From positions 116,497 to 180,496 of the forward strand of contig JWKQ01000002.1 of assembly GCA_000806115.1 (NCBI GenBank): a stretch of 64,000 nucleotides of DNA, written 5' to 3'. The notes under the pieces were generated by a model. The model was not told the origin of the DNA. It saw nothing but the letters and a program-made list of their open reading frames with translations, and searched no databases. The DNA is from an archaeon GW2011_AR5 (lineage in GTDB: Archaea > Aenigmatarchaeota > Aenigmatarchaeia > GW2011-AR5). Position 1 is the first letter of the stretch. Every line of letters starts with the position of its first letter. This document shows positions 1-64,000 of this stretch, piece after piece. A program made the translations under genes and the position numbers.

Positions 1-558
1 GGTATGATCCACGAAAAGAAATCGGGCGAGAAGTGCTTGTTGAAGAAGACATTTATGTCGCCGTCCATGGGGTTTTTTGTTTTAATCATTATTCCAAGCG
101 ACAGGAACGGCCTCGTTATCTTTGCGTAACGCCTGACGATTGAGTTGGCACCGTCGGCGCCTACGACGATTCGTCCCTGATAGGAGCCTCCTGTCGTGTG
201 CACTGTCACGCAGTCGCCGTAAGTCACGCCAAGCACGTTTTCATACACCATTTTGGCGCTTTTACCTGCGGCGTGCCTAAGATGTTTTGTGAACATCGTC
301 CTCTTGATTATGTACGCGAACGGCTTGTAGTTGTTGAGGGTGAAAGTGCGCCCGCTTGGCGATATCGCTTCCATCCTGCGTATCTCGTCCTTCACGAGAG
401 ATGCGTCGAACATGTCGAGGAAATCCTTTGACACGATTCCGCTGTCTTTTAATGTCACTTTTTTATTCTTTTCTATGAGCAATACATTTAGTCCGTCCAG
501 TTTGCTTGCGAGATGGCATCCTGCCACCCCGGCGCCGACTATTATGACATCGTACATA
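1..558 (-). CDS. FAD-dependent oxidoreductase, geranylgeranyl reductase-like (3' end outside window)
   Basis: Minus-strand translation from 558 begins MYDVIIVGAGVAGCHLASKLDGLNVLLIEKN, a Rossmann GxGxxG FAD-binding N-terminus; ORF open to the window edge. Confidence 0.75.
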
Positions 559-635
559 GGGCTAAGTAAAACCCTAAAATTTATAATGTCAATCAGGGCG
601 GCAAAACAGGAACAAAATTTGGTTAAGGTATACAA

Positions 636-1508
636 ATGCTTTATGAAAAATTTGAGAAATACTGGAAGATATGGCTCTGGATACCAATCATACTTCTCAT
701 CCTGTCAATCGGCATTGTTGCAAACAGCATCGCCACAACGGGCTCCTTCATGAAGAGGGACATCGAGCTCACGGGCGGCAAGTCAATAACATTCGAAATA
801 TCGGCTGTGAACATGGACGCCATCAAAGCCGAACTGCCGCATGCGACGCTGCGTCTTACCAGCGGCATTACAAGGAGCCTCATCGTCGAAACGTCGTTTG
901 AGAGCAATGAATCCGAGGTCATTGACGCCGTCTACAGGCACGCAACCGTTAGTGGAAGTCCGACTTCGAGAACTGTCGGCCCTTCAATAGGCAACATATT
1001 CTTCCAGCAGGCGCAGATTGCCATGATACTCGCCTTCGTTCTGATGGCTATCACGATATTCATATTGTACCGTTCCGTCGTGCCGTCGCTGATAATGATA
1101 TTGTCGGCAACGACTGACATAATAATAACAATAGCTGTGCTGAACCTTCTCGGCATCACGCTCTCGCTTGCCGTCATTGCAGCGCTTCTGATGGTAATCG
1201 GTTACTCGGTTGACACGGACATGGTGCTAACGTCGGAGCTTCTGAAAGTGCGGGGCACGAGCGTCAGCGCCGGTATAAAGAGGGCAATGAAAACCGGGCT
1301 CACGATGATTTCAACGATTTTCGTCGCCCTTCTCGCGATGTACCTCTTCTCGGGATCGCTTATCATAGAGCAGATAGCGCTGGTGCTCATAATTGCGACA
1401 ATTTTCGACGCGCCCGCCACATGGATGACTAACGCGGGCATACTGCGATGGTGGCTGGGCAGGAAGGCGAAAAGCCATAGTTCAGAAGGAGGGAAGAAAC
1501 ATGAATAA
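636..1508 (+). CDS. secF: Protein-export membrane protein SecF
   Basis: Multi-TM protein with SecF-type 'GYSVDTDMVLTSELLK' segment; overlaps secD. Confidence 0.9.
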   Translation: MLYEKFEKYWKIWLWIPIILLILSIGIVANSIATTGSFMKRDIELTGGKSITFEISAVNMDAIKAELPHATLRLTSGITRSLIVETSFESNESEVIDAVYRHATVSGSPTSRTVGPSIGNIFFQQAQIAMILAFVLMAITIFILYRSVVPSLIMILSATTDIIITIAVLNLLGITLSLAVIAALLMVIGYSVDTDMVLTSELLKVRGTSVSAGIKRAMKTGLTMISTIFVALLAMYLFSGSLIIEQIALVLIIATIFDAPATWMTNAGILRWWLGRKAKSHSSEGGKKHE

Positions 1509-3231
1509 GCGTGTGCCGCTGCTTGTGCTGGTGATTGCAGCGACTGTGGCAGGTGCAGTGTTGCTGCCGTCAACGCCAGTAATTTTTATAGGCGCGGCTC
1601 TGTGCTTTGCGCTTGTTTTTCCCCGTGACATGTTCAAGAATGTCCGCATAGTGATATGGCTTGCCTTCATACTGCTGTCAATTCTTCTGATTTCATTCAG
1701 CTTCAATGCAAAAGGCTACAGCATTACTTCCGTGGACAAGAGTTCCGCCGCCGGACTGGCAGCGGGCGAGATACTGTACGGAATAAATGACGTCGCTGTG
1801 ACAGACGCCGACTTTGCAAGGAACTATTCAGGCACGATAAAGCTTGAGACAAACAAGGGACCGAAGTTCGCCAATGTGAACGGCACGCTTGGCGTGGAAG
1901 CTGAAAAGGTGTCCTCGTCGCGCCTCAGCTTCGGGCTGGATATAAGGGGCGGCGTGCGCGCCGTGCTTGAGGCGAATTCAACCGACAACGCAACGCTTGA
2001 CCAGATTATATCCACGCTGCAGACCAGAATAAATATCTACGGGCTGCGCGAGGCTGTTTTCCGACCGGTATACCACGAGGGCAAGGGTTTTGTCGAAATA
2101 AGCATAGCCGGCGGCAACAGGGAAGAGCTGCGCGCGCTGCTTGAGAGGCAGGGGAACTTCGAGGCGAAAATTACCGTATCTCCAAGAATGTCGTCCGGAA
2201 CCGGCACGATACGGCTTGCGCAGTTTCATAATTTTTCCGTCGCCGGCAAGTCAATAATTGTAGACGGAAGAACAGTCAATGAGAAAGAGTCTTTCACGCT
2301 TGAAGGCGTGGAGTTTTTGCTTGACACTGTTTCTGACAAGGTTAACATGACCGCAACGGTTTTCAACAGCGATGACATAAAAACCGTGTTCTTCGACCCG
2401 CAGCGCTCGCGCATAGAGCTTGAACAGGGCGGTTACAGGTGGTCATTCTCCATACAGCTCGGGCAGGAAGGCGCGCAGAAATTCGCGTGGGTGACTAACA
2501 ACCTCGAGGTCGTTCCCGGAACAGGATACCTCAGCGCGCCCATCACGCTTTATCTTGACGGCAACCTTGTGGATTCGCTGAGCATCGCCTCAACGCTGAA
2601 GGGGCGCGTGGAAACGGAGATACAAATAAGCGGCTCGTCAGACACGAGGGAAAGCGCGATGAAGGAGCGCTCGCAGCTGCAAAGCATACTGAGGTCCGGC
2701 GCGCTGCCTACGTCGGTTGAGATAGTCCAGCTTGACTCGATATCTCCCACGCTTGGCAGCAGCTTTTTGATGAATGCGGCCGTCGCCGGATTTATCGCCC
2801 TGCTCGGCGTAATAGCTGTGGTTGGTATCCGCTACCGCCGCCCGAAAATCGTGCTGCCGATGATAATAATCTCGTCAAGCGAAATCCTGATAATCTTGGG
2901 GGTGGCGTCGATGATAGGATGGACGATAGACCTGCCGGCAATCGCCGGTATAATAGCCACAATCGGCTCCGGCATTAACAGCCAGATAATGATAATAGAC
3001 CAGGCGCTGCGCGGAGAGCAGGCAACGACAATGAAAGAGAAACTGAAGAACGCGTTCTTCACGATTTTCGGCGCGGGCGGCACGGTAATCGCGGCGATGA
3101 TACCGCTGATGGTAATAGGCTTTGGTTTGCTTCGCGGCTTCGCAATAACAACGATAATAGGCGTTCTTATCGGGATATTGATAGTGCGCCCGGCGTTCGG
3201 AGAAATCGTCAAGAAGATAATCAAGGATTGA
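1501..3231 (+). CDS. secD: Protein-export membrane protein SecD
   Basis: 'LSFGLDIRGGVRAVLEA' SecD N-terminal motif; C-terminal TM bundle; adjacent to secF. Confidence 0.92.
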   Translation: MNKRVPLLVLVIAATVAGAVLLPSTPVIFIGAALCFALVFPRDMFKNVRIVIWLAFILLSILLISFSFNAKGYSITSVDKSSAAGLAAGEILYGINDVAVTDADFARNYSGTIKLETNKGPKFANVNGTLGVEAEKVSSSRLSFGLDIRGGVRAVLEANSTDNATLDQIISTLQTRINIYGLREAVFRPVYHEGKGFVEISIAGGNREELRALLERQGNFEAKITVSPRMSSGTGTIRLAQFHNFSVAGKSIIVDGRTVNEKESFTLEGVEFLLDTVSDKVNMTATVFNSDDIKTVFFDPQRSRIELEQGGYRWSFSIQLGQEGAQKFAWVTNNLEVVPGTGYLSAPITLYLDGNLVDSLSIASTLKGRVETEIQISGSSDTRESAMKERSQLQSILRSGALPTSVEIVQLDSISPTLGSSFLMNAAVAGFIALLGVIAVVGIRYRRPKIVLPMIIISSSEILIILGVASMIGWTIDLPAIAGIIATIGSGINSQIMIIDQALRGEQATTMKEKLKNAFFTIFGAGGTVIAAMIPLMVIGFGLLRGFAITTIIGVLIGILIVRPAFGEIVKKIIKD

Positions 3232-3248
3232 TTTAGGAAAGGGTATTT

Positions 3249-3653
3249 CTACTGTTTTTTCCACCAGTCAAAGTACGGAAGTAATTCCTTCAGCTTTACA
3301 GCTTTGTTCTTATCCAAAATAATTTGGGTTTCCAAATTTTCTTCGTCCGTCTCGCGTATCAACTGTCGGCAGTTCCCACAAGGAGGTATTACAAAAATTT
3401 GCCCGTTTTCGTCTTTCCACACAGAAACTATTTTCCTGATTATATATTCGCCGCCGGTTATCATCGATCCGAGAGCTATCTTTTCTGCGCAAAAAACATT
3501 TGAGCCTGAATCCCCGCAAGTCCCTATGTATATTTTATTTTTCCCTGAAATTAGTGCGCATCCCACATCTGCATAAATGCCGTTCTTCGTTTTCTTAGGC
3601 CTGACAACGGAGGCTGCTTTTTTAATTAGTTGTTCGTTAGTAAAAACCTTCAT
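3249..3653 (-). CDS. cdd: Cytidine deaminase
   Basis: Zinc motifs 'FCAEKIALGS' and 'PPCGNCRQLI'. Confidence 0.85.
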   Translation of the reverse strand: MKVFTNEQLIKKAASVVRPKKTKNGIYADVGCALISGKNKIYIGTCGDSGSNVFCAEKIALGSMITGGEYIIRKIVSVWKDENGQIFVIPPCGNCRQLIRETDEENLETQIILDKNKAVKLKELLPYFDWWKKQ

Positions 3654-3698
3654 AAAAATAATTAGATGTCGGTTCTTAATAAAGTTAGATTCCGAAGT

Positions 3699-4883
3699 CT
3701 AGAAAGGCAAATAAAAAATAATAGTGGGCAGTATAAGCACTCCCATGAGCACGCCCCTTCTGATTCCTGCGAGTCCGGCAAATATCCCTAGCGCAGTGCA
3801 CGTCCCGAGAAGAAGCAGCCCGTAAATTCCTGAAAAAACTACAGTCATCAGTATTATGAATGCTATTATCGCCTTGCTTATTTTTGAGTAGTCTATGTTT
3901 TCTATTATTCCGAGAGACTTTTTCGCCAGCTTCAGCGTGATTAAAGATGATATCGCCGCCACGGCAAGCGCAATCGCGGCGATGAAGACCGTTTCATTGA
4001 AGCCTATTTGAACGAGCTGCTCGAGCGCCGATGCTATTCCGCTTCGGGACTTGCCTATCAGCCACAGCGCCATTATGGAAAGCAGCGTGTTGGAAATTGT
4101 TATGGCGCCGAGCGTCATCAGAAAGCTCTTCTCATTCTTGTCCGCGCTTGCGAGCGTCGCCAGTTCGCTTGAGCCCACTCCTGGCAGCAGTCCCGACACG
4201 ATTCCGCCGGCGCTGCCGAAGAGTATAGAGCGCCTCTGCTGCCTGCCTGTTACGTGTATCTGCTTCCTGCGCGCGGGTACTTTTGTGCCCTTTTTGCTGA
4301 ACATAAGTGCGCTGACGCCGAACAGTCCCGAGAGAACCGGAAAAAGAACTATATTCCTGTCAATCGGCATGTATTGCAATGAAAGCCCTGTCAAGCCTGC
4401 GAGAAAGAAGCACAGCAAGGCAGTTGACTTTTTCCTGTTAGTCTTTTCGTGGAGAATCATCACAAGCACGATGAAAATAAGCAGCGCATACGTGAACGGC
4501 AGCGAGAGCTCGTATATTCTTGGGATTGAGAAAACAATTGCAGGAAGCAGGGCGAGCACAAGGATTATGGCGCCGAGCCCGCCGATTACGGCAAGCTTCA
4601 CGGCGTCGTAACCGTTTCCCTGAAGAAGCATCCTGTGCGCCGGCGTCACTGCAAGCTCGTTTCCCGCCTCGGGTGCGCCGAGCAGCATTGAGGGGATGAA
4701 GTCGACGAACGTGTTGGAAATGCCGAGCGCCACGACAAATGCTATGATGACAAATGGCGGGAGGCTGAGCTGCGCAATGAACGGGATAAGAAGTATTATT
4801 GTGTTGGGGTGCAGCCCGGGTACGAGCCCGAAAATTGTTCCTACCAGGAGTCCCGCAAGGATTGCCAGAAGTATCTCCAGCAT
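3699..4883 (-). CDS. TctA-like multi-TM integral membrane protein (tripartite tricarboxylate transporter TctA/DUF112 type)
   Basis: About 394 aa hydrophobic protein with 'GTIFGLVPGLHPNTI' and 'GLLPGVGSSELATLAS' repeats. Confidence 0.7.
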   Translation of the reverse strand: MLEILLAILAGLLVGTIFGLVPGLHPNTIILLIPFIAQLSLPPFVIIAFVVALGISNTFVDFIPSMLLGAPEAGNELAVTPAHRMLLQGNGYDAVKLAVIGGLGAIILVLALLPAIVFSIPRIYELSLPFTYALLIFIVLVMILHEKTNRKKSTALLCFFLAGLTGLSLQYMPIDRNIVLFPVLSGLFGVSALMFSKKGTKVPARRKQIHVTGRQQRRSILFGSAGGIVSGLLPGVGSSELATLASADKNEKSFLMTLGAITISNTLLSIMALWLIGKSRSGIASALEQLVQIGFNETVFIAAIALAVAAISSLITLKLAKKSLGIIENIDYSKISKAIIAFIILMTVVFSGIYGLLLLGTCTALGIFAGLAGIRRGVLMGVLILPTIIFYLPF

Positions 4884-4946
4884 ATTAATTAACTGTCCGG
4901 CTGTCTAATCTTCTTTTTTAAACTGCTGGTAGAATAAGAAATAAAG

Positions 4947-5285
4947 GTGAATGATGTGTTTGGAGGAAAGCCCGACCCGAAAAAAGTTGAGCAGATAATG
5001 AAGAAGCTCAACATGAAGGTGCAGCAGATAGAAGCCGAGGAGGTTGTAATCAGGACAAAGGATAAGGACATAATAATATCCCGTCCCGAGATAATGCTCG
5101 CCGACATGATGGGGCGCGAGGTTTATCAGGTGTCAGGCGAGGTGTCGGAACGCATCCTTGTCAACGAAGATGACGTGAGGATGGTAATGGACAAGACTGG
5201 AAAGGACAGGGACACCGTCGTGAAGAAGCTGGAAGAACTTGACAACGACCTTGCGAAGGCAATCATGGAACTTAAGGAGAAATAA
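4947..5285 (+). CDS. nac: Nascent polypeptide-associated complex protein (alpha-NAC)
   Basis: NAC domain followed by UBA-like C-terminus ('DVRMVMDKTGKDRDTVVKKLEELDNDLAKAIMEL'); GTG start. Confidence 0.9.
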   Translation: MNDVFGGKPDPKKVEQIMKKLNMKVQQIEAEEVVIRTKDKDIIISRPEIMLADMMGREVYQVSGEVSERILVNEDDVRMVMDKTGKDRDTVVKKLEELDNDLAKAIMELKEK

Positions 5286-5373
5286 ATAAAAATAATAACG
5301 AAGATAAGTCTTAAGGAACCTGGTTTCTTTTTGGGTTCACAAAGACTTTTTCTTTGTAAGAAAAAGGATTTGT

Positions 5374-5589
5374 ATGGCAAAGATTAGCAGTAATAAATCG
5401 CTTTCAGCAGCGCTTTTCCTGATAGGGCTTGTAATGCTGATAGAATCGGCATCGACGATTTTTGTGCTTGTCGAGGCGCCGAGCGTGGCGGCAAGTTCCG
5501 TAGGCGTCGCATGGGCTTACGTCATGATAAAGGGGCTTGTAAGCCTCTACGTTCTTTTCACCGGATTCAGGATGCTCAGAACTAAATAG
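5374..5589 (+). CDS. Small two-TM membrane protein
   Basis: 71 aa hydrophobic ORF. Confidence 0.55.
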   Translation: MAKISSNKSLSAALFLIGLVMLIESASTIFVLVEAPSVAASSVGVAWAYVMIKGLVSLYVLFTGFRMLRTK

Positions 5590-5609
5590 ATTGTGTTCAC
5601 AGTTTTCTA

Positions 5610-6266
5610 ATGCAGCTTGAGACTCAGATAGACGTTCTTGAAACGCCCCTGTCTGTAATTTCCATGCTGGAAGAGATTTCTTCTTCGTCAGGCGTCTCTG
5701 AGTTTGAATTTGTTGGTTATGTACCAGGAAGCGAGTACGATTTCACAACAATAGTTGGAACTGCGACTTTAGGGTTCGAAGCCGTGCGCAAAATAGGTGC
5801 GGACAAAATTGGGCGTTACATTATCGGAACGGTATATGTCAATACTGATGACGGTGAAGATTTGCTTGGGAGGCTGGCGGTCGGACTTTCTTCGAGGACG
5901 CCTGCCGGGCATCTTCCGCAAATAGACTTTTGTTGCCGGCGGGAAGATGTAGAACTTGTCTATGATTTTTTAAGGGAATTGAATCTCGATGGCTATGTTC
6001 TGTTTTCCGGACGGTCGTATCATTTTCAAGGTTCGAAACCAGTGGAAGAGTCCGGATGGCAGGAGTTTATGCGGAACCTGGGAGAAGATTGCAGCATAGT
6101 GGATTTCGACTGGCAAAGTGAATGTATGGAAAACGGCTATTCCGTCCTGCGTATAACGGACGCCCAGAACAAACCGTACGTTCCGGAAGTTGTTGCTAAG
6201 GTATCAAGAACATTGAAGTACGAAGGGCAAATGAGCCTGCCTTTCGAATTGAATCAGCCGATATAG
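5610..6266 (+). CDS. Hypothetical protein
   Basis: 218 aa ORF with coding-like composition. Confidence 0.6.
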   Translation: MQLETQIDVLETPLSVISMLEEISSSSGVSEFEFVGYVPGSEYDFTTIVGTATLGFEAVRKIGADKIGRYIIGTVYVNTDDGEDLLGRLAVGLSSRTPAGHLPQIDFCCRREDVELVYDFLRELNLDGYVLFSGRSYHFQGSKPVEESGWQEFMRNLGEDCSIVDFDWQSECMENGYSVLRITDAQNKPYVPEVVAKVSRTLKYEGQMSLPFELNQPI

Positions 6267-6457
6267 TTCTCGTCCCCGTCGGGAGCGGTCTCCTGCTGGA
6301 GCTGGACATCCTGTTCCGCCGCCATCTCCGCCTTCTTGCTTCTGCGCTTCCTTTCGTCCACGGGTCCTATGTACTTGCTCGTGACCTTTTTGCCCCTTCT
6401 GATTGACTCGTAATAATATTTCCTTCCGTTTATCGTCTTGACGTGCCTGTTAGCCAT
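6254..6457 (-). CDS. Small basic hypothetical protein
   Basis: 67 aa ORF 'MANRHVKTINGRKYYYESIRRGKKVTSKYIGPV'. Confidence 0.55.
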   Translation of the reverse strand: MANRHVKTINGRKYYYESIRRGKKVTSKYIGPVDERKRRSKKAEMAAEQDVQLQQETAPDGDENYIG

Positions 6458-6593
6458 TTTGGAAACACCTGATGAATTACAGTTTTCGAAAGAAGTATCC
6501 GTTAGGAGTACTTCATGACTGTAAATTTAATTTTGGCACTATATAAATTTTTGGCTTGTGTAGAAGCGTAATTTGAAAAATTTTCCGGAAAAC

Positions 6594-9272
6594 TCAGTTA
6601 ACCGTGACCTTGTTGCTTGTGGAGCCCTGGTAGCTTATCAGTATTTCCCCGCCGCACTCGCACACCCCGTTGAGCGGCATCCTTCTGTAGCTCTTCTTGC
6701 ACTTCTTGCAGACAAACTCTTCCCACCCCTGAAGCGGCTTGTTGTAATCGACTTCTATTGTATGCTTCAGCGTTCTCTTGGCGCCGCTCATTATGTCGCC
6801 AAGTGACGTCTGCCTTCCGGTGCCGAATATCTCGCTCTTCTGTATGCCGACAGACGCGAATATGCGTTCTATAGGCGGAAACAGCTGGCTCTGGATGTAG
6901 TAGTCCGGGTCTATCTGTATCTTGTTCTGCTCGGCGTATTTGGGGTCTTCCGCCCGCTTCGAGAGCATCTGGTCGCCTTTTATGATGACAAAGCCGAGAC
7001 GATCGCCGACCTTTGGAGGGTCCTGCGGGTTGCGCGCGGAGAGCTTCCTCGCCAGTTCTATGTGGGGCAGCATGCCCTCGTAGCTCTCTATGCTTTTAGT
7101 TATTCCTTTTATTATCGTAAGCTTCTCCATTGGTATTTTTCCCGATTTCAGGTCGTTGATGGTGCCTTTCACCACTTCTATAGCCTTTGCCAGGTCTCCT
7201 TCCTTGAGAACTATGTTGAGAACGTTGAGCATCAGCTCGCTCACAAGCGGACACCAGTCGCGCCTCACCGTCTCTATCCCCCTCATCTGGAGTTCGTCGT
7301 GCCAGCCGTCGTCCGTTTTCTCGAATTTCCATCCGGCGTAGCGTTTTTTCGTAAGAATCAGGAACGTCCTGTATATCTTCTCGAACTCCAGCTCAAGATA
7401 CCCCGGGAGCCTGTCAGTGATGAACTTGGATATGTTCTCGCCTATCTCCCTGGCTTCGTCAAGGTTCGTGGTTTTTGTTTTGACAAATATGGAGTCCGTG
7501 TCGCCGTAAACAACCTCGACCGGAAAGTTCTCTTCCACCAGCTTCCTTGTTTTCTCGATATTCTTCCTGCCGTAGGCGGTGATGGTGCTCGCGACATCTA
7601 TCGTGTAGAGCCTCGCCCGTATGTAGCCGGTGTACCCGTACATCGAATTCGCGATGTCCTTTAGCGCGAGCTGTTTTGCGTTGAGAGTCCTCTTCTCCTC
7701 GCCTTTTGTCGTTTTCATTTTTTTCTTCGCTTCGCTACGGGCTGCCAGCACGCCCGTCACGATTCGCGGGAGCAGCCCCTCCCTTACGCTGGTGTCGACA
7801 AAATACGCCCCTGATGGCGACTGGTGGATTGCAGTCTGCTTTTCTCCATTGGTGTCTGTTGTGAGTGTGTCGGGAGATACGTTGTACGTTCTCATGATGG
7901 ACGGGTACAGGCTCTTGAAATCCAGTACAAGGACGCACCCCTCCGCATGAAGCCCTTTCTTTGGTTCCAGAACTATGGCGCCCTTAAGCTCGGATTTTTC
8001 CCGTTCCTTGGTCCGTCTTACTATTTCAGCCTTTGACGGCGAGAGCGGCATGACGAAATTAAGCTTCTTGAACTCGTGCAGCATCATCGTGTCTATTCTC
8101 CGGGTCTGCCCGCCCATGACGTCCTGGAGCAGCAGCCCGGATATTTTTGCGAGCTCGATGAATTTGTCAAGCATGCCCTTGTCTACCAGCAGCCTCATCG
8201 AAAGGTCGGAGTCCTTCCTGCAGTACTCTATGAACCTCGCAAGCCCGTCCCTGCCGCCGTTCCACAGTCCGCTCATTTCGCCGTATTCTATATCATGCTT
8301 CTGTTCGTTGAGCATCAGCTTTGACACCGTGTTCAGGTCGTACCTGTGAAACTTCACCCACGGATCCCGCTTGAGTATCTGGTAAGGGTCGGCAACTGTC
8401 CGTCCTGTAAGGACGTATTCCTGGGTGATTCCAAGTGTTCTTGAGAACGCAGTCTTGTCCGTCCTCCCAAGATTCTGCTGTAGCTTGTTCTGGCGGAGCC
8501 GCTCGACAAGGTACGGGAAGTCGAATGCGTTGACGTTGTAGCCTGTCATGATGTCGGGGTCGTAGGCGTCTATTATCTTCAGGAACTCCTCCAGCATTTC
8601 CTTCTCGCTTGCGAAACCGAGTATCCCGTCGCCGCTGAAGGGTTTTGCAACCAGCACTATGTCCTTCTTCCCCCTGTAGCTCGGGAGGAACGAGCATGAA
8701 ATCATCACTATCGGGTCTTTTTTCGCATCAAGGGGCTTGCGCGGGTCCGACGGCACGCACTCGATGTCAAATGCCAGGTAGTTAAGCGGCACATTCTCGA
8801 TCTTGTCCATGGGCTTGATTGAATTCGCCCTGAAAGCGGCTATCTTGGAAACGCTGGTGTTCACGCGCTCCGCATCAGCCTCCACCCACTGCATGCCGTG
8901 TATGCCGTAGTCAACCATGAACCTGTACTTGAACAGTATGTCCGCCTCGAACGCCTCTTCTATCTGCTTGTTCGCGAGCAGCTGGTCCTTCAGCTTTGGG
9001 ACGTCCTGCGGGTTGATGAGTGTTATCTTGTAAAGAAGCGACGGCTCGGGGGAGTAGCCTATTGTAGTGAATTTTTCTACTTCCTCCACCTTTATGGCGT
9101 TGATTCCGGACAGTTTCTTCGGGTCCGCGCACTTTACGTAGAAATACGGCTGGAACTTGTCATAGAAGACGCAAACAGACTTCCCGTTCTCCCCGCGCCC
9201 GAAAAGCCGCAGCACCGGCTTGTTGCCGTTGAGAAAATAATCTGCGTCGAGAAGCTGGAACTGCACAATCAT
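6594..9272 (-). CDS. polB: DNA polymerase family B with 3'-5' exonuclease and C-terminal DP2-like zinc ribbon
   Basis: Exo motifs FDIEC, NAFDFPYL, YCRKD; polymerase motifs DFKSLYPSIM, NSMYGYTG, YGDTDS; C-terminus FVCKKCKKSYRRMPLNGVCECGGE. Confidence 0.95.
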   Translation of the reverse strand: MIVQFQLLDADYFLNGNKPVLRLFGRGENGKSVCVFYDKFQPYFYVKCADPKKLSGINAIKVEEVEKFTTIGYSPEPSLLYKITLINPQDVPKLKDQLLANKQIEEAFEADILFKYRFMVDYGIHGMQWVEADAERVNTSVSKIAAFRANSIKPMDKIENVPLNYLAFDIECVPSDPRKPLDAKKDPIVMISCSFLPSYRGKKDIVLVAKPFSGDGILGFASEKEMLEEFLKIIDAYDPDIMTGYNVNAFDFPYLVERLRQNKLQQNLGRTDKTAFSRTLGITQEYVLTGRTVADPYQILKRDPWVKFHRYDLNTVSKLMLNEQKHDIEYGEMSGLWNGGRDGLARFIEYCRKDSDLSMRLLVDKGMLDKFIELAKISGLLLQDVMGGQTRRIDTMMLHEFKKLNFVMPLSPSKAEIVRRTKEREKSELKGAIVLEPKKGLHAEGCVLVLDFKSLYPSIMRTYNVSPDTLTTDTNGEKQTAIHQSPSGAYFVDTSVREGLLPRIVTGVLAARSEAKKKMKTTKGEEKRTLNAKQLALKDIANSMYGYTGYIRARLYTIDVASTITAYGRKNIEKTRKLVEENFPVEVVYGDTDSIFVKTKTTNLDEAREIGENISKFITDRLPGYLELEFEKIYRTFLILTKKRYAGWKFEKTDDGWHDELQMRGIETVRRDWCPLVSELMLNVLNIVLKEGDLAKAIEVVKGTINDLKSGKIPMEKLTIIKGITKSIESYEGMLPHIELARKLSARNPQDPPKVGDRLGFVIIKGDQMLSKRAEDPKYAEQNKIQIDPDYYIQSQLFPPIERIFASVGIQKSEIFGTGRQTSLGDIMSGAKRTLKHTIEVDYNKPLQGWEEFVCKKCKKSYRRMPLNGVCECGGEILISYQGSTSNKVTVN

Positions 9273-9389
9273 TCAACCACACCAAATAATAATTTCTTGA
9301 TTAACATTCTTTTTTAAAGAAGGTTAACGCTATCATTATGAAAAAATACTATTAATATGAATCCGTGAAATCCCTGTTTAAGTCTTATA

Positions 9390-9607
9390 GTGAACCCACA
9401 AAAGAATCTCGACGTACATTGTGGGTTCACAGATACAAGGAGAATCTTCTATTCTCCTGTACAGGTGAAGTAAAGTTTCACCTTGTAGCTCACAAGGAAG
9501 GAAGTAATACATATCCAGATTGTTTCCTTGTAGAGCTATAACATTCCACCCATCTTCAGATGATGCTACAAGAAGAGTTTTGCTCTTCCTTGTATATGTG
9601 GAATGTT
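9390..9607. repeat. Multi-hairpin intergenic element (five consecutive stem-loops)
   Basis: GTGAACCCAC(9390-9399)/GTGGGTTCAC(9421-9430); ACAAGGAGAAT/ATTCTCCTGT; ACAGGTGAA/TTCACCTTGT; TAGCTCACAAGGAA/TTTCCTTGTAGAGCTA; ACATTCCAC/GTGGAATGT. Confidence 0.75.
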
Positions 9608-9680
9608 GGACGTAAAAACACTGCGATTATATCAGTGGACTTTTACAACAAAGACATCATTGCCTTCGGGCAGTGGTTTT

Positions 9681-10781
9681 TCACGAAATGCTTATTTTTT
9701 CAACGTCCCTGGTTGCGAAATTCGCCACGACCGGCGTGAAAGTCCCGAGAAGCGAGCCGCTGTTTATTATCGTAGTGGACTTGTAGTTGCTTATGAACGG
9801 CGTGTCGCCGTGTCCGGTATGCATGATGTCCGGCATCTCGTCCAGCACGAGGTAATCCTCATCCAGTATCGCGCTTGACCTGCCCAGGTACCTCTTCTTC
9901 AGGAAAGTTGTATTGCCTTTGTGTATCATCAGCACTTTCAATCCTCCAAGCTCCACAATTGCCGGATTGCTAAGCGAAACTATCTTATTTGACTCAAACT
10001 TCAGAGGCGTTTGCGGGTATTCGTTGCCTGCGGCTATTACAAAAACAGTCTTGATGTAGCAGTAGCGTTCCACATATCTCTCGAAAAGTTCCTTGTCGCC
10101 AAGGTCGCCTGCTACGAGCAAGTAAGGTATGTCCTGCTGGGAGAACCATTCGAAGAAGCGCTCGGCATCCTTTGTGGAAGCCTCGTCAAGCCTGAAATCG
10201 GAGACGAAGCACGCCTTGCCTGTGCCGAGAGTCGGCTGGCGGAGCGGCATGTCCGGATAGATTATCTTCTTGCCGAAGAGCACTTTTCCGCCTGCCAGCG
10301 CCCTTATCGCAACCACATCGTCAAGCTCGACATCGGCGTCGAAGTCCGCGGCCTCGAATATTACTGGAACGGACCCTGTTGGGTCTTCTATGTCAACCAC
10401 CTTTTTCCCGTCCTTTTCCTTGATTTCCTTGACTATGCCAAGAACGTGCACTTCGCTTCTGCTCATGTCTATCTTGTTCAGCGACACGAAATCCTTTGGT
10501 ATCCTTGACAGTATCACGCTCTTCATCTTCTCATATTTCGAGTTGTAGAATCTGACGAAGTCGTCGCTTGTAATCTCTGTTTTCTTGTGTGTGAGGTTCC
10601 GGAGGATGCTGAACGGACGCCGAAGGTCGCCCGGCTCGACTACTAGGGGAAGGTTTTGCGGCGGCTCGGAATGTGAAGCGTCCGTCTGCGCTTCTTCTAT
10701 CAGCTTGATGGCGTCCTCAGTGAGCAGGTGCCCTTTCTTGAAGAACTCGGCTACTATCTGTTCGCGTGACATGGTAATCAT
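9681..10781 (-). CDS. DNA polymerase D small subunit (DP1)-like, OB fold plus calcineurin-like fold
   Basis: OB segment 'VHVLGIVKEIKEKDGKKVVDIEDPTGSVPVIF' followed by 'CFVSDFRLD', 'VAGDLGD', 'AAGNEYPQ', 'HTGHGD'. Confidence 0.85.
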   Translation of the reverse strand: MITMSREQIVAEFFKKGHLLTEDAIKLIEEAQTDASHSEPPQNLPLVVEPGDLRRPFSILRNLTHKKTEITSDDFVRFYNSKYEKMKSVILSRIPKDFVSLNKIDMSRSEVHVLGIVKEIKEKDGKKVVDIEDPTGSVPVIFEAADFDADVELDDVVAIRALAGGKVLFGKKIIYPDMPLRQPTLGTGKACFVSDFRLDEASTKDAERFFEWFSQQDIPYLLVAGDLGDKELFERYVERYCYIKTVFVIAAGNEYPQTPLKFESNKIVSLSNPAIVELGGLKVLMIHKGNTTFLKKRYLGRSSAILDEDYLVLDEMPDIMHTGHGDTPFISNYKSTTIINSGSLLGTFTPVVANFATRDVEKISIS

Positions 10782-10807
10782 AAATAATACGATATTTTTG
10801 CCAAAAA

Positions 10808-12058
10808 CTACCCAAAGCGTTCCTGGAGCAGCGTCTTGATTTTTGCCAGCGGCTCTTCCTTCACTGCCAGCGATATGTCACGTGTTCTTCCATACCGTCC
10901 CTTCGAGATTACTTTCGCGGTGATTATGCCGAGCATGTCGAGTTCGCCTATCAAATCGCTGATTCTTCGCTGTGTCAGCGGCTTCATCCCGCCCGCCTTG
11001 CAAACCGCCAGGTAATTGTCGAACACATCGCCGGTCAGGAGGCGTTTGTCCGTCCAGGCTTTTTGATTGTCCGCCTTTTCCTGGCACTTTATTATTGAGT
11101 AGAGCACCGCCTGCGACTGGCTTGGCTGGCCCCTTACTGTTTCCGTTACCCTGTCCATGTCAAGTTTCTGCTGCGCCATGTCTATGTGATTTTCAGCTAT
11201 TGAAGGCTCGCCTGCCCGTTCTGCGAGCTCGCCCGCCACGCGCAGAAGGTCAAGCGCTCTCCTTGCGTCCCCGTGCTCCTGCGCTGCCAGCGCGGCGCAT
11301 TTGCCAAGCACAGTGTCGCTGACAACGCCGGGCCTGAAGCCGCCGTCGGCGCGCTCCATCAGAATATCGCGCAGCTGCACGGCATTGTAAGGCTTGAACA
11401 GTATCTCCTCCTCGGAGAGCGATGATTTTACCCTCAGGTCCAGATTGTCCCTGAAAGAGAGGTCGTTTGTTATTCCTATTATGGTTATGTGGCTCCTCTT
11501 GAGCTCCTGGTTTATCCTTGTCAGGTTGTAAAGGAAATCGTCGCCGACTTTTTTCACCAGCGCGTCAATCTCGTCCAGGATTATTATAAGGGTCGACGGC
11601 TTGCTGTCCACCCTCTCGAAGAAGCGCCTGTAAAGGACGTCTGTGGGCAGTCCGGTGTCGGGCACGCACTCTCCCATCTCCTTGAGGAGCTGCGCAAACA
11701 GCCTGTATTCCGTGTCCGCCACTTTCTTCATCTTGCAGTTTATGTACACCGACCGGAGGCTTTTCCCGGACTGTTTTATGATTTCCTGGAGGTGTGAAAT
11801 GATGAATTTTGTGCATATAGTCTTCCCGGTCCCGCAGGTTCCGTAAACGAATATGTTGTTGGGATGGTACCCCTTCAAAGCGGGGGCGAGAATCGAGCCC
11901 ATCTGGTTGAGTTCGGCATCCCTGTGGGAAATTTTCTGGGGTATGAAGGATGATGAAAGCGTCTTTTTGTCGTTGAAAATATCTTCCTGTTCTATATACT
12001 TGGCAAAGATGTTATACGAAACATTAGTAGATACCAACACGCTGAAACCACCACCCAA
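10808..12058 (-). CDS. orc1: Orc1/Cdc6 replication initiator
   Basis: 'ALKGYHPNNIFVYGTCGTGKT' Walker A, 'LIIILDEIDAL' Walker B, C-terminal winged helix. Confidence 0.93.
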   Translation of the reverse strand: MGGGFSVLVSTNVSYNIFAKYIEQEDIFNDKKTLSSSFIPQKISHRDAELNQMGSILAPALKGYHPNNIFVYGTCGTGKTICTKFIISHLQEIIKQSGKSLRSVYINCKMKKVADTEYRLFAQLLKEMGECVPDTGLPTDVLYRRFFERVDSKPSTLIIILDEIDALVKKVGDDFLYNLTRINQELKRSHITIIGITNDLSFRDNLDLRVKSSLSEEEILFKPYNAVQLRDILMERADGGFRPGVVSDTVLGKCAALAAQEHGDARRALDLLRVAGELAERAGEPSIAENHIDMAQQKLDMDRVTETVRGQPSQSQAVLYSIIKCQEKADNQKAWTDKRLLTGDVFDNYLAVCKAGGMKPLTQRRISDLIGELDMLGIITAKVISKGRYGRTRDISLAVKEEPLAKIKTLLQERFG

Positions 12059-12170
12059 AGCTGCCTGAAAAACAAATTACTCAATAAAGGCTTAACCATC
12101 ATTTCATTTGGAGAGTATATAAACGTTCTTGATTTTCAAAATATGTTTTCAGTATTCTACTTTCGCAACC

Positions 12171-12312
12171 AACAAACACCCCTGCGTTTCTCATGGAACT
12201 CGCCTGTACTGCATTTCTCTTCTATAAGACTGTTATAGGAAATAGAGGTATGTTTTTCTATAAAAATTTCTAAAATTTTTATTTATTCAAAGGAAATAGA
12301 GGGGTTGTACCA
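12171..12312. promoter_or_regulatory. Candidate replication origin (ORB-like repeats flanking AT-rich tract)
   Basis: GGAAATAGAGGTATGTT (12238), GGAAATAGAGGGGTTGT (12292) and inverted GAGAAACGCAGGGGTGTT (12171-12192, minus) beside orc1, with an AT-rich tract at about 12253-12290. Confidence 0.45.
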
Positions 12313-12341
12313 GATTAACTATTGGTAAAACCTGGAACAGA

Positions 12342-13979
12342 TTAGAAATAAAGATTTCTGGCGTACTCGTTTACCATTCGGTGTGTGTTGAACGTTGCTC
12401 CGGTTTGGATTGCCCCTACTGACATGGCGTTCTCAGTACCAAAACCTTCTATTATGGAATACAGCCCGCCGGAGTCGGTATCATCATCCGAAAATTCCGA
12501 CCCAACCATCCACCCGTTCCTTCCATTGAAACCTTCCACCCACCAACCATCCATTGTTCCAGCCTGCGGCACGCCGTTCATGGCAGCGCACATCCCGCTT
12601 GTGCCCGACGCCTCCAGCGGGACCCGCGGGGTATTCAGCCAGATGTCGCTGCCTGCCGTAAGATGCCTGCATGTTTCCATGTTATAGTTGGGAACAAAGG
12701 CGGTATTTATTCCGGCGCCTTTCAACTCTCCGAGGTGCCATACCACCCTGGATATCTCATCCTTTGCGGCTGTGTTGTTCGGGTGTGCCTTGCCGGCGTA
12801 AAGCAGCTGCGCGCCGCTTCTTTCCAGAACAGCCCGCAGTCTGTTCATGTCATGGAAAAGCAGCAGGGGTCTTTTATAGGAAGACAGCCTGCCTTCGTGT
12901 GAGTATGAACCGTCAAACCGCCTTGCCCATGTAATGACGGGGCGCGAGGGATCAATATGAATTCCGTGTACTTCTCGGAGGTAGCGCGCAGCCTCCGTTT
13001 TGGATTCATTTCTCGCCGCGGCTATTTTTGTGCCGTCAACGTCTCCGGCACGCGAAAGAATTGACGGGTCGTCTCTCCACCCAGGAAGCTCCTCGTCATA
13101 AAGTCGCCTGAACGCATCTGACGCCCATGTAGCATGGTGGACGCCGTTTGTCACGTAGCCGATGTTCCTGCCGAACATCCTGCTGGAAACCTGGCCGTGT
13201 TTTCTGGAAACGGCATTGGTGCGCGAACTCCCGTTCAGCGCCAGCTGCGTCATATTCAGGTAGTTGCAGCCGGCAAGTTCGTGTATGTTGTTGGGCATGG
13301 TTCCGTTAAAAACCTGATGAATTAGCGCATAATCAAAGCCGTCATGGCCCGCCACGGGGGAATGTGTAGTAAATATCGTATTTTCCCTCACCTTTGCGAC
13401 GTCGCCGCACCTTTTGAGCCGCTCAGCCACGGCAAATGCGGCGTGTCCTTCGTTGAGGTGGAATTTTGTTGCGTCGTAGCCGACAGCCTCAAGCATCCTG
13501 GTGCCGCCTATTCCAAGTACAGCTTCCTGAACCAGCCTTTCATAAACCCCGCCTGAATACAGCCTTAGTGTTATTTTTCTGTCCCACTCGGAATTGGAAC
13601 ACCCGCTAATTTCGCTCGTGTCAAGCAGGTAGACAGGCACGGTGCGTCCCCGTCCGCGGACATCGTAACGCCACGCCCCGATTTCTACCTCCCGGTCGTG
13701 CAACGCCATCCGCACCTTTTCCCTCTGCAGGACAAGACCTTTGTCTGCGGGGCACCATCTCGGATAATGTTCATGCTGGCGCCCGTCAGAAATGCTTTGT
13801 GTGAAGTAGCCTTCGGGGTACAACAGAGACACGGCGGCGAAGTTATAGGGGAACCGTTCAAAATTCATGTCGGCAACCGAACGTACTGTGTCGCCAGCAA
13901 GCGCCCCCAAGCCGCCTGAGTATGTCGGAATATCGTCTTTTAGACCGATTTCTGCAGTGAAGTATGCCACACTGTCCAT
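12342..13979 (-). CDS. glgP: Alpha-glucan (glycogen/maltodextrin) phosphorylase, GT35
   Basis: 'AYFTAEIGLKDDIPTYSGGLGALAGD', 'FHLNEGHAAF', 'EASGTSGMCAAMNGV'. Confidence 0.9.
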   Translation of the reverse strand: MDSVAYFTAEIGLKDDIPTYSGGLGALAGDTVRSVADMNFERFPYNFAAVSLLYPEGYFTQSISDGRQHEHYPRWCPADKGLVLQREKVRMALHDREVEIGAWRYDVRGRGRTVPVYLLDTSEISGCSNSEWDRKITLRLYSGGVYERLVQEAVLGIGGTRMLEAVGYDATKFHLNEGHAAFAVAERLKRCGDVAKVRENTIFTTHSPVAGHDGFDYALIHQVFNGTMPNNIHELAGCNYLNMTQLALNGSSRTNAVSRKHGQVSSRMFGRNIGYVTNGVHHATWASDAFRRLYDEELPGWRDDPSILSRAGDVDGTKIAAARNESKTEAARYLREVHGIHIDPSRPVITWARRFDGSYSHEGRLSSYKRPLLLFHDMNRLRAVLERSGAQLLYAGKAHPNNTAAKDEISRVVWHLGELKGAGINTAFVPNYNMETCRHLTAGSDIWLNTPRVPLEASGTSGMCAAMNGVPQAGTMDGWWVEGFNGRNGWMVGSEFSDDDTDSGGLYSIIEGFGTENAMSVGAIQTGATFNTHRMVNEYARNLYF

Positions 13980-14075
13980 TTGTTGCCCCCAGAAACAAGT
14001 TCTTTATAGAAAATTGTCGGCTGGCATAAAATACTTTTTCTTCACACATTACGTCCGGGGAAAATATGAACAAAA

Positions 14076-14459
14076 TCAGACAACTTCGAACTTGAACCCG
14101 TAAGATATGAGACCTTCTTCGCCGTCTGTGTGAAGTCTTCTGAAAATGCCTTTCACTTTCTTGCCTATTTCCGGGACGCCTATCACAATCCCGCTTACTA
14201 CCGGGCCCTCTTCAAGCTTTATCAGCGCAACATTATACGGCGTGTTCCTGTCGAAACCGGCGGGTCCAATATGTATCTCAGTGAAGCTGACTATCTCCCC
14301 GTTGCCTGAGAATACCTTGGTTTCCAGCTTGTCATTGCCGCAGTCGCAAATGACGCGGGGCGGCATGTGAAGCTTCCCGCATGCGCATGCAGTGCCGGAA
14401 AGCGTATATCTGCTGTGCTTGAGCCTCCACGTCATTGGAACTGAAGAACGGTGCGGCAT
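14076..14459 (-). CDS. DUF35 Zn-ribbon/OB-fold protein (acyl-CoA scaffold)
   Basis: 'YTLSGTACACGKLHMPPRVICDCG' Zn ribbon; follows thiolase and HMG-CoA synthase; start inferred at MPHRSS, overlapping the upstream microORF stop (TGATG). Confidence 0.85.
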   Translation of the reverse strand: MPHRSSVPMTWRLKHSRYTLSGTACACGKLHMPPRVICDCGNDKLETKVFSGNGEIVSFTEIHIGPAGFDRNTPYNVALIKLEEGPVVSGIVIGVPEIGKKVKGIFRRLHTDGEEGLISYGFKFEVV

Positions 14460-14572
14460 CAGAATCCACCCCCCAGAAATCCTGTGTTTACGCTTGTGAC
14501 GTTGACTACGGCAGTGACGCCTGGACACAAGTCCATACATTTGATGTTCAGCTTTGCTATCTGTGTAATCAT
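14459..14572 (-). CDS. Microprotein, 37 aa (MITQIAKLNIKCMDLCPGVTAVVNVTSVNTGFLGGGF)
   Basis: ATGA overlap with upstream ORF stop and TGATG overlap with DUF35 start; not in supplied ORF track because of length. Confidence 0.5.
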   Translation of the reverse strand: MITQIAKLNIKCMDLCPGVTAVVNVTSVNTGFLGGGF

Positions 14573-14793
14573 TCGAGCACCCTCACTTGTACATCTTGTA
14601 TCATATAAGCCTCAACCCAATCTCCGCGCGGCACTTTATCCGCATCCTCCGGAGCGTAGAATTCAAGGCAGCCGTCTCTAGCAAGCCCGTTAAAAAAACG
14701 CCTGCCAACCTTATCGCCGTTTGAATACAGCTCTACAAGCGTGCCGGGGTCGAGACTAAGCCCAACATCATAGCCGTCCATGAGTTTAGTCAT
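14569..14793 (-). CDS. Small hypothetical protein in mevalonate operon
   Basis: 74 aa, ATGA-coupled to thiolase. Confidence 0.7.
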   Translation of the reverse strand: MTKLMDGYDVGLSLDPGTLVELYSNGDKVGRRFFNGLARDGCLEFYAPEDADKVPRGDWVEAYMIQDVQVRVLE

Positions 14794-15950
14794 TGTTTCA
14801 TTTCCCTCCCGAAAATATTGACAACAGCCGTTGCGCCGGAGCCGCCGACATTAAGGTTCATGCCATATAAAGGGTTTTTGAGCTGGTTGCAGCTGTCGCC
14901 TCTCAGCTGTCTTACTATGTCTATTGCCTGCCTGACGCCTGTCGCCCCGACCGGATGTCCTCCCGCTTTCAGCCCGCCGGTAGTATTCACGGGTATTTTC
15001 CCGTTTATGTCTATGTTTCCGTCCTCGACGAACCTGCCTCCCTTGCCTTTTTCACAAAAGCCGAGATCCTCGAGCGCAATTATCTCGTTTATCGAAAAGC
15101 AGTCATGAACTTCAATCATGTTCAGGTCATTGATATTTATTTTCGCCTCAGACAGGGCTTCCTTAGCTGCTGTCCTGGTGGCAGCCATCTCTGTGAACGA
15201 TGCCCTGTCGTGAAGCGCAATCGTGTCAGAACCCTGCCCGCTTCCAAGAATCCATACAGGATTTGCGGCTTTTTTTGCAAGATTCTCGCTCATAATCACA
15301 AGGGCAGCGGCGCCGTCTGTTATAGGACTGCAGTCAAGCAGGCGAAGAGGATCGGCAACAATGGACGATTTCAGTACGTCGTCAACACTGATCGGCATCC
15401 GGAACTGGGCGTTTTTATTTGCAACCCCGTTCTTGTGGTTGTTCACTGACACCATGGCTAGCTGCTCTCTCGTGGTTCCGAAGTCATTCATGTGCTTCCT
15501 TGCCATGAGGGCGTACAAGCCCGCAAACGTCAGCCCTATTGCCGCCTCCCACTCCTGGTCGCCGGCGGCGGCAAGGGAAGTTATCGCCTCCGGGCCCTTA
15601 ACGTCCGTCATCTTCTCTGCGCCGATGACTATGGCGCAGTCGTGGCGTCCGGAAGCTACGTCTACGTAGGCGTTTCTGAAAGCAAGCGAGCCCGAAGCAC
15701 ACGCGCCTTCAAAACGCGTCGCAGGCACCCTCATGCCGAGGGAATCCGCAGCCAATGCCCCGAGGTGCTCCTGTCCTGCATAACGTCCGGAAGACATGCA
15801 TCCGATGAAAAGCGACTGCACGTCGCCGCGCTCTATCTTCGCATCCCTGACGGCGGCAAGTCCCGCCTCGATTATCATGTCCCTTATGGACTTGTCCCAG
15901 TGTTCCCCGAATTTGGTCTGTCCAACCCCGACAACAGCGACATTTCTCAT
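14790..15950 (-). CDS. Acetyl-CoA acetyltransferase (archaeal thiolase)
   Basis: 'FEGACASGSLAFRNA', 'EVHDCFSINEI', 'GGLKAGGHPVGATG'. Confidence 0.92.
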   Translation of the reverse strand: MRNVAVVGVGQTKFGEHWDKSIRDMIIEAGLAAVRDAKIERGDVQSLFIGCMSSGRYAGQEHLGALAADSLGMRVPATRFEGACASGSLAFRNAYVDVASGRHDCAIVIGAEKMTDVKGPEAITSLAAAGDQEWEAAIGLTFAGLYALMARKHMNDFGTTREQLAMVSVNNHKNGVANKNAQFRMPISVDDVLKSSIVADPLRLLDCSPITDGAAALVIMSENLAKKAANPVWILGSGQGSDTIALHDRASFTEMAATRTAAKEALSEAKININDLNMIEVHDCFSINEIIALEDLGFCEKGKGGRFVEDGNIDINGKIPVNTTGGLKAGGHPVGATGVRQAIDIVRQLRGDSCNQLKNPLYGMNLNVGGSGATAVVNIFGREMKQ

Positions 15951-15955
15951 TATAC

Positions 15956-16993
15956 CTACTCCTTCAGTTTTCTCCTTAGCTTGACGTAAGTTCCGTAATC
16001 AACATAATGCTTTTTGTTTACGTACGACATTGTGGAAGGCGCTTTGTTGCGCCGCTCCTCAATCCTGTCGGTGACGGTAAGGGCGAATGCGTCCCCACCG
16101 GCTCCGCTCCCGTATGAGCACATGAGTATCTTCTGCCCGGGTTTTGCTATGTCCAGCAGCGCTGTGAGGGCAAGAGGCGACGCGCCTGAGTACGTGTTTC
16201 CAATTTTCGTGACTATCAGTCCCGGCATCAGCTTTTCCTTGTCTATACCAAGCATCTTTGCAGCTCTAAGCGGAAATTTTCCGTTCGGTGTGTGGAATGC
16301 AACGTAATCGAAATCTTTTGCAGACATTTTTGTCTTTTCAAGAAGCATGTTTACGGCTCCCAGAAGATGTGTAAAGTATGCTGGTTCTCCGGTGAACCGC
16401 GCTCCATGGCTCGGATAATCCCGGCCTTCCCTTCTCCAGAAGTCCGGCGTGTCTGTTGTAAATGAACATGTCGCGTCTATCGTAGCAAGAGGATCGCGCC
16501 CTATGACAAAAGCTGCACCCCCCGCGGAAGCCGTGTATTCAAGCGCATCGCCCGGCCTTCCCTGGGAAGTGTCGGCGCCGATAGCCATCCCGTATTCTAT
16601 GTCGCCTGCGCGGACCAACGCGGAGCAAACCTGCATGGCAGCCGTGCCGGCTTTGCACGCGAATTCAAAATCGGCAACCATTACATTTGGCACGGCGCCG
16701 ATGGCCTCGGCAACCACCGTGCCGCTCGGCTTGACCGCGTAAGGGTGCGATTCGCTTCCTATGTAAAGCGCGCCTATCTTGCTGCCGGGTATGCCGGCGC
16801 GTGCCAACGCATTCCTTGCAGCTTCAACAGAAATCGTTATCGTGTCCTCGTCGCCGTCGGGGACGCTTTTTTCTTCCACAAACAGGCCTTCTTTGATTGC
16901 CTGCGCGTTGCCGTTCCAGACTTTCGCAATCTCCTCGACTTTTATGCGAAACCTTGGCACGTAAGCGCCGTAACCGACTATCCCGACATTCAT
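15956..16993 (-). CDS. Hydroxymethylglutaryl-CoA synthase
   Basis: '[17 protein letters not shown]', '[11 protein letters not shown]', '[17 protein letters not shown]'. Confidence 0.93.
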
Positions 16994-17113
16994 AACGCCA
17001 ATTCTAACCGTAATTCATTTAAACCATGTACCATATTTCGAGAAGACGTTATAGTGTATAGGCGGCGCAACCGGACGCCGACGCGCCAAAATTATAATAT
17101 GTTTCTTTGGGCT

Positions 17114-17147
17114 TGAGACCTTTCTTTTCTTAAAAGAAAGGTCTCAA
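17114..17147. terminator. Perfect 16-bp hairpin at the end of the SpoIIM-like gene
   Basis: TTGAGACCTTTCTTTT-ctt-AAAAGAAAGGTCTCAA. Confidence 0.45.
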
Positions 17148-17953
17148 ACGTAAGCTTCCAAGAAAGCGGCAACAATTATCAGCACTTCCGCCAACGCAAG
17201 GAATGCTATCGAATCGATGAATATCTTCTCGAAATGTCCCTTGAACTTCTCGCGGATTATCGCCACGGACAGCATGCCGCCTGCCAATGCGGCTACAAAA
17301 TACGCCGCTATCTCGGGCACGCCGTGCAGAGCTATCGATCCAAGACCCGCCGGCACCCCCAGCAGATAAGCCATTTCCGGCGACACGCCATTGCGTATGA
17401 ACGAGTTTATCGCAAACCCGACATACACGGCAATAACAGAGGCGTTCCATGCGAGTATGAAGATAGCTCCGGCGCCGAACATTGTAGATAGTATGAACAT
17501 TATCAGGAGTACCTGCGTGTTATTGATGAGAAATAGCGAGAAATCTTCCCCTTGGGTGACTTGTCCAGTCTGGCCGGTTATCGTCTTTCCCTGCGACCTG
17601 AACCAGTCTTCCTGCATCTCAAAAGCCGGGCGCGCGTGTGGAAAGAACACGTAGATGAAGCTCAGCGCCACTATCGTGCCAACGAAGAAAAGTCCAAATA
17701 CGTAGAAGAGTTTCTTGTGTCGTACAAGCAAATTTTTGTGCAGCTTGTAGTCCTTGCGTTCCTCGAGTTCGAAATATTTCTGGAAGAACGGCATGAACAT
17801 GATGGTAATGAGGCTGATGGCAAATACAGACGCCTGCGCAGGGAAAATCTGCAGCGCAAACGAAACGCCTATGAACGAGAACATGATGGCGATGAAGAAA
17901 ACATCCCACGGCCCTTTTTCCGCCTTTTTTGGCCTAAGAAGCGACTCAAGCAT
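17144..17953 (-). CDS. Stage II sporulation protein M-like membrane protein (DUF95)
   Basis: SpoIIM-type 'NASVIAVYVGFAI' and 'GVPAGLGSIALHGVPEIAAYFVAALAGG'. Confidence 0.85.
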   Translation of the reverse strand: MLESLLRPKKAEKGPWDVFFIAIMFSFIGVSFALQIFPAQASVFAISLITIMFMPFFQKYFELEERKDYKLHKNLLVRHKKLFYVFGLFFVGTIVALSFIYVFFPHARPAFEMQEDWFRSQGKTITGQTGQVTQGEDFSLFLINNTQVLLIMFILSTMFGAGAIFILAWNASVIAVYVGFAINSFIRNGVSPEMAYLLGVPAGLGSIALHGVPEIAAYFVAALAGGMLSVAIIREKFKGHFEKIFIDSIAFLALAEVLIIVAAFLEAYV

Positions 17954-17979
17954 TATTATAATTGGCGTCCTGTATAAAT

Positions 17980-18429
17980 ATGGTTATGGATGCGCTCATT
18001 TTTTTATGGGCTTTTTACTGGCCGCTTCTCTTCCTCAGGCTGAAGGGATTGTTTTCTAAGACGGTTATTACACGGAGAAGTTTGATTGTTTCCCTGATTC
18101 TCGCCGCGGCAGCGTCTTATTCCGGTGAGTATCTTTACCGCTATCACGTCTCGCAGTCCGCGTTCGTTTTGATGACCATTTTCGCGGCGCTGTCGATAGC
18201 AGTTCTGTTTCTGTCGGGGAAGCCCCCGGGAAAACGAACGCAGGTAAAGCTCATTATTCTGGCGGCGTATTTTCACATATTCTGGCAGCTGCTGCCCGGA
18301 CTCTCCCCTTACCCGTTCCTGCTGGACATGCTCGTCACGCTTGCTATAATTGCTTTGGCTAAAACAAAGCCTAAAATCATAAATGGGAGACACGAACCAC
18401 AGACGGCAATCAGCGGCATGTGGAAGTAG
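17980..18429 (+). CDS. Hypothetical multi-TM protein
   Basis: Hydrophobic ORF, start inferred at MVMDALIFLWAFYW. Confidence 0.6.
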   Translation: MVMDALIFLWAFYWPLLFLRLKGLFSKTVITRRSLIVSLILAAAASYSGEYLYRYHVSQSAFVLMTIFAALSIAVLFLSGKPPGKRTQVKLIILAAYFHIFWQLLPGLSPYPFLLDMLVTLAIIALAKTKPKIINGRHEPQTAISGMWK

Positions 18430-18466
18430 AAGTTTTTAGGCGGGCAAGCCTCCATCACTCTTTAAT

Positions 18467-19729
18467 ATGTTTTATCCAACTGCTAAGAGTATGAGAAGTG
18501 ACTTGTCTGGATTTTACGATCTCAGCCTTGACGCGAGGCTGTCGCTAGTCAAGAAGCTTTGTTCGCTTACCGAAGAGGAAGCTGATACTCTTAGGAAAAC
18601 CGTGTGCTTGCCGCATTCTGACAGAATGATAGAGAACGCCGTCGGCACGATAGAACTGCCTCTCGGGATAGCCACGAATTTCACAGTCAACGGAAGAGAC
18701 GTGCTTGTTCCCATGGCGATAGAGGAGCCGTCCGTTGTTGCAGCTGCAAGTCATGCTGCAAAACTTGCCAGGCCGGAAGGATTCGAGGCTTCAAGCGACG
18801 AGCCTATTATGATAGGACAGATTCAACTGCTGGGTGCGGGACGCGGCGCGGCAAAAACGATACTGGAAAACAGGGATTCTATTATTGAGATAGCGCACGC
18901 GAAGGACTCGGTGTTGGTTAAGCTTGGCGGCGGACTCAAGAACATAGAGGTGCGCGAGATTGAGACGGAAAGGGGGACGATGACTATAGTTCACCTTCTC
19001 GTCAATGTGCAGGACGCCATGGGAGCCAACGCCGTGAACACGATGTGCGAAGAAGTCGCGCCTTTCATAGAGAACCTTGTCGGCGGAAGGTCGCTTCTGA
19101 AAATTATATCAAACCTCGCAGTTTATCGAAAGACCCGCGCCGGAACGGTGTGGAAAAAGGAGGCGCTGGGTGAGGACGTCATCGAGGGAATCCTTGACGC
19201 TTACGCATTCGCAAAAGCGGACCCGTTTCGCTGCGCCACTCACAACAAGGGAATAATGAACGGGATAGACGCGGTTTTGATAGCCACAGGCAATGATTTT
19301 CGCGCCGCTGAAGCGGGCGCGCACGCGTTTGCCGCGATTGACGGGTATAAGCCGCTCACGAAATACCGGAAGAACGAGAACGGAGACCTTGTGGGTGAGA
19401 TAGAACTCCCGCTTGTCGCCGGAATTGTAGGCGGCTCCACGAATTCCAACCCAATAGCAAAGATATCACTGAAGATACTCAACGTCAGGAAGGCCCACGA
19501 ACTTTCGGAGGTAGCTGCTTGTGTAGGGCTCGCGAACAATTTTGCGGCTCTGCGCGCAATGGTCAAAGAAGGGATACAAAAAGGACACATGAAATTGCAC
19601 GCCCACAACATAGCGCTGACAGCCGGCGCCACACACGATGAAGCCATTAAGATTACGGATGTGATGCTATCGGAGGGAAAAATAAGTGTAGCCCGCGCCT
19701 CTGAACTTCTGGAAGTCATGAGGCGCTAA
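18467..19729 (+). CDS. mvaA: Hydroxymethylglutaryl-CoA reductase, class II type
   Basis: 'NVQDAMGANAVNTMCEEVAPFIENLVGG' and 'ISNLAVYRKTRA', class II HMGR signature. Confidence 0.92.
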   Translation: MFYPTAKSMRSDLSGFYDLSLDARLSLVKKLCSLTEEEADTLRKTVCLPHSDRMIENAVGTIELPLGIATNFTVNGRDVLVPMAIEEPSVVAAASHAAKLARPEGFEASSDEPIMIGQIQLLGAGRGAAKTILENRDSIIEIAHAKDSVLVKLGGGLKNIEVREIETERGTMTIVHLLVNVQDAMGANAVNTMCEEVAPFIENLVGGRSLLKIISNLAVYRKTRAGTVWKKEALGEDVIEGILDAYAFAKADPFRCATHNKGIMNGIDAVLIATGNDFRAAEAGAHAFAAIDGYKPLTKYRKNENGDLVGEIELPLVAGIVGGSTNSNPIAKISLKILNVRKAHELSEVAACVGLANNFAALRAMVKEGIQKGHMKLHAHNIALTAGATHDEAIKITDVMLSEGKISVARASELLEVMRR

Positions 19730-20142
19730 CTGTTCTGTTCGAACAATTTCTCTATTCTTTCGCCGAAGAAACTGATTTTCTCCTCGGAAATCTTTCTCAG
19801 GAGAGGAAAAATAACTTTCACGTAATAATCAGAGAATATCTGGCTGAAGAAGCCGGTTTCGTCAATGCCGACAGCAAGCGACCCGGTGATATTCGCCCTG
19901 AGCGTCCCGTCCTCCGAAACGAGGTTGAACCTGAAGAGAATTTTGGAGAAGTCGTCTATAAGGTCAACGGTGTCGAACACCACGACAGAACGGTGGTGCG
20001 GGCCGTCTGTTTCGTACTGGTTCTTTCTTTCAATAACTTTTACGTCTTTCGAAAGCTCCTCCATCACCTGCAGCGAGAACAGGTAGGGGTCGCTGTTCGA
20101 CACGGAAAAAGACTGGTTCATGAGGCTTTCTTTTATCTTCAT
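19726..20142 (-). CDS. Hypothetical protein
   Basis: 138 aa ORF. Confidence 0.6.
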   Translation of the reverse strand: MKIKESLMNQSFSVSNSDPYLFSLQVMEELSKDVKVIERKNQYETDGPHHRSVVVFDTVDLIDDFSKILFRFNLVSEDGTLRANITGSLAVGIDETGFFSQIFSDYYVKVIFPLLRKISEEKISFFGERIEKLFEQNS

Positions 20143-20193
20143 TGATTAGACTTGGAGTTCCCTGAATAAAAAGATTTAGCCGCTATTAGTTTC

Positions 20194-21015
20194 ATGTGGA
20201 AGCTTCTCATGCTGCTGCTGGTAATACCGCTGTCGGCCGCGGAAATAGCGCAATATGACGTGGAGTTCAGGATAAACGAGGACGAGTCTGTTCATCACCT
20301 GAGCAGGTTCGTATTTGTCTCACCTGTAAGCGGCACTATAAATTATACCCTGCCGTCGGTGCGCGACATTATTGTCACTGACGGCGTTCAGCCGCTGAGG
20401 TTCACGACAGTCGCCACCGGCGAAGGCTACGTCTTGAACATCTTCCCTGACGTGCCGACAAGCCAGATAATTATAGAATACACGGCGTATGACGTAATTT
20501 TTCGCCTGGATTCGATAGAGCACTTCTTCACCGAGCTGAACTTTGACAACTCCGTAAATCTCTCGGCAAGCCTTACGCTGCCTGTAGGCTACACGCTTTA
20601 TGACGATTCTTTCAAGCCGAGCAATGCGGAAATACGCTCCGACGGCAGGCGCATCGTGCTTTATTGGGAGGAAGATAATGTCAGCAACGCGCTTTTCTCG
20701 GTAAAGTACGTCCCGCCAAAGCAGGAGTTTTCCCTCTGGCTTGCAGTTGTTGCGATACTGGCAGGCAGCACGCTTTTCATTTATTTTCACTTTCATGAGC
20801 GAAGAAAGGAGGACATGCTTTTCGGGTTCAGGCACGACGAGAAAATAGCAATCAACTACATACAGGAAAAGAAAATAGCGCTGCAACGCGACCTCGAGGA
20901 GCAGTTCAAGTTCTCTCGCGCGAAGGCGACGCGCATAGTTTCGAAGCTTGTGGAGAAAGGGCTTGTAAGAAAGCAAAGGTACGGGCGCACTAATAAATTG
21001 ACTTGGCTGAAGTAA
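20194..21015 (+). CDS. Membrane-anchored winged-helix regulator with extracytoplasmic sensor domain
   Basis: Signal peptide, beta-rich ectodomain, single TM 'LWLAVVAILAGSTLFIYF', C-terminal wHTH 'KATRIVSKLVEKGLVRKQRYGRTN'. Confidence 0.75.
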   Translation: MWKLLMLLLVIPLSAAEIAQYDVEFRINEDESVHHLSRFVFVSPVSGTINYTLPSVRDIIVTDGVQPLRFTTVATGEGYVLNIFPDVPTSQIIIEYTAYDVIFRLDSIEHFFTELNFDNSVNLSASLTLPVGYTLYDDSFKPSNAEIRSDGRRIVLYWEEDNVSNALFSVKYVPPKQEFSLWLAVVAILAGSTLFIYFHFHERRKEDMLFGFRHDEKIAINYIQEKKIALQRDLEEQFKFSRAKATRIVSKLVEKGLVRKQRYGRTNKLTWLK

Positions 21016-21033
21016 ATTATTCTGTTTCTCAAC

Positions 21034-21088
21034 CGTTTCACGAACGGTTCACTTCTGTTTCACTACACATCCTAATTCCCGAAACAGA
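21034..21088. repeat. Paired hairpins
   Basis: AACCGTT-tcacg-AACGGTT followed by TCTGTTTC...GAAACAGA. Confidence 0.5.
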
Positions 21089-21149
21089 CTAATTACTCTT
21101 AGAAAAGGCGTCACATGGTTGATGCTGTATTGTATCGGAGGTTGATAGC

Positions 21150-21347
21150 ATGTTCGGAACCGTCCAAAAATTATTGAGTAAGGAAGATGCGGCGGCGATA
21201 AAGAAGCGCCGCATCAAAGTCAGAAAAGAAATGTACGTGTGCAACGGCTGCGGACACCTGTATTATTACAGGATAATCAAATGCCCGCTGTGCGAGTCGC
21301 TGGACACGGCCATATTAAGCGGAACGATAGGAGGCGGCCGTTCATGA
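21150..21347 (+). CDS. Small zinc-ribbon protein
   Basis: 65 aa with CNGCG...CPLC. Confidence 0.65.
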   Translation: MFGTVQKLLSKEDAAAIKKRRIKVRKEMYVCNGCGHLYYYRIIKCPLCESLDTAILSGTIGGGRS

Positions 21348-21484
21348 ACTGCGCGGTCTGCGGAAGGTGGACTGAAGTAACGGAGTTTAACGGCGAAGTT
21401 GAAACAGCTCTCTGTTACAGGCACGCAATAAGACCCCGGGCCAGAAAGTTGGAGAAAGTCCTCGGAAGGGCGCCTAAATATTGA
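21344..21484 (+). CDS. Small CxxC/CxxH zinc protein
   Basis: MNCAVCGRWTEVTEFNGEVETALCYRHA; ATGA overlap with previous ORF. Confidence 0.6.
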   Translation: MNCAVCGRWTEVTEFNGEVETALCYRHAIRPRARKLEKVLGRAPKY

Positions 21485-21502
21485 AGATAGAGACGTGGTC
21501 AA

Positions 21503-21703
21503 ATGAACTGCATCATTTGCGGCAGGAAAGCAGAAGTAACAAGGATGCTTAGCGATGTGGAAGCTGCATTTTGTTACGCCCATTTCCCTGGAGAAGTAGT
21601 TCGCGGCAACGCGAACACTTACCAGGTTATTATTACAAAAAGAATTTCATCAGATAACTGGTGTGTTGAAGCAATCAAGAAGATTATGGTAATGGAGGTG
21701 TAA
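21503..21703 (+). CDS. Small CxxC/CxxH zinc protein, paralog of the preceding ORF
   Basis: MNCIICGRKAEVTRMLSDVEAAFCYAHF. Confidence 0.6.
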   Translation: MNCIICGRKAEVTRMLSDVEAAFCYAHFPGEVVRGNANTYQVIITKRISSDNWCVEAIKKIMVMEV

Positions 21704-21706
21704 GAT

Positions 21707-22975
21707 ATGAAGTGGATAGCAGCAATACTTGCGGCAATTGTATTGTCAATGCCGCTTGGGTTTGCGGACACAAGCATCGGAGCTCAAAACGACGCGCATT
21801 CCGAAGCCAAGGTATCTGCGATGGAGCTTCGCTTCAGGCAGGTTGGCCAGGCATTCGGGGACTTCGCTTTCGGCGTCAAATCTTTTTTGACTTTTGACGA
21901 GAGCGCGAAGATTGAACTCATAAAGGAGAGGAACGCAGAGATGCGTGAAAGGCAGGAAGCGTGGCTAAACATGAAAGAGGAAGCATTTGATGGCGAACTG
22001 ACCTTGGAAGAGAGGCAGGAAATAGAAGCCATGGTTCAGGCGGAGCACGAGGCTATTATAAAAGAGCATCTCCGCTTGACTAGCGAACTGCGGGATGTAC
22101 AGCTAAAAGCAAAAGCTCGCGGGTTGGCTTCAGTTGAAAGCGACGCCGAATCAGCCATAGAATCCGGCAGCGGTCTGTCTTTGGGGCTTGTCAGTCTCGA
22201 CGTGAATGGCGATGTAAATGGGAAAACCAGAACACGCGCCCTCTTCGTAGAGAAGACGACAAATGCAAATGTACATGTCAGCGGCAACGTAGCTCTTGAC
22301 AACGAAACAAGGGCGGCAATCAACCAGCTAGTTGCAAACCTTTCAGCAGACCAGAATGTGAAAATAGAGGTCGAAGCTGAAAAAGAAGCCGGAGCTAACG
22401 CGACGGTTGAGAGCGAGGTGAATGGGCTGACAGAAAACCAGCAGGCTCTTGTAGCAGCTCTCGAGGCGAAGGCGAAAGCCCTTGTAGAAGCCTCAACAAG
22501 AGCGGACGCAAGGCTTGATATAGAAATCAGGCATAAAGCTGCCGCAGAAAACGGGATAGACACCGCAACAGAAGCCCAGGCTGTCGTTGAGAAAAGACTG
22601 CACGTCGACGCGTCCAACGTCACGGTGGAAACACAGGACGGAGTTCAGGTTTTTGTCGTGACTGGAACGCAGACGCAGACTAGCGGCAATTTCCAGATGA
22701 CAAAAAGCTTCGAGGTCGTTGTTGAGTCAGGCACAGGGTTGATCTTGTCGGCTGACATGACGGCGCACTTCGAACAGGTTGCAGAGGCAGACGCTTCGAC
22801 AAGCACAGGCGCAAGCAGCTCAGCTGTCACATCAGCTAGCACATCCGGGTCGACCAGCGCATCAGACAGCTCAGCAAGTGCAGGCGCCTCGGCAAATGCC
22901 GGCATGTCAGCGGGTTCGGGCAGCGCATCGGTTAACTCCGGAGTCGCTGCGGTTGGAGGGGTATCGATAGGCTAG
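21707..22975 (+). CDS. Secreted low-complexity protein with DUF5667-like N-terminal helical region
   Basis: Signal peptide; Glu/Ala-rich helices; Ser/Ala/Thr-rich C-terminus. Confidence 0.65.
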   Translation: MKWIAAILAAIVLSMPLGFADTSIGAQNDAHSEAKVSAMELRFRQVGQAFGDFAFGVKSFLTFDESAKIELIKERNAEMRERQEAWLNMKEEAFDGELTLEERQEIEAMVQAEHEAIIKEHLRLTSELRDVQLKAKARGLASVESDAESAIESGSGLSLGLVSLDVNGDVNGKTRTRALFVEKTTNANVHVSGNVALDNETRAAINQLVANLSADQNVKIEVEAEKEAGANATVESEVNGLTENQQALVAALEAKAKALVEASTRADARLDIEIRHKAAAENGIDTATEAQAVVEKRLHVDASNVTVETQDGVQVFVVTGTQTQTSGNFQMTKSFEVVVESGTGLILSADMTAHFEQVAEADASTSTGASSSAVTSASTSGSTSASDSSASAGASANAGMSAGSGSASVNSGVAAVGGVSIG

Positions 22976-23015
22976 ATTTTTTCCTTTTTTATTTTTAATT
23001 TTCATACTAAAACAG

Positions 23016-23786
23016 GTGGATAACATGAAAAGAATAATTATGTTTGTTGTAGCATTGGTAGCCTTTGCATCTCCGTACGCTTTTGCAGACACTCTTGGGT
23101 CGCAGTCGTTTGGACAAGGCGTTAATTTTCATGACGGCGTCATCACGCAAGCCGAATTGGAACTTGCAGGTTCGTTGCCTGAGCCGGGAATACTGCCTGA
23201 TCACCCGTTATACTTTCTTAAAAGGGCAGGCGAAAGAGTAAGGCTGTTTCTTTCTTTTAGCGACGAAGGCAAGGCATCTCTGCACCTGAATTTTGCCAAG
23301 CTGCGCCTGGCAGAAACAAGGAAGCTGGCTGCCAAAAATAAAACAGTTGACAATGTAGTTGGAGAATTTAACATGGAACTTAACCTCACGCGAAACCTGT
23401 CAAAGGAGCCGAGGCTTATGAAAGAAGTTGGAGACATGGCGGAAAGAAGCGCAATAGTGCTTGCGCAGGTTCTCGAAAATGTGCCGGAGTCGGCAAAGCC
23501 GGCAATCGAGCGCGCACTCAATAATTCTATTGAAAAGGGGATAAAAATCCGTGCAGAGATTGAAAACAAAACAGTGACGGATATACAGCCGGAAATCAGG
23601 AAAGAAGCCGAACACCGGAAGGATGCGCTGCGCAAGCGTGAACGCAGCGAAGCCGGTGATAAGGCTGAGAAGGTAGCACCGGAAGGCTCGGATACAATCA
23701 TAGAGACATCGGTTTCGCCGCCCGCGGCGCAAACTGTGACTCAGAATGCGGGAGCTGTATCTTCCGTTGCGTCGTCTGTAATCTAA
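23016..23786 (+). CDS. DUF5667-like secreted protein
   Basis: Signal peptide; 'GILPDHPLYFLKRAGERVRLFLSFSDEGKASLHLNFAKLRLAE'. Confidence 0.75.
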   Translation: MDNMKRIIMFVVALVAFASPYAFADTLGSQSFGQGVNFHDGVITQAELELAGSLPEPGILPDHPLYFLKRAGERVRLFLSFSDEGKASLHLNFAKLRLAETRKLAAKNKTVDNVVGEFNMELNLTRNLSKEPRLMKEVGDMAERSAIVLAQVLENVPESAKPAIERALNNSIEKGIKIRAEIENKTVTDIQPEIRKEAEHRKDALRKRERSEAGDKAEKVAPEGSDTIIETSVSPPAAQTVTQNAGAVSSVASSVI

Positions 23787-23831
23787 AGCGCCCAACAAGG
23801 AAGTTATAACTATTTCTGTAATACTATATTC

Positions 23832-24977
23832 ATGGGTTTTCTGGATATTTTCAGGGCCAAAGAAAAGCGCTATTCGTTGAGCGAAGCGATGAGAATAATA
23901 GAAAAAGAGCTGGAAAGGCTTGATACGGAAAACCTTGAGCAGGCTAACAGGGATGCGATGAGGGTGGAGTCTGAGATACGGCAGCTCCTGATTTTGATAG
24001 ACGAATTCTCCAGGAAACCGACTCCTGAACTCGGCAAGTCTTCTGAAAACGTCAAGGAAAGATTCTGCCTGCTGTCCAGAAAACAGCTTATTTCATTAGG
24101 GACACCGGACAAATCAAGACCGCACGATTTTCTCAGGGCTGTAAGCATGACTTTGGACGCTTTGGGGGGGCTTACGCAGCGGCAGGTTCTGCACATCAAC
24201 TTCTTTTTCAAGGAAGATTTCAAGCCTGTGGGGAAAAAAATCAACGAGATAAGTTCAATCATTTCCGGCGGAGCAGGAGTCACAGATCACCACAAAGCCG
24301 TTGAGATGAACATGAAGCTTGCATCAATGCAGAACAAGAAGAAACTCACCGAAAATTCGATAGCTGCATGCGAAGCTGAATTAAGGAATAGCGAGGGCAG
24401 GAGTGTGCCGGGACTGCCGCGCCACCCGGATACGAACAGCCTTAACGCAGTGGAATCTAAGGTCAGTTCAAAAAAGCAGGAAATAGACTCTTTTTTGTCA
24501 GTTCAGAAAACGCTGAAAAAATACCTGTACGTTTCTGAAGTCAGGGAACCGGTAGTCGAATTGTATATAGAATCCCCGAGCAGCGCATTGATTGCCGACG
24601 AGAATCTTTCAGTGCTTGAACATTTGTCGCGAGCAGCCGAGCTCGCAAGGGGGGGAAAAATTGAAAACGACAGGAAGCTGGAGATAATTGTTAACGCGGC
24701 GCCTTACCTCAGAAAATCAAGGGAAGAACTGGCGGGCTTGCTAAAGAATCTCGAACTGGAGAAAAAGAAGTACTTTGACGAGCTGGAACTTTTCGAGAAT
24801 TCAATAAAGGAAAGGGCGGGCATGTTATCTGACAGGGAAAATAAGATGAAGACACTGGAGAAAACAGTCAAATCAGAAAAGGAAGAGCTTGATGCAGTGA
24901 GCAGGGGCATAGACCGTACAAGCGCCGAGCTCCTTCTCCTTGTTTCAAGGATATTGGACGCAAATGTTATCCTCTAA
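23832..24977 (+). CDS. Coiled-coil hypothetical protein
   Basis: 381 aa, Glu/Lys/Leu-rich helical protein. Confidence 0.65.
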   Translation: MGFLDIFRAKEKRYSLSEAMRIIEKELERLDTENLEQANRDAMRVESEIRQLLILIDEFSRKPTPELGKSSENVKERFCLLSRKQLISLGTPDKSRPHDFLRAVSMTLDALGGLTQRQVLHINFFFKEDFKPVGKKINEISSIISGGAGVTDHHKAVEMNMKLASMQNKKKLTENSIAACEAELRNSEGRSVPGLPRHPDTNSLNAVESKVSSKKQEIDSFLSVQKTLKKYLYVSEVREPVVELYIESPSSALIADENLSVLEHLSRAAELARGGKIENDRKLEIIVNAAPYLRKSREELAGLLKNLELEKKKYFDELELFENSIKERAGMLSDRENKMKTLEKTVKSEKEELDAVSRGIDRTSAELLLLVSRILDANVIL

Positions 24978-25003
24978 CTTCCCTTTCATTGGGAATTATC
25001 CGA

Positions 25004-25110
25004 GAATGCATTGAAAACACACGACTTTAGTCGCGTGATGAAACTCAATGCATTCTGGATGCCATGCTCCCATGAAACCCGCACCTAAAGGTGCGGGTTA
25101 TTAGGAGCAT
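25004..25110. mobile_element. Two nested palindromes resembling IS200/IS605 ends (PATE-like non-autonomous remnant)
   Basis: GAATGCATTGA...TCAATGCATTC enclosing CACACGACTTTAGTCGCGTG; ATGCTCC...GGAGCAT enclosing AACCCGCACCTaaaGGTGCGGGTT. Confidence 0.5.
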
Positions 25111-25158
25111 TTCATGTATGGTTCTTTCTTTATATTTTTCTTCCGACTAATTCTACCC

Positions 25159-25533
25159 ATGGTAAGAAGTTATGTAAAGGGGGCGTCGGCCGAGCGGGAG
25201 CTTGTTCATATCTTGGCAAGACTAGGTTACATGGCAATCCGGGCGCCAAGATCAGGAAGGATAGGCCTGGATTCGCCGGATATCGTAGCGGCAAAGGACG
25301 GGCGTCTTTTAGTCATCGAGTGCAAATCACGGATGAGCGCATTTACTATACCAATGGAGCAGTTGGCACAATTGGAATCCTGGACCGTGAAGGCAAAAGC
25401 CATTGCATACGTAGGGTGCAAAATCCACAGGAAGGGGTGGAAATTTCTTAAGTACGAGGATGTACTAGCCAACAGCGGGCGGATAGGGAAAAAATTCATA
25501 GCTGAAAAAGGTATTCCGATCGAAGCGATCTGA
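25159..25533 (+). CDS. hjc: Holliday junction resolvase Hjc
   Basis: 'KGASAERELVHILARLGYMAIRAPRSG...SPDIVAAKDGRLLVIECKSR'; start placed at MVRSYVKG. Confidence 0.9.
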   Translation: MVRSYVKGASAERELVHILARLGYMAIRAPRSGRIGLDSPDIVAAKDGRLLVIECKSRMSAFTIPMEQLAQLESWTVKAKAIAYVGCKIHRKGWKFLKYEDVLANSGRIGKKFIAEKGIPIEAI

Positions 25534-25566
25534 CTTAAGGTTTTTTGTCCCTTTATAATCGGTTTT

Positions 25567-25878
25567 ATGTTGCGATACCGGAAACTCAGAGACTTGCCCG
25601 TAGGCGAATGGAAAGGGCTCGGTTCTGGCCAGCGTCGGTGGCTGAGGAGCTATGTGGCAGGAACGTTCCGCGGATTCTATGCGGAAGTTGATGGGGAAAC
25701 GGTTTATCTCGGGCGGCTTGTCGAAGGACGCGGGGACGATATTTACATGGTGATTAACAAAAGCCGTCACAGCGTAGCCAGAGGCTCGGCGCCAAAGGAC
25801 GCCTACAATTTTGTAGCTTCAAAGATACGCAAGGCAACGGAGAGAAGGGTGCGGCGTATAAAAGCAAGAAGCCTATAA
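25567..25878 (+). CDS. Hypothetical basic protein
   Basis: 103 aa ORF. Confidence 0.55.
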   Translation: MLRYRKLRDLPVGEWKGLGSGQRRWLRSYVAGTFRGFYAEVDGETVYLGRLVEGRGDDIYMVINKSRHSVARGSAPKDAYNFVASKIRKATERRVRRIKARSL

Positions 25879-26053
25879 AAGCATTTCTTTCTGTATCTTA
25901 TTTAGAGGAAGAACATTATGGCTTCATACTTATCTTTGTTGTCCGGTATAGAGGTACGTAGCTAGCTCAGTTCTTTCTCTGTAAAAAATACAATGACGCA
26001 GAAAGATGGCGCTTTAGCGTCTGTCGGTCCTGCGTATTAGGAGGCTGGTAATT

Positions 26054-27226
26054 ATGGCCAAACTGGCCCAGAATTTTGCGAAATACATGATTTATGCGAG
26101 AATGCAGTCCAAAGGAGTGGTCGAACGTCCTGACGTGATAGGAGCTATCTTCGGTCAGACCGAGGGACTTCTTGGCAACGAGCTCGATCTGCGGGATCTG
26201 CAGCAGACCGGGCGCGTCGGCAGGATAGAGGTGAACGTAAAGACCAATAAGGGGAAGTCATTTGCAGAGATTATAATTCCTTCTTCACTGGACGCAAGCG
26301 AGACGTCACTCATCGCGGCCTCCCTGGAAACCATAGACAAGGTGGGTCCGTGCGATGCGGAAGTTGAGGTAACAAAGGTTGACGACGTGCGCAACCAGAA
26401 GCGCCGCTATGTAATGGACCGCGCGAAAGAGATACTCCACGCCATGATGGACAGCACAGGAATGCCGGATTCTCAAAGAATGGCCGACATGATTAAGGAA
26501 GCGGTGCGCACGTGGGAAGTTGGCAACTACAACGGCCTGGCTTGCGGCCCGGAAATAGAAGCCAACGAGGAGATAATCGTAGTGGAAGGGCGGGCGGACG
26601 TAATCAATTTGCTGAAGAACGGCATAAGGAATGTAATAGCAATCGAGGGCAGCAAGATTCCGCAGCCCGTGATAGACTTGACGAGAAAAAAGACGACAAC
26701 CGCGTTCCTTGACGGCGACCGCGGCGGGGACCTTGACCTGAAGAAACTGATGGATATCGCAGACATAGACTTTGTCGCCCGCGCCGATGCAGGGAAGGAA
26801 GTGGAGGAGCTTACAAAGAAGGAAATATACAAGGCTCTGCGCGAAAAGATACCCGCAAACCAGGTTGGCGAAAAGAGGCAGCAGCCTGCTCCTGTAGCGC
26901 AGGAAGAGGCGGCTCCCGAAGAGCTTGATGAAAACTCGTCCAAATTCCTTACCAGACTGCTTGAAGATCTTGTCGGGACACGTGCGGCATACCTTGTTGA
27001 CCAGGACCAGCAGATAATGACTAAGATGCCGCTGTCCGAGCTTTCTGAAATGATAAACGACTTTGCAGGGGTCTATGCAATTGCAATAGACGGCAAAATA
27101 AGTCAGCCTCTTGTGGATCTGGCAAAGAAGCGGGGCGTCGGCATCGTGGCAGGCATGGGTTTCAAGGAGCGGGTGGATGCAGGGCATGTGAAGGTGTTTG
27201 TGATGGAACAGCAAGAATCTGCCTGA
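26054..27226 (+). CDS. dnaG: Archaeal DnaG-like primase (exosome-associated)
   Basis: TOPRIM 'EEIIVVEGRADVINLLKNGIRNVIAIEGSK' and 'TTAFLDGDRGGD'. Confidence 0.94.
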   Translation: MAKLAQNFAKYMIYARMQSKGVVERPDVIGAIFGQTEGLLGNELDLRDLQQTGRVGRIEVNVKTNKGKSFAEIIIPSSLDASETSLIAASLETIDKVGPCDAEVEVTKVDDVRNQKRRYVMDRAKEILHAMMDSTGMPDSQRMADMIKEAVRTWEVGNYNGLACGPEIEANEEIIVVEGRADVINLLKNGIRNVIAIEGSKIPQPVIDLTRKKTTTAFLDGDRGGDLDLKKLMDIADIDFVARADAGKEVEELTKKEIYKALREKIPANQVGEKRQQPAPVAQEEAAPEELDENSSKFLTRLLEDLVGTRAAYLVDQDQQIMTKMPLSELSEMINDFAGVYAIAIDGKISQPLVDLAKKRGVGIVAGMGFKERVDAGHVKVFVMEQQESA

Positions 27227-27522
27227 AAGACGGAATATTGCAAATTTCGCCCCAATAAGTTATTTAAGGAGCCGCGACAATAGTTAAAACAAGTGAAGAT
27301 CATGCAGCCAAAAATACACAGCCTATTTCGCAATTTCAATAGCATGGCCTCTATGTACCTGAAGTGCGCAACAATCTAATATCGGGATGACACTGCTTCT
27401 GCGCCGCAGCCGACCTTTCAGCTGGTTGTCAATAAACTAATACTTGATTTCTTTCGCTATGCTGACTGACGCTTTGCGTCTTTCGGATATTGACATCATA
27501 AGCCGAACTGGAGATGATTTGC

Positions 27523-27675
27523 ATGAGAATGTTACAAATGCCGAAGTGCTGCGGAAGGGAAATGCAGCCGAACATGGAAACGCTGAAATTCATTGAGATG
27601 AATTGCGGCATATGTGGAGATGTAGTATACGTCAAGAAAGAACAGGCAGAGAAGCCGCAGATGCTCGACGACTAA
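27523..27675 (+). CDS. Small zinc-ribbon protein, 50 aa
   Basis: MRMLQMPKCCGREMQPNMETLKFIEMNCGICGDVVYVKKEQAEKPQMLDD. Confidence 0.55.
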   Translation: MRMLQMPKCCGREMQPNMETLKFIEMNCGICGDVVYVKKEQAEKPQMLDD

Positions 27676-28712
27676 ATTTCTGTCAGTGAAGAAGGGGCGG
27701 TGCTTAGAAGTACGGCTTTTTCCCTGACAAGTACGTCATCTTCTATTCTTATTCCTCCCCAGCCTTTTTTGTAGTAGCCGGGTTCGACCGTAATCACCAT
27801 GTCTTTTGCAAGAACATTTTTGGAGTTCTCGCCGAACGGCGGAAATTCATGAATGGCAATGCCAAGTCCGTGTCCTATGCTGTGAATTAACTTGTGCTTC
27901 AGATCGGATTCAAGGATTTTATTTGCCGCGTTGTGCACATCGCACACTTTCGCGCCGGCCATGATTTCTCTTATTGATGCCTGTTGCGCCCTATAGACGG
28001 TTTTGTAAATGTTTTTTGTAGCGTCGTCGGGCCGCCCCGCGTAAAAAACCCTTGTTATGTCGGAAGAATATCCGTTGAATACAACGCCGAAATCCACAAG
28101 CAGTACGCCTTTCAGCTTTGCGGCTCCTGGTATATGGTGAGGCACGGCGGAATTTTTTCCGGCGGCAACTATTGGCGGGAAGGAGACGCCTTCCGCAGCC
28201 CTTTTCGCAGCGTATTCAATCTCGGCTGCCAGTTCTTTTTCTGTGCCGGATTTAGATACAAGCCCGGATATATTCTCAATAAGCTCTTCTGAAATGCTGC
28301 ACGCTTCTTTTATGTTTTTGATTTCCCGCGGTGTCTTGACTGATCTTATTGATTCCATTTTTTTGGAGACGTCGACTATTTTTCTCCCGTTTAGTATTTT
28401 CTTGAAGCGCAGCAGGCGCGAATAAGTGATGGACGTGAAATCTACGCCGATAGTCTTGCCGTTGTTTTTTTTCATTGCAAGTTCGGCCTCCGCGCGTTTC
28501 TGGATTACTATTTTGCGGCATTTGAATATCTCTGACTCAAGGCGGTTTGTTATGACAACGGGCCCGGATTTCGTTATAATTACAGTGCCTGTCACCTGCG
28601 CGGTCTTGCTGAGCCCGGTGAAATAATAGAAATTCTCGTCAACGCGCGAGCCGTCGGTGAAGAATACAAGCGTGTCCGCACCGCACTCGGCAAGTATTTT
28701 CGGGAAGTCCAT
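27672..28712 (-). CDS. pepQ: Xaa-Pro aminopeptidase, M24 family
   Basis: 'VLLVDFGVVFNGYSSDITRVFY', 'HSIGHGLGIAIHEFPPF', 'MVITVEPGYY'. Confidence 0.9.
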   Translation of the reverse strand: MDFPKILAECGADTLVFFTDGSRVDENFYYFTGLSKTAQVTGTVIITKSGPVVITNRLESEIFKCRKIVIQKRAEAELAMKKNNGKTIGVDFTSITYSRLLRFKKILNGRKIVDVSKKMESIRSVKTPREIKNIKEACSISEELIENISGLVSKSGTEKELAAEIEYAAKRAAEGVSFPPIVAAGKNSAVPHHIPGAAKLKGVLLVDFGVVFNGYSSDITRVFYAGRPDDATKNIYKTVYRAQQASIREIMAGAKVCDVHNAANKILESDLKHKLIHSIGHGLGIAIHEFPPFGENSKNVLAKDMVITVEPGYYKKGWGGIRIEDDVLVREKAVLLSTAPSSLTEI

Positions 28713-28750
28713 TCAATTATTTTAACGGAGAACTAATTAAAAGCACGCCA

Positions 28751-31264
28751 TTATTTTTCCGCCGACCTCTTTGCGGCGGCAAGGTCCTTATCTTTTTGTT
28801 CAAGTTCCCGTCTCACCTCAATGCTGGCACGGTAAGAGTCTATGTCCGTATCCAGCCACGGGTATATTTTCTTTATGGCGTCCTCTGCCGCGCGTTTAAT
28901 ACGCCCATCCCTGTCGTCTTTTATGAGATTTTCCAGCACTGGTATTGCCCTTTCATCTCGCAGTTCGCCAAGTGCATCAGCAGCAGATATCTGCACAAGG
29001 GTATATTTGTCTTCTGTTAGTGCAACCAGAGTGTCAAGAACATCCTTACGACCCTTTCCATAAATCGCGAGGTTTCTTATCGCGGCAAATCGCGGCCTTT
29101 CTTCATTCCCGTACTCCGAATATTTTTTCAGAAATTCTATTGATTCGGCCCCTTTCAGATGGGCTATGCCGTCGACTGCCACCGCCCGTATTGCATCAAG
29201 CCATGAAGCGCGGGTGAGCATCGACATAATAAGTGGTTCGACCGAAGGGTCTTTTGTCTTGCCGAGCGTCCTGCATACCTCTGCAGGAACCAGGTAGCTG
29301 TTTTTATCGTCCAGAAGCGGTTTGATATCCTTTATTATCTTTGGATCCTTGAATTCGCCTAATGCTGCGACAACAGCTTTTCTTGCCGCCGGATGTTTGA
29401 GAGAAAGTCCTTTGATAAGATACTCCATAGCAGTTGTATTTTTCATCTGTCCGAGAAGTGCCGCAATTTCTGCCTGCACGCCCCAGAACTTGTCCTTGAG
29501 CATTGCTTCACCGAGGATTTCTGACTCTTTCAGGGTTCCATATTTTGCAATCTCACCTGCAGCCATTATCCTTCCAATTACGTTCGGGTCGTTGACGAGC
29601 TGGAAAATCCACATCGCAAGCGGTTTCACAGTTTCGATTCTTTTTAGTATGACGTTATCTGGGTCGATGCGAAGCATTAGAGGTTCCGAGTCAATTTTGT
29701 ACGTGAGTATCTGTTCTTTTTGCTCTACGAGTTCTTCGAATGTTTTCGTGCCGCTCCTGGTCGTAAATTCGAATTTGACGTTTGCTGAAAACAGTGGTGT
29801 GTCAGATGTCTGGTTCTGTGAGATATGGATACACGCATCTTTTGTTTTTGCATCCCAGCTGTAAAGCACTTTGTATTCAGGATGTCCGGCGCTGAAAATC
29901 CACTGGTCGAAGAATTTTTTCATGTTCATGCCAGTTACGTCTTCTATTGCTTCTATGAAGTCAAGTGTTTCAACGGCCTTGTCCTGGTTTTTCTGTACGT
30001 AATTTTTGATTACCTTCCACCAGAGTTTGTCTCCAAGGGCGTTTCGTAGCATGTGAAGTATAATCGAGCCTTTCTGGTACGTATGCCTGTCTACGAGGTC
30101 ATTCGGTCTTCTGAAAAGGTTTGTGACAATAGGTCTTCTGTATTTTTCCTTGTCTTCTGAGAAATAAGATTCGGCATTCTGGAATAGTTCGTATAGGAAT
30201 TCATCGTTGCCTCTTTCATGTTCCATGTATAAAGCATCGAAATAAGTGGCAAAGCTTTCATTCAGCCATAGGTGCGACCAGTCCTTGCATGTAATCAGGT
30301 CTCCGAACCACTGGTGCGCCAGTTCGTGGGCGCAAAGCCCTTCGGAAAAATATTTTGCTTCTTCATGCGCTCGTTCGTCATGCAACGCATCATCTGTCTG
30401 CGTAGTGACTGTTGTGTGTTCCATGCCGCCGAATATGAAGTCTACCGCAGCAACTTGGGCATATTTTTCATACGGATAGCTGACACCTATTTTGTTTGAG
30501 AAGAAGTCTATCATCTGCGGTGTTTTACCGAACGCGCGTTTTATATCATCCCCGCGACCCTTCTGGCAGTAATAAATTACAGGCACGTTCTTCCATTTGT
30601 CTTTTAACTCTTCGAAATCACCAACAGCGAAACTCACCAAGTAGGGCGAGTGAGGTTTTGACATCTTCCAGTGGAATGTCTTGGTTTTTTCTTTTTTGTT
30701 TTCACTTGACTTCAGAAGGGTTCCATTGGATACGGCCATAAGATTATTCGGGACTGTTACAACCACCTCTGTGGTAGACTTGTCGTTCGGGAGATCCTGC
30801 GTAGGGAACCAGTACGGCGCGTCTTCGCTCTCGCTGTGTGACCAGACTTGGACAGGTTTGTCAGGATAATGCTTGTCGGGTCCCACGAAGTAAATCCCAA
30901 GTTTTGGATCTTGAAGCTTGTATCCGATAACAACAGTAATTTCCTTGTCAGCTTCCGCATCAGTTGTTATCTCAATCTTTGAATCGTCATAAGTGTATTT
31001 TAACAGCTTCCCCTTGGTATCTTTTACATATAGCAGCTTGAAATGGTGTGCCTTAAGAATCAGGCTGCTCTTTCCGTTCATGGATTTGAAAGATGTGGTG
31101 CAGACGCCTGAAACGGTTTTTTTTGGTATATCAAGGTCCAGTTCTATCTTTACATGTGTAGTCTTGAAGTTCCGACTTTCAGCGTACTGCGGCTTCGGCG
31201 AGAGCCCGGCAAACCTTGGGTCGGGCAGTCCAAGAAATGATGAGTACAAACACATTAGAACCAA
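28751..31264 (-). CDS. pepN: Aminopeptidase N-type M1 metallopeptidase with C-terminal HEAT repeats
   Basis: 'FGGMEHTTV', 'HELAHQWFGD...LWLNESFATY'; HEAT-like repeats after about residue 560. Confidence 0.92.
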   Translation of the reverse strand: MVLMCLYSSFLGLPDPRFAGLSPKPQYAESRNFKTTHVKIELDLDIPKKTVSGVCTTSFKSMNGKSSLILKAHHFKLLYVKDTKGKLLKYTYDDSKIEITTDAEADKEITVVIGYKLQDPKLGIYFVGPDKHYPDKPVQVWSHSESEDAPYWFPTQDLPNDKSTTEVVVTVPNNLMAVSNGTLLKSSENKKEKTKTFHWKMSKPHSPYLVSFAVGDFEELKDKWKNVPVIYYCQKGRGDDIKRAFGKTPQMIDFFSNKIGVSYPYEKYAQVAAVDFIFGGMEHTTVTTQTDDALHDERAHEEAKYFSEGLCAHELAHQWFGDLITCKDWSHLWLNESFATYFDALYMEHERGNDEFLYELFQNAESYFSEDKEKYRRPIVTNLFRRPNDLVDRHTYQKGSIILHMLRNALGDKLWWKVIKNYVQKNQDKAVETLDFIEAIEDVTGMNMKKFFDQWIFSAGHPEYKVLYSWDAKTKDACIHISQNQTSDTPLFSANVKFEFTTRSGTKTFEELVEQKEQILTYKIDSEPLMLRIDPDNVILKRIETVKPLAMWIFQLVNDPNVIGRIMAAGEIAKYGTLKESEILGEAMLKDKFWGVQAEIAALLGQMKNTTAMEYLIKGLSLKHPAARKAVVAALGEFKDPKIIKDIKPLLDDKNSYLVPAEVCRTLGKTKDPSVEPLIMSMLTRASWLDAIRAVAVDGIAHLKGAESIEFLKKYSEYGNEERPRFAAIRNLAIYGKGRKDVLDTLVALTEDKYTLVQISAADALGELRDERAIPVLENLIKDDRDGRIKRAAEDAIKKIYPWLDTDIDSYRASIEVRRELEQKDKDLAAAKRSAEK

Positions 31265-31340
31265 TTCACAGTTTTAAGATATAAAGTTTTAATTTAGAAA
31301 GACCTATGAGAAACATATAAGATTCTTTGTGTGTGGTTCT

Positions 31341-32654
31341 ATGAGCATTTTCAGAAGCTACGATGTACGCGGGATTTACGGCAAGGACATTGACGAAGAC
31401 ATCATGAAACGCATAGGAACGGCTTTTTCCAGGACGTCCACAAAAACGGTTGCTGTCGCCGGCGACATGAGACTTTCAAGCCCCTCGCTCAAGGAGGCGT
31501 TTATCAACGGATGCGACGTTGATGTTATAGACTGCGGATGCGTGCCTCTTGGCGTAGGCATGCTGCATGCACTCGGTAAATATGACTATGCTTACATAAC
31601 GGGCTCGCACCTGCCGAAAGAATGGAACGGCGTGAAATTTTTTCATAAGTCTGGTATAGGCTTTCGCGAAGCGGAGAACAAGTCAATTGAAAAAACATTT
31701 CTTGCGGCAAGAACAAAAAAAACTTCGAAAAAAATAGAGAAAACCGGCACGCGGCAGCTTCTGGAATCCTACAAGAAATACGCTGCAGGAAAGGCAAAGG
31801 CAGCCAGAAACATGCACGTAGTGCTTGATTGCGGCAACGGGATGGCAAGCATCATAGCAAAGGAGATGTTCAGCTACGCCGGATTCAGCGTCGAGGCTAT
31901 ATATGACAAGCTTGACGGCTCTTTCCCGAACAGGAATTCCGACCCGAATGAGGATGGCCTGGAAAAGCTCAAGAAAAAAATGGCGTCGGCTGATATTGGT
32001 ATTGCCTACGACGGCGACGGGGACAGGATGGTGCTTATCGACGAAAAAGGCAGGAAGCTCACGCCGGAGCAGGTGGCGTATCTGGTTTTGCTCGGTGCCG
32101 GGAAGCATGCCGGGCCTGTGGTGGCAAATGTTGAATGCACGCGCGCAATCGATGATATTGCCAGGAAGTTCGGAAAGCAGGTTATACGCGTGCCGGTGGG
32201 TCATACTTTCATGATGGAAGGAGTTGAGAAGCACAAGGCATGCTTCGGGCTGGAGTCTGCTGCGCATTATGCGCTTCCATACATGGCGCCGTTTGACGAC
32301 TCGCTGATTGTCAGCATATTCGCCGCTTCTGTGCTGTCGCATCAGGACAGGCCGCTGTCAGAAATCGCGGACTCTGTCAGGGAATATCCTTTCGAACGCG
32401 TTAATTTTGAGTGCGACGACAAGAGAAAATTCATAAATGTCGAGAATCTAAGGCGGCAATTCAGGAAGGAATACAAGGACGTCACGGCACTTGACGGCGT
32501 GCGCGTTGATTTTCCCGACGGCTGGGTTCTGGTACGCCCGTCAAACACCTCGCCCTTTGTCCGTCTTACAGTAGAGGCGAAAGACGCAAAAACCTTGAAA
32601 CGCCTGATGGAAAAATTCTCCGGAATTATTGTGAGTGAAATCGGTAAGAAATAA
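31341..32654 (+). CDS. manB: Phosphomannomutase/phosphoglucomutase
   Basis: 'FRSYDVRGIYGKDI', 'YITGSHLPKEWNGVKF', 'AYDGDGDRM', 'VRPSNTSPFVRL'. Confidence 0.92.
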   Translation: MSIFRSYDVRGIYGKDIDEDIMKRIGTAFSRTSTKTVAVAGDMRLSSPSLKEAFINGCDVDVIDCGCVPLGVGMLHALGKYDYAYITGSHLPKEWNGVKFFHKSGIGFREAENKSIEKTFLAARTKKTSKKIEKTGTRQLLESYKKYAAGKAKAARNMHVVLDCGNGMASIIAKEMFSYAGFSVEAIYDKLDGSFPNRNSDPNEDGLEKLKKKMASADIGIAYDGDGDRMVLIDEKGRKLTPEQVAYLVLLGAGKHAGPVVANVECTRAIDDIARKFGKQVIRVPVGHTFMMEGVEKHKACFGLESAAHYALPYMAPFDDSLIVSIFAASVLSHQDRPLSEIADSVREYPFERVNFECDDKRKFINVENLRRQFRKEYKDVTALDGVRVDFPDGWVLVRPSNTSPFVRLTVEAKDAKTLKRLMEKFSGIIVSEIGKK

Positions 32655-33308
32655 CTACATGCCCAGTTTCTTCAGAATTTCGCCCGCTTCTTCAAGTTCT
32701 TTCATCGTGTTAATTGTGACCCAGTGGCCTGTATGCTTGAATGCCTTGAGCTTGCCCTGCAAAGCGAGCTTCGGCAGCACGTCGTGTTCCAGGCTGCCTT
32801 TTTCCGGAAAGTCTATGTTTTTGTTCAGCAAATGCATGCCGGAGTTCGCCCAGTAAGGCAGGAGCGGCTTCTCCTCAAACTTCTTGATAAGATCGTCATC
32901 CAGGTCCACAATGCCGAACTGGCTGTGGAATCTGCATATGACAGTGGTGTTGCTGCCCATTTTAATCAGTTCATCTATGTTGACATTATTTATGTCGTCC
33001 GAATTAAGGCATAGGAATTCGTCGCCGTCGACATGCTCGAGCGCGAGTTTTACCGCACCCGCCGTCCCCAGAGGCTCGTTCTCGACGGAGTAGACAAGCT
33101 CATCGCCGTAGTGCTGCTTTATGCTTTCCCATCTGTAGCCGCACGCCACGACAATCTTGTTCACGGCCTTGTATTTTTTCAGGAAATCAAGATGGTACTG
33201 CAGCATAGGCTTGCCGTTTATTTGCACCATGCACTTTGCCATTCCGTCTGTCATGGGTCTTAGGCGCTTCGCCTGTCCGCCGGCAAGGATTATTATGTCC
33301 ATTTTCAT
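32655..33308 (-). CDS. Sugar-1-phosphate nucleotidyltransferase
   Basis: 'MKMDIIILAGGQAKRLRPMTDGMAKCMVQINGKPMLQY'. Confidence 0.9.
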   Translation of the reverse strand: MKMDIIILAGGQAKRLRPMTDGMAKCMVQINGKPMLQYHLDFLKKYKAVNKIVVACGYRWESIKQHYGDELVYSVENEPLGTAGAVKLALEHVDGDEFLCLNSDDINNVNIDELIKMGSNTTVICRFHSQFGIVDLDDDLIKKFEEKPLLPYWANSGMHLLNKNIDFPEKGSLEHDVLPKLALQGKLKAFKHTGHWVTINTMKELEEAGEILKKLGM

Positions 33309-33330
33309 TCAACCTGGAAGTGTATGACGC

Positions 33331-33723
33331 CTATGGCGTCTTTCTGTTTTCTATTTTACTGGCTATTATTTCAAGCTCGCTTTTATAAATGCCTACCTGC
33401 CCGTCAACAACGACAGAGTCGTTTTCCTGCAGCTCGTAAACTTTTTGTCCGCGTGCAGTTCTTTCAAACATTACGACAGTTATGTTGCCGGTCGCGTCCT
33501 CCAGTCCGATAAAAATGTTTCCGTTGCTGGCGCTGATAGAGTTTATGGTGCCATTTACCGAAACCAGCCTTCCCGAGTCTTTTTCGTCTATACTTTCTAT
33601 TTTCAGGCGTTCCGGGCCCAGCAGGGTTATCGAAAGGTATATGGCAATTATCCCAATCACTGCCAAAACAAGCGAAATCTTAGCAAGCTTTTCGTCTGTT
33701 ATCATGTCCCAGCTCGAATACAT
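33331..33723 (-). CDS. Membrane-anchored OB-fold protein
   Basis: N-terminal TM then OB-like 'VSVNGTINSISASNGNIFIGLEDATGNITVVMF'. Confidence 0.65.
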   Translation of the reverse strand: MYSSWDMITDEKLAKISLVLAVIGIIAIYLSITLLGPERLKIESIDEKDSGRLVSVNGTINSISASNGNIFIGLEDATGNITVVMFERTARGQKVYELQENDSVVVDGQVGIYKSELEIIASKIENRKTP

Positions 33724-34261
33724 CTACATCTTCGTAAACAGGGCCTTTGCTGGTTACCACGGATTTTTTCAGTTTTATACAATTAACCTTCATCGTCCCT
33801 GCGTTAATGCTTTTGTGTCTGTTCAGGAATTTGATTATTTCTTCCCGATACGTTTGCGATCGGACTCTTGCAAGCGTCAAATGAGATGAGGACTTCTCCT
33901 TGTTGAATAATCCGGAAAGCGCCTCATTAACAATAGATTGTAGGTTAATCAATGAAGGCTTGTTGTCAGATATGTCTTTCTGTCCTTCACCCAGCCAGAC
34001 AACGCGTATGAATTTATCATTTGGAAAGACGCCAACACCGGCAATCTCTGTGAAAAATTGCATGTGGCTGCCGGCGACATCTTTCAAGATGTACCTAATC
34101 TTGTTCACAATGTCTTCATCGACTTCACCAAGGAATTTCAAAGTAAAGTGGAGGTTTTCCGGCTCGACAAGCTTTGTGTTCAGGCCGGCGAGTTCTTTTT
34201 GAAGCGCTTCGACTTTCTTTCTTAGTTCCGGAGCCAGGTCGACAGCTACAAAGCACCGCAT
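33680..34261 (-). CDS. thpR: RNA 2',3'-cyclic phosphodiesterase / 2'-5' RNA ligase
   Basis: 'MRCFVAVDLAPELR', 'LHFTLKFLGEV', 'SSHLTLARVR'. Confidence 0.92.
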   Translation of the reverse strand: MRCFVAVDLAPELRKKVEALQKELAGLNTKLVEPENLHFTLKFLGEVDEDIVNKIRYILKDVAGSHMQFFTEIAGVGVFPNDKFIRVVWLGEGQKDISDNKPSLINLQSIVNEALSGLFNKEKSSSHLTLARVRSQTYREEIIKFLNRHKSINAGTMKVNCIKLKKSVVTSKGPVYEDVDVFELGHDNRRKAC

Positions 34262-34430
34262 GAAAAGTCTTGTCTCAGGGTGCTTAAATTAATGACTCCG
34301 GGAAATAAGCGGAAAAAACCAGCTTATGAGAGGTATTTTGTCAAAAGTCTGTATGTGCCAGAAATCTGCATTTCCAGGAGCCATAAGTCCAAAGAAGCTT
34401 TAAGTTTACAGCTGATAAGTTTATTTTGTT

Positions 34431-34739
34431 GTGGGAGATATGGGACGGAAAAAAGGATTTGATGAAAGGAAAATTGGGAAGATTGTGTCGGTTTTAGCCG
34501 CGAATCCAGATGGAGCATGGGTAAGGCAGATTGCCAAGCAGGCAGGCTATTCGCCGCCTACAATAACCCATTATGTAGAAGGCATCTTGGCACCGCTTGT
34601 AGAAGATACCAGCCTTGGAACTGGTAAGCCGTTGCTGCGGGTTATCAGGCTTAAGCCGTTTGTTCTTGAGAAGCTTCAGGAAGGCAAGGACCTCCGCCAT
34701 ATAATGAAAATTTTGCGCTTGGTGGGCAAAATCCAGTAG
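34431..34739 (+). CDS. Winged-helix DNA-binding protein
   Basis: 'GAWVRQIAKQAGYSPPTITHYVEGILAPLVED'. Confidence 0.65.
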   Translation: MGDMGRKKGFDERKIGKIVSVLAANPDGAWVRQIAKQAGYSPPTITHYVEGILAPLVEDTSLGTGKPLLRVIRLKPFVLEKLQEGKDLRHIMKILRLVGKIQ

Positions 34740-34904
34740 ATTTCAAGCATTTTCTGGCTGTTAATAGCTCTAAATTTTCTAATAAAGCTAAAAATAGGCT
34801 TTCAGGTTCTAAAACACAATATAAAATGGCTAATTTTGATATGCCAAGTCTAACCTTGGCTCACGAAATACCACTCTAGGCTCACCAAATTTTTATGTTT
34901 ACGT

Positions 34905-35260
34905 GAAGGTTCAGTGAAATTCATGTGAAGTTCATCAAGATTTTGTGAATACAAGCGTGAATGCATGTGAATACAGTGAATATATCTCACAAATTAGTCA
35001 TTTAGTTGAAAGCCTTATTTTACTAAACTCACATTTTAACACTAACTATGCCAAAAATACGGAATACCCTTCATATACCCTTCACAAACCCTTCATTTTG
35101 ATATATGAAGTTCACGAAAAAATCAGTGAAATTCATATGAATTCATGGTGAAAATAAGAAAAAATATGTTATATTCACGAAAAAACTAAAGATATTAGTG
35201 AAGGGCTAAATTAAAACTGTGAAATTAATAAAAATATCAGTGAAGATATGTGAAGCTTAC
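34905..35260. repeat. Iteron-like array of GTGAA/TTCAC pentamers
   Basis: About 13 GTGAA and 3 TTCAC by eye in roughly 350 AT-rich bp, ending just before the AAA ATPase promoter region. Confidence 0.65.
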
Positions 35261-35300
35261 AATACAAAAACTTATATACTCTAGTATACAAGAATAAGCC

Positions 35301-36485
35301 ATGGAAGATGAAATGGATGTAACGCTTGCCGAAGATGACCAATCTAACCTACAGAATCCTGAGACGGAGCCTGAAAAGACGTCCGAAGCCTCACATAAGA
35401 AGGAAGAGGTGCAAGAGCCGGTTCGGGAACAAATAAGCCATATAATACCTAAGATGCCAAATAACCCGGATGAGTGGTTTAAAGCCATGAAATGGGCTGA
35501 AAACCCATTTATTTTGAACATTATACCGGAATTATTCGTAGGTTATCAACCCCAGTCTGAAGAATTGATAAGATTGGTTAAGGAGAAGCACAAGATTATA
35601 CTGGTTATAGGTCCGACAGGTTCAGGTAAAACAACGTTGCTTGAATGGCTTTCAAAAAACCTGGATAAGCGGTTCGACTCTGTGTTTGTGGGCAAACCAC
35701 CGCAGAAATCGGACGAATTTGTGGACATCTTTAACGAGAAATACCCACGTTTTCTCAGGAAGCTGAAGAATGTATATCAGATACCTGGTTTCCTGAACAA
35801 AAAGCTCCGCAATAAGCACCTTGTTGTGCTTTATGACGAGGCGCATGAGTCAAAGATGGACGTTCTTGAATGGCTGCGAGTGCTGAGCGATCAAGTGGAC
35901 AATATGTCCATAATTGTTGCCGGACTTCCTGTTTTTGAGGAACATCTTGCAAAGCTTGAGACGCTTAGAAAACGAATAATGGGGAAAATCGAGCTCGTAT
36001 CACTCACAAAAGAAGAAACGGAGAAACTCATCGTAAGAAGAATACAAAGCATAGGCGGCAAAGGTGACGAGTTCAAGGAACTTATCGATGCAATTTATAG
36101 CTTGTCTGGCGGGTTTCCAAGGGAAATAATAAAAGTTTGCAACGACGTCGTCAACGAATCGATGATTACAGGTAAGCCTCTTACAAAAGAATTGCTGGCA
36201 AGAGAGCCTACAAAGGAAGAAATGAAAGTTTCCCTCAGGTTCCTTGAGGAATTGAGCCCGATGCAGCGTGAGATTGTAGAGATGCTCGTGAATCCGATGA
36301 CGCCGGGCCAAATAGCCAATAATTTAGACTTGGCAAAATACAAATCTCGCCAGCACGCGGTTCGCTCGATGAACAATATTCTGAAGAGGCTGATGGACGA
36401 CGGGCTTGTCGAAAGAATGAAGGAAGACCGTGCTTATCTGTACCAGCTTTCTCCTAGCATACGAAGTATCGTCGTGAAAGCATAG
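35301..36485 (+). CDS. AAA ATPase (ExeA/Orc-like) with C-terminal winged helix
   Basis: Walker A 'VIGPTGSGKTTLLEWL', Walker B 'LVVLYDEAHES', C-terminal wHTH 'MTPGQIANNLDLAKYKSRQHAVRSMNNILKRLMDDGLV'. Confidence 0.8.
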   Translation: MEDEMDVTLAEDDQSNLQNPETEPEKTSEASHKKEEVQEPVREQISHIIPKMPNNPDEWFKAMKWAENPFILNIIPELFVGYQPQSEELIRLVKEKHKIILVIGPTGSGKTTLLEWLSKNLDKRFDSVFVGKPPQKSDEFVDIFNEKYPRFLRKLKNVYQIPGFLNKKLRNKHLVVLYDEAHESKMDVLEWLRVLSDQVDNMSIIVAGLPVFEEHLAKLETLRKRIMGKIELVSLTKEETEKLIVRRIQSIGGKGDEFKELIDAIYSLSGGFPREIIKVCNDVVNESMITGKPLTKELLAREPTKEEMKVSLRFLEELSPMQREIVEMLVNPMTPGQIANNLDLAKYKSRQHAVRSMNNILKRLMDDGLVERMKEDRAYLYQLSPSIRSIVVKA

Positions 36486-36615
36486 GGAAGAAACGCGACG
36501 TCCACATCTCACATAAGAATCGTGATTTCTTCGTAATTGGCGAAAATGCCGCAGAAATTATTTATACCTGCTCTGGTAATTAGTAACCATACAATTGAAG
36601 AGAGGTTGATTAAAA

Positions 36616-36870
36616 ATGCAAAGTAGAGGAAGAGATTTGCTCGGAAAAGTAATAGTTTCCGAGGAAACGGGGAGAAAATTCGGAGTCATCGGTGATATTA
36701 ATTTCGTTTCTGAGAGCGGCGAACTGCTGAACCTTGTGCTGGTTGAGCCTACCAAGCACATTGGCGATCTTTCCCTTGAAAAAGACGACAACAACCGCCT
36801 TCTGATACCGTTCTCTTCTGTCAAGTCCGTCGGAGACTTCGTAATCATAAGCGAGAAGGAAATTGCTTAA
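36616..36870 (+). CDS. PRC-barrel domain protein
   Basis: 'GRDLLGKVIVSEETGRKFGVIGDINFVSESGELLNLVL...IPFSSVKSVGDFVII'. Confidence 0.85.
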   Translation: MQSRGRDLLGKVIVSEETGRKFGVIGDINFVSESGELLNLVLVEPTKHIGDLSLEKDDNNRLLIPFSSVKSVGDFVIISEKEIA

Positions 36871-36871
36871 T

Positions 36872-36963
36872 GTGAAGCAAATAAAGAATAGGGATATTAT
36901 AAATTTGCTTCACTTAAAGCGTTCCAAATTATGGCATCCAGATTCTTTTCTTGGAACGCTTTA
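36872..36963. repeat. Paired-hairpin element, copy A
   Basis: GTGAAGCAAAT/ATTTGCTTCAC (36872-36913) followed by TAAAGCGTTCCAA/TTGGAACGCTTTA (36915-36963). Confidence 0.75.
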
Positions 36964-37100
36964 AACTGCTGCTTTTTGAATTTTGCACCAATCTCTTTTG
37001 CCACTTTTCTGTGCGCACCGAAGTATGAACTGAGATATTTTTGCTATATTAATGAGTCATACTTTTCATCAATAAGAAGCATGTCTGGTAATTATTTTCT

Positions 37101-37520
37101 ATGTCGGTATACAGGCAGATGTCAGATCTGGTTTCTGTGGTTGGAAATAAGCAGCATGTTGTATACAAAGGAATAGATCCTGAAGAACGGCGCGAGTGCA
37201 GAACACGCCCAAAAGATTTGAGGAGAACAAATCTCGGATTAGTCGAAGCACTTCCGTGCGGCAATTTTTATTTACGCGAACCTGATTTGGTCGTAAATCC
37301 GCAGTTTCTTGCGGAAGCGCGTGCATACCAGGAACTTTTTGTAGCAATGAGTATCCCTCATGCTCCTCCAAGGACAGGAGAAAGGGAATTGGAATTGACC
37401 AGAAGGAGGAATGACGAGATTTTAACTGAAAGATTTGACAGGATTTTAATGGAGCATCCCGAGCTGACTGCTTATTTGGCACAAATCTCTCCGACAAATA
37501 CTGTGAAAGCTAATCGCTGA
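37101..37520 (+). CDS. Hypothetical protein
   Basis: 139 aa ORF, convergent overlap with radA. Confidence 0.5.
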
Positions 37521-38550
37521 TTCCTTTCTCCGTCAGCGTAAACACGGCTTCGCCTTCTGGCAGGTTGGGACTGTCTATCAGCCTTGCAATACGTGTGTTC
37601 GCTTTGCTCTTCCGAAGGTACAAGCGAAAAGTGCTCGCATGCGCGACGATATTACCCCCGACGTGCGTTGTGGGGTCTCCAAACATCATATCAGGGCGAG
37701 CCATCGCCTGGTTCGTAACATAAATTGCAACATTGTAAGTATCTGCCAATTTTTGCAGCGCATGCATATGCCTGTTCAGCTTCTGCTGGCGCGGCGCAAG
37801 CTCGCCGCGTCCGGAATAATCGCTGCGGAAGTGACTCATTAGAGAATCGACCACAATAAGTTTTACGTTATGCTCTTTTATTAATTCCTTGGCTTTTTCC
37901 GCAAGCACGATTTGGTGATCGCTGTTGTAGGCCTTTGCGATGAATATATTTTTTAAAATTTTCTTCGGGTCAAGGCCCTTTGCTTCTGCAAGCTGCGTTA
38001 TCCTTTCCGGCCTGAATGTGCTTTCTGTATCAATAAAAATACACCGCCCGTTTAATCCTCCCTCTCCTTTCGGCAACTGGACATTGACAGCCGCCTGGAA
38101 CCCTATCTGGCTCTTCCCGGACCCGAATTGGCCGAAGGCTTCCGTAATAGCTTGCGTTTCAATGCCCCCGCCAAGAAGAGCATCAAGGGATTTAGATCCG
38201 GTTGTTATTTTTCCTACTTCCTTGCGCCTCTCTTGCAAATCGGCAGCTGTCTTGAAACCCATGTCGAGCATGCTTCGCGCAGACTGTATTATTTTCTCGG
38301 CAGTAGCAGTGCTTATGCCGCATGCGGCGCTGATTTCCCCGGGCGAGGCAGCAGCAACCGATATCAATTCCGAATACCCGGCTTCTTTCAGTTTCTGGGC
38401 GCCTTTAGGCCCGATGCCAGGGAGATCCTCCATTGTGAGATCTTCTGGATTCTTCTTCTCAGCAGGCTCGACGGCTTCAGCCGCTCCCTGCAGTTCCTGC
38501 ATCTCTTCTTCGGTGGTTTTCTTTTTCTTGAACGCCATAATTATCAACAA
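37510..38550 (-). CDS. radA: DNA repair and recombination protein RadA
   Basis: HhH '[17 protein letters not shown]', Walker A '[14 protein letters not shown]', '[13 protein letters not shown]'. Confidence 0.96.
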
Positions 38551-38578
38551 AAACCTTGAACACTTGCGTAGTTACCTA

Positions 38579-39568
38579 CTAACCGCTTAAGTTATTTAAT
38601 ATCATTTCAATTTCCTGCTTCACGTCTACAGGTTTTACATCGCTTGTTATGAATTCCAGCCGTTCGAAAAGCTGGTTCCGTCTTGCGCGCCCCTCGAATA
38701 CAAATTCCCTGCCCAACGGAATCAGTCCGAGTATGGCGTCCAGCTTCTTTTTCTTATCGAACAGCTTCTTTGCCTCCTTCGTCGTCATCCCGAGGATTTT
38801 TTCCGCATTTTCATTGAAAAATACGATGCGTATGCTCTCGCTCCCGTCGTCCGCTATTCCGGATATTATCATCCCGTAATCGGGGCTCTCGATGACGCCG
38901 TGGTCCGCGCACACGAAGTCCTCCTTTTCATCAAGCTTTATCCTGCTCCTGCACTGGGGGCATATTTCATAAAAAACATTCGATTCGAATATCTGGATGA
39001 GGGGGCTGCGTATCTCCTTGTAGCCGCCTTCGCTCAGGTCCCTTATCAACACCCTTTCGGCTGAGCGTCTTGTCTGCTTTATTGTCGCTATTGTTTCGTC
39101 GCTTTTTGCGATTGCGCCATAGCGCCCTATTCTTATTTCCGGGTTGCCAAGATTGTCCTCCTTGACGTAGCCCCGTACTCTGATTGTATCGCCGGTTTCC
39201 ATGCCCTCGATTGATTTTATTTCGTCGTTCCACAGGGAAAGCCTTACCGAGCCCGTTTCGTCGGCTATGGTTACGTTTGCCACCCGCCCGCTGCCCTTTT
39301 CAGTGGAGAACTCTCTTACAGGCGATAGCTTGGTTATCCTGCCAACTACGTCAACGTTTTGCATGCCGGGAATGACGTGGCTTATGTCAAGGCGTTCCTG
39401 CTTGACGATGGAAATTCCGAGCTCTTTTGCAACTATATATGCCGCCCCTTCCTCAGAAATAAGATCGGAAAGTTCCGCACGTTTTTCCTCAATCCTGTCC
39501 ATTATTTCCCTTTCATCCATGCCGGATTCGGAAGAGATTTTTTTTAGCAGTTCATTGAGCATGCGCAT
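38579..39568 (-). CDS. Replication factor A (RPA), OB-fold ssDNA-binding protein
   Basis: OB domain 'VVGRITKLSPVREFSTEKGSGRVANVTIADETGSVRLSLWNDEI' and zinc finger 'CPQCRSRIKLDEKEDFVCADHG'. Confidence 0.88.
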   Translation of the reverse strand: MRMLNELLKKISSESGMDEREIMDRIEEKRAELSDLISEEGAAYIVAKELGISIVKQERLDISHVIPGMQNVDVVGRITKLSPVREFSTEKGSGRVANVTIADETGSVRLSLWNDEIKSIEGMETGDTIRVRGYVKEDNLGNPEIRIGRYGAIAKSDETIATIKQTRRSAERVLIRDLSEGGYKEIRSPLIQIFESNVFYEICPQCRSRIKLDEKEDFVCADHGVIESPDYGMIISGIADDGSESIRIVFFNENAEKILGMTTKEAKKLFDKKKKLDAILGLIPLGREFVFEGRARRNQLFERLEFITSDVKPVDVKQEIEMILNNLSG

Positions 39569-39597
39569 ACTGTAACGGAAAAATGTTTAAAGGAAGT

Positions 39598-39810
39598 TCA
39601 GGAGCTTTCCAGTATTTTTCTTGCGGCGCGCACATCACGCTTCATAACGGTGCGCCGTCCGGCGTGTTCCGAGAGCCTTTTTGCCTCCAAAAGAAGCGTT
39701 TTTGTGCGCTCTTCAAGTTCTTTGCCAAGTTCTGACGCCGCCTTGTCGCTTACACGCTTGGCGCCGGCTTTCTTGATGAGCTTCCGGAGAGGCTGGAGCG
39801 TAAGTTCCAT
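39598..39810 (-). CDS. Archaeal histone
   Basis: 'PLRKLIKKAGAKRVSDKAASELGKELEERTKTLLLEAKRLSEHAGRRTVMKRDVRAA'. Confidence 0.93.
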   Translation of the reverse strand: MELTLQPLRKLIKKAGAKRVSDKAASELGKELEERTKTLLLEAKRLSEHAGRRTVMKRDVRAARKILESS

Positions 39811-39854
39811 GAATTATAAGTATGCCTGAACTCATTAATAGCCCCCTTCAAAGC

Positions 39855-39901
39855 CTCACACAGCCATTACAAATGTAATTAACCTACAAAAGTAGTGTGA
39901 G
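39855..39901. other. Potential three-way-junction DNA/RNA structure
   Basis: CTCACA(39855-39860)/TGTGAG(39896-39901) enclosing ATTAC-aaat-GTAAT and CTAC-aaaa-GTAG. Confidence 0.5.
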
Positions 39902-40063
39902 TGTTAATATATGTAGTCAAAAGAATTCTTTCAGATATATATTATTCTAAGGAACCTGTACAAAATATTTAATACAAAAGATAACTTAAGAAGAATGTTT
40001 TTAAAAGAATATTTTATAAAATACATTTTATCTATATAAAGGGCAAAACCCATATTGTGAGCA

Positions 40064-40360
40064 ATGAGTGCAAAAAATGAGCTGGAAGAACTGTTTCTTC
40101 GGCGCAAGCCTGTGCGCCTTCTGCTGAATATCAAGAACGTAACAGGCACAAAGTACGTTTCCGTGCTTGCAAAGGAGACGGATTGCACTTATTCGCACAC
40201 GGTAAAGCTTCTCGATGTCTTCAAGAGCATGGGAATGGTGGAATTCGAGAAGCAGGGCCGCATAAAATACGTCAAGCTTACGCCCGACGGCACCGCCCTG
40301 GCTACGGATTTTGAGAGCGTGCTTCGCAAGTTCGCCAAGTTTGCGCCCAAGAAGAAATAA
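40064..40360 (+). CDS. Winged-helix transcriptional regulator
   Basis: 'GTKYVSVLAKETDCTYSHTVKLLDVFKSMGMVEFEKQGRIKYVKLTPDG'. Confidence 0.75.
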   Translation: MSAKNELEELFLRRKPVRLLLNIKNVTGTKYVSVLAKETDCTYSHTVKLLDVFKSMGMVEFEKQGRIKYVKLTPDGTALATDFESVLRKFAKFAPKKK

Positions 40361-40426
40361 CATGCGCGAAGCTTTTATAGTTTATGACTACTATATAATA
40401 GTAACACTATTCTCAGAGGTATTTGC

Positions 40427-40833
40427 ATGAACGTAAGAAAACTTGCAGTATATTTGGCATTAGCAGGAGCCGCTGCTTGCGGGACGAACGTTCGGGATAG
40501 AGAAACTACGGTATTCAGTATAGATACAGACGAATGCAGAATAACACAGACAAAACCCCCGGGCTAACCATAGAAATAAGATATGGAAATTTGTGGAATG
40601 CAAGAGGTAGGTATAACTCTGCATCAGGAAATATGGAGAATGTAACAGCCAACCCAAAAGTCTACAACCCAAGACTTGCTTATGAGCCAATGATAGAACA
40701 TGCTAAAGCCAGGTTAATGGGTTGTGCAAAGGCAGATCCTGAAAGGAATACAAGACCTGTAGGTTTTGTTCCTACAGAAAGTGTCATTAAGCAGTTGAAT
40801 AGGAATGAGACCATAGAGGAATATCGCAAATAA
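40427..40833 (+). pseudogene. Small lipoprotein split by a -1 frameshift (or two overlapping small ORFs)
   Basis: MNVRKLAVYLALAGAAACGTNVRDRETTVFSIDTDECRITQTKPPG* overlaps MQNNTDKTPGLTIEIRYGN...; frames join at ACAAAACCCCCGGGC. Confidence 0.45.
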
Positions 40834-40882
40834 TATTTTTCAATTCCTATCCAATTCTGAATAAATCCGGGCCATCCCTGAC

Positions 40883-41083
40883 ATGAAAAATCGGAAAATA
40901 CACATGCTCCAACCGCAACCCATAATTGCGGCTAAACCCAGAAAAACGCAAAACTTCTATGGACAAAAGGTGTTTGCACATGGGCAAGGTTATGTACCAA
41001 ACATATCGGAAACAGGGTACTCCGGCAGTCTACTACGGGTAAATCATGATAAGGTTTTTCAGACGAAAGAAACTCAAAAATAG
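40883..41083 (+). CDS. Hypothetical protein
   Basis: 66 aa ORF. Confidence 0.35.
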   Translation: MKNRKIHMLQPQPIIAAKPRKTQNFYGQKVFAHGQGYVPNISETGYSGSLLRVNHDKVFQTKETQK

Positions 41084-41164
41084 AAAACCGAAGCCGAATA
41101 AGTCCGTTATAATCACTTATTTATCTCTCACAAGAGAAAATATAACACGTTAGAGGTGTAGTTC

Positions 41165-41683
41165 TTGGAAGAAAAGGCGGCCCAAATGAATGAAGAGATG
41201 CATGCAAAACGCCCCGATTGGGACGAATATTTCATGAAGATTGCGCGTGCAGTAGCGGAGCGGGCTACATGCGATCGCGGGAAAAGCGGTTGCGTCATTG
41301 CGCGTGACAAACGGCTCCTGACTACGGGTTACGTTGGCGCACCTGCGGGACTACCCCACTGTGACGAAGTCGGACATCAGATGAAAACGATGATACATGA
41401 GGACGGCGTACAAACACAACATTGTGTACGAACAAGCCACGCAGAGGAAAACGCTATTATCCAGGCAGCAAGACATGGCATTTCTGTTGACGGCGCTACA
41501 ATATACTGTAAAATGACGCCTTGTTATCATTGCGCCAAAAGTATAATAAATTCCGGTATAAAGCGCGTTGTAACTGAAAAGGATTATCATGCGAGCAAAG
41601 ACACAAAGGAGATTTTCAGGAAGGCGGGTATTGAATTGACAATCCTTAATGACGAAGTAGAACAGTATGAAAACCAGAGATAA
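41165..41683 (+). CDS. Deoxycytidylate (dCMP) deaminase
   Basis: 'TSHAEENAIIQAARHG' and 'CKMTPCYHCAKSIINSGIKRVV'. Confidence 0.92.
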   Translation: MEEKAAQMNEEMHAKRPDWDEYFMKIARAVAERATCDRGKSGCVIARDKRLLTTGYVGAPAGLPHCDEVGHQMKTMIHEDGVQTQHCVRTSHAEENAIIQAARHGISVDGATIYCKMTPCYHCAKSIINSGIKRVVTEKDYHASKDTKEIFRKAGIELTILNDEVEQYENQR

Positions 41684-41688
41684 TATTT

Positions 41689-42222
41689 ATGCCAAAAAGA
41701 AAGCTTTCTGATATAGTATTCCAGAGAATAAGCCCGCCGGACACGAAAACCGCTCTGACTCCCGAGGATCTTGCGCACGTCCTGGTTCGCCGCCTCGGCT
41801 TGAAGCGGAAGGAAAGCCGCGCGCAGCATAACAGGCTGCTTCTGGAACTCATAAAATACAGGAAGGAGAACGTTCCCATTTCAATCGATAAAATATCACA
41901 GATATTGAGCGTATCACAGAGCCAAACCTACGAGGAAATAAGGAAATGGCGTTCCCTTGGGATGATTGAATTCGTGAAAATCCCTTCAGGGGACGGATTT
42001 GCAAAGGGTTACATGCTTACCGGACTTACAGTCAACCGTTTGCTCGATAAGGCTGAAGCCTCTACAAAAAGCTTTTTCCGCAAGACGCGCCGCATAGCCA
42101 AGGATTTTGACGATCTTCTTATGTTAGGGATGGCGCGGGCTGAAAAAGGCAACAGCGAGACAGAAGAGCCGGCAGGGGACGAACCAAGCCAAGTAAAGGA
42201 TGTCGAAGACGAAGAAAATTAG
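41689..42222 (+). CDS. Winged-helix regulator
   Basis: 'ISIDKISQILSVSQSQTYEEIRKWRSLGMIEFVKIP'; 5 bp downstream of dCMP deaminase. Confidence 0.7.
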   Translation: MPKRKLSDIVFQRISPPDTKTALTPEDLAHVLVRRLGLKRKESRAQHNRLLLELIKYRKENVPISIDKISQILSVSQSQTYEEIRKWRSLGMIEFVKIPSGDGFAKGYMLTGLTVNRLLDKAEASTKSFFRKTRRIAKDFDDLLMLGMARAEKGNSETEEPAGDEPSQVKDVEDEEN

Positions 42223-42501
42223 GGCGCTTTCTTTTGTGAGAGATAAATCCGGTTTTTAGCTGGCCCAAACATGGCACATGTTTTAATCTCCAAAATATAT
42301 TATATAAAAAATAAATTACATAAAATATTATAGTAAATATAATATTAAAATTATATTTTCTAAAACATATTTCTTTTGTGAGTGTTGCGGAAGAAATTAT
42401 TCTATAAAATATAAATTATTAAATATATTATACAGAATATAAGTCTGAAATCACGCCGGTTTGTGAGAGTTAAGCAAGGCAGCTATATTATAGCAGAAAG
42501 A

Positions 42502-42924
42502 TTAATTTCCGCTTACAGTCGGCTTTTCCGTGGTCACTATCGGAAAACGTATCGGCGGTGGAAGCCTCAACAGGTCTGCCATCTCCACTGACCGCGACAG
42601 GCAGCGCCTGAAAATCGTGTTGAGAACGTCAAGCGCTATGCTTTCATCGAGCTTGCCGCCGTCTTTCCACTGCTTGACTATTTTCTTTGCGTCTTCAACC
42701 TGGTAAAGTATGTTGCCCCTGAACTCTATGTGCCCCGCCTTCGGCTCGTAGTTAGTTGCGAAGCGAAACTTCATTTCAACGGCTTCCGGAATGCCGATGG
42801 AGCTAAGGTCGTGCCTTTCAATGCTCTCTATGTTCGGAGAACTCTGGATGCTTATGTCGCCTTTGATGTTCTTGTCCTCAGAACTCGCGTTTATCGCGGT
42901 GAAATTGAATCCAATTACGCTCAT
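42502..42924 (-). CDS. Conserved archaeal protein, possibly SecB-like fold
   Basis: 'MSVIGFNFTAINASSEDKNIKGDISI...MKFRFATNYEPKAGHIEFRGNILYQ'; start inferred. Confidence 0.55.
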   Translation of the reverse strand: MSVIGFNFTAINASSEDKNIKGDISIQSSPNIESIERHDLSSIGIPEAVEMKFRFATNYEPKAGHIEFRGNILYQVEDAKKIVKQWKDGGKLDESIALDVLNTIFRRCLSRSVEMADLLRLPPPIRFPIVTTEKPTVSGN

Positions 42925-43001
42925 TTGACACACCATTGAAAATGTATTGATTCCTTTGTCACATAAACTTATAAATAAAACATAATACCAAGAAAACAGC
43001 A

Positions 43002-43235
43002 ATGCTGACATCAATTGAAAAGAAAATTTTGAAGAAGGTGGCTGAGCATCAGCTCATAACGAGGCCGGAACTTAAGCGCTATCTTCAGGCGAACGGCGGC
43101 GGGGAAAATGCCGTAGACAGCGTGACAAAAAATCTTATCCAAAAAAACCTCCTTAGCGAAATAAACCCGATAGGTTCCACGTGCTACGTCATAACACAGA
43201 AGGGAAGCCGCACGCTTGACGAAATGAAAGTGTAA
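43002..43235 (+). CDS. Small winged-helix protein
   Basis: 77 aa wHTH-like ORF. Confidence 0.55.
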   Translation: MLTSIEKKILKKVAEHQLITRPELKRYLQANGGGENAVDSVTKNLIQKNLLSEINPIGSTCYVITQKGSRTLDEMKV

Positions 43236-43292
43236 AATTGTAGTTCAGTAAACAAGGTTAATTTTAAATAAGTACTCCCTAAGTAAATTAGA

Positions 43293-44159
43293 ATGCGTAT
43301 TCTACTCAATAAGAGTTATCAAAAAAAGTTTTTATGTAAAGCGAAAGGAGACATGTCTTGGAAAAAGTTCTCAGAGTTTGTGGGGACAAAAGAACATGTA
43401 ATCAAGCAATGTGTGTTTAAGGGGAGCACGATACCAGAAGGTGTGTATAATAAAATCAAAACACACGAATCTGACAAGTTTATTATAGATAAGCTAAACA
43501 ACAATTGGGGGCAGATTAAAGGCGGTAAAAATTCCACAGGAACCACCAAAAGAATCCGAACACCAAAGATTAACAAAAACGTAGCAGAAATAGCTGGTGT
43601 AGTATTAGGTGACGGTTCTATCTACTCAAATACAAAATATGGTACTTATCAGATTAGAATAGCATCCAATCTTAGTAAGGAAAACGAATATGCCACACGA
43701 TATCTCAAACCCCTTTTCGAAAGGACGTTTGGAATATCAGGACGGATAACAGAAAGACCAAAAATGGGTGTCATGTATCTAGAATTTGATTCCAGAGAGC
43801 TTGTCAGGTTTTTTAGCGATATAGGTTTGTACAAGAAAAACGGTGTTCCAGAGTGGATTAAAGATAATAAAAGGTTTTCTGCTGCTTGTATGAGAGGATT
43901 AATAGACACAGATGGTTGTATACATAGATTGTCGAAAAAAGACCCAAATCTCAGAAGAATATGTTTCAAGAATACTAATATCAGGCTTTTAGAAGACTTC
44001 AGAAATATTGCAATTAATCTTGGGTTTCATCCAAGCAAAATTATTCATGGTAATGTATTCCTAACTCGAAAGGCTGATATAATTAAATATATTGAAAAAA
44101 TAGGTTTCAGTAATCCAAAAAATATTAAAAAGTTGAAAGAAATCAGCCCTGTAGTCTAG
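43293..44159 (+). CDS. LAGLIDADG homing endonuclease
   Basis: 'EIAGVVLGDGSIY' and 'CMRGLIDTDGCIH' repeats; stop codon lies inside the tRNA-Gln gene. Confidence 0.9.
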   Translation: MRILLNKSYQKKFLCKAKGDMSWKKFSEFVGTKEHVIKQCVFKGSTIPEGVYNKIKTHESDKFIIDKLNNNWGQIKGGKNSTGTTKRIRTPKINKNVAEIAGVVLGDGSIYSNTKYGTYQIRIASNLSKENEYATRYLKPLFERTFGISGRITERPKMGVMYLEFDSRELVRFFSDIGLYKKNGVPEWIKDNKRFSAACMRGLIDTDGCIHRLSKKDPNLRRICFKNTNIRLLEDFRNIAINLGFHPSKIIHGNVFLTRKADIIKYIEKIGFSNPKNIKKLKEISPVV

Positions 44160-44232
44160 CGGCCAATGCGAAAGCGGCTATGGATGACTGCCTCTGGAGC
44201 AGTATACCCAGGTTCGAATCCTGGCAGGGCTA
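44145..44232 (+). tRNA. tRNA-Gln(CTG) with 15-nt insertion/intron in D-arm
   Basis: Acceptor AGCCCTG/CAGGGCT; anticodon arm ACTGC-CTCTGGA-GCAGT; T arm CCAGG-TTCGAAT-CCTGG; D-arm GTCT-AGCGGCCAA-[TGCGAAAGCGGCTAT]-GGAT. Confidence 0.85.
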
Positions 44233-44234
44233 TT

Positions 44235-44762
44235 ATGAAACTTCTTCTTGAACTGAAAGACGATGATATAGGAGTCCTGTCAAGAAAAATAAAGACGGAA
44301 ATACGCTCGGCGGCTCGTGCAGTCATTTTTTCAGGAAACAAGATTGCACTTCTTCATGTCACCAAAAATAACTATCATAAGCTTCCCGGGGGAGGAATAG
44401 AAAAAAGCGAGACGGTTAAAGGCGCTCTAATCAGGGAAATTGCCGAAGAAACGGGTTGCAAAATAAAAATAACAGGGGAAGTCGGAAAAGTCATCGAGCA
44501 CAGAAGCCATGAAGGCATATTGAACCGGAATGCCGGAGTTTTGCAGACTTCATATTGCTATTTGGCTGACGTGCTGGAAAAAGGAAAACCGAATTTTGAC
44601 GAAGGCGAGAAAGAAGCCGGATACAAACTGGAATGGGCGAGCCTTGATTTGGCGATTAAAATGATAGAAAATTCAAAGCCCAATAATTACGAGGGGAAGT
44701 TTATTGTCAAGCGAGATCTTGCATTATTAAGAGCCGCGAAAGCAATTGCAGAAGCAAAATAG
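44235..44762 (+). CDS. NUDIX hydrolase
   Basis: Nudix box 'GGGIEKSETVKGALIREIAEETGCKI'. Confidence 0.9.
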   Translation: MKLLLELKDDDIGVLSRKIKTEIRSAARAVIFSGNKIALLHVTKNNYHKLPGGGIEKSETVKGALIREIAEETGCKIKITGEVGKVIEHRSHEGILNRNAGVLQTSYCYLADVLEKGKPNFDEGEKEAGYKLEWASLDLAIKMIENSKPNNYEGKFIVKRDLALLRAAKAIAEAK

Positions 44763-44824
44763 CGCGAAGCATTGGAAACATTGACTTTTTATCCGTTCGA
44801 AGCGAAATTCTATTGGTTGATTTT

Positions 44825-45166
44825 ATGTTGCCGCGAATAAAGAAAGCAGAACTTGGAAAGGTGCACATAAACGAAGAGGTGCTCACGGACGACTTTCTTC
44901 TTCATGCTAACGGTGTAGAAAAACTGGAAAAAATCGGCAGAGTAGGCACGAAGGAGCTTGAAAGGTTGCTCCTTCACGACCCGGAAGCGGCGATTTTCGG
45001 GTCCGGGTTCAAGGGAAAAGTCAAGGTTGATTCTTCTGTATTGGATGCGGCAAAGAAGTCAAAAATTGACATACACGTCCTTACTACGCCAGAAGCCCTG
45101 AAGAAATTTCAGGAGCTGGCGCGCAGCGGGAAAAAAGTAGTGGCCCATATACATGTTGGTGAATAG
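44825..45166 (+). CDS. Mth938-like domain protein
   Basis: 'PEAAIFGSGFKGKVKVDSSVLDAAKKSKIDIHVLTTPEALKKF'. Confidence 0.7.
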   Translation: MLPRIKKAELGKVHINEEVLTDDFLLHANGVEKLEKIGRVGTKELERLLLHDPEAAIFGSGFKGKVKVDSSVLDAAKKSKIDIHVLTTPEALKKFQELARSGKKVVAHIHVGE

Positions 45167-45628
45167 ATGAAAAAATCAACCCGGAAAACCATCATGGCTC
45201 TCGGAATAATATTCATTTTTGCGCTGTCGTCAATAGCTTTCGTTTTCACGGGATTTTCACCGCAGCAAAGCAGCCAGCCGCAGCCCCTTTCCGGCCCCGT
45301 TGTCGAAGGGGAAATTAACCCGCAATTGGAGAGTGCATACATCCAGAGCGGCTACACATTCCTGAAATTCTATTATAATAATGAGATAGACGCACAGCTG
45401 GTGTCTTTCGTGAACAATGCGCCTGAAACTTTCACGACGTCAGGAGGCCAGCTGCAGCTGATAGTTGTAAAGATACAGTCGCCGACATCTTACGGAAGGA
45501 TTATAAATATAAACGGGGCGGTTGACGTTCCTGAAATGAACGCGGATACTTTGTTTGAATCTTTGTGCGTTTCATTGCTGTCTCCGCCGCCGGAATGTGT
45601 TGTCGGAAGAATAAATTCTACTCAATAG
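45167..45628 (+). CDS. Hypothetical single-TM membrane protein
   Basis: N-terminal TM, 153 aa. Confidence 0.6.
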   Translation: MKKSTRKTIMALGIIFIFALSSIAFVFTGFSPQQSSQPQPLSGPVVEGEINPQLESAYIQSGYTFLKFYYNNEIDAQLVSFVNNAPETFTTSGGQLQLIVVKIQSPTSYGRIININGAVDVPEMNADTLFESLCVSLLSPPPECVVGRINSTQ

Positions 45629-45653
45629 ATGACTTTGAATAATACGAATGACG

Positions 45654-45779
45654 CTAAAGCGCAGTCTCTTTCCTCATTTCTTCGATTTCCTTTTTGAATC
45701 TCATGAGAGTTTTCGGTATGTCCTTGTCGTTAACGCTGAGCATTTCCCTCAACTGTCTTATTATTTTTCTTTCGTTCAT
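45654..45779 (-). CDS. Small helical protein coupled to alaS (41 aa)
   Basis: MNERKIIRQLREMLSVNDKDIPKTLMRFKKEIEEMRKETAL; ATGA overlap with alaS stop. Confidence 0.45.
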   Translation of the reverse strand: MNERKIIRQLREMLSVNDKDIPKTLMRFKKEIEEMRKETAL

Positions 45780-48502
45780 AGATTGCGCCTCAGTTCCTGT
45801 ATGAATTTTTCAAGGTTCTCGGCATCGCTGCAGACGCCCTGAGCGAGCGACTTGGTTCCGCCGCCTTTTCCTGAAAGCCTCTCACATGCCCGCTTCACTA
45901 TCTCGCCCGCGTCCTTTCCTGTGTTGGCGCCTGCAGAGGCGAAGACGTATATTTTTTCTTTTATGCCGAACAAAACGAGCGTCCTGTCTGGAGTTGAAAG
46001 TGATTTTGATATTGCCTGCAGCTGGCCGATGTCGGCGCCGTCAATTTTGTCAACAAGGACGCCATCGGCGAAATTCCTTTCCAAGTCGTGAGTTTTCATC
46101 TCGGCTTTTTTTCCTCTCTGGACTTCGTATTCTTTCTTCATCTTTTTCCATTTTTCGAAAAGGGTTTGCGCAGCCTCAAGAGTCTTTTCCCCCTTGACAG
46201 AAAGTACGTCTTCAATTTCATTGAGAATTAATCTCTGCTCATTCTCATAACGTTCCGCAGCTTCGCCGGAAGCGAATGTTATTCGCGAGATGTTGTCCTG
46301 TATTCTCTCGGAAGAGATTATAACAATCTTTCCGGCTTCTGAAGTGTTGTCAAGGTGCGTTCCTCCGCACGCTTCTGTGTCGATGCCGTTTATATTTACG
46401 ATTCTCAGCTCCTTTCCGGGGACGGCGCCGCCCTGATAAATGCCAACGCCGTAAAGCCTCTCGGCCTCGCTTCTTTTCAGGAACTTCTTCTCGACGCTTA
46501 CGGATTTCTTAACTATGTCGTTGGAAGTTCTTTCTATTTTGTCAAGCTCGTCATCGGTGACGGACGCATAGTGGGTTATGTCAAGGTGCGCCTTGTCGAC
46601 GTCCTTGAAAGCGCTCGCCTGGTTTACATGATTGCCTAAAACACAGCGTGCAGCCTCGTTGACTATGTGCGTCGCTGTATGGTGCTTCGCAAGCTGGATT
46701 CTGCGCTCGATGTCGATTTCAACCTTTACCTGCTGGCCTTCCCTGAACGACGGAGGATGCTTCATTTTGTGTACAATGAGCGGGCCGTTCTTGAACACGT
46801 CGATGAATTCTTCGTTGTTGATGTTTCCCGTGTCATGGAGCTGGCCGCCTGACGTCGGATAAGCAACGGTTTCATCCAGTACTACATAGTTATCCTTTAT
46901 TCCAAGAACTTTCGCCATGTTTGTTTTTTTCCTGTAGTCGTCAAAATACAATGCTTTCGTTGGCGGGAGTTGCCCGAAGTCCAGTTCCACTTCTTTTTTA
47001 GTTGCATGTTTCTGCTCTTTTTTCTCGTGCTTCTCCGCAACCAGCGCGTAGAAATTATCTGGAATTTTTATTTCCTTGCCGAGTTTCTGTGCCTCGTGCG
47101 CTACAAGTTCGGGCGGTATGCCCTGAGAATCGTAAAGCATCACAAGATCCGAAGAGCTCACGTCCTTTGTTATTATTTTTTCAACAATTTGCCGAGATTT
47201 TTCGCGGGTTTTCATGTATTTTTCCCTTTCAATGTCAAAAATTTTCCCTACATTTTTGAGATTCTCGGAGAGTTCCGGGTATTGCGGCTTCAGATACTTG
47301 GCATGAAGTTCGAAAAGTTTGTGGACATCAACGTCCCATGAATACCTGTCGATGAATCCGAGCATCCTGCGCAGTATGATTCTAAGGTTGTATGAATCCC
47401 CGACATTCGAAGGAAGCGCCCCGTCGTTGAACATGATGAGAAGCGCGCGGCTGTGCTCTGCAACCGAATAAATTCCGGCAAGCGGAAGAATATTTTTCTT
47501 GAGCTCCCCTGGATCATAGCCTGTTTTCTCGGCAACTTTTTTCCAGGCGTCGTCAACATTGTCTATTTCGTCTATGTTGAGCAAGCCGCCGTAAGGAACG
47601 TATCTTGCTGCCAGATCCTTGTCAAACTGCAGCCCGGTTTCACCGAGAAGATGTTTTATCACTGTGGGAAAAGCGGCATCATATGCGGTGTTGACGCCCT
47701 GGGAGAACCACGCATTGCGTTCCTGCCCCATTCCCATGTCAAGAACCTTTATGTCAAGTCCCTTTATTCCCGGATCCATGACGCCGTTTCCGGCAGTCTG
47801 TTCATACATCATGTAAACCTGGTTTCCAAGTTCGCACCCTCTCGAAAAATATTCCATGCAAGGCCCTAGGTTTCCGCCGCCGGCCCAGGCGTCTTCGTGA
47901 AAAACTATTTCCTCGTTCGGAAGCCCGAGACCTTTCTTCAGCCAGCTGTGGATATGCCCGAATACAAGGTTCTGGTCCCATTCATGCGGCGGGACAAACA
48001 TGTGCTGTCCTATCATGCAGAACACGGTGTTGTGGCTCCCGGTTATGCCGACGTTGTCTATGTCAACAGTGCGGAAGCAAAGCTGCGGAATCACAAGTCG
48101 TTTTGCCGGCGGCTCCACCTCGCCGCTTATCACGTAAGGCTGGAATGCTGCTATGGATGCGTTCGTGTATTCCATAGTCGGATTCCATCGCGCCACGATG
48201 GGATACCTCCTTATCGGGGCGTATCCGAATTTCTTGAACATCGCAGAGAATTTCTTCCACACTTCAATGTAATCCAGTGCACGCTTGGCAGGAGTGTTGC
48301 CTATGAAAGAGAAAGGTACTGTGCCGCAGGCGGGGTCTCCGCAGACGTTGCGCTCTGTCGCCGCCCAGAAAGGCCTTCCGCAGTGGCTGCATATTCCACG
48401 GGTAAAACCTTCTTTCTTCAGGTATTCAGTAGCGTAGTATTTTTCAGGATTCTTGTAAAATTCGCTGATATATTTTTTCTTCGCTTCCTTGTCTGTGAGC
48501 AT
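45776..48502 (-). CDS. alaS: Alanyl-tRNA synthetase
   Basis: Archaeal AlaRS N-terminus; editing motif 'HHTATHIVNEAARCVLG'; 'CGGTHLDNTSE'; C-terminal 'GKGGGTKSLAQG'. Confidence 0.96.
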   Translation of the reverse strand: MLTDKEAKKKYISEFYKNPEKYYATEYLKKEGFTRGICSHCGRPFWAATERNVCGDPACGTVPFSFIGNTPAKRALDYIEVWKKFSAMFKKFGYAPIRRYPIVARWNPTMEYTNASIAAFQPYVISGEVEPPAKRLVIPQLCFRTVDIDNVGITGSHNTVFCMIGQHMFVPPHEWDQNLVFGHIHSWLKKGLGLPNEEIVFHEDAWAGGGNLGPCMEYFSRGCELGNQVYMMYEQTAGNGVMDPGIKGLDIKVLDMGMGQERNAWFSQGVNTAYDAAFPTVIKHLLGETGLQFDKDLAARYVPYGGLLNIDEIDNVDDAWKKVAEKTGYDPGELKKNILPLAGIYSVAEHSRALLIMFNDGALPSNVGDSYNLRIILRRMLGFIDRYSWDVDVHKLFELHAKYLKPQYPELSENLKNVGKIFDIEREKYMKTREKSRQIVEKIITKDVSSSDLVMLYDSQGIPPELVAHEAQKLGKEIKIPDNFYALVAEKHEKKEQKHATKKEVELDFGQLPPTKALYFDDYRKKTNMAKVLGIKDNYVVLDETVAYPTSGGQLHDTGNINNEEFIDVFKNGPLIVHKMKHPPSFREGQQVKVEIDIERRIQLAKHHTATHIVNEAARCVLGNHVNQASAFKDVDKAHLDITHYASVTDDELDKIERTSNDIVKKSVSVEKKFLKRSEAERLYGVGIYQGGAVPGKELRIVNINGIDTEACGGTHLDNTSEAGKIVIISSERIQDNISRITFASGEAAERYENEQRLILNEIEDVLSVKGEKTLEAAQTLFEKWKKMKKEYEVQRGKKAEMKTHDLERNFADGVLVDKIDGADIGQLQAISKSLSTPDRTLVLFGIKEKIYVFASAGANTGKDAGEIVKRACERLSGKGGGTKSLAQGVCSDAENLEKFIQELRRNL

Positions 48503-48503
48503 A

Positions 48504-49196
48504 TTACCACTTTACGATAGGATTATTCTTATTGATTAAAAACGCCTTTGTCTGCGCATTGCAGAATTTTCTTATCATAACCGAGAGCTCTTCAATAGCT
48601 TCGTCAACTTTTGTATCAAAACCCTCCGCTACTATTATTGCGTTGCGTGTTGATTCGGTAAGCTTTGTGATGCCGGATTCCCTCCAGTTCCACCGCCTGC
48701 ATAGCACATTGCCGCCTTCGTCGCAATATATCACTTCACCTTTGTAAGGATTATCCTCTTTGCCGCCGCCCAGCGGAATGAAACGCTCTGTGCCTTCTGA
48801 GAATTTCAGGAAAAGATTGCCGTGTGTCTTGTCTAAATCTTCCCCGCCCACCGGAATTGCATGTTTCAGTGAGGCATAATTATAGATGTCGACAAGCTTG
48901 TTGATATGCCTGACGCCGCGCCCGTTCAGCACGCTCCTGATCAGAGCCTCGACAGACGAGCGGAAGTCCCGCGGCTTCGAGCCGAAATTGCTGTAAACAG
49001 CTCTCCAAACTGCGACCGATGGATGCTCTGCCAGCTTCTCTATCTCGAACCTGTTCTCTGTTTCAAGCTGTGTGGATTCCAGCATCCCTTTGATTGAATT
49101 GTCGCTTCCGCTGTTGTCCATGCCTGTCGCAACGACTATGCCGATTCGCGTGTCTGGAAATTTCTCAAAAATTTCTTCAGAAACTGTAAGTTGCAT
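48504..49196 (-). CDS. B3/4 (tRNA-binding/editing) domain protein
   Basis: 'RSSVEALIRSVLNGRGVRHINKLVDIYNYASLKHAIPVGGEDLDK'. Confidence 0.85.
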   Translation of the reverse strand: MQLTVSEEIFEKFPDTRIGIVVATGMDNSGSDNSIKGMLESTQLETENRFEIEKLAEHPSVAVWRAVYSNFGSKPRDFRSSVEALIRSVLNGRGVRHINKLVDIYNYASLKHAIPVGGEDLDKTHGNLFLKFSEGTERFIPLGGGKEDNPYKGEVIYCDEGGNVLCRRWNWRESGITKLTESTRNAIIVAEGFDTKVDEAIEELSVMIRKFCNAQTKAFLINKNNPIVKW

Positions 49197-49223
49197 ACCT
49201 AGCTATATTTAGAAAGAGGAGAT

Positions 49224-49313
49224 TAAAGCGTTCCAAGAAAGAGGCAATCTTGATTTCTTGGACGCTTTACATGAAGCAAGTCATAAAAATATCCCAAAAA
49301 CTACTTGCTTCAT
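49224..49313. repeat. Paired-hairpin element, copy B (inverted relative to copy A)
   Basis: TAAAGCGTTCCAAGAAA/TTTCTTGGACGCTTTA then ATGAAGCAAGT/ACTTGCTTCAT. Confidence 0.75.
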
Positions 49314-49336
49314 AGTAAAAGGAAAACAAAAAATCT

Positions 49337-49636
49337 CTAACCGAATAGGGACGCGAGTCCGCCTGCGGCTTCCTCAGCCTTCTTCTCCTGCTCTTCTTCG
49401 CTTGGCCCTTCTTTCTTCTCAGCAACGGTTGCGACAACAGGTGCAGCTGCAACAGCAGTTGGCATCGCTGCCTTGCTTATTACGTCTGCTATGTCCACGC
49501 CTTCCAGCGCGGCAACCAGTGCCTTCACCTTGGCTTCGTCAGGCTGTTCTACAGAGGAGACAACTTTCTTGACATTTTCCTCGTTTACAGCTTGACCTGC
49601 GCTGTGAAGAAGCAAGGCCGAATATACGTAATTCAT
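49337..49636 (-). CDS. rpl12: 50S ribosomal protein P1 (L12)
   Basis: '[26 protein letters not shown]' with '[12 protein letters not shown]' C-terminus. Confidence 0.95.
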
Positions 49637-49665
49637 TTTTTATTCCTCCTAAATTATTTTTAATA

Positions 49666-50499
49666 TCATTGCACTTTGTTTTCCAGAGACTTCGCGGCAC
49701 GCTGAGCCTTCTTCAGAATGTCCTCAATAAATTCTTTTTCCACTATGTCTCTCTCGACTGCGAGAGCCTTTGTTTCGATGAATGCCTTCTGGAGCATCAA
49801 AGGTATTGTAAGTTTCGTCGGGTATCCGATGTTCACCGAGAGATTCACGCCATACGTAACACATTTTGCGACCTCGTTCATGTAGTCCTCGACGCTGACA
49901 TCCAGGACTTCTTTTCCGTATATGGTTCCGTCTTCCCACACATATGCAAGATCAAGTCCTATTTCCATCGGTTCTATTTTGAGCAGCGCAAGCACATCAG
50001 CAAGATCCTGCGCTATCTTTTCACCTGCTTTGCACACAACCTTGTCCGCCATAACGGCAATTTTTCCGCCCTGTACAGAAGTTTTGAGACCTACCTTCTG
50101 GAGCGTTGATATTGACGGTCCCGGCGGCAGGTTGGTTGAACCCTTTGGAATTGTAATGTCCTTTGCAGCAATGTCACCGGGCTTTGCAGCCGCAGGAGTC
50201 CTGTTTTCTTTTATCAGTCTGAACAGTCTGAAAGGATTTTCATTGGTGAGCAGCAGTGCCGGCTCCCCTGCAAGTTTTTCCTGTAGGGAATTAATGTTGC
50301 TCTTTTTTGAACCGTTCAGAGCCTTGGTTATCAGACCCTTTTTTCCTGACTTTATCACTGTCGTACCTCTCATGCTTTCCCGCATCTGCTGCAGCGCACG
50401 CGCGGGCATCTTGTGCATATTCAGCACGCCTATTACGGAGTACTCATTTATCATTCCTGTGAGCTGTTCGACGTATTTGGGCTTGTCTTCTTTCTTCAT
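49666..50499 (-). CDS. rpl10: 50S ribosomal protein L10 (P0)
   Basis: L10 domain 'YSVIGVLNMHKMPARALQQMRESMRGTTVIKSGKKGLITKAL'. Confidence 0.95.
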   Translation of the reverse strand: MKKEDKPKYVEQLTGMINEYSVIGVLNMHKMPARALQQMRESMRGTTVIKSGKKGLITKALNGSKKSNINSLQEKLAGEPALLLTNENPFRLFRLIKENRTPAAAKPGDIAAKDITIPKGSTNLPPGPSISTLQKVGLKTSVQGGKIAVMADKVVCKAGEKIAQDLADVLALLKIEPMEIGLDLAYVWEDGTIYGKEVLDVSVEDYMNEVAKCVTYGVNLSVNIGYPTKLTIPLMLQKAFIETKALAVERDIVEKEFIEDILKKAQRAAKSLENKVQ

Positions 50500-51128
50500 T
50501 ATAATACACCTATCCTTACAGGCTTGCCCATCGTGGTCTTGATGTAAGCGTTCTTTATCTGGGCTTTTCCGGGCAGGGATTTCTTTATTTCCTCGAGTAC
50601 TTTCTCAGTATTTTCCTTTATCTGCACATCCTGCATATCTTCGGAGCCGATTGCTATCTGTATGGTCGGCGAGTCCCGCAGATTGATGCGCACGGACTGC
50701 TTGGTTTCATCCACGATGGATTTGGGGTCTTTTCCCGGGGGAAGCAGTCTCGGCATCTTGCCCTTCGGTCCAAGGTAACGTCCCAGTATCCTACCCACCA
50801 GCGGCATGAGCGGCGCTTCGCAGACAAAAAAGTCATGCTTCTTGGTGAACTGCTTTGCAGCCGACTTGTTCTTCGAGAAATCTTCTATTTCATTCTTTCC
50901 GACGCCGCCTGATATCGTGTCCGAGATTATGCAGACGCTGACATCCTTGCCGCGTCCGTGCGGGAGTATTATATCCTTCGAGAACTTATTTTCAGGTTTT
51001 TTCAGATCAATATTTCTGATATTGACTATCAGGTCAAAAGTTTGTGAGAATTTTCGCTTCTCACCTTCCCTTGCTTTGACTATAGCATCATCGAGCTTTA
51101 TTCCTGTAACTTCTTTTCTCATTGCCAT
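50499..51128 (-). CDS. rpl1: 50S ribosomal protein L1
   Basis: 'LMPLVGRILGRYLGPKGKMPRLLPPG'. Confidence 0.95.
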   Translation of the reverse strand: MAMRKEVTGIKLDDAIVKAREGEKRKFSQTFDLIVNIRNIDLKKPENKFSKDIILPHGRGKDVSVCIISDTISGGVGKNEIEDFSKNKSAAKQFTKKHDFFVCEAPLMPLVGRILGRYLGPKGKMPRLLPPGKDPKSIVDETKQSVRINLRDSPTIQIAIGSEDMQDVQIKENTEKVLEEIKKSLPGKAQIKNAYIKTTMGKPVRIGVL

Positions 51129-51251
51129 TGAAACCCTCCTGCTGCCGAATTAGCACCGATGTAAGGCGAAAGCGCTCGTTAGTCGGTTCTTGGCTTCAGT
51201 ACGTCTTGCGACGCGGGTTAGCTTATTTTCTGGATAAAGTATTAAAAGGCT

Positions 51252-51707
51252 TCAGAAGCTCTCTTCCTCTTCCCTTTGTATGTCCTGTATTCTCTCGTCG
51301 AGCGAGCCTACGGCCGAAGCCATGCTTTGCTTTGATTCCTTCAGCTTGTCTTCCAGTTCTCCCAGGCGCCTTGAGAGCTCTGTAAATGTATTGGTAAGCT
51401 CCGATTCAACGAAATGCCGCACGTCTGCTACGCGATTGTCAACGAAAACCACCTGCTTTCCAAGGTCCTCCTTGAAATTGTCCGTCTTCCTTGAAACTTC
51501 CTCTATCTTGGCGAGTATCTCGTTGAGCTTGTCGTTTTTTTCCTCTCTGAGAGCTCTTATAGAATTCTCCAGTCCGGCTTTCTGCACAGCTATCATGACT
51601 ATCAGGAGAACAATTACAACAGTGAGCGCCACCATGCTGAAAAATTCTATTGCTATAACCGCAAGTGCAAGAACATAGAGCGCCACAAGTATGCCGTCAT
51701 ATTTCAT
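51252..51707 (-). CDS. Membrane/coiled-coil hypothetical protein
   Basis: TM N-terminus then heptad-rich region; sits between L11 and L1 genes. Confidence 0.65.
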   Translation of the reverse strand: MKYDGILVALYVLALAVIAIEFFSMVALTVVIVLLIVMIAVQKAGLENSIRALREEKNDKLNEILAKIEEVSRKTDNFKEDLGKQVVFVDNRVADVRHFVESELTNTFTELSRRLGELEDKLKESKQSMASAVGSLDERIQDIQREEEESF

Positions 51708-51780
51708 TTTACTAGAGGGTTTTGAAACTTTTTAAAATCGGGACAAAAATTCCCAAGAACACGTTTGAATTACGGAAGAA

Positions 51781-52257
51781 TCACTCTATCTTTATCGTGC
51801 CGTCTGATATCTCTTTTATGACGTCCTTCGGGCTTTTCTCGTCGACAAGCACGCCTCCGCTCTGGCATGTGCCGAGGACCTGCTTCACCTTTGATGCCAG
51901 ATTGCCGCGTATGGAATCCTTGCTTTTTGCTATCTTTATCACAGCTTCAAGCGTTATGCTTCCCGGGCTTTTCCTTATCTTGTCTTCTCCGACAGTTGCA
52001 AGCTTTTCCTTCTTCATTTCCTTCTTGATCATCGAGGTGACCGGCGGCGTTCCAACGCTTACCGTGAATTTTTTTGTTTCCGTATCAACGACTATCTTTA
52101 CAGGAACTTCCATGCCGGCAAACAGGGCAGTCTTGTCGTTTATCTCCTTGACTACCTGGACTACATTGATCCCCAGGGGCGACAATGAAGGCCCGAGCGG
52201 GGGAGCCGGCGTTGCCTTTCCGCCGCTCACAAGTGCTTCGACAGTTTCTTTCGGCAT
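51781..52257 (-). CDS. rpl11: 50S ribosomal protein L11
   Basis: 'VSGGKATPAPPLGPSLSPLGINVVQVVKEINDKT'. Confidence 0.95.
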   Translation of the reverse strand: MPKETVEALVSGGKATPAPPLGPSLSPLGINVVQVVKEINDKTALFAGMEVPVKIVVDTETKKFTVSVGTPPVTSMIKKEMKKEKLATVGEDKIRKSPGSITLEAVIKIAKSKDSIRGNLASKVKQVLGTCQSGGVLVDEKSPKDVIKEISDGTIKIE

Positions 52258-52259
52258 AA

Positions 52260-52700
52260 TTATTCCTTCTTTTTCTCATACATTCTGACTGAATTCACTG
52301 AAATCGTCACGGGTATCGGTATTGCAGCCTCAAGGAACTCAACAGTGATTTCCGCCTTGGTTTCATCAACGCGCGAGATTTTCGCCCTCTCACCCTTGAA
52401 CGGCGATCCGATTATCTCCACAACGTCGCCTACGTTGAACTTTACTTCGCTCTTTTCAGCTATCAAAAAGCGCTCAAGCTGCGCCATAGGCACATCCTTG
52501 TTTATGAATCCGCGGACATGCGGCACGTTTTTCACGGCGGTTTCTATTTCCTCCTCTCCGCCTTCTATGAAAATATATCCGCGCAGTTCTTCGGGATGGA
52601 ACAATGACTGTATGGGTATGTTCTCGTTCTGGATTTTGGTGGTTAGCGAGTCTATTACCACGTTCTCCCTGCCGGTTGTCGTCCTTATCGTTGCTATCAT
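52260..52700 (-). CDS. spt5: Transcription elongation factor Spt5 (NusG)
   Basis: NGN domain and KOW 'FNVGDVVEIIGSPFKGERAKI'. Confidence 0.94.
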   Translation of the reverse strand: MIATIRTTTGRENVVIDSLTTKIQNENIPIQSLFHPEELRGYIFIEGGEEEIETAVKNVPHVRGFINKDVPMAQLERFLIAEKSEVKFNVGDVVEIIGSPFKGERAKISRVDETKAEITVEFLEAAIPIPVTISVNSVRMYEKKKE

Positions 52701-52871
52701 TCAGAGGCCGCCTATGAGCTGTACTGCTATGAATATTACGAACCCTATTAAACCTATCAGAACGAAGCCCAGGCCGGTAATTTTCACGGTCTGCCGGTAT
52801 TCACTCTTGTCAGGTTTTGAAGCTACAAGAAGAATACGGCGCATACGTTCGACTAGAGAGCGCAATCCCAT
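52701..52871 (-). CDS. secE: Protein translocase subunit SecE
   Basis: MGLRSLVERMRRILLVASKPDKSEYRQTVKITGLGFVLIGLIGFVIFIAVQLIGGL; conserved position between ftsZ and spt5. Confidence 0.85.
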   Translation of the reverse strand: MGLRSLVERMRRILLVASKPDKSEYRQTVKITGLGFVLIGLIGFVIFIAVQLIGGL

Positions 52872-52910
52872 AGGATCTTATTTATAGCAAAAGGTTTAAA
52901 AAATAGCAAA

Positions 52911-53993
52911 TCAGCGTTCGATGAAGTCAATCCCGAACAGTTTCTCTACTTCCTTCTTCTTTTCCTTGGCGTAAACCTTCTGCGGGCTGAACAGTATTGG
53001 CGAATTCACGCCCGTCACGACTAACATGGTTCTGATTGAGTCTCCGAGTTCCTTCAGTATCTGCGCCCCCCATATTATTTTCGCGTCGGGGTTGAGCTTC
53101 GTTGCAACTGTTTCAACTATCTTCTGGCAGTCGCGTATTGTTATGTCGACGCCTCCGGACACGTTTATCAGCGCGCCTGTGGCCCCTTCTATGTCTATGT
53201 CAAGCAAAGGGTTGTTCAGCGCACGTTCTACGGCTTCTATGGCCCTGTTCTCGCCGTCGCTGTCACCCATGCCTATCATTGCCAGTCCGCCGTTTGTCAT
53301 CACAGCCCTTATGTCGGCAAAGTCAAGGTTGACAAGGCCGGGCCTTGTAACAAGTTCTGAAATTCCCTTTACGGCGTTAACAAGAATCTCGTCCGCCACC
53401 TTGAATGCCGTCGGCAGCGATACGTCCGGAACGATTTCAAGGAGCTTGTCGTTTGGTATAACTATCAGCGTGTCCACGGATTTCTGAAGCTTTTCCAGGC
53501 CCTCGCGCGCATTTTTCATCCTTTGCTTGCCTTCCATCGTGAACGGAAGCGTGCAGATTCCCACGGTCAGCGCCCCGGATTTCTTCGCGATGTCGGCGGC
53601 GACAGGCAGCGAGCCGGTCCCGGTTCCTCCGCCAAGCCCGCATGTGACAAAAATCATGTCGCACCCTTCAATTACCTTCTTTATCTCATTGCGGCTCTCC
53701 TTTGCCGATTCTTCACCCACCTTCGGGTCGGCTCCGGCTCCAAGCCCGCCTGTAATTTCCTTTCCAATCAGTATCTTGATGTCGGCATCCGTGTAAAGCA
53801 GGTCCTGCGCGTCAGTGTTTATCGCAATGGTTTCGGCGCCTACAACGCCGACCTGCATAAGTCTGGAAATAGTGTTGCCGCCTGCCCCGCCGGCCCCGAG
53901 TATCTTAATCTCGGCTTTCTTTGATTCAAGTATCTTTCTCAGCTCTTCGTCAGCCGGCGTCGTTCCGATGTCCTTCTGTCCTAGTATGCCCAT
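52911..53993 (-). CDS. ftsZ: Cell division protein FtsZ
   Basis: '[13 protein letters not shown]', '[32 protein letters not shown]'. Confidence 0.96.
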
Positions 53994-54070
53994 TTTTTCA
54001 CCTTTGATTATTATCAGCGCAAGTCATATTTATAGTTTTGAAACGGTTTGCTTGTAATTCTTTGGCATCA

Positions 54071-54162
54071 CATGATAGTAGTAGTAATAATAGTATGAAA
54101 ATACGCGGCAGAAAACGTGTAGTAAATTCTATAAATAGTAATAGTAATAATAGTAATGAAGG
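54071..54162. repeat. TAGTAA-type simple-sequence repeats
   Basis: tagtagtagtaataatagta ... aatagtaatagtaataatagtaat between ftsZ and the next ORF. Confidence 0.6.
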
Positions 54163-54170
54163 TGGTTTGA

Positions 54171-54284
54171 TTGCTGAAAACTAAATGCAAATTCTGCGGA
54201 TACAACTGGACGCCACGCAAATCAAATCCGGTGAGCTGTCCGCGCTGCAAAAAAAGGTTTGATTATCCAAGAAGCGTAATCTAA
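54171..54284 (+). CDS. Small zinc-ribbon protein (37 aa, TTG start)
   Basis: LLKTKCKFCGYNWTPRKSNPVSCPRCKKRFDYPRSVI preceded by GGTGG. Confidence 0.55.
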   Translation: MLKTKCKFCGYNWTPRKSNPVSCPRCKKRFDYPRSVI

Positions 54285-54979
54285 TGCGAATGTTCGTGGG
54301 CGCTGTGGTCATGCCCTTCATGCGAGTCCTTCTTGCCATAGCTCTCTATGAAATCGACGTTTTCTATGCCTTTGATATGTTCTATTATTAGTGAACTTAT
54401 CTTGTCCTTTATCTGTGCCGGCAGCCTTGCGTTCACGGAAAGCTTGCCGCCTTCTATTTTCGGCTCTATGTCGCGAACCCCGAAGAACTCGAATACGGCC
54501 TTTACCTGATCTTCCGGTTTTTCAATCTTTTCTTTGACCTCGAGCGTGTACTTCAGGATGTGCCCTGAAAGCGGGTTGTTGAAATCAACCATTACGCGTC
54601 CGCCGCCGACGCTCTGTATTCTGCCCTTCGTGCCGCCAAAGTCAACTATCAGTCCCTGCCTTGGCTCGACTTTCTGGTCACGGAAGAATTTGCGCGGCAC
54701 GGTGCGCACGAGTTTTGCATCGCGCTCTCCAAAGCCGTCTTCCGGTTTTATTTCAACATCTTTTCTTTCGCCCACATTAAGGGAAAGGAGCGTGTCATCC
54801 AAGCCTTTGATAAGGAACTTTGCGCCGACTATAACAGGAAGGTCGCCGTAAGCGATCCTGGAGTTGTATATGCCTTCCTTTTTTGCGGTCTCGACATCGG
54901 TTAAATCAAAGATTTCCCCGCTCTCCAGACGTCCGACATAAGATACCTTTACGAAATCTCCTTTTTGCATGTTTGTCAA
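54281..54979 (-). CDS. slyD: FKBP-type peptidyl-prolyl isomerase (SlyD-like) with C-terminal extension
   Basis: 'KGDFVKVSYVGRLESGEIFDLT', 'GERKDVEIKPEDGFGERD', 'VDFNNPLSGHILKYTLEV', His-rich C-terminus. Confidence 0.92.
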   Translation of the reverse strand: MTNMQKGDFVKVSYVGRLESGEIFDLTDVETAKKEGIYNSRIAYGDLPVIVGAKFLIKGLDDTLLSLNVGERKDVEIKPEDGFGERDAKLVRTVPRKFFRDQKVEPRQGLIVDFGGTKGRIQSVGGGRVMVDFNNPLSGHILKYTLEVKEKIEKPEDQVKAVFEFFGVRDIEPKIEGGKLSVNARLPAQIKDKISSLIIEHIKGIENVDFIESYGKKDSHEGHDHSAHEHSH

Positions 54980-55064
54980 ACCTCTTAGTCAAAATTTCAA
55001 TTACAAATGATTTACATCTTTAATAAAGTCAACCTTTATAAAGATTTTTGTTACCAATTAGTAA

Positions 55065-55280
55065 TTGATAAGTATGACAATATACGGACGCGGTCCAGAA
55101 ATAGAGACCCCAAACAGGAAGCCGTTTTTTATCGGTGGAGTTGCTTTGGTAATGGCTCTCGGATTGGGAGCAGCTTACTATGCATGTGGCGGAAAAGGTG
55201 ACGCAGAAAACCCCAAATCCAGCAGCCAAAGATATGAACATCAAATAGATGCACCAAAAGAAATAGTGCTTAGGCGATAA
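55065..55280 (+). CDS. Small membrane or lipoprotein-like protein
   Basis: 71 aa, TM followed by YYACGGKG. Confidence 0.45.
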   Translation: MISMTIYGRGPEIETPNRKPFFIGGVALVMALGLGAAYYACGGKGDAENPKSSSQRYEHQIDAPKEIVLRR

Positions 55281-55282
55281 TT

Positions 55283-55570
55283 ATGTTATTCAAAATTGTA
55301 GACGACTGGAAACAATTCCTTCCTCCGGAAGACGAAAAGCGCCTGAATGACGTGCTTAGGAGCGTGGCAAAACACAGGAACGCCTACCGGGCTTCAAAGG
55401 ACGTAAAAGTTGCACAATTATGGTGCGCATACCTCGAGCTCGCGAAGCAGAACCAGCTTCTCTACAAGAAGCTGAAGAGGATGGAGTTCATTTTTGAAGG
55501 CATTGCAGAAAGGATGAAGACGGAAGAGGGGAGCGAGCGCGAGATACTTGAAGCCCTTGAGAAATTCTAG
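55283..55570 (+). CDS. Hypothetical helical protein
   Basis: 95 aa ORF. Confidence 0.55.
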   Translation: MLFKIVDDWKQFLPPEDEKRLNDVLRSVAKHRNAYRASKDVKVAQLWCAYLELAKQNQLLYKKLKRMEFIFEGIAERMKTEEGSEREILEALEKF

Positions 55571-55593
55571 AAGATATATTAGTTCAAAAGCAA

Positions 55594-55833
55594 ATGGTAA
55601 TTTTGCAAATGGATAGGGAAGTTCAAACGGTTCAAGCCCCGCATATTGGCGTATATCTGACTCCTGAAATAAGGCAGGATATTTGCTACCATTGTACAAA
55701 CAATTCTGTGACGCATAACCCAGTAATTACGGAGCAATGGGTCAAATATTTTGGACCCGGACAGCCTGAAGCTTGGGAATGCAATAAATGCCATCAGCTG
55801 ATACATGATGCAGACCATGCACTTGTAGCATAG
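55594..55833 (+). CDS. Hypothetical CxxC-containing protein
   Basis: 79 aa; 'CYHCTNNSVTHNPVITEQWVKYFGPGQPEAWECNKCHQLIHDADH'. Confidence 0.55.
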   Translation: MVILQMDREVQTVQAPHIGVYLTPEIRQDICYHCTNNSVTHNPVITEQWVKYFGPGQPEAWECNKCHQLIHDADHALVA

Positions 55834-55836
55834 TTT

Positions 55837-58662
55837 TTATTCCAAAAACAGCCCGAACCTGTTGGGTGTAGAAGATTTCGCTTTCGGGTTTTCCGTGTTG
55901 TCGGAGTCTACAACCTCTATTTTACACCCTGTTTCTTTTTCCAGAAAGCTGCTAACTTCTTTTAGCAACGCAAACTGTCTGCTCCGCGGCAGCACAGGCT
56001 GCATGTCGTTTATCCTTTTGTAAAGGTTCTGTATGAACATTACGGTTGCCTTGCCGTAGCTTCCGGAGGACATTATTTCCTTGGTTATGTCGTTTATGTT
56101 TGCCGTTTTGTTTCTGAGTACCTTCTGGTACACCCTGAATTTCCAGTCCTCGGCCACGAAGAGGCTGATTTTTTTCGGCTGCATTTTGGCTATGCGCCTG
56201 ACTTCTTCGATGTCGTTGAGCGTATTTTTTATCAAAAGTTCGCCGGATTCCGCATCTGCGCTTGTTTTGTTGCTGTCCGGGACGGGCCAAGGAGCTGTCG
56301 AAACGTAGTTCTTCTTCATCATGTGGTAGAGTTCTTCGCAGATGTGGGGTGCAAAAGGCGCCAGCATTTTTATTACATTTTCAAGATAATCCTTCAGGAC
56401 TTTTTTGTTGGCGTTCTTCATGTTGCCGACGCGGCGCAAATACCACTTCAGGTCGTTGGTGGCGTCGAATAATGCGCACTGCACCGCGCTTCTGAACATG
56501 AGCTGTTCGCAGAAGTCAGTGGATTTCTCGACGCATGCCTGAAGCCTGCTTATCAGGTAAAGTTCCGAATTATCAATGCCGGATTTCCTGCATTTTTTCA
56601 GGCTTTCTGCAGTCTCAAACAGCAGTTCGAAGCGGCTCCTGTAGCTGCGTATACTTTCTGTCCTCCAGTCGGCATCGTCTATTCCTTCGCTTGATGCCGC
56701 GATGTTTATCCTCACCATGTCAGCCCCGTGCTTGCTGATAAGGTCTTTCAGCGGTATTATGTTTCCCCTGCTCTTGGACATCTTCTCGCCCTCGACGTTG
56801 ACAAATCCGTTGACGCTGATAGCCTTCGGCCATTTGGACTCCGGGAAAAGCGCAACATGTTGATAGATGAAGAATGTGAGATGGTTCTGTACCAGGTCCT
56901 TGCCGCTGTTCCTGATATCGAGAGGGTAGAAATAATCGAATTCTTTCTCCATTTCCTTGAGCAAAGAAGACCTGATTTTTGATTTTGCAGACAAAGATTT
57001 TATGTCTCCCTTTCCGAGAAAAACGAAGTCGAACACGTCATCGGTCAGTTTGCTGTCAAGCTTGTTCTTCGTTATGATATGCGAGATTGTATAATAAGCC
57101 ATGTATATTGTGCTGTCTGAAAGCGTCTCAATTATCCATTCCTTGTCCCACGGCATTGGAGTGCCTAGTCCCGACTTTCTCGCGCAAGCCTTATCCTTGA
57201 GCCATTCAAGCGTGTTTTCAAAATTATTTCTTGCCTCTTCCGGATATATCTTCATCCTTGAAAGGCATTTCGACACTTTCTTCTTCCACTCTTCGTCCGA
57301 GTATTTCAAGAACCACTGGTTTTCAAGAATCTTGACGTGGCATTTGGTTGTGCAGCGGCATACTACACTGCCTGTCAGTTCATACATTATGTCCGCTATT
57401 TTTTTCTCCATGAAATCCAGAATAAGCTTCTCTTTTGAATCGCTCACTTTCATTCCTGAATAGGGACCGGTGTTGATAACGCCTGTGTGGAACTCTTTTT
57501 TGTAGAGTTGCGAGGTTGCCTCATCGAGCTTATCCGACTGCTTCAGACTTGTTATACCCATTTTATTGCACAGTTCTACTGCAGGCAATTCTCCCGCGCC
57601 TTCCGACTTGACGACCTGTATCGGTTCGAGATTGTTCTTCTGCAAGCCGTATGTCTGCAGTTCGCCGCTGTCAGCTAGATCTTTTATTGCAATCCAGTCA
57701 TAAGGCGCATGGGCAGGCACGCTCATCACGATACCCGTACCGTTATCCGGGTCCACGAAAGCCGATGGCAGTATAGGAATTTCCCTGTTGTCCAGCGGCT
57801 CAATGCACTTCTTGCCTATAATTCCCTTTATGTCAAAGCTTCCTACGACTTCGGAGTTTTTGATCTGGTCTTTGAGTTTCTTCGCCGCGTCCTTGCTCAC
57901 TATCCAGCGCTCGTTATTTGCTTTCAGTTCCACGTATTCCGCATCAGAAACCCATATGTTTGTCACTCCCCACAATGTTTCAGGACGAAGTGTGGCAGCC
58001 GGGATTATGTAGCCGTTATAAGAAAATTTTATCAGCGTAAATTCCTGAGGACTCTCTCCCTCGCCTTCGAGCCTGTCATGATCACCCGTTGGACTCATGT
58101 CTTTGGGACACCAGATTACAGGATGAGTCCCCTGAACAACATACCCTTTCTTCTTTAGTGAATTGTACTGCCACTCTACGAACCGCGAGAAGCCGGATGT
58201 CAGTGAGAGGGTGAATTTGCGCCGCCAGTCAATGGAAAATCCCGCAAGCTTTGCGCTCTCCTCGATTTTCTCCGCCCAGAATTGCGCGACATATTTCGGG
58301 CCCTTTTTCTTGAAATTTTCTATGTCGCGCCCTGTGGCGCCGAAAAGTTTAAAGGTGGATATCTGGCTTTCGTCCCCGCTTTTCAGCCGCTCGATTGCAC
58401 CAAGAATCGGCTCCCCTGTTGCGTGGAAGCCCTGGGCGAGCAGAACATTGTACTGTTGCATCCTCTTGAACCGCGCGTACGCATCCGTGCGCGTAAATGT
58501 GTATGAATGCCCGACGTGCCAGTTGCCGTTTACGTAGGGGATTACCATGGACGTGAAAAATTTCTTGCGTGCTGACGGATTCGCTTCGAACAGCTTTGCC
58601 GCCGTCCATTTCTTCTGCCATTTTTTATCAAGTGCGGTAAAATCAATATCACTCATAAGCAA
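55837..58662 (-). CDS. leuS: Leucyl-tRNA synthetase
   Basis: 'PYVNGNWHVGHSYTFTRTDAYARFKRMQQYNVLLAQGFHATGEPI', 'EKMSKSRGNIIPL'. Confidence 0.96.
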   Translation of the reverse strand: MLMSDIDFTALDKKWQKKWTAAKLFEANPSARKKFFTSMVIPYVNGNWHVGHSYTFTRTDAYARFKRMQQYNVLLAQGFHATGEPILGAIERLKSGDESQISTFKLFGATGRDIENFKKKGPKYVAQFWAEKIEESAKLAGFSIDWRRKFTLSLTSGFSRFVEWQYNSLKKKGYVVQGTHPVIWCPKDMSPTGDHDRLEGEGESPQEFTLIKFSYNGYIIPAATLRPETLWGVTNIWVSDAEYVELKANNERWIVSKDAAKKLKDQIKNSEVVGSFDIKGIIGKKCIEPLDNREIPILPSAFVDPDNGTGIVMSVPAHAPYDWIAIKDLADSGELQTYGLQKNNLEPIQVVKSEGAGELPAVELCNKMGITSLKQSDKLDEATSQLYKKEFHTGVINTGPYSGMKVSDSKEKLILDFMEKKIADIMYELTGSVVCRCTTKCHVKILENQWFLKYSDEEWKKKVSKCLSRMKIYPEEARNNFENTLEWLKDKACARKSGLGTPMPWDKEWIIETLSDSTIYMAYYTISHIITKNKLDSKLTDDVFDFVFLGKGDIKSLSAKSKIRSSLLKEMEKEFDYFYPLDIRNSGKDLVQNHLTFFIYQHVALFPESKWPKAISVNGFVNVEGEKMSKSRGNIIPLKDLISKHGADMVRINIAASSEGIDDADWRTESIRSYRSRFELLFETAESLKKCRKSGIDNSELYLISRLQACVEKSTDFCEQLMFRSAVQCALFDATNDLKWYLRRVGNMKNANKKVLKDYLENVIKMLAPFAPHICEELYHMMKKNYVSTAPWPVPDSNKTSADAESGELLIKNTLNDIEEVRRIAKMQPKKISLFVAEDWKFRVYQKVLRNKTANINDITKEIMSSGSYGKATVMFIQNLYKRINDMQPVLPRSRQFALLKEVSSFLEKETGCKIEVVDSDNTENPKAKSSTPNRFGLFLE

Positions 58663-58682
58663 TCCTTGACATCTATGTTTTT

Positions 58683-58776
58683 ATAGTGAACCCAGAAAAC
58701 AGGCTCGATATGAATTCTGAGTTCACATATAGTTCCCAAGGAAAATAATACCCAAAATGTTTCCTTGGAGAACTAT
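58683..58776. repeat. Paired-hairpin element, copy D (upstream of leuS)
   Basis: GTGAACCCAGAA/TTCTGAGTTCAC then ATAGTTC.CCAAGGAAA/TTTCCTTGGAGAACTAT. Confidence 0.7.
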
Positions 58777-58814
58777 AAGGTATTAAGTGTTCAGGTTTCA
58801 ATAATTGTAAAAAA

Positions 58815-58919
58815 GGGCTCGTAGCTCAGCTTGGATAGAGCATCTAACCCCACGGTGTGCAAGCCTTCTAAACGATAGAAGATAGCAGGGGGTCGCGGGT
58901 TCGAATCCCGTCGGGCCCA
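58815..58919 (+). tRNA. tRNA-Arg(TCT) with two predicted introns (17 nt at 29/30; 13 nt at 37/38)
   Basis: Acceptor GGGCTCG/CGGGCCC; D arm GCTC/GAGC; T arm GCGGG-TTCGAAT-CCCGT; removing AACCCCACGGTGTGCAA and AACGATAGAAGAT gives anticodon arm TCTGC-CTTCTAA-GCAGG. Confidence 0.85.
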
Positions 58920-58976
58920 TATCCCCGCACTTTCAACCTTTTTAATATTAGCAGTTAAAATCTTATTAGTGGTCGG

Positions 58977-59744
58977 ATGACTCGTATCATTGCTGTTGTT
59001 TCTGGGAAGGGTGGCGTGGGCAAGACAACCATGGTCGCCAACATAGGCACGGCTCTTTCGAATATGGGAAAAAACGTAATAATTCTTGACGCGAACCTCA
59101 CAACGCCCAGCCTTGGAATGCACCTTGGCGTGCCGTTGTACCCGATAACGCTTCACGACGTGCTCAAGGGGCGCGCCAACATCAGGGATGCGATTTACAA
59201 GCACGAGTCCGGAGTGAAGATAATTCCTGCCGGCATCTCTCTCCGTGATATGCGCGGCGTCGATTCAAAGGATCTGCCTAACGCGCTGCTCGACCTTCTG
59301 GGAAGCGCGGAAATAATAATTATTGACGCAGCCGCGGGATTAGGTCGTGAGGCGCTGGCTGCTATAGAAGCCGCGGATGAGATGCTGATAGTCACGAACC
59401 CTGAAATTTCTGCGGTGACAGACGCGCTGAAAGCCGTAAAGATAGCAGAACAGCTGGGAACGCACACGACAGGTTTTGTGCTCAACCGCGTAAGCGGCAA
59501 GAGTCATGAAATGACACAAAAAGACATACTTAACATGCTTGATAACGTCCCGTATCTGGGACAGGTTTCTGAAGATGTCGCCGTCATGCGCGCCGTCTCC
59601 AGCAGGGTGCCTGTCGTGCGCCACAGCCCTTCTGCAAGGGCAAGCGGCGAGATCATGAACATAGCTGCGTCCCTAGTTGGCGAAGAGACAAGAATCCGGG
59701 CTGTTACGCCATGGTACAGGAAGATGTTCCCTTTCATAAAATGA
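58977..59744 (+). CDS. MinD/ParA-family ATPase
   Basis: Deviant Walker A 'VSGKGGVGKTTMVANIGTAL', 'IIDAAAGLGREALAAI'. Confidence 0.92.
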   Translation: MTRIIAVVSGKGGVGKTTMVANIGTALSNMGKNVIILDANLTTPSLGMHLGVPLYPITLHDVLKGRANIRDAIYKHESGVKIIPAGISLRDMRGVDSKDLPNALLDLLGSAEIIIIDAAAGLGREALAAIEAADEMLIVTNPEISAVTDALKAVKIAEQLGTHTTGFVLNRVSGKSHEMTQKDILNMLDNVPYLGQVSEDVAVMRAVSSRVPVVRHSPSARASGEIMNIAASLVGEETRIRAVTPWYRKMFPFIK

Positions 59745-59753
59745 GCTGATTCC

Positions 59754-59834
59754 ATGAGGAAGAAAAAGAAGCGCCTTTTGGATCCGGAGAGGGATATAGC
59801 GCCTATTAAAGGAAAAATTAAAAGAAGGATGTAA
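59754..59834 (+). CDS. Basic microprotein, 26 aa
   Basis: MRKKKKRLLDPERDIAPIKGKIKRRM directly downstream of the MinD-like gene. Confidence 0.3.
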   Translation: MRKKKKRLLDPERDIAPIKGKIKRRM

Positions 59835-60149
59835 TTATCCGTAAACAATTACACCTAATACTATTGAAAGATAAAGTATTATCCCAGTCGCCGACGAAAT
59901 TATAACTGGCTTGTCCCTATGAACAATTCCGTAAAGGACCCAAAATATGGAGGTTATAGTGTAAGTCGCCCATGAAACAAGGGAAACTCCGGAAGCTGTT
60001 TTATTGCCCCATATTTCTATAACTTGAGGAAGGGTCATAACAAGGCCGGCAAAAATAACAATATAGATGATTTTGTCCATTGCGCTTTTTATTTTATTAT
60101 GATTGCGCTTGTCTTTTCTTTTAATTAAATGATGCAATGCGTGATGCAT
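59835..60149 (-). CDS. SemiSWEET / PQ-loop family membrane protein
   Basis: 'AGLVMTLPQVIEIWGNKTASGVSLVSWATYTITSIFWVLYGI'. Confidence 0.8.
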   Translation of the reverse strand: MHHALHHLIKRKDKRNHNKIKSAMDKIIYIVIFAGLVMTLPQVIEIWGNKTASGVSLVSWATYTITSIFWVLYGIVHRDKPVIISSATGIILYLSIVLGVIVYG

Positions 60150-60150
60150 C

Positions 60151-61809
60151 TTATCTACCCAGCATCCCGAATATTTCTTCAAGGCTTATCTCAAATGCAA
60201 CAACCGGCTTTTCAAGCCCCCAGTTGTTCAGCACCTGCGGATGTATTTCGCCTATGTATCCTGCAATGTCCTTGCCAATTATCACTTCGGCAGTCCTGCC
60301 TTCTATGAAACTCGGATGAGAGCACGCTTTTAGTTTGTACGATATTCCAAGGTTTCTTAGCATCGCATCAAGAGCGGACGAAATTGTCTCGTAGTTGACA
60401 ACACTGGCAGAGACTGCGGCTGCAAGCTTCTGCACGTCTCTTGACCTTGTTTCGGTATTTGCATTAAGGATACAGTTGCCTATTTCGAATATGTTATGAG
60501 GATATTCTATATGCTGATTCCTGCTCAGGAATTCCATCATGCCCGGGAGAAGCCATGTGCGAAAAACAGACCAGTTCGCGGACGTCGGTTTTTCTATTTC
60601 TATCGCATTTCCGTTCGTGTTCATCTTTGCATAAAGGTTGTCGGGGCTTGTAAGGGTGTATGAAAGTATTTCCTGGAAACCTGCGCCTAACATTGCATAT
60701 GCCAAACTGTCAAGAAGAACCTGCTTTCTCGTAAGGCTGCCTTTCGTGGGCAGCTTTGGAGCTGCCGGCTCTATTTTATTGAATCCGTACGATATCAGGA
60801 TGTCCTCGACAACATCCCTTTCGTGCATTATGTCAGACCTGTAAGCAGGATAGGAAAGGTCGATATATTTGCCGTTTATTTTAGCTTCATACATGGCTTT
60901 CTCAAGCAGGCTAATTATTTCTTTTGGAGGAAGGCTCAAGCCGGAAACTTTGCCTATATAGTCGCTCCTCACGCGGAATCTCTTCGGCGACAAATCGGGC
61001 GTTGCAAGAATTTTTTTGCCGTAAACTATGTCCACGCTGAATAGTGCGCAGCCGCGCTCGTGAAGCGCGGCAGCCATGACGTTGAGCGCGGTGTTGAGGA
61101 ATTTCATGCTGAATCCGCTGCACTCGATGAATACGTCCTTCGTGCTTTCAGTAACCTTGCCGCTGTGGTCGGAATTTATAATCGGAGGCATGGACAGGAT
61201 TTCCCCCTGGGAGTCGACAAAAATTGGATACGCGTTTTTTCCCTTTAGAAGATGCCCGTATTCCTTGCCCTTCTGATGCCTTTCAAGGATTTCATCCGCG
61301 CTCATTTTATTTTTATGTTCAAGAGGCACGAATTTTATGTCACGGGGTTTGAGCGCCCTGAATGTCACAGGGAATTTTATTTTGTCCAGATCATAAACAC
61401 CTATTGCAACTTCTTTCCTGTTTGCGCCGAATGTCCCGGAAATCTTTTCCTGAAGCTGCAACAGCTGGGACATTATTACGGCATTTATTTTCAGACCCTT
61501 TGCGATCATGCATACAGTATAAGGCCTTACGCCGCTGACGCTTGAATCAACAATTACACTGGCGCCGGACTTCTTGATTGTATACTTTGGCATGCCAGGC
61601 TTGTATCTCGCCCTTATCTCTCTTGCGAGGCCTTCTACACTCCAGAGGTCCGGCCTGTTTGTGTCCTTTATGTCTATCTTGAGATTGTCGCCGTTTACGT
61701 CGTCAAGCTCGCTCTTCGCGTAGAGAAGTTCGTCGAAAAGCTGTTCGCCGGTAAGTTTGCGCCCGATAAGGCTGCACATGTCTTTTTGCGATACGTCTAT
61801 TTTTGGCAT
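60151..61809 (-). CDS. pheT: Phenylalanyl-tRNA synthetase beta subunit
   Basis: B3/4 and B5 domains; 'MPKIDVSQKDMCSLIG', 'DINGD/DTNRPDLWSVEGLAREIR'; adjacent to pheS. Confidence 0.94.
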   Translation of the reverse strand: MPKIDVSQKDMCSLIGRKLTGEQLFDELLYAKSELDDVNGDNLKIDIKDTNRPDLWSVEGLAREIRARYKPGMPKYTIKKSGASVIVDSSVSGVRPYTVCMIAKGLKINAVIMSQLLQLQEKISGTFGANRKEVAIGVYDLDKIKFPVTFRALKPRDIKFVPLEHKNKMSADEILERHQKGKEYGHLLKGKNAYPIFVDSQGEILSMPPIINSDHSGKVTESTKDVFIECSGFSMKFLNTALNVMAAALHERGCALFSVDIVYGKKILATPDLSPKRFRVRSDYIGKVSGLSLPPKEIISLLEKAMYEAKINGKYIDLSYPAYRSDIMHERDVVEDILISYGFNKIEPAAPKLPTKGSLTRKQVLLDSLAYAMLGAGFQEILSYTLTSPDNLYAKMNTNGNAIEIEKPTSANWSVFRTWLLPGMMEFLSRNQHIEYPHNIFEIGNCILNANTETRSRDVQKLAAAVSASVVNYETISSALDAMLRNLGISYKLKACSHPSFIEGRTAEVIIGKDIAGYIGEIHPQVLNNWGLEKPVVAFEISLEEIFGMLGR

Positions 61810-63077
61810 TAAACTATCACCTGTTTTCTCAACCAATCAAGATTCTGGCTGAACATATCCCTGATGTCATTTATGCCAAGCTTGAACATTGCAAGCCTGT
61901 CAATGCCCAATCCCCATGCAATAACAGGAACGTCTATTCCGAGCGGCTTTGTAAGTTCCTCGCGAAATATACCGGCGCCGCCGAATTCAACCCAGCCAAG
62001 CTGCGGGTGCTTCGCAGAAAGCTGCACAGACGGCTCCGTGAAAGGGTAATAGTCCGGCATAAATTTTATTTTCTCCGTCCCGGCGAACTCAATCGCGAAT
62101 TCTTTCAGCAGCCCGAGAAGGGCGCGGAAATTAAGCGATTCGTCAATGACAATCCCTTCAGTCTGGTTGAATTCACTTCCATGAGTCGCGTCTATTACAT
62201 CGGGCCTGTAGCAGCGCAGTATGGCAAAATACTTCCCCGGAATGTCGGGTTTGTTTGCCATTGTCCGGGCTGACACCGCGGTTCCATGTGCCCTTGGCAT
62301 CAACTGGGCAGCTTTCCTGGGATCCCATTTATACTGCCAACCGGTGCTGCCGGTATTCCCGCCGTTTTCATGGGCAGCCTTGACGCGCTCAACTATCGAC
62401 TTTTCGGGAAGTGACCCTTCTTTCGTGCTCTTCAGCGAGTATGTCTGCGTCCAGTCGCGGCTTGGATGGTTCTGCGGCTGAAACAGGGCGTCGAAATTCC
62501 AGAACTCAGTTTCGATGGTGGGACCTGTCATTTCCTGGAAGCCCATTTCTACAAGCTTGCGCCTCGCTTCCTGCAGGAACCTGTTGTACGGCTGGCGCTT
62601 GCCTATGTGCAGCGTCTTTCCGGCAGCCTCTACGTTATAAGGTTTAAGTCTTGTTTTCTTCCACACTCCGGTTTTTATTATGTCCGTGTTCAGGTTGATT
62701 ATTTCCTTTCCCGCAAAGCGCTCGGCCCGTTCCACAATACCTTCGCCTTTTTTCTCCGCCAGTTTTCTCTGGATTAGGATTTGAAGTACGTCTTCCGGCA
62801 GTTCCTTTCCAGCCGCAAGATCCTTCATAGATTCTGTCTGCTCATCTATTCCCCTGATTTTGTCCTCAATGAGAATAAGGTTGCCGTGGGACACCTCGAT
62901 GCATTTGTACTTCTTGCACCATTGGAGCGCAATAGAGAACTCGTTTCCCAGGACACCGCTCGCGTCTTTCATGCTGATGCCGTTCCTCTCCTTTATGAGC
63001 TCTATAAGCCTCTTCTCCGGCAAGCCGTGTTTGAGATAACGCTTTCCCTCGCCTGTTAATTCGTACATGTTAATCAC
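61809..63077 (-). CDS. pheS: Phenylalanyl-tRNA synthetase alpha subunit
   Basis: 'NRFLQEARRKLVEMGFQEMTGPTIETEFWNFDALFQPQNHPSRD', 'GAGIFREELTKPLG...WGLGIDRLAM'. Confidence 0.96.
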   Translation of the reverse strand: MINMYELTGEGKRYLKHGLPEKRLIELIKERNGISMKDASGVLGNEFSIALQWCKKYKCIEVSHGNLILIEDKIRGIDEQTESMKDLAAGKELPEDVLQILIQRKLAEKKGEGIVERAERFAGKEIINLNTDIIKTGVWKKTRLKPYNVEAAGKTLHIGKRQPYNRFLQEARRKLVEMGFQEMTGPTIETEFWNFDALFQPQNHPSRDWTQTYSLKSTKEGSLPEKSIVERVKAAHENGGNTGSTGWQYKWDPRKAAQLMPRAHGTAVSARTMANKPDIPGKYFAILRCYRPDVIDATHGSEFNQTEGIVIDESLNFRALLGLLKEFAIEFAGTEKIKFMPDYYPFTEPSVQLSAKHPQLGWVEFGGAGIFREELTKPLGIDVPVIAWGLGIDRLAMFKLGINDIRDMFSQNLDWLRKQVIV

Positions 63078-63109
63078 TTGGCTGGCAGCTTATTAATCCG
63101 TTTTTTATT

Positions 63110-63337
63110 TCACGAAAAGAACCATTTATCACTGCCGTAATTCCTCTTTTTCTCGCGTTTATACCAGACGCTCACGGCTCTGCCGTCTCCCGTCACATAT
63201 GTGCGGGCGGACCCGTGAAGCAGAAGCTCGCTTTTTGCCCTTTCAACATATTCCAGGAGGTCATTGGGACAGTCATGAATGCCGTATCTTGTAGTCGAGC
63301 CATTTTCCCTTATGCTAATCCTCAATCTCGAGTCCAT
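63110..63337 (-). CDS. Hypothetical protein
   Basis: 75 aa ORF overlapping downstream end of a wHTH gene. Confidence 0.5.
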   Translation of the reverse strand: MDSRLRISIRENGSTTRYGIHDCPNDLLEYVERAKSELLLHGSARTYVTGDGRAVSVWYKREKKRNYGSDKWFFS

Positions 63338-63738
63338 TCAAACCCCTCCAACAAAGTTCTAGCCAAATATGTAAGCCTAATATGTCCATTGCTCTCTACA
63401 AGTCCGCATCTTTTCAACACTCTTATGGAGTTCCATATGGCAGATTCTGAACAGTTCAGTTCGGAAGAAACTGAGCGGACCATGCCGGAGATATTTTCAA
63501 GCTTTGATAGAGAAAGCCGCCTGAGTATGTGTCTCTGTTTTTGTGTCAGTCTTTCCTGGGCGATTTTTCGTGCAAGAATCAGATAGCTATAGCGATAATC
63601 TCTATAGCCTGCTTGAATTGGTACGGCATCGCCATCACTTCCATTTGCTTGGATAAAGAGCTTTTTAAAACTATTCTGCAGGAAATGTTGGAGTTGAAAT
63701 TGTTTTTTATAGCTGACCAACTTAATATTCAAGATCAC
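63322..63738 (-). CDS. Winged-helix DNA-binding protein
   Basis: 'LTQKQRHILRRLSLSKLENISGMVRSVSSELNCSESAIWNSIRVLKRCGLVESNGHIRLT'. Confidence 0.7.
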   Translation of the reverse strand: MILNIKLVSYKKQFQLQHFLQNSFKKLFIQANGSDGDAVPIQAGYRDYRYSYLILARKIAQERLTQKQRHILRRLSLSKLENISGMVRSVSSELNCSESAIWNSIRVLKRCGLVESNGHIRLTYLARTLLEGFEWTRD

Positions 63739-63756
63739 AAGTTGGTCGCATATAGT

Positions 63757-63803
63757 GAATCAAGTTGTAATAATATCCGAATTCTTTACTTGTTTCACTA
63801 TAA
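63757..63803. repeat. Hairpin immediately upstream of glyS (related to paired-hairpin family)
   Basis: TATAGTGAA.TCAAGT - loop tgtaataatatccgaattcttt - ACTTG.TTTCACTATA. Confidence 0.6.
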
Positions 63804-63817
63804 GTTGAAAGTTCAAG

Positions 63818-64000
63818 ATGGTTAATATGACTTCTAATTTTGAAAAAATAGAGGAAATAGCCCGGCGACGCGGTTTCTTTTGGATAGGGTCGGAAGTTTA
63901 CGGCGGATTGTCGGGTTTCTACGATTACGCGCATCTCGGCTCCCTTTTGAAAAGCAGATGGGAAAGCGAGTGGCGAAAATTTTTTCTGGGACTTGATGAC
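63818..64000 (+). CDS. glyS: Glycyl-tRNA synthetase, N-terminus (truncated by window edge)
   Basis: 'MVNMTSNFEKIEEIARRRGFFWIGSEVYGGLSGFYDYAHLGSLLKSRWESEW'. Confidence 0.92.
   Translation, partial: MVNMTSNFEKIEEIARRRGFFWIGSEVYGGLSGFYDYAHLGSLLKSRWESEWRKFFLGLDD

Follow-up and report, generated by a model that had tools for sequence, protein, structure and literature searches.

The stretch of DNA analyzed here, which we call the window, comprises 64,000 nucleotides of an Aenigmatarchaeota genome assembly of 858 kb (3 contigs, 87.6% complete), and a replication gene cluster lies on its minus strand. The first gene of the cluster encodes a cdc6/orc1 initiator (10808-12058; Cdc6_lid 1.8e-25, Cdc6_C 2.8e-25) and is followed by the gene for a DP1-like protein of 366 aa (9681-10781), a homologue of the PolD small subunit and of B-subunits that was recognized by sequence and fold matches in the PDB, and then, after a spacer of 408 nt (9273-9680), by the gene for a family-B DNA polymerase of 892 aa (6594-9272) that Pfam shows to carry its own 3'-5' exonuclease domain. 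A sequence-only reading of this DNA had placed a DP1-like gene and a zinc-tailed polB side by side on one strand, and both genes proved to be real and to lie where that reading had put them. The two genes share a reading frame within the window, so that a read-through product would span about 1394 aa.

Conserved gene order and a lineage-specific spacer

The order of these genes is widely conserved. Of 50 DP1 loci outside the family that we designate f11, 46 have cdc6 as the immediate upstream neighbor of DP1 and 36 have PolB as the immediate downstream neighbor, in many cases with an overlap between the genes; PolB does not adjoin DP1 in the other 14, some of which are contig or locus ends. 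In Pyrococcus, the clustered genes run cdc6-DP1-DP2 (PMC2643942, PMC10989965), so that the PolB of the cdc6-DP1-PolB cluster occupies the position that DP2 holds there. Near the 3' end of polB and convergent with it, a small protein on the plus strand (5610-6266) matches the archaeo-eukaryotic primase 1D-like family PF24387 at 4e-12. A related assembly (G002) contains two versions of the DP1-PolB locus on separate contigs (C39 and C60; L039 and L040), one of them near-identical to the window, which may reflect a strain mixture (contamination 5%).

The length of the spacer is specific to this lineage, as the corresponding gap in relatives mostly ranges from -25 to +230 nt, often an overlap and much shorter than the 408 nt of the window. 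The earlier description of a structured spacer of about 400 nt was correct in length and in folding propensity (z -8.8), and most of that structure belongs to a copy of an interspersed four-hairpin repeat (9377-9544, minus strand). A BLAST search with the spacer returned 65 matches on both strands of its own genome, the best copies aligning over spacer positions 137-304, approximately, at 77-86% identity. The repeat consists of consecutive hairpins bounded by TATAG...CTATA and varies among copies: some retain the outer two hairpins only, in two (L147, L157) the first hairpin holds a further two within its loop, and L150-L154 contain the middle pair by itself. By eye, the stems appear to differ between copies in paired changes. 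A partial copy lies near 58661-58731 of the window, other copies were collected as L131-L157, and the repeat occurs in 19 of 30 genomes searched, this one included, and in several genomes of the order. Rfam returned nothing credible for window positions 5000-13000. Since the structure is mostly that of a genome-wide repeat, the spacer is probably not an element specific to polB, and it is no evidence for a PolB-DP1 complex.

The polymerase core and its C-terminal tail

The polymerase matches Pfam DNA_pol_B at 2e-116 and the exonuclease domain at 2e-33, is the single PolB match in its genome, and has its nearest named counterpart in a locus of Candidatus Aenigmatarchaeota (96% across residues 1-892). 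The exonuclease and polymerase residues D169/E171, N246, D251, Y350, D354, D451, K538/N542/Y545 and D591/D593 are invariant in 15 relatives, and the protein therefore probably both polymerizes and proofreads. In a PDB sequence search, human Pol delta ranked first (1.4e-111), with the Pyrococcus-type B3 polymerase just behind (2.5e-107); a single-chain structure model reached a pTM of 0.29 and was set aside. Open frames of 1317-1400 aa for PolB in several relatives (L118, L119, L120, L121, L091) are probably enlarged by inteins. Toward the C-terminus lies the PIP-like box QTSLGDIM (residues 821-828; 6789-6812, minus strand), a probable PCNA-binding motif judging by its sequence, whose Q821 is invariant in the same 15 relatives.

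The protein continues beyond this box into a tail (residues 849-892; 6597-6728, minus strand) that contains Cys 855, 858, 871 and 873 and a KxRRxP-type motif, so that a single CxxC...CxC motif, which presumably binds zinc, lies some 20 residues beyond the PIP box. A profile built from 35 such tails found residues 1128-1162 of the PolD subunit DP2, the Zn-III module, as its best match in the PDB (E 3e-11), the next unrelated match being adenylate kinase at 1e-3; the DP2-like tail that had been claimed from the sequence is thus borne out. In the P. abyssi PolD structure, Zn-III of DP2 occupies the groove that the OB domain of DP1 forms with the phosphoesterase (PDE) domain (PMC6355029), and DP2 helices outside Zn-III, which the PolB tail lacks, also touch DP1 (PMC6355029). 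The affinity of a Zn-III peptide of 20 residues for P. horikoshii DP1 is in the nanomolar range (PMC6355029), so that Zn-III on its own, as in this tail, could suffice to hold DP1.

A decayed DP1 and the distribution of DP2

By sequence, the DP1-like protein matches the small subunits of archaeal PolD best among PDB entries (E 7e-10). A structure model computed from four sequences (mean pLDDT 67.8, pTM 0.52) matched the fold of DP1 at 6e-18, followed by the B-subunits of Pol epsilon (3e-14), Pol delta (4e-13), Pol zeta and Pol alpha. Compared with a DP2-bearing relative, the protein retains four of the eight catalytic residues of its nuclease site and has lost the GNHD motif, which fits the earlier description of a degenerate B-subunit: the nuclease site is inactivated, and the fold, as modeled, appears to be kept. 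All four f11 DP1s that were read retain eight of eight catalytic residues; the 50 non-f11 DP1s retain 0-7, the full Asn-His pair of GNHD survives in none of them, and the order to which the window belongs is intermediate in this decay, other families being nearly or wholly without catalytic residues. In Thermococcales the N-terminal domain of DP1 binds Gins51 (PMC10989965); by analogy, the N-terminal domain retained here may hold the polymerase at the helicase. One DP1 (L117, in G048) is interrupted at its GD motif by several hundred additional residues, probably an intein.

The sequence-only reading had raised the question of whether dp2 is encoded elsewhere in the genome, and none was found. 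The DP2_N model (PF03833) had no match in the 87.6% complete genome and was positive in three control genomes, and across 31 genomes of the order a polC/DP2 model gave nothing above its cut-off and no full-length DP2. Its sub-threshold matches fall almost all at model positions of about 1011-1079 and correspond, in the window's own genome, to the PolB tail. DP2-like matches past the PolB stop codon were noticed in a few genomes and were rejected as a candidate, the window having no open DP2-like frame after the stop. The genome thus appears to have lost DP2, the usual archaeal replicative polymerase core.

A similar pattern extends over the phylum. Among 156 sampled genomes, incomplete as the window's own is, DP2_N was found in 10, all of family f11, and was absent from 146, with positive controls working. 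The tail profile matched in 139; after removal of the 11 f11 genomes and of three with weak matches only, 125 genomes outside f11 hold strong tail matches (E at or below 6e-8), which with few exceptions lie at the end of a frame of PolB size, and DP2 occurs in none of the 125. In the DP2-bearing f11 genomes, the strong tail-profile match lies inside a DP2 of about 1100 aa, and those f11 PolBs that were read have no tail and terminate at the PIP box; an f11 PolB searched against the PDB as a B3 control was clearly B3-type, with Thermococcales B3 as its best match (1e-157). As the DP2-bearing genomes all belong to one family, this mutual exclusivity may reflect a single evolutionary event and not many. 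Some genomes have DP1 with neither a tailed PolB nor DP2 detected, among them one that is 91% complete and encodes a B3-type PolB (G147).

A predicted two-subunit polymerase and its relatives

We consider it very probable, on the sequence evidence above, that the products of the two genes form a family-B polymerase holoenzyme of two subunits, in which the PolB tail is docked on an inactive DP1. This reading is supported by the absence of DP2, by the homology of the tail to the DP1-binding segment of DP2, by a DP1 that is inactive with its fold retained, and by the co-occurrence and adjacency of the two genes across the phylum. PolB would supply polymerization and proofreading; the zinc tail, which follows the PIP box after a short linker, would represent the piece of the lost DP2 that docks on DP1 and would fit into the OB/PDE groove of DP1; and DP1, its nuclease no longer needed, would persist as a scaffold whose N-terminal domain may link the polymerase to the helicase. 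We infer the binding of PolB to DP1, the tethering to the helicase and the role as chromosomal replicase.

Other explanations account for parts of these observations. The tail might instead contact DNA or PCNA, with DP1 kept for GINS or Cdc6 and no PolB-DP1 complex formed. Zn-III also contributes to DNA binding in PolD, near the nascent duplex (PMC6355029), a link between DP1 and Cdc6 is presumed for euryarchaea (PMC2643942), and DP1 is adjoined by cdc6 more often than by PolB (46 against 36 of the 50 loci). A general DNA-binding role, however, would predict a tail on the f11 PolBs as well, and those that were read, from genomes that keep DP2 and an active DP1, lack it; moreover, the segment conserved in the tail is the one that docks on DP1, and we regard this explanation as unlikely. 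It is less likely still, and in our view highly improbable, that DP1 is a functionless, decaying relic kept by its position in the cluster: several families do retain only 0-2 of the 8 catalytic residues and a shortened phosphoesterase domain, yet DP1 was detected in 142 of the 156 genomes, its frames are open, and in an alignment across divergent families the N-terminal region, the OB region and such residues as P176, R297 and K334 persist. That DP2 is present and was missed, with a normal PolD working beside PolB, could draw on the incompleteness of the window's genome, but its absence across the phylum with positive controls, the lack of a full-length DP2 throughout the order and the decay of the DP1 catalytic residues make such an oversight barely credible. 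We therefore retain the holoenzyme of PolB and inactive DP1 as the preferred reading.

The sequence-only reading knew of no description of such an arrangement, which is nevertheless not new; it was published as a B6-aenigma1 PolB accompanied by an inactivated DP1 in Aenigmarchaeota (PMC7544198). Kazlauskas et al. reported in 2020 that B6-aenigma1 PolBs carry one DP2-zfIII-like motif and that DP2 is missing from most sequenced Aenigmarchaeota, where DP1 is inactivated, and they proposed that this PolB replaced DP2 (PMC7544198). In the literature searched, we found neither a later treatment of the arrangement nor a bench test of it. Operons and gene neighborhoods are absent from the main text of that study, and what is added here beyond it is the phylum-wide exclusivity, the gene order, the position of the tail past the PIP box and the tail-less viral sister PolBs.

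These viral PolBs bear on the origin of the polymerase core. In our tree the tailed PolBs group in a single clade (99/99), separate from the B3-type PolBs (100/100), and the sister of the tailed clade is a viral group without a tail (L158-L160). Four IMG/VR contigs of 44-76 kb (L158, L159, L160, L161) encode PolBs about 36% identical to that of the window and lacking the zinc tail, with no DP1 within 3 kb of them. An apparently tail-less B6 polymerase in one genome (L122, in G060) was ruled out as a real loss, because it lies at a contig end. The 2020 proposal derives the core from a mobile element and has it acquire Zn-III afterwards (PMC7544198), with which our tree is tentatively consistent within the limits set by its rooting and its lack of eukaryotic sequences. 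A further step, which we offer as doubtful speculation, would make the tailed PolB-DP1 pair the main replicase of most Aenigmatarchaeota, related to the ancestor of the Pol alpha/delta/epsilon holoenzymes by common descent and not by convergence, with the tail-less viral PolBs marking the source of the core.

The origin of the eukaryotic replicative polymerases is thought to lie in the replacement of the DP2 core by a family-B core, with the DP2 tail and an inactivated DP1 kept, and Aenigmatarchaeota appear to have made the same core swap. One phylum thus holds a before-state (f11, with DP2 and active DP1), an after-state and intermediate stages of DP1 decay, which renders the replacement testable with small, expressible proteins.

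Among known systems, B6-aenigma1 is the closest, sharing the phylum, a single DP2-zfIII-like C-terminal motif, the absence of DP2 and an inactivated DP1; the window's PolB also appears to fall outside B3 and to be Delta-related, by the clade split and by Pol delta standing slightly ahead of B3 in the PDB, an indirect assignment, as the tree includes no published B6 or eukaryotic sequences. Heimdallarchaeal B10 is likewise an archaeal PolB with a metal-binding C-terminus that co-occurs with an unusual DP1, but its C-terminal domain does not cluster with those of DP2 or B6 (PMC7544198). With archaeal PolD the cluster shares a DP1 homologue, the Zn-III docking module and an upstream cdc6 as in Pyrococcus, and it differs in having no RNA-polymerase-like DP2 core, in the loss of the DP1 nuclease site and in proofreading that would be expected from PolB. 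Compared with eukaryotic Pol alpha, delta, epsilon and zeta, it has one zinc motif instead of two, a linker too short for the helical bundle and a separate lineage; it resembles them, as far as homology indicates, in a family-B core, a zinc C-terminal domain and an inactive OB/PDE partner. The layout of the window, a PolB with a DP2 docking tail beside a nuclease-less DP1, is that of the human replicative polymerases.
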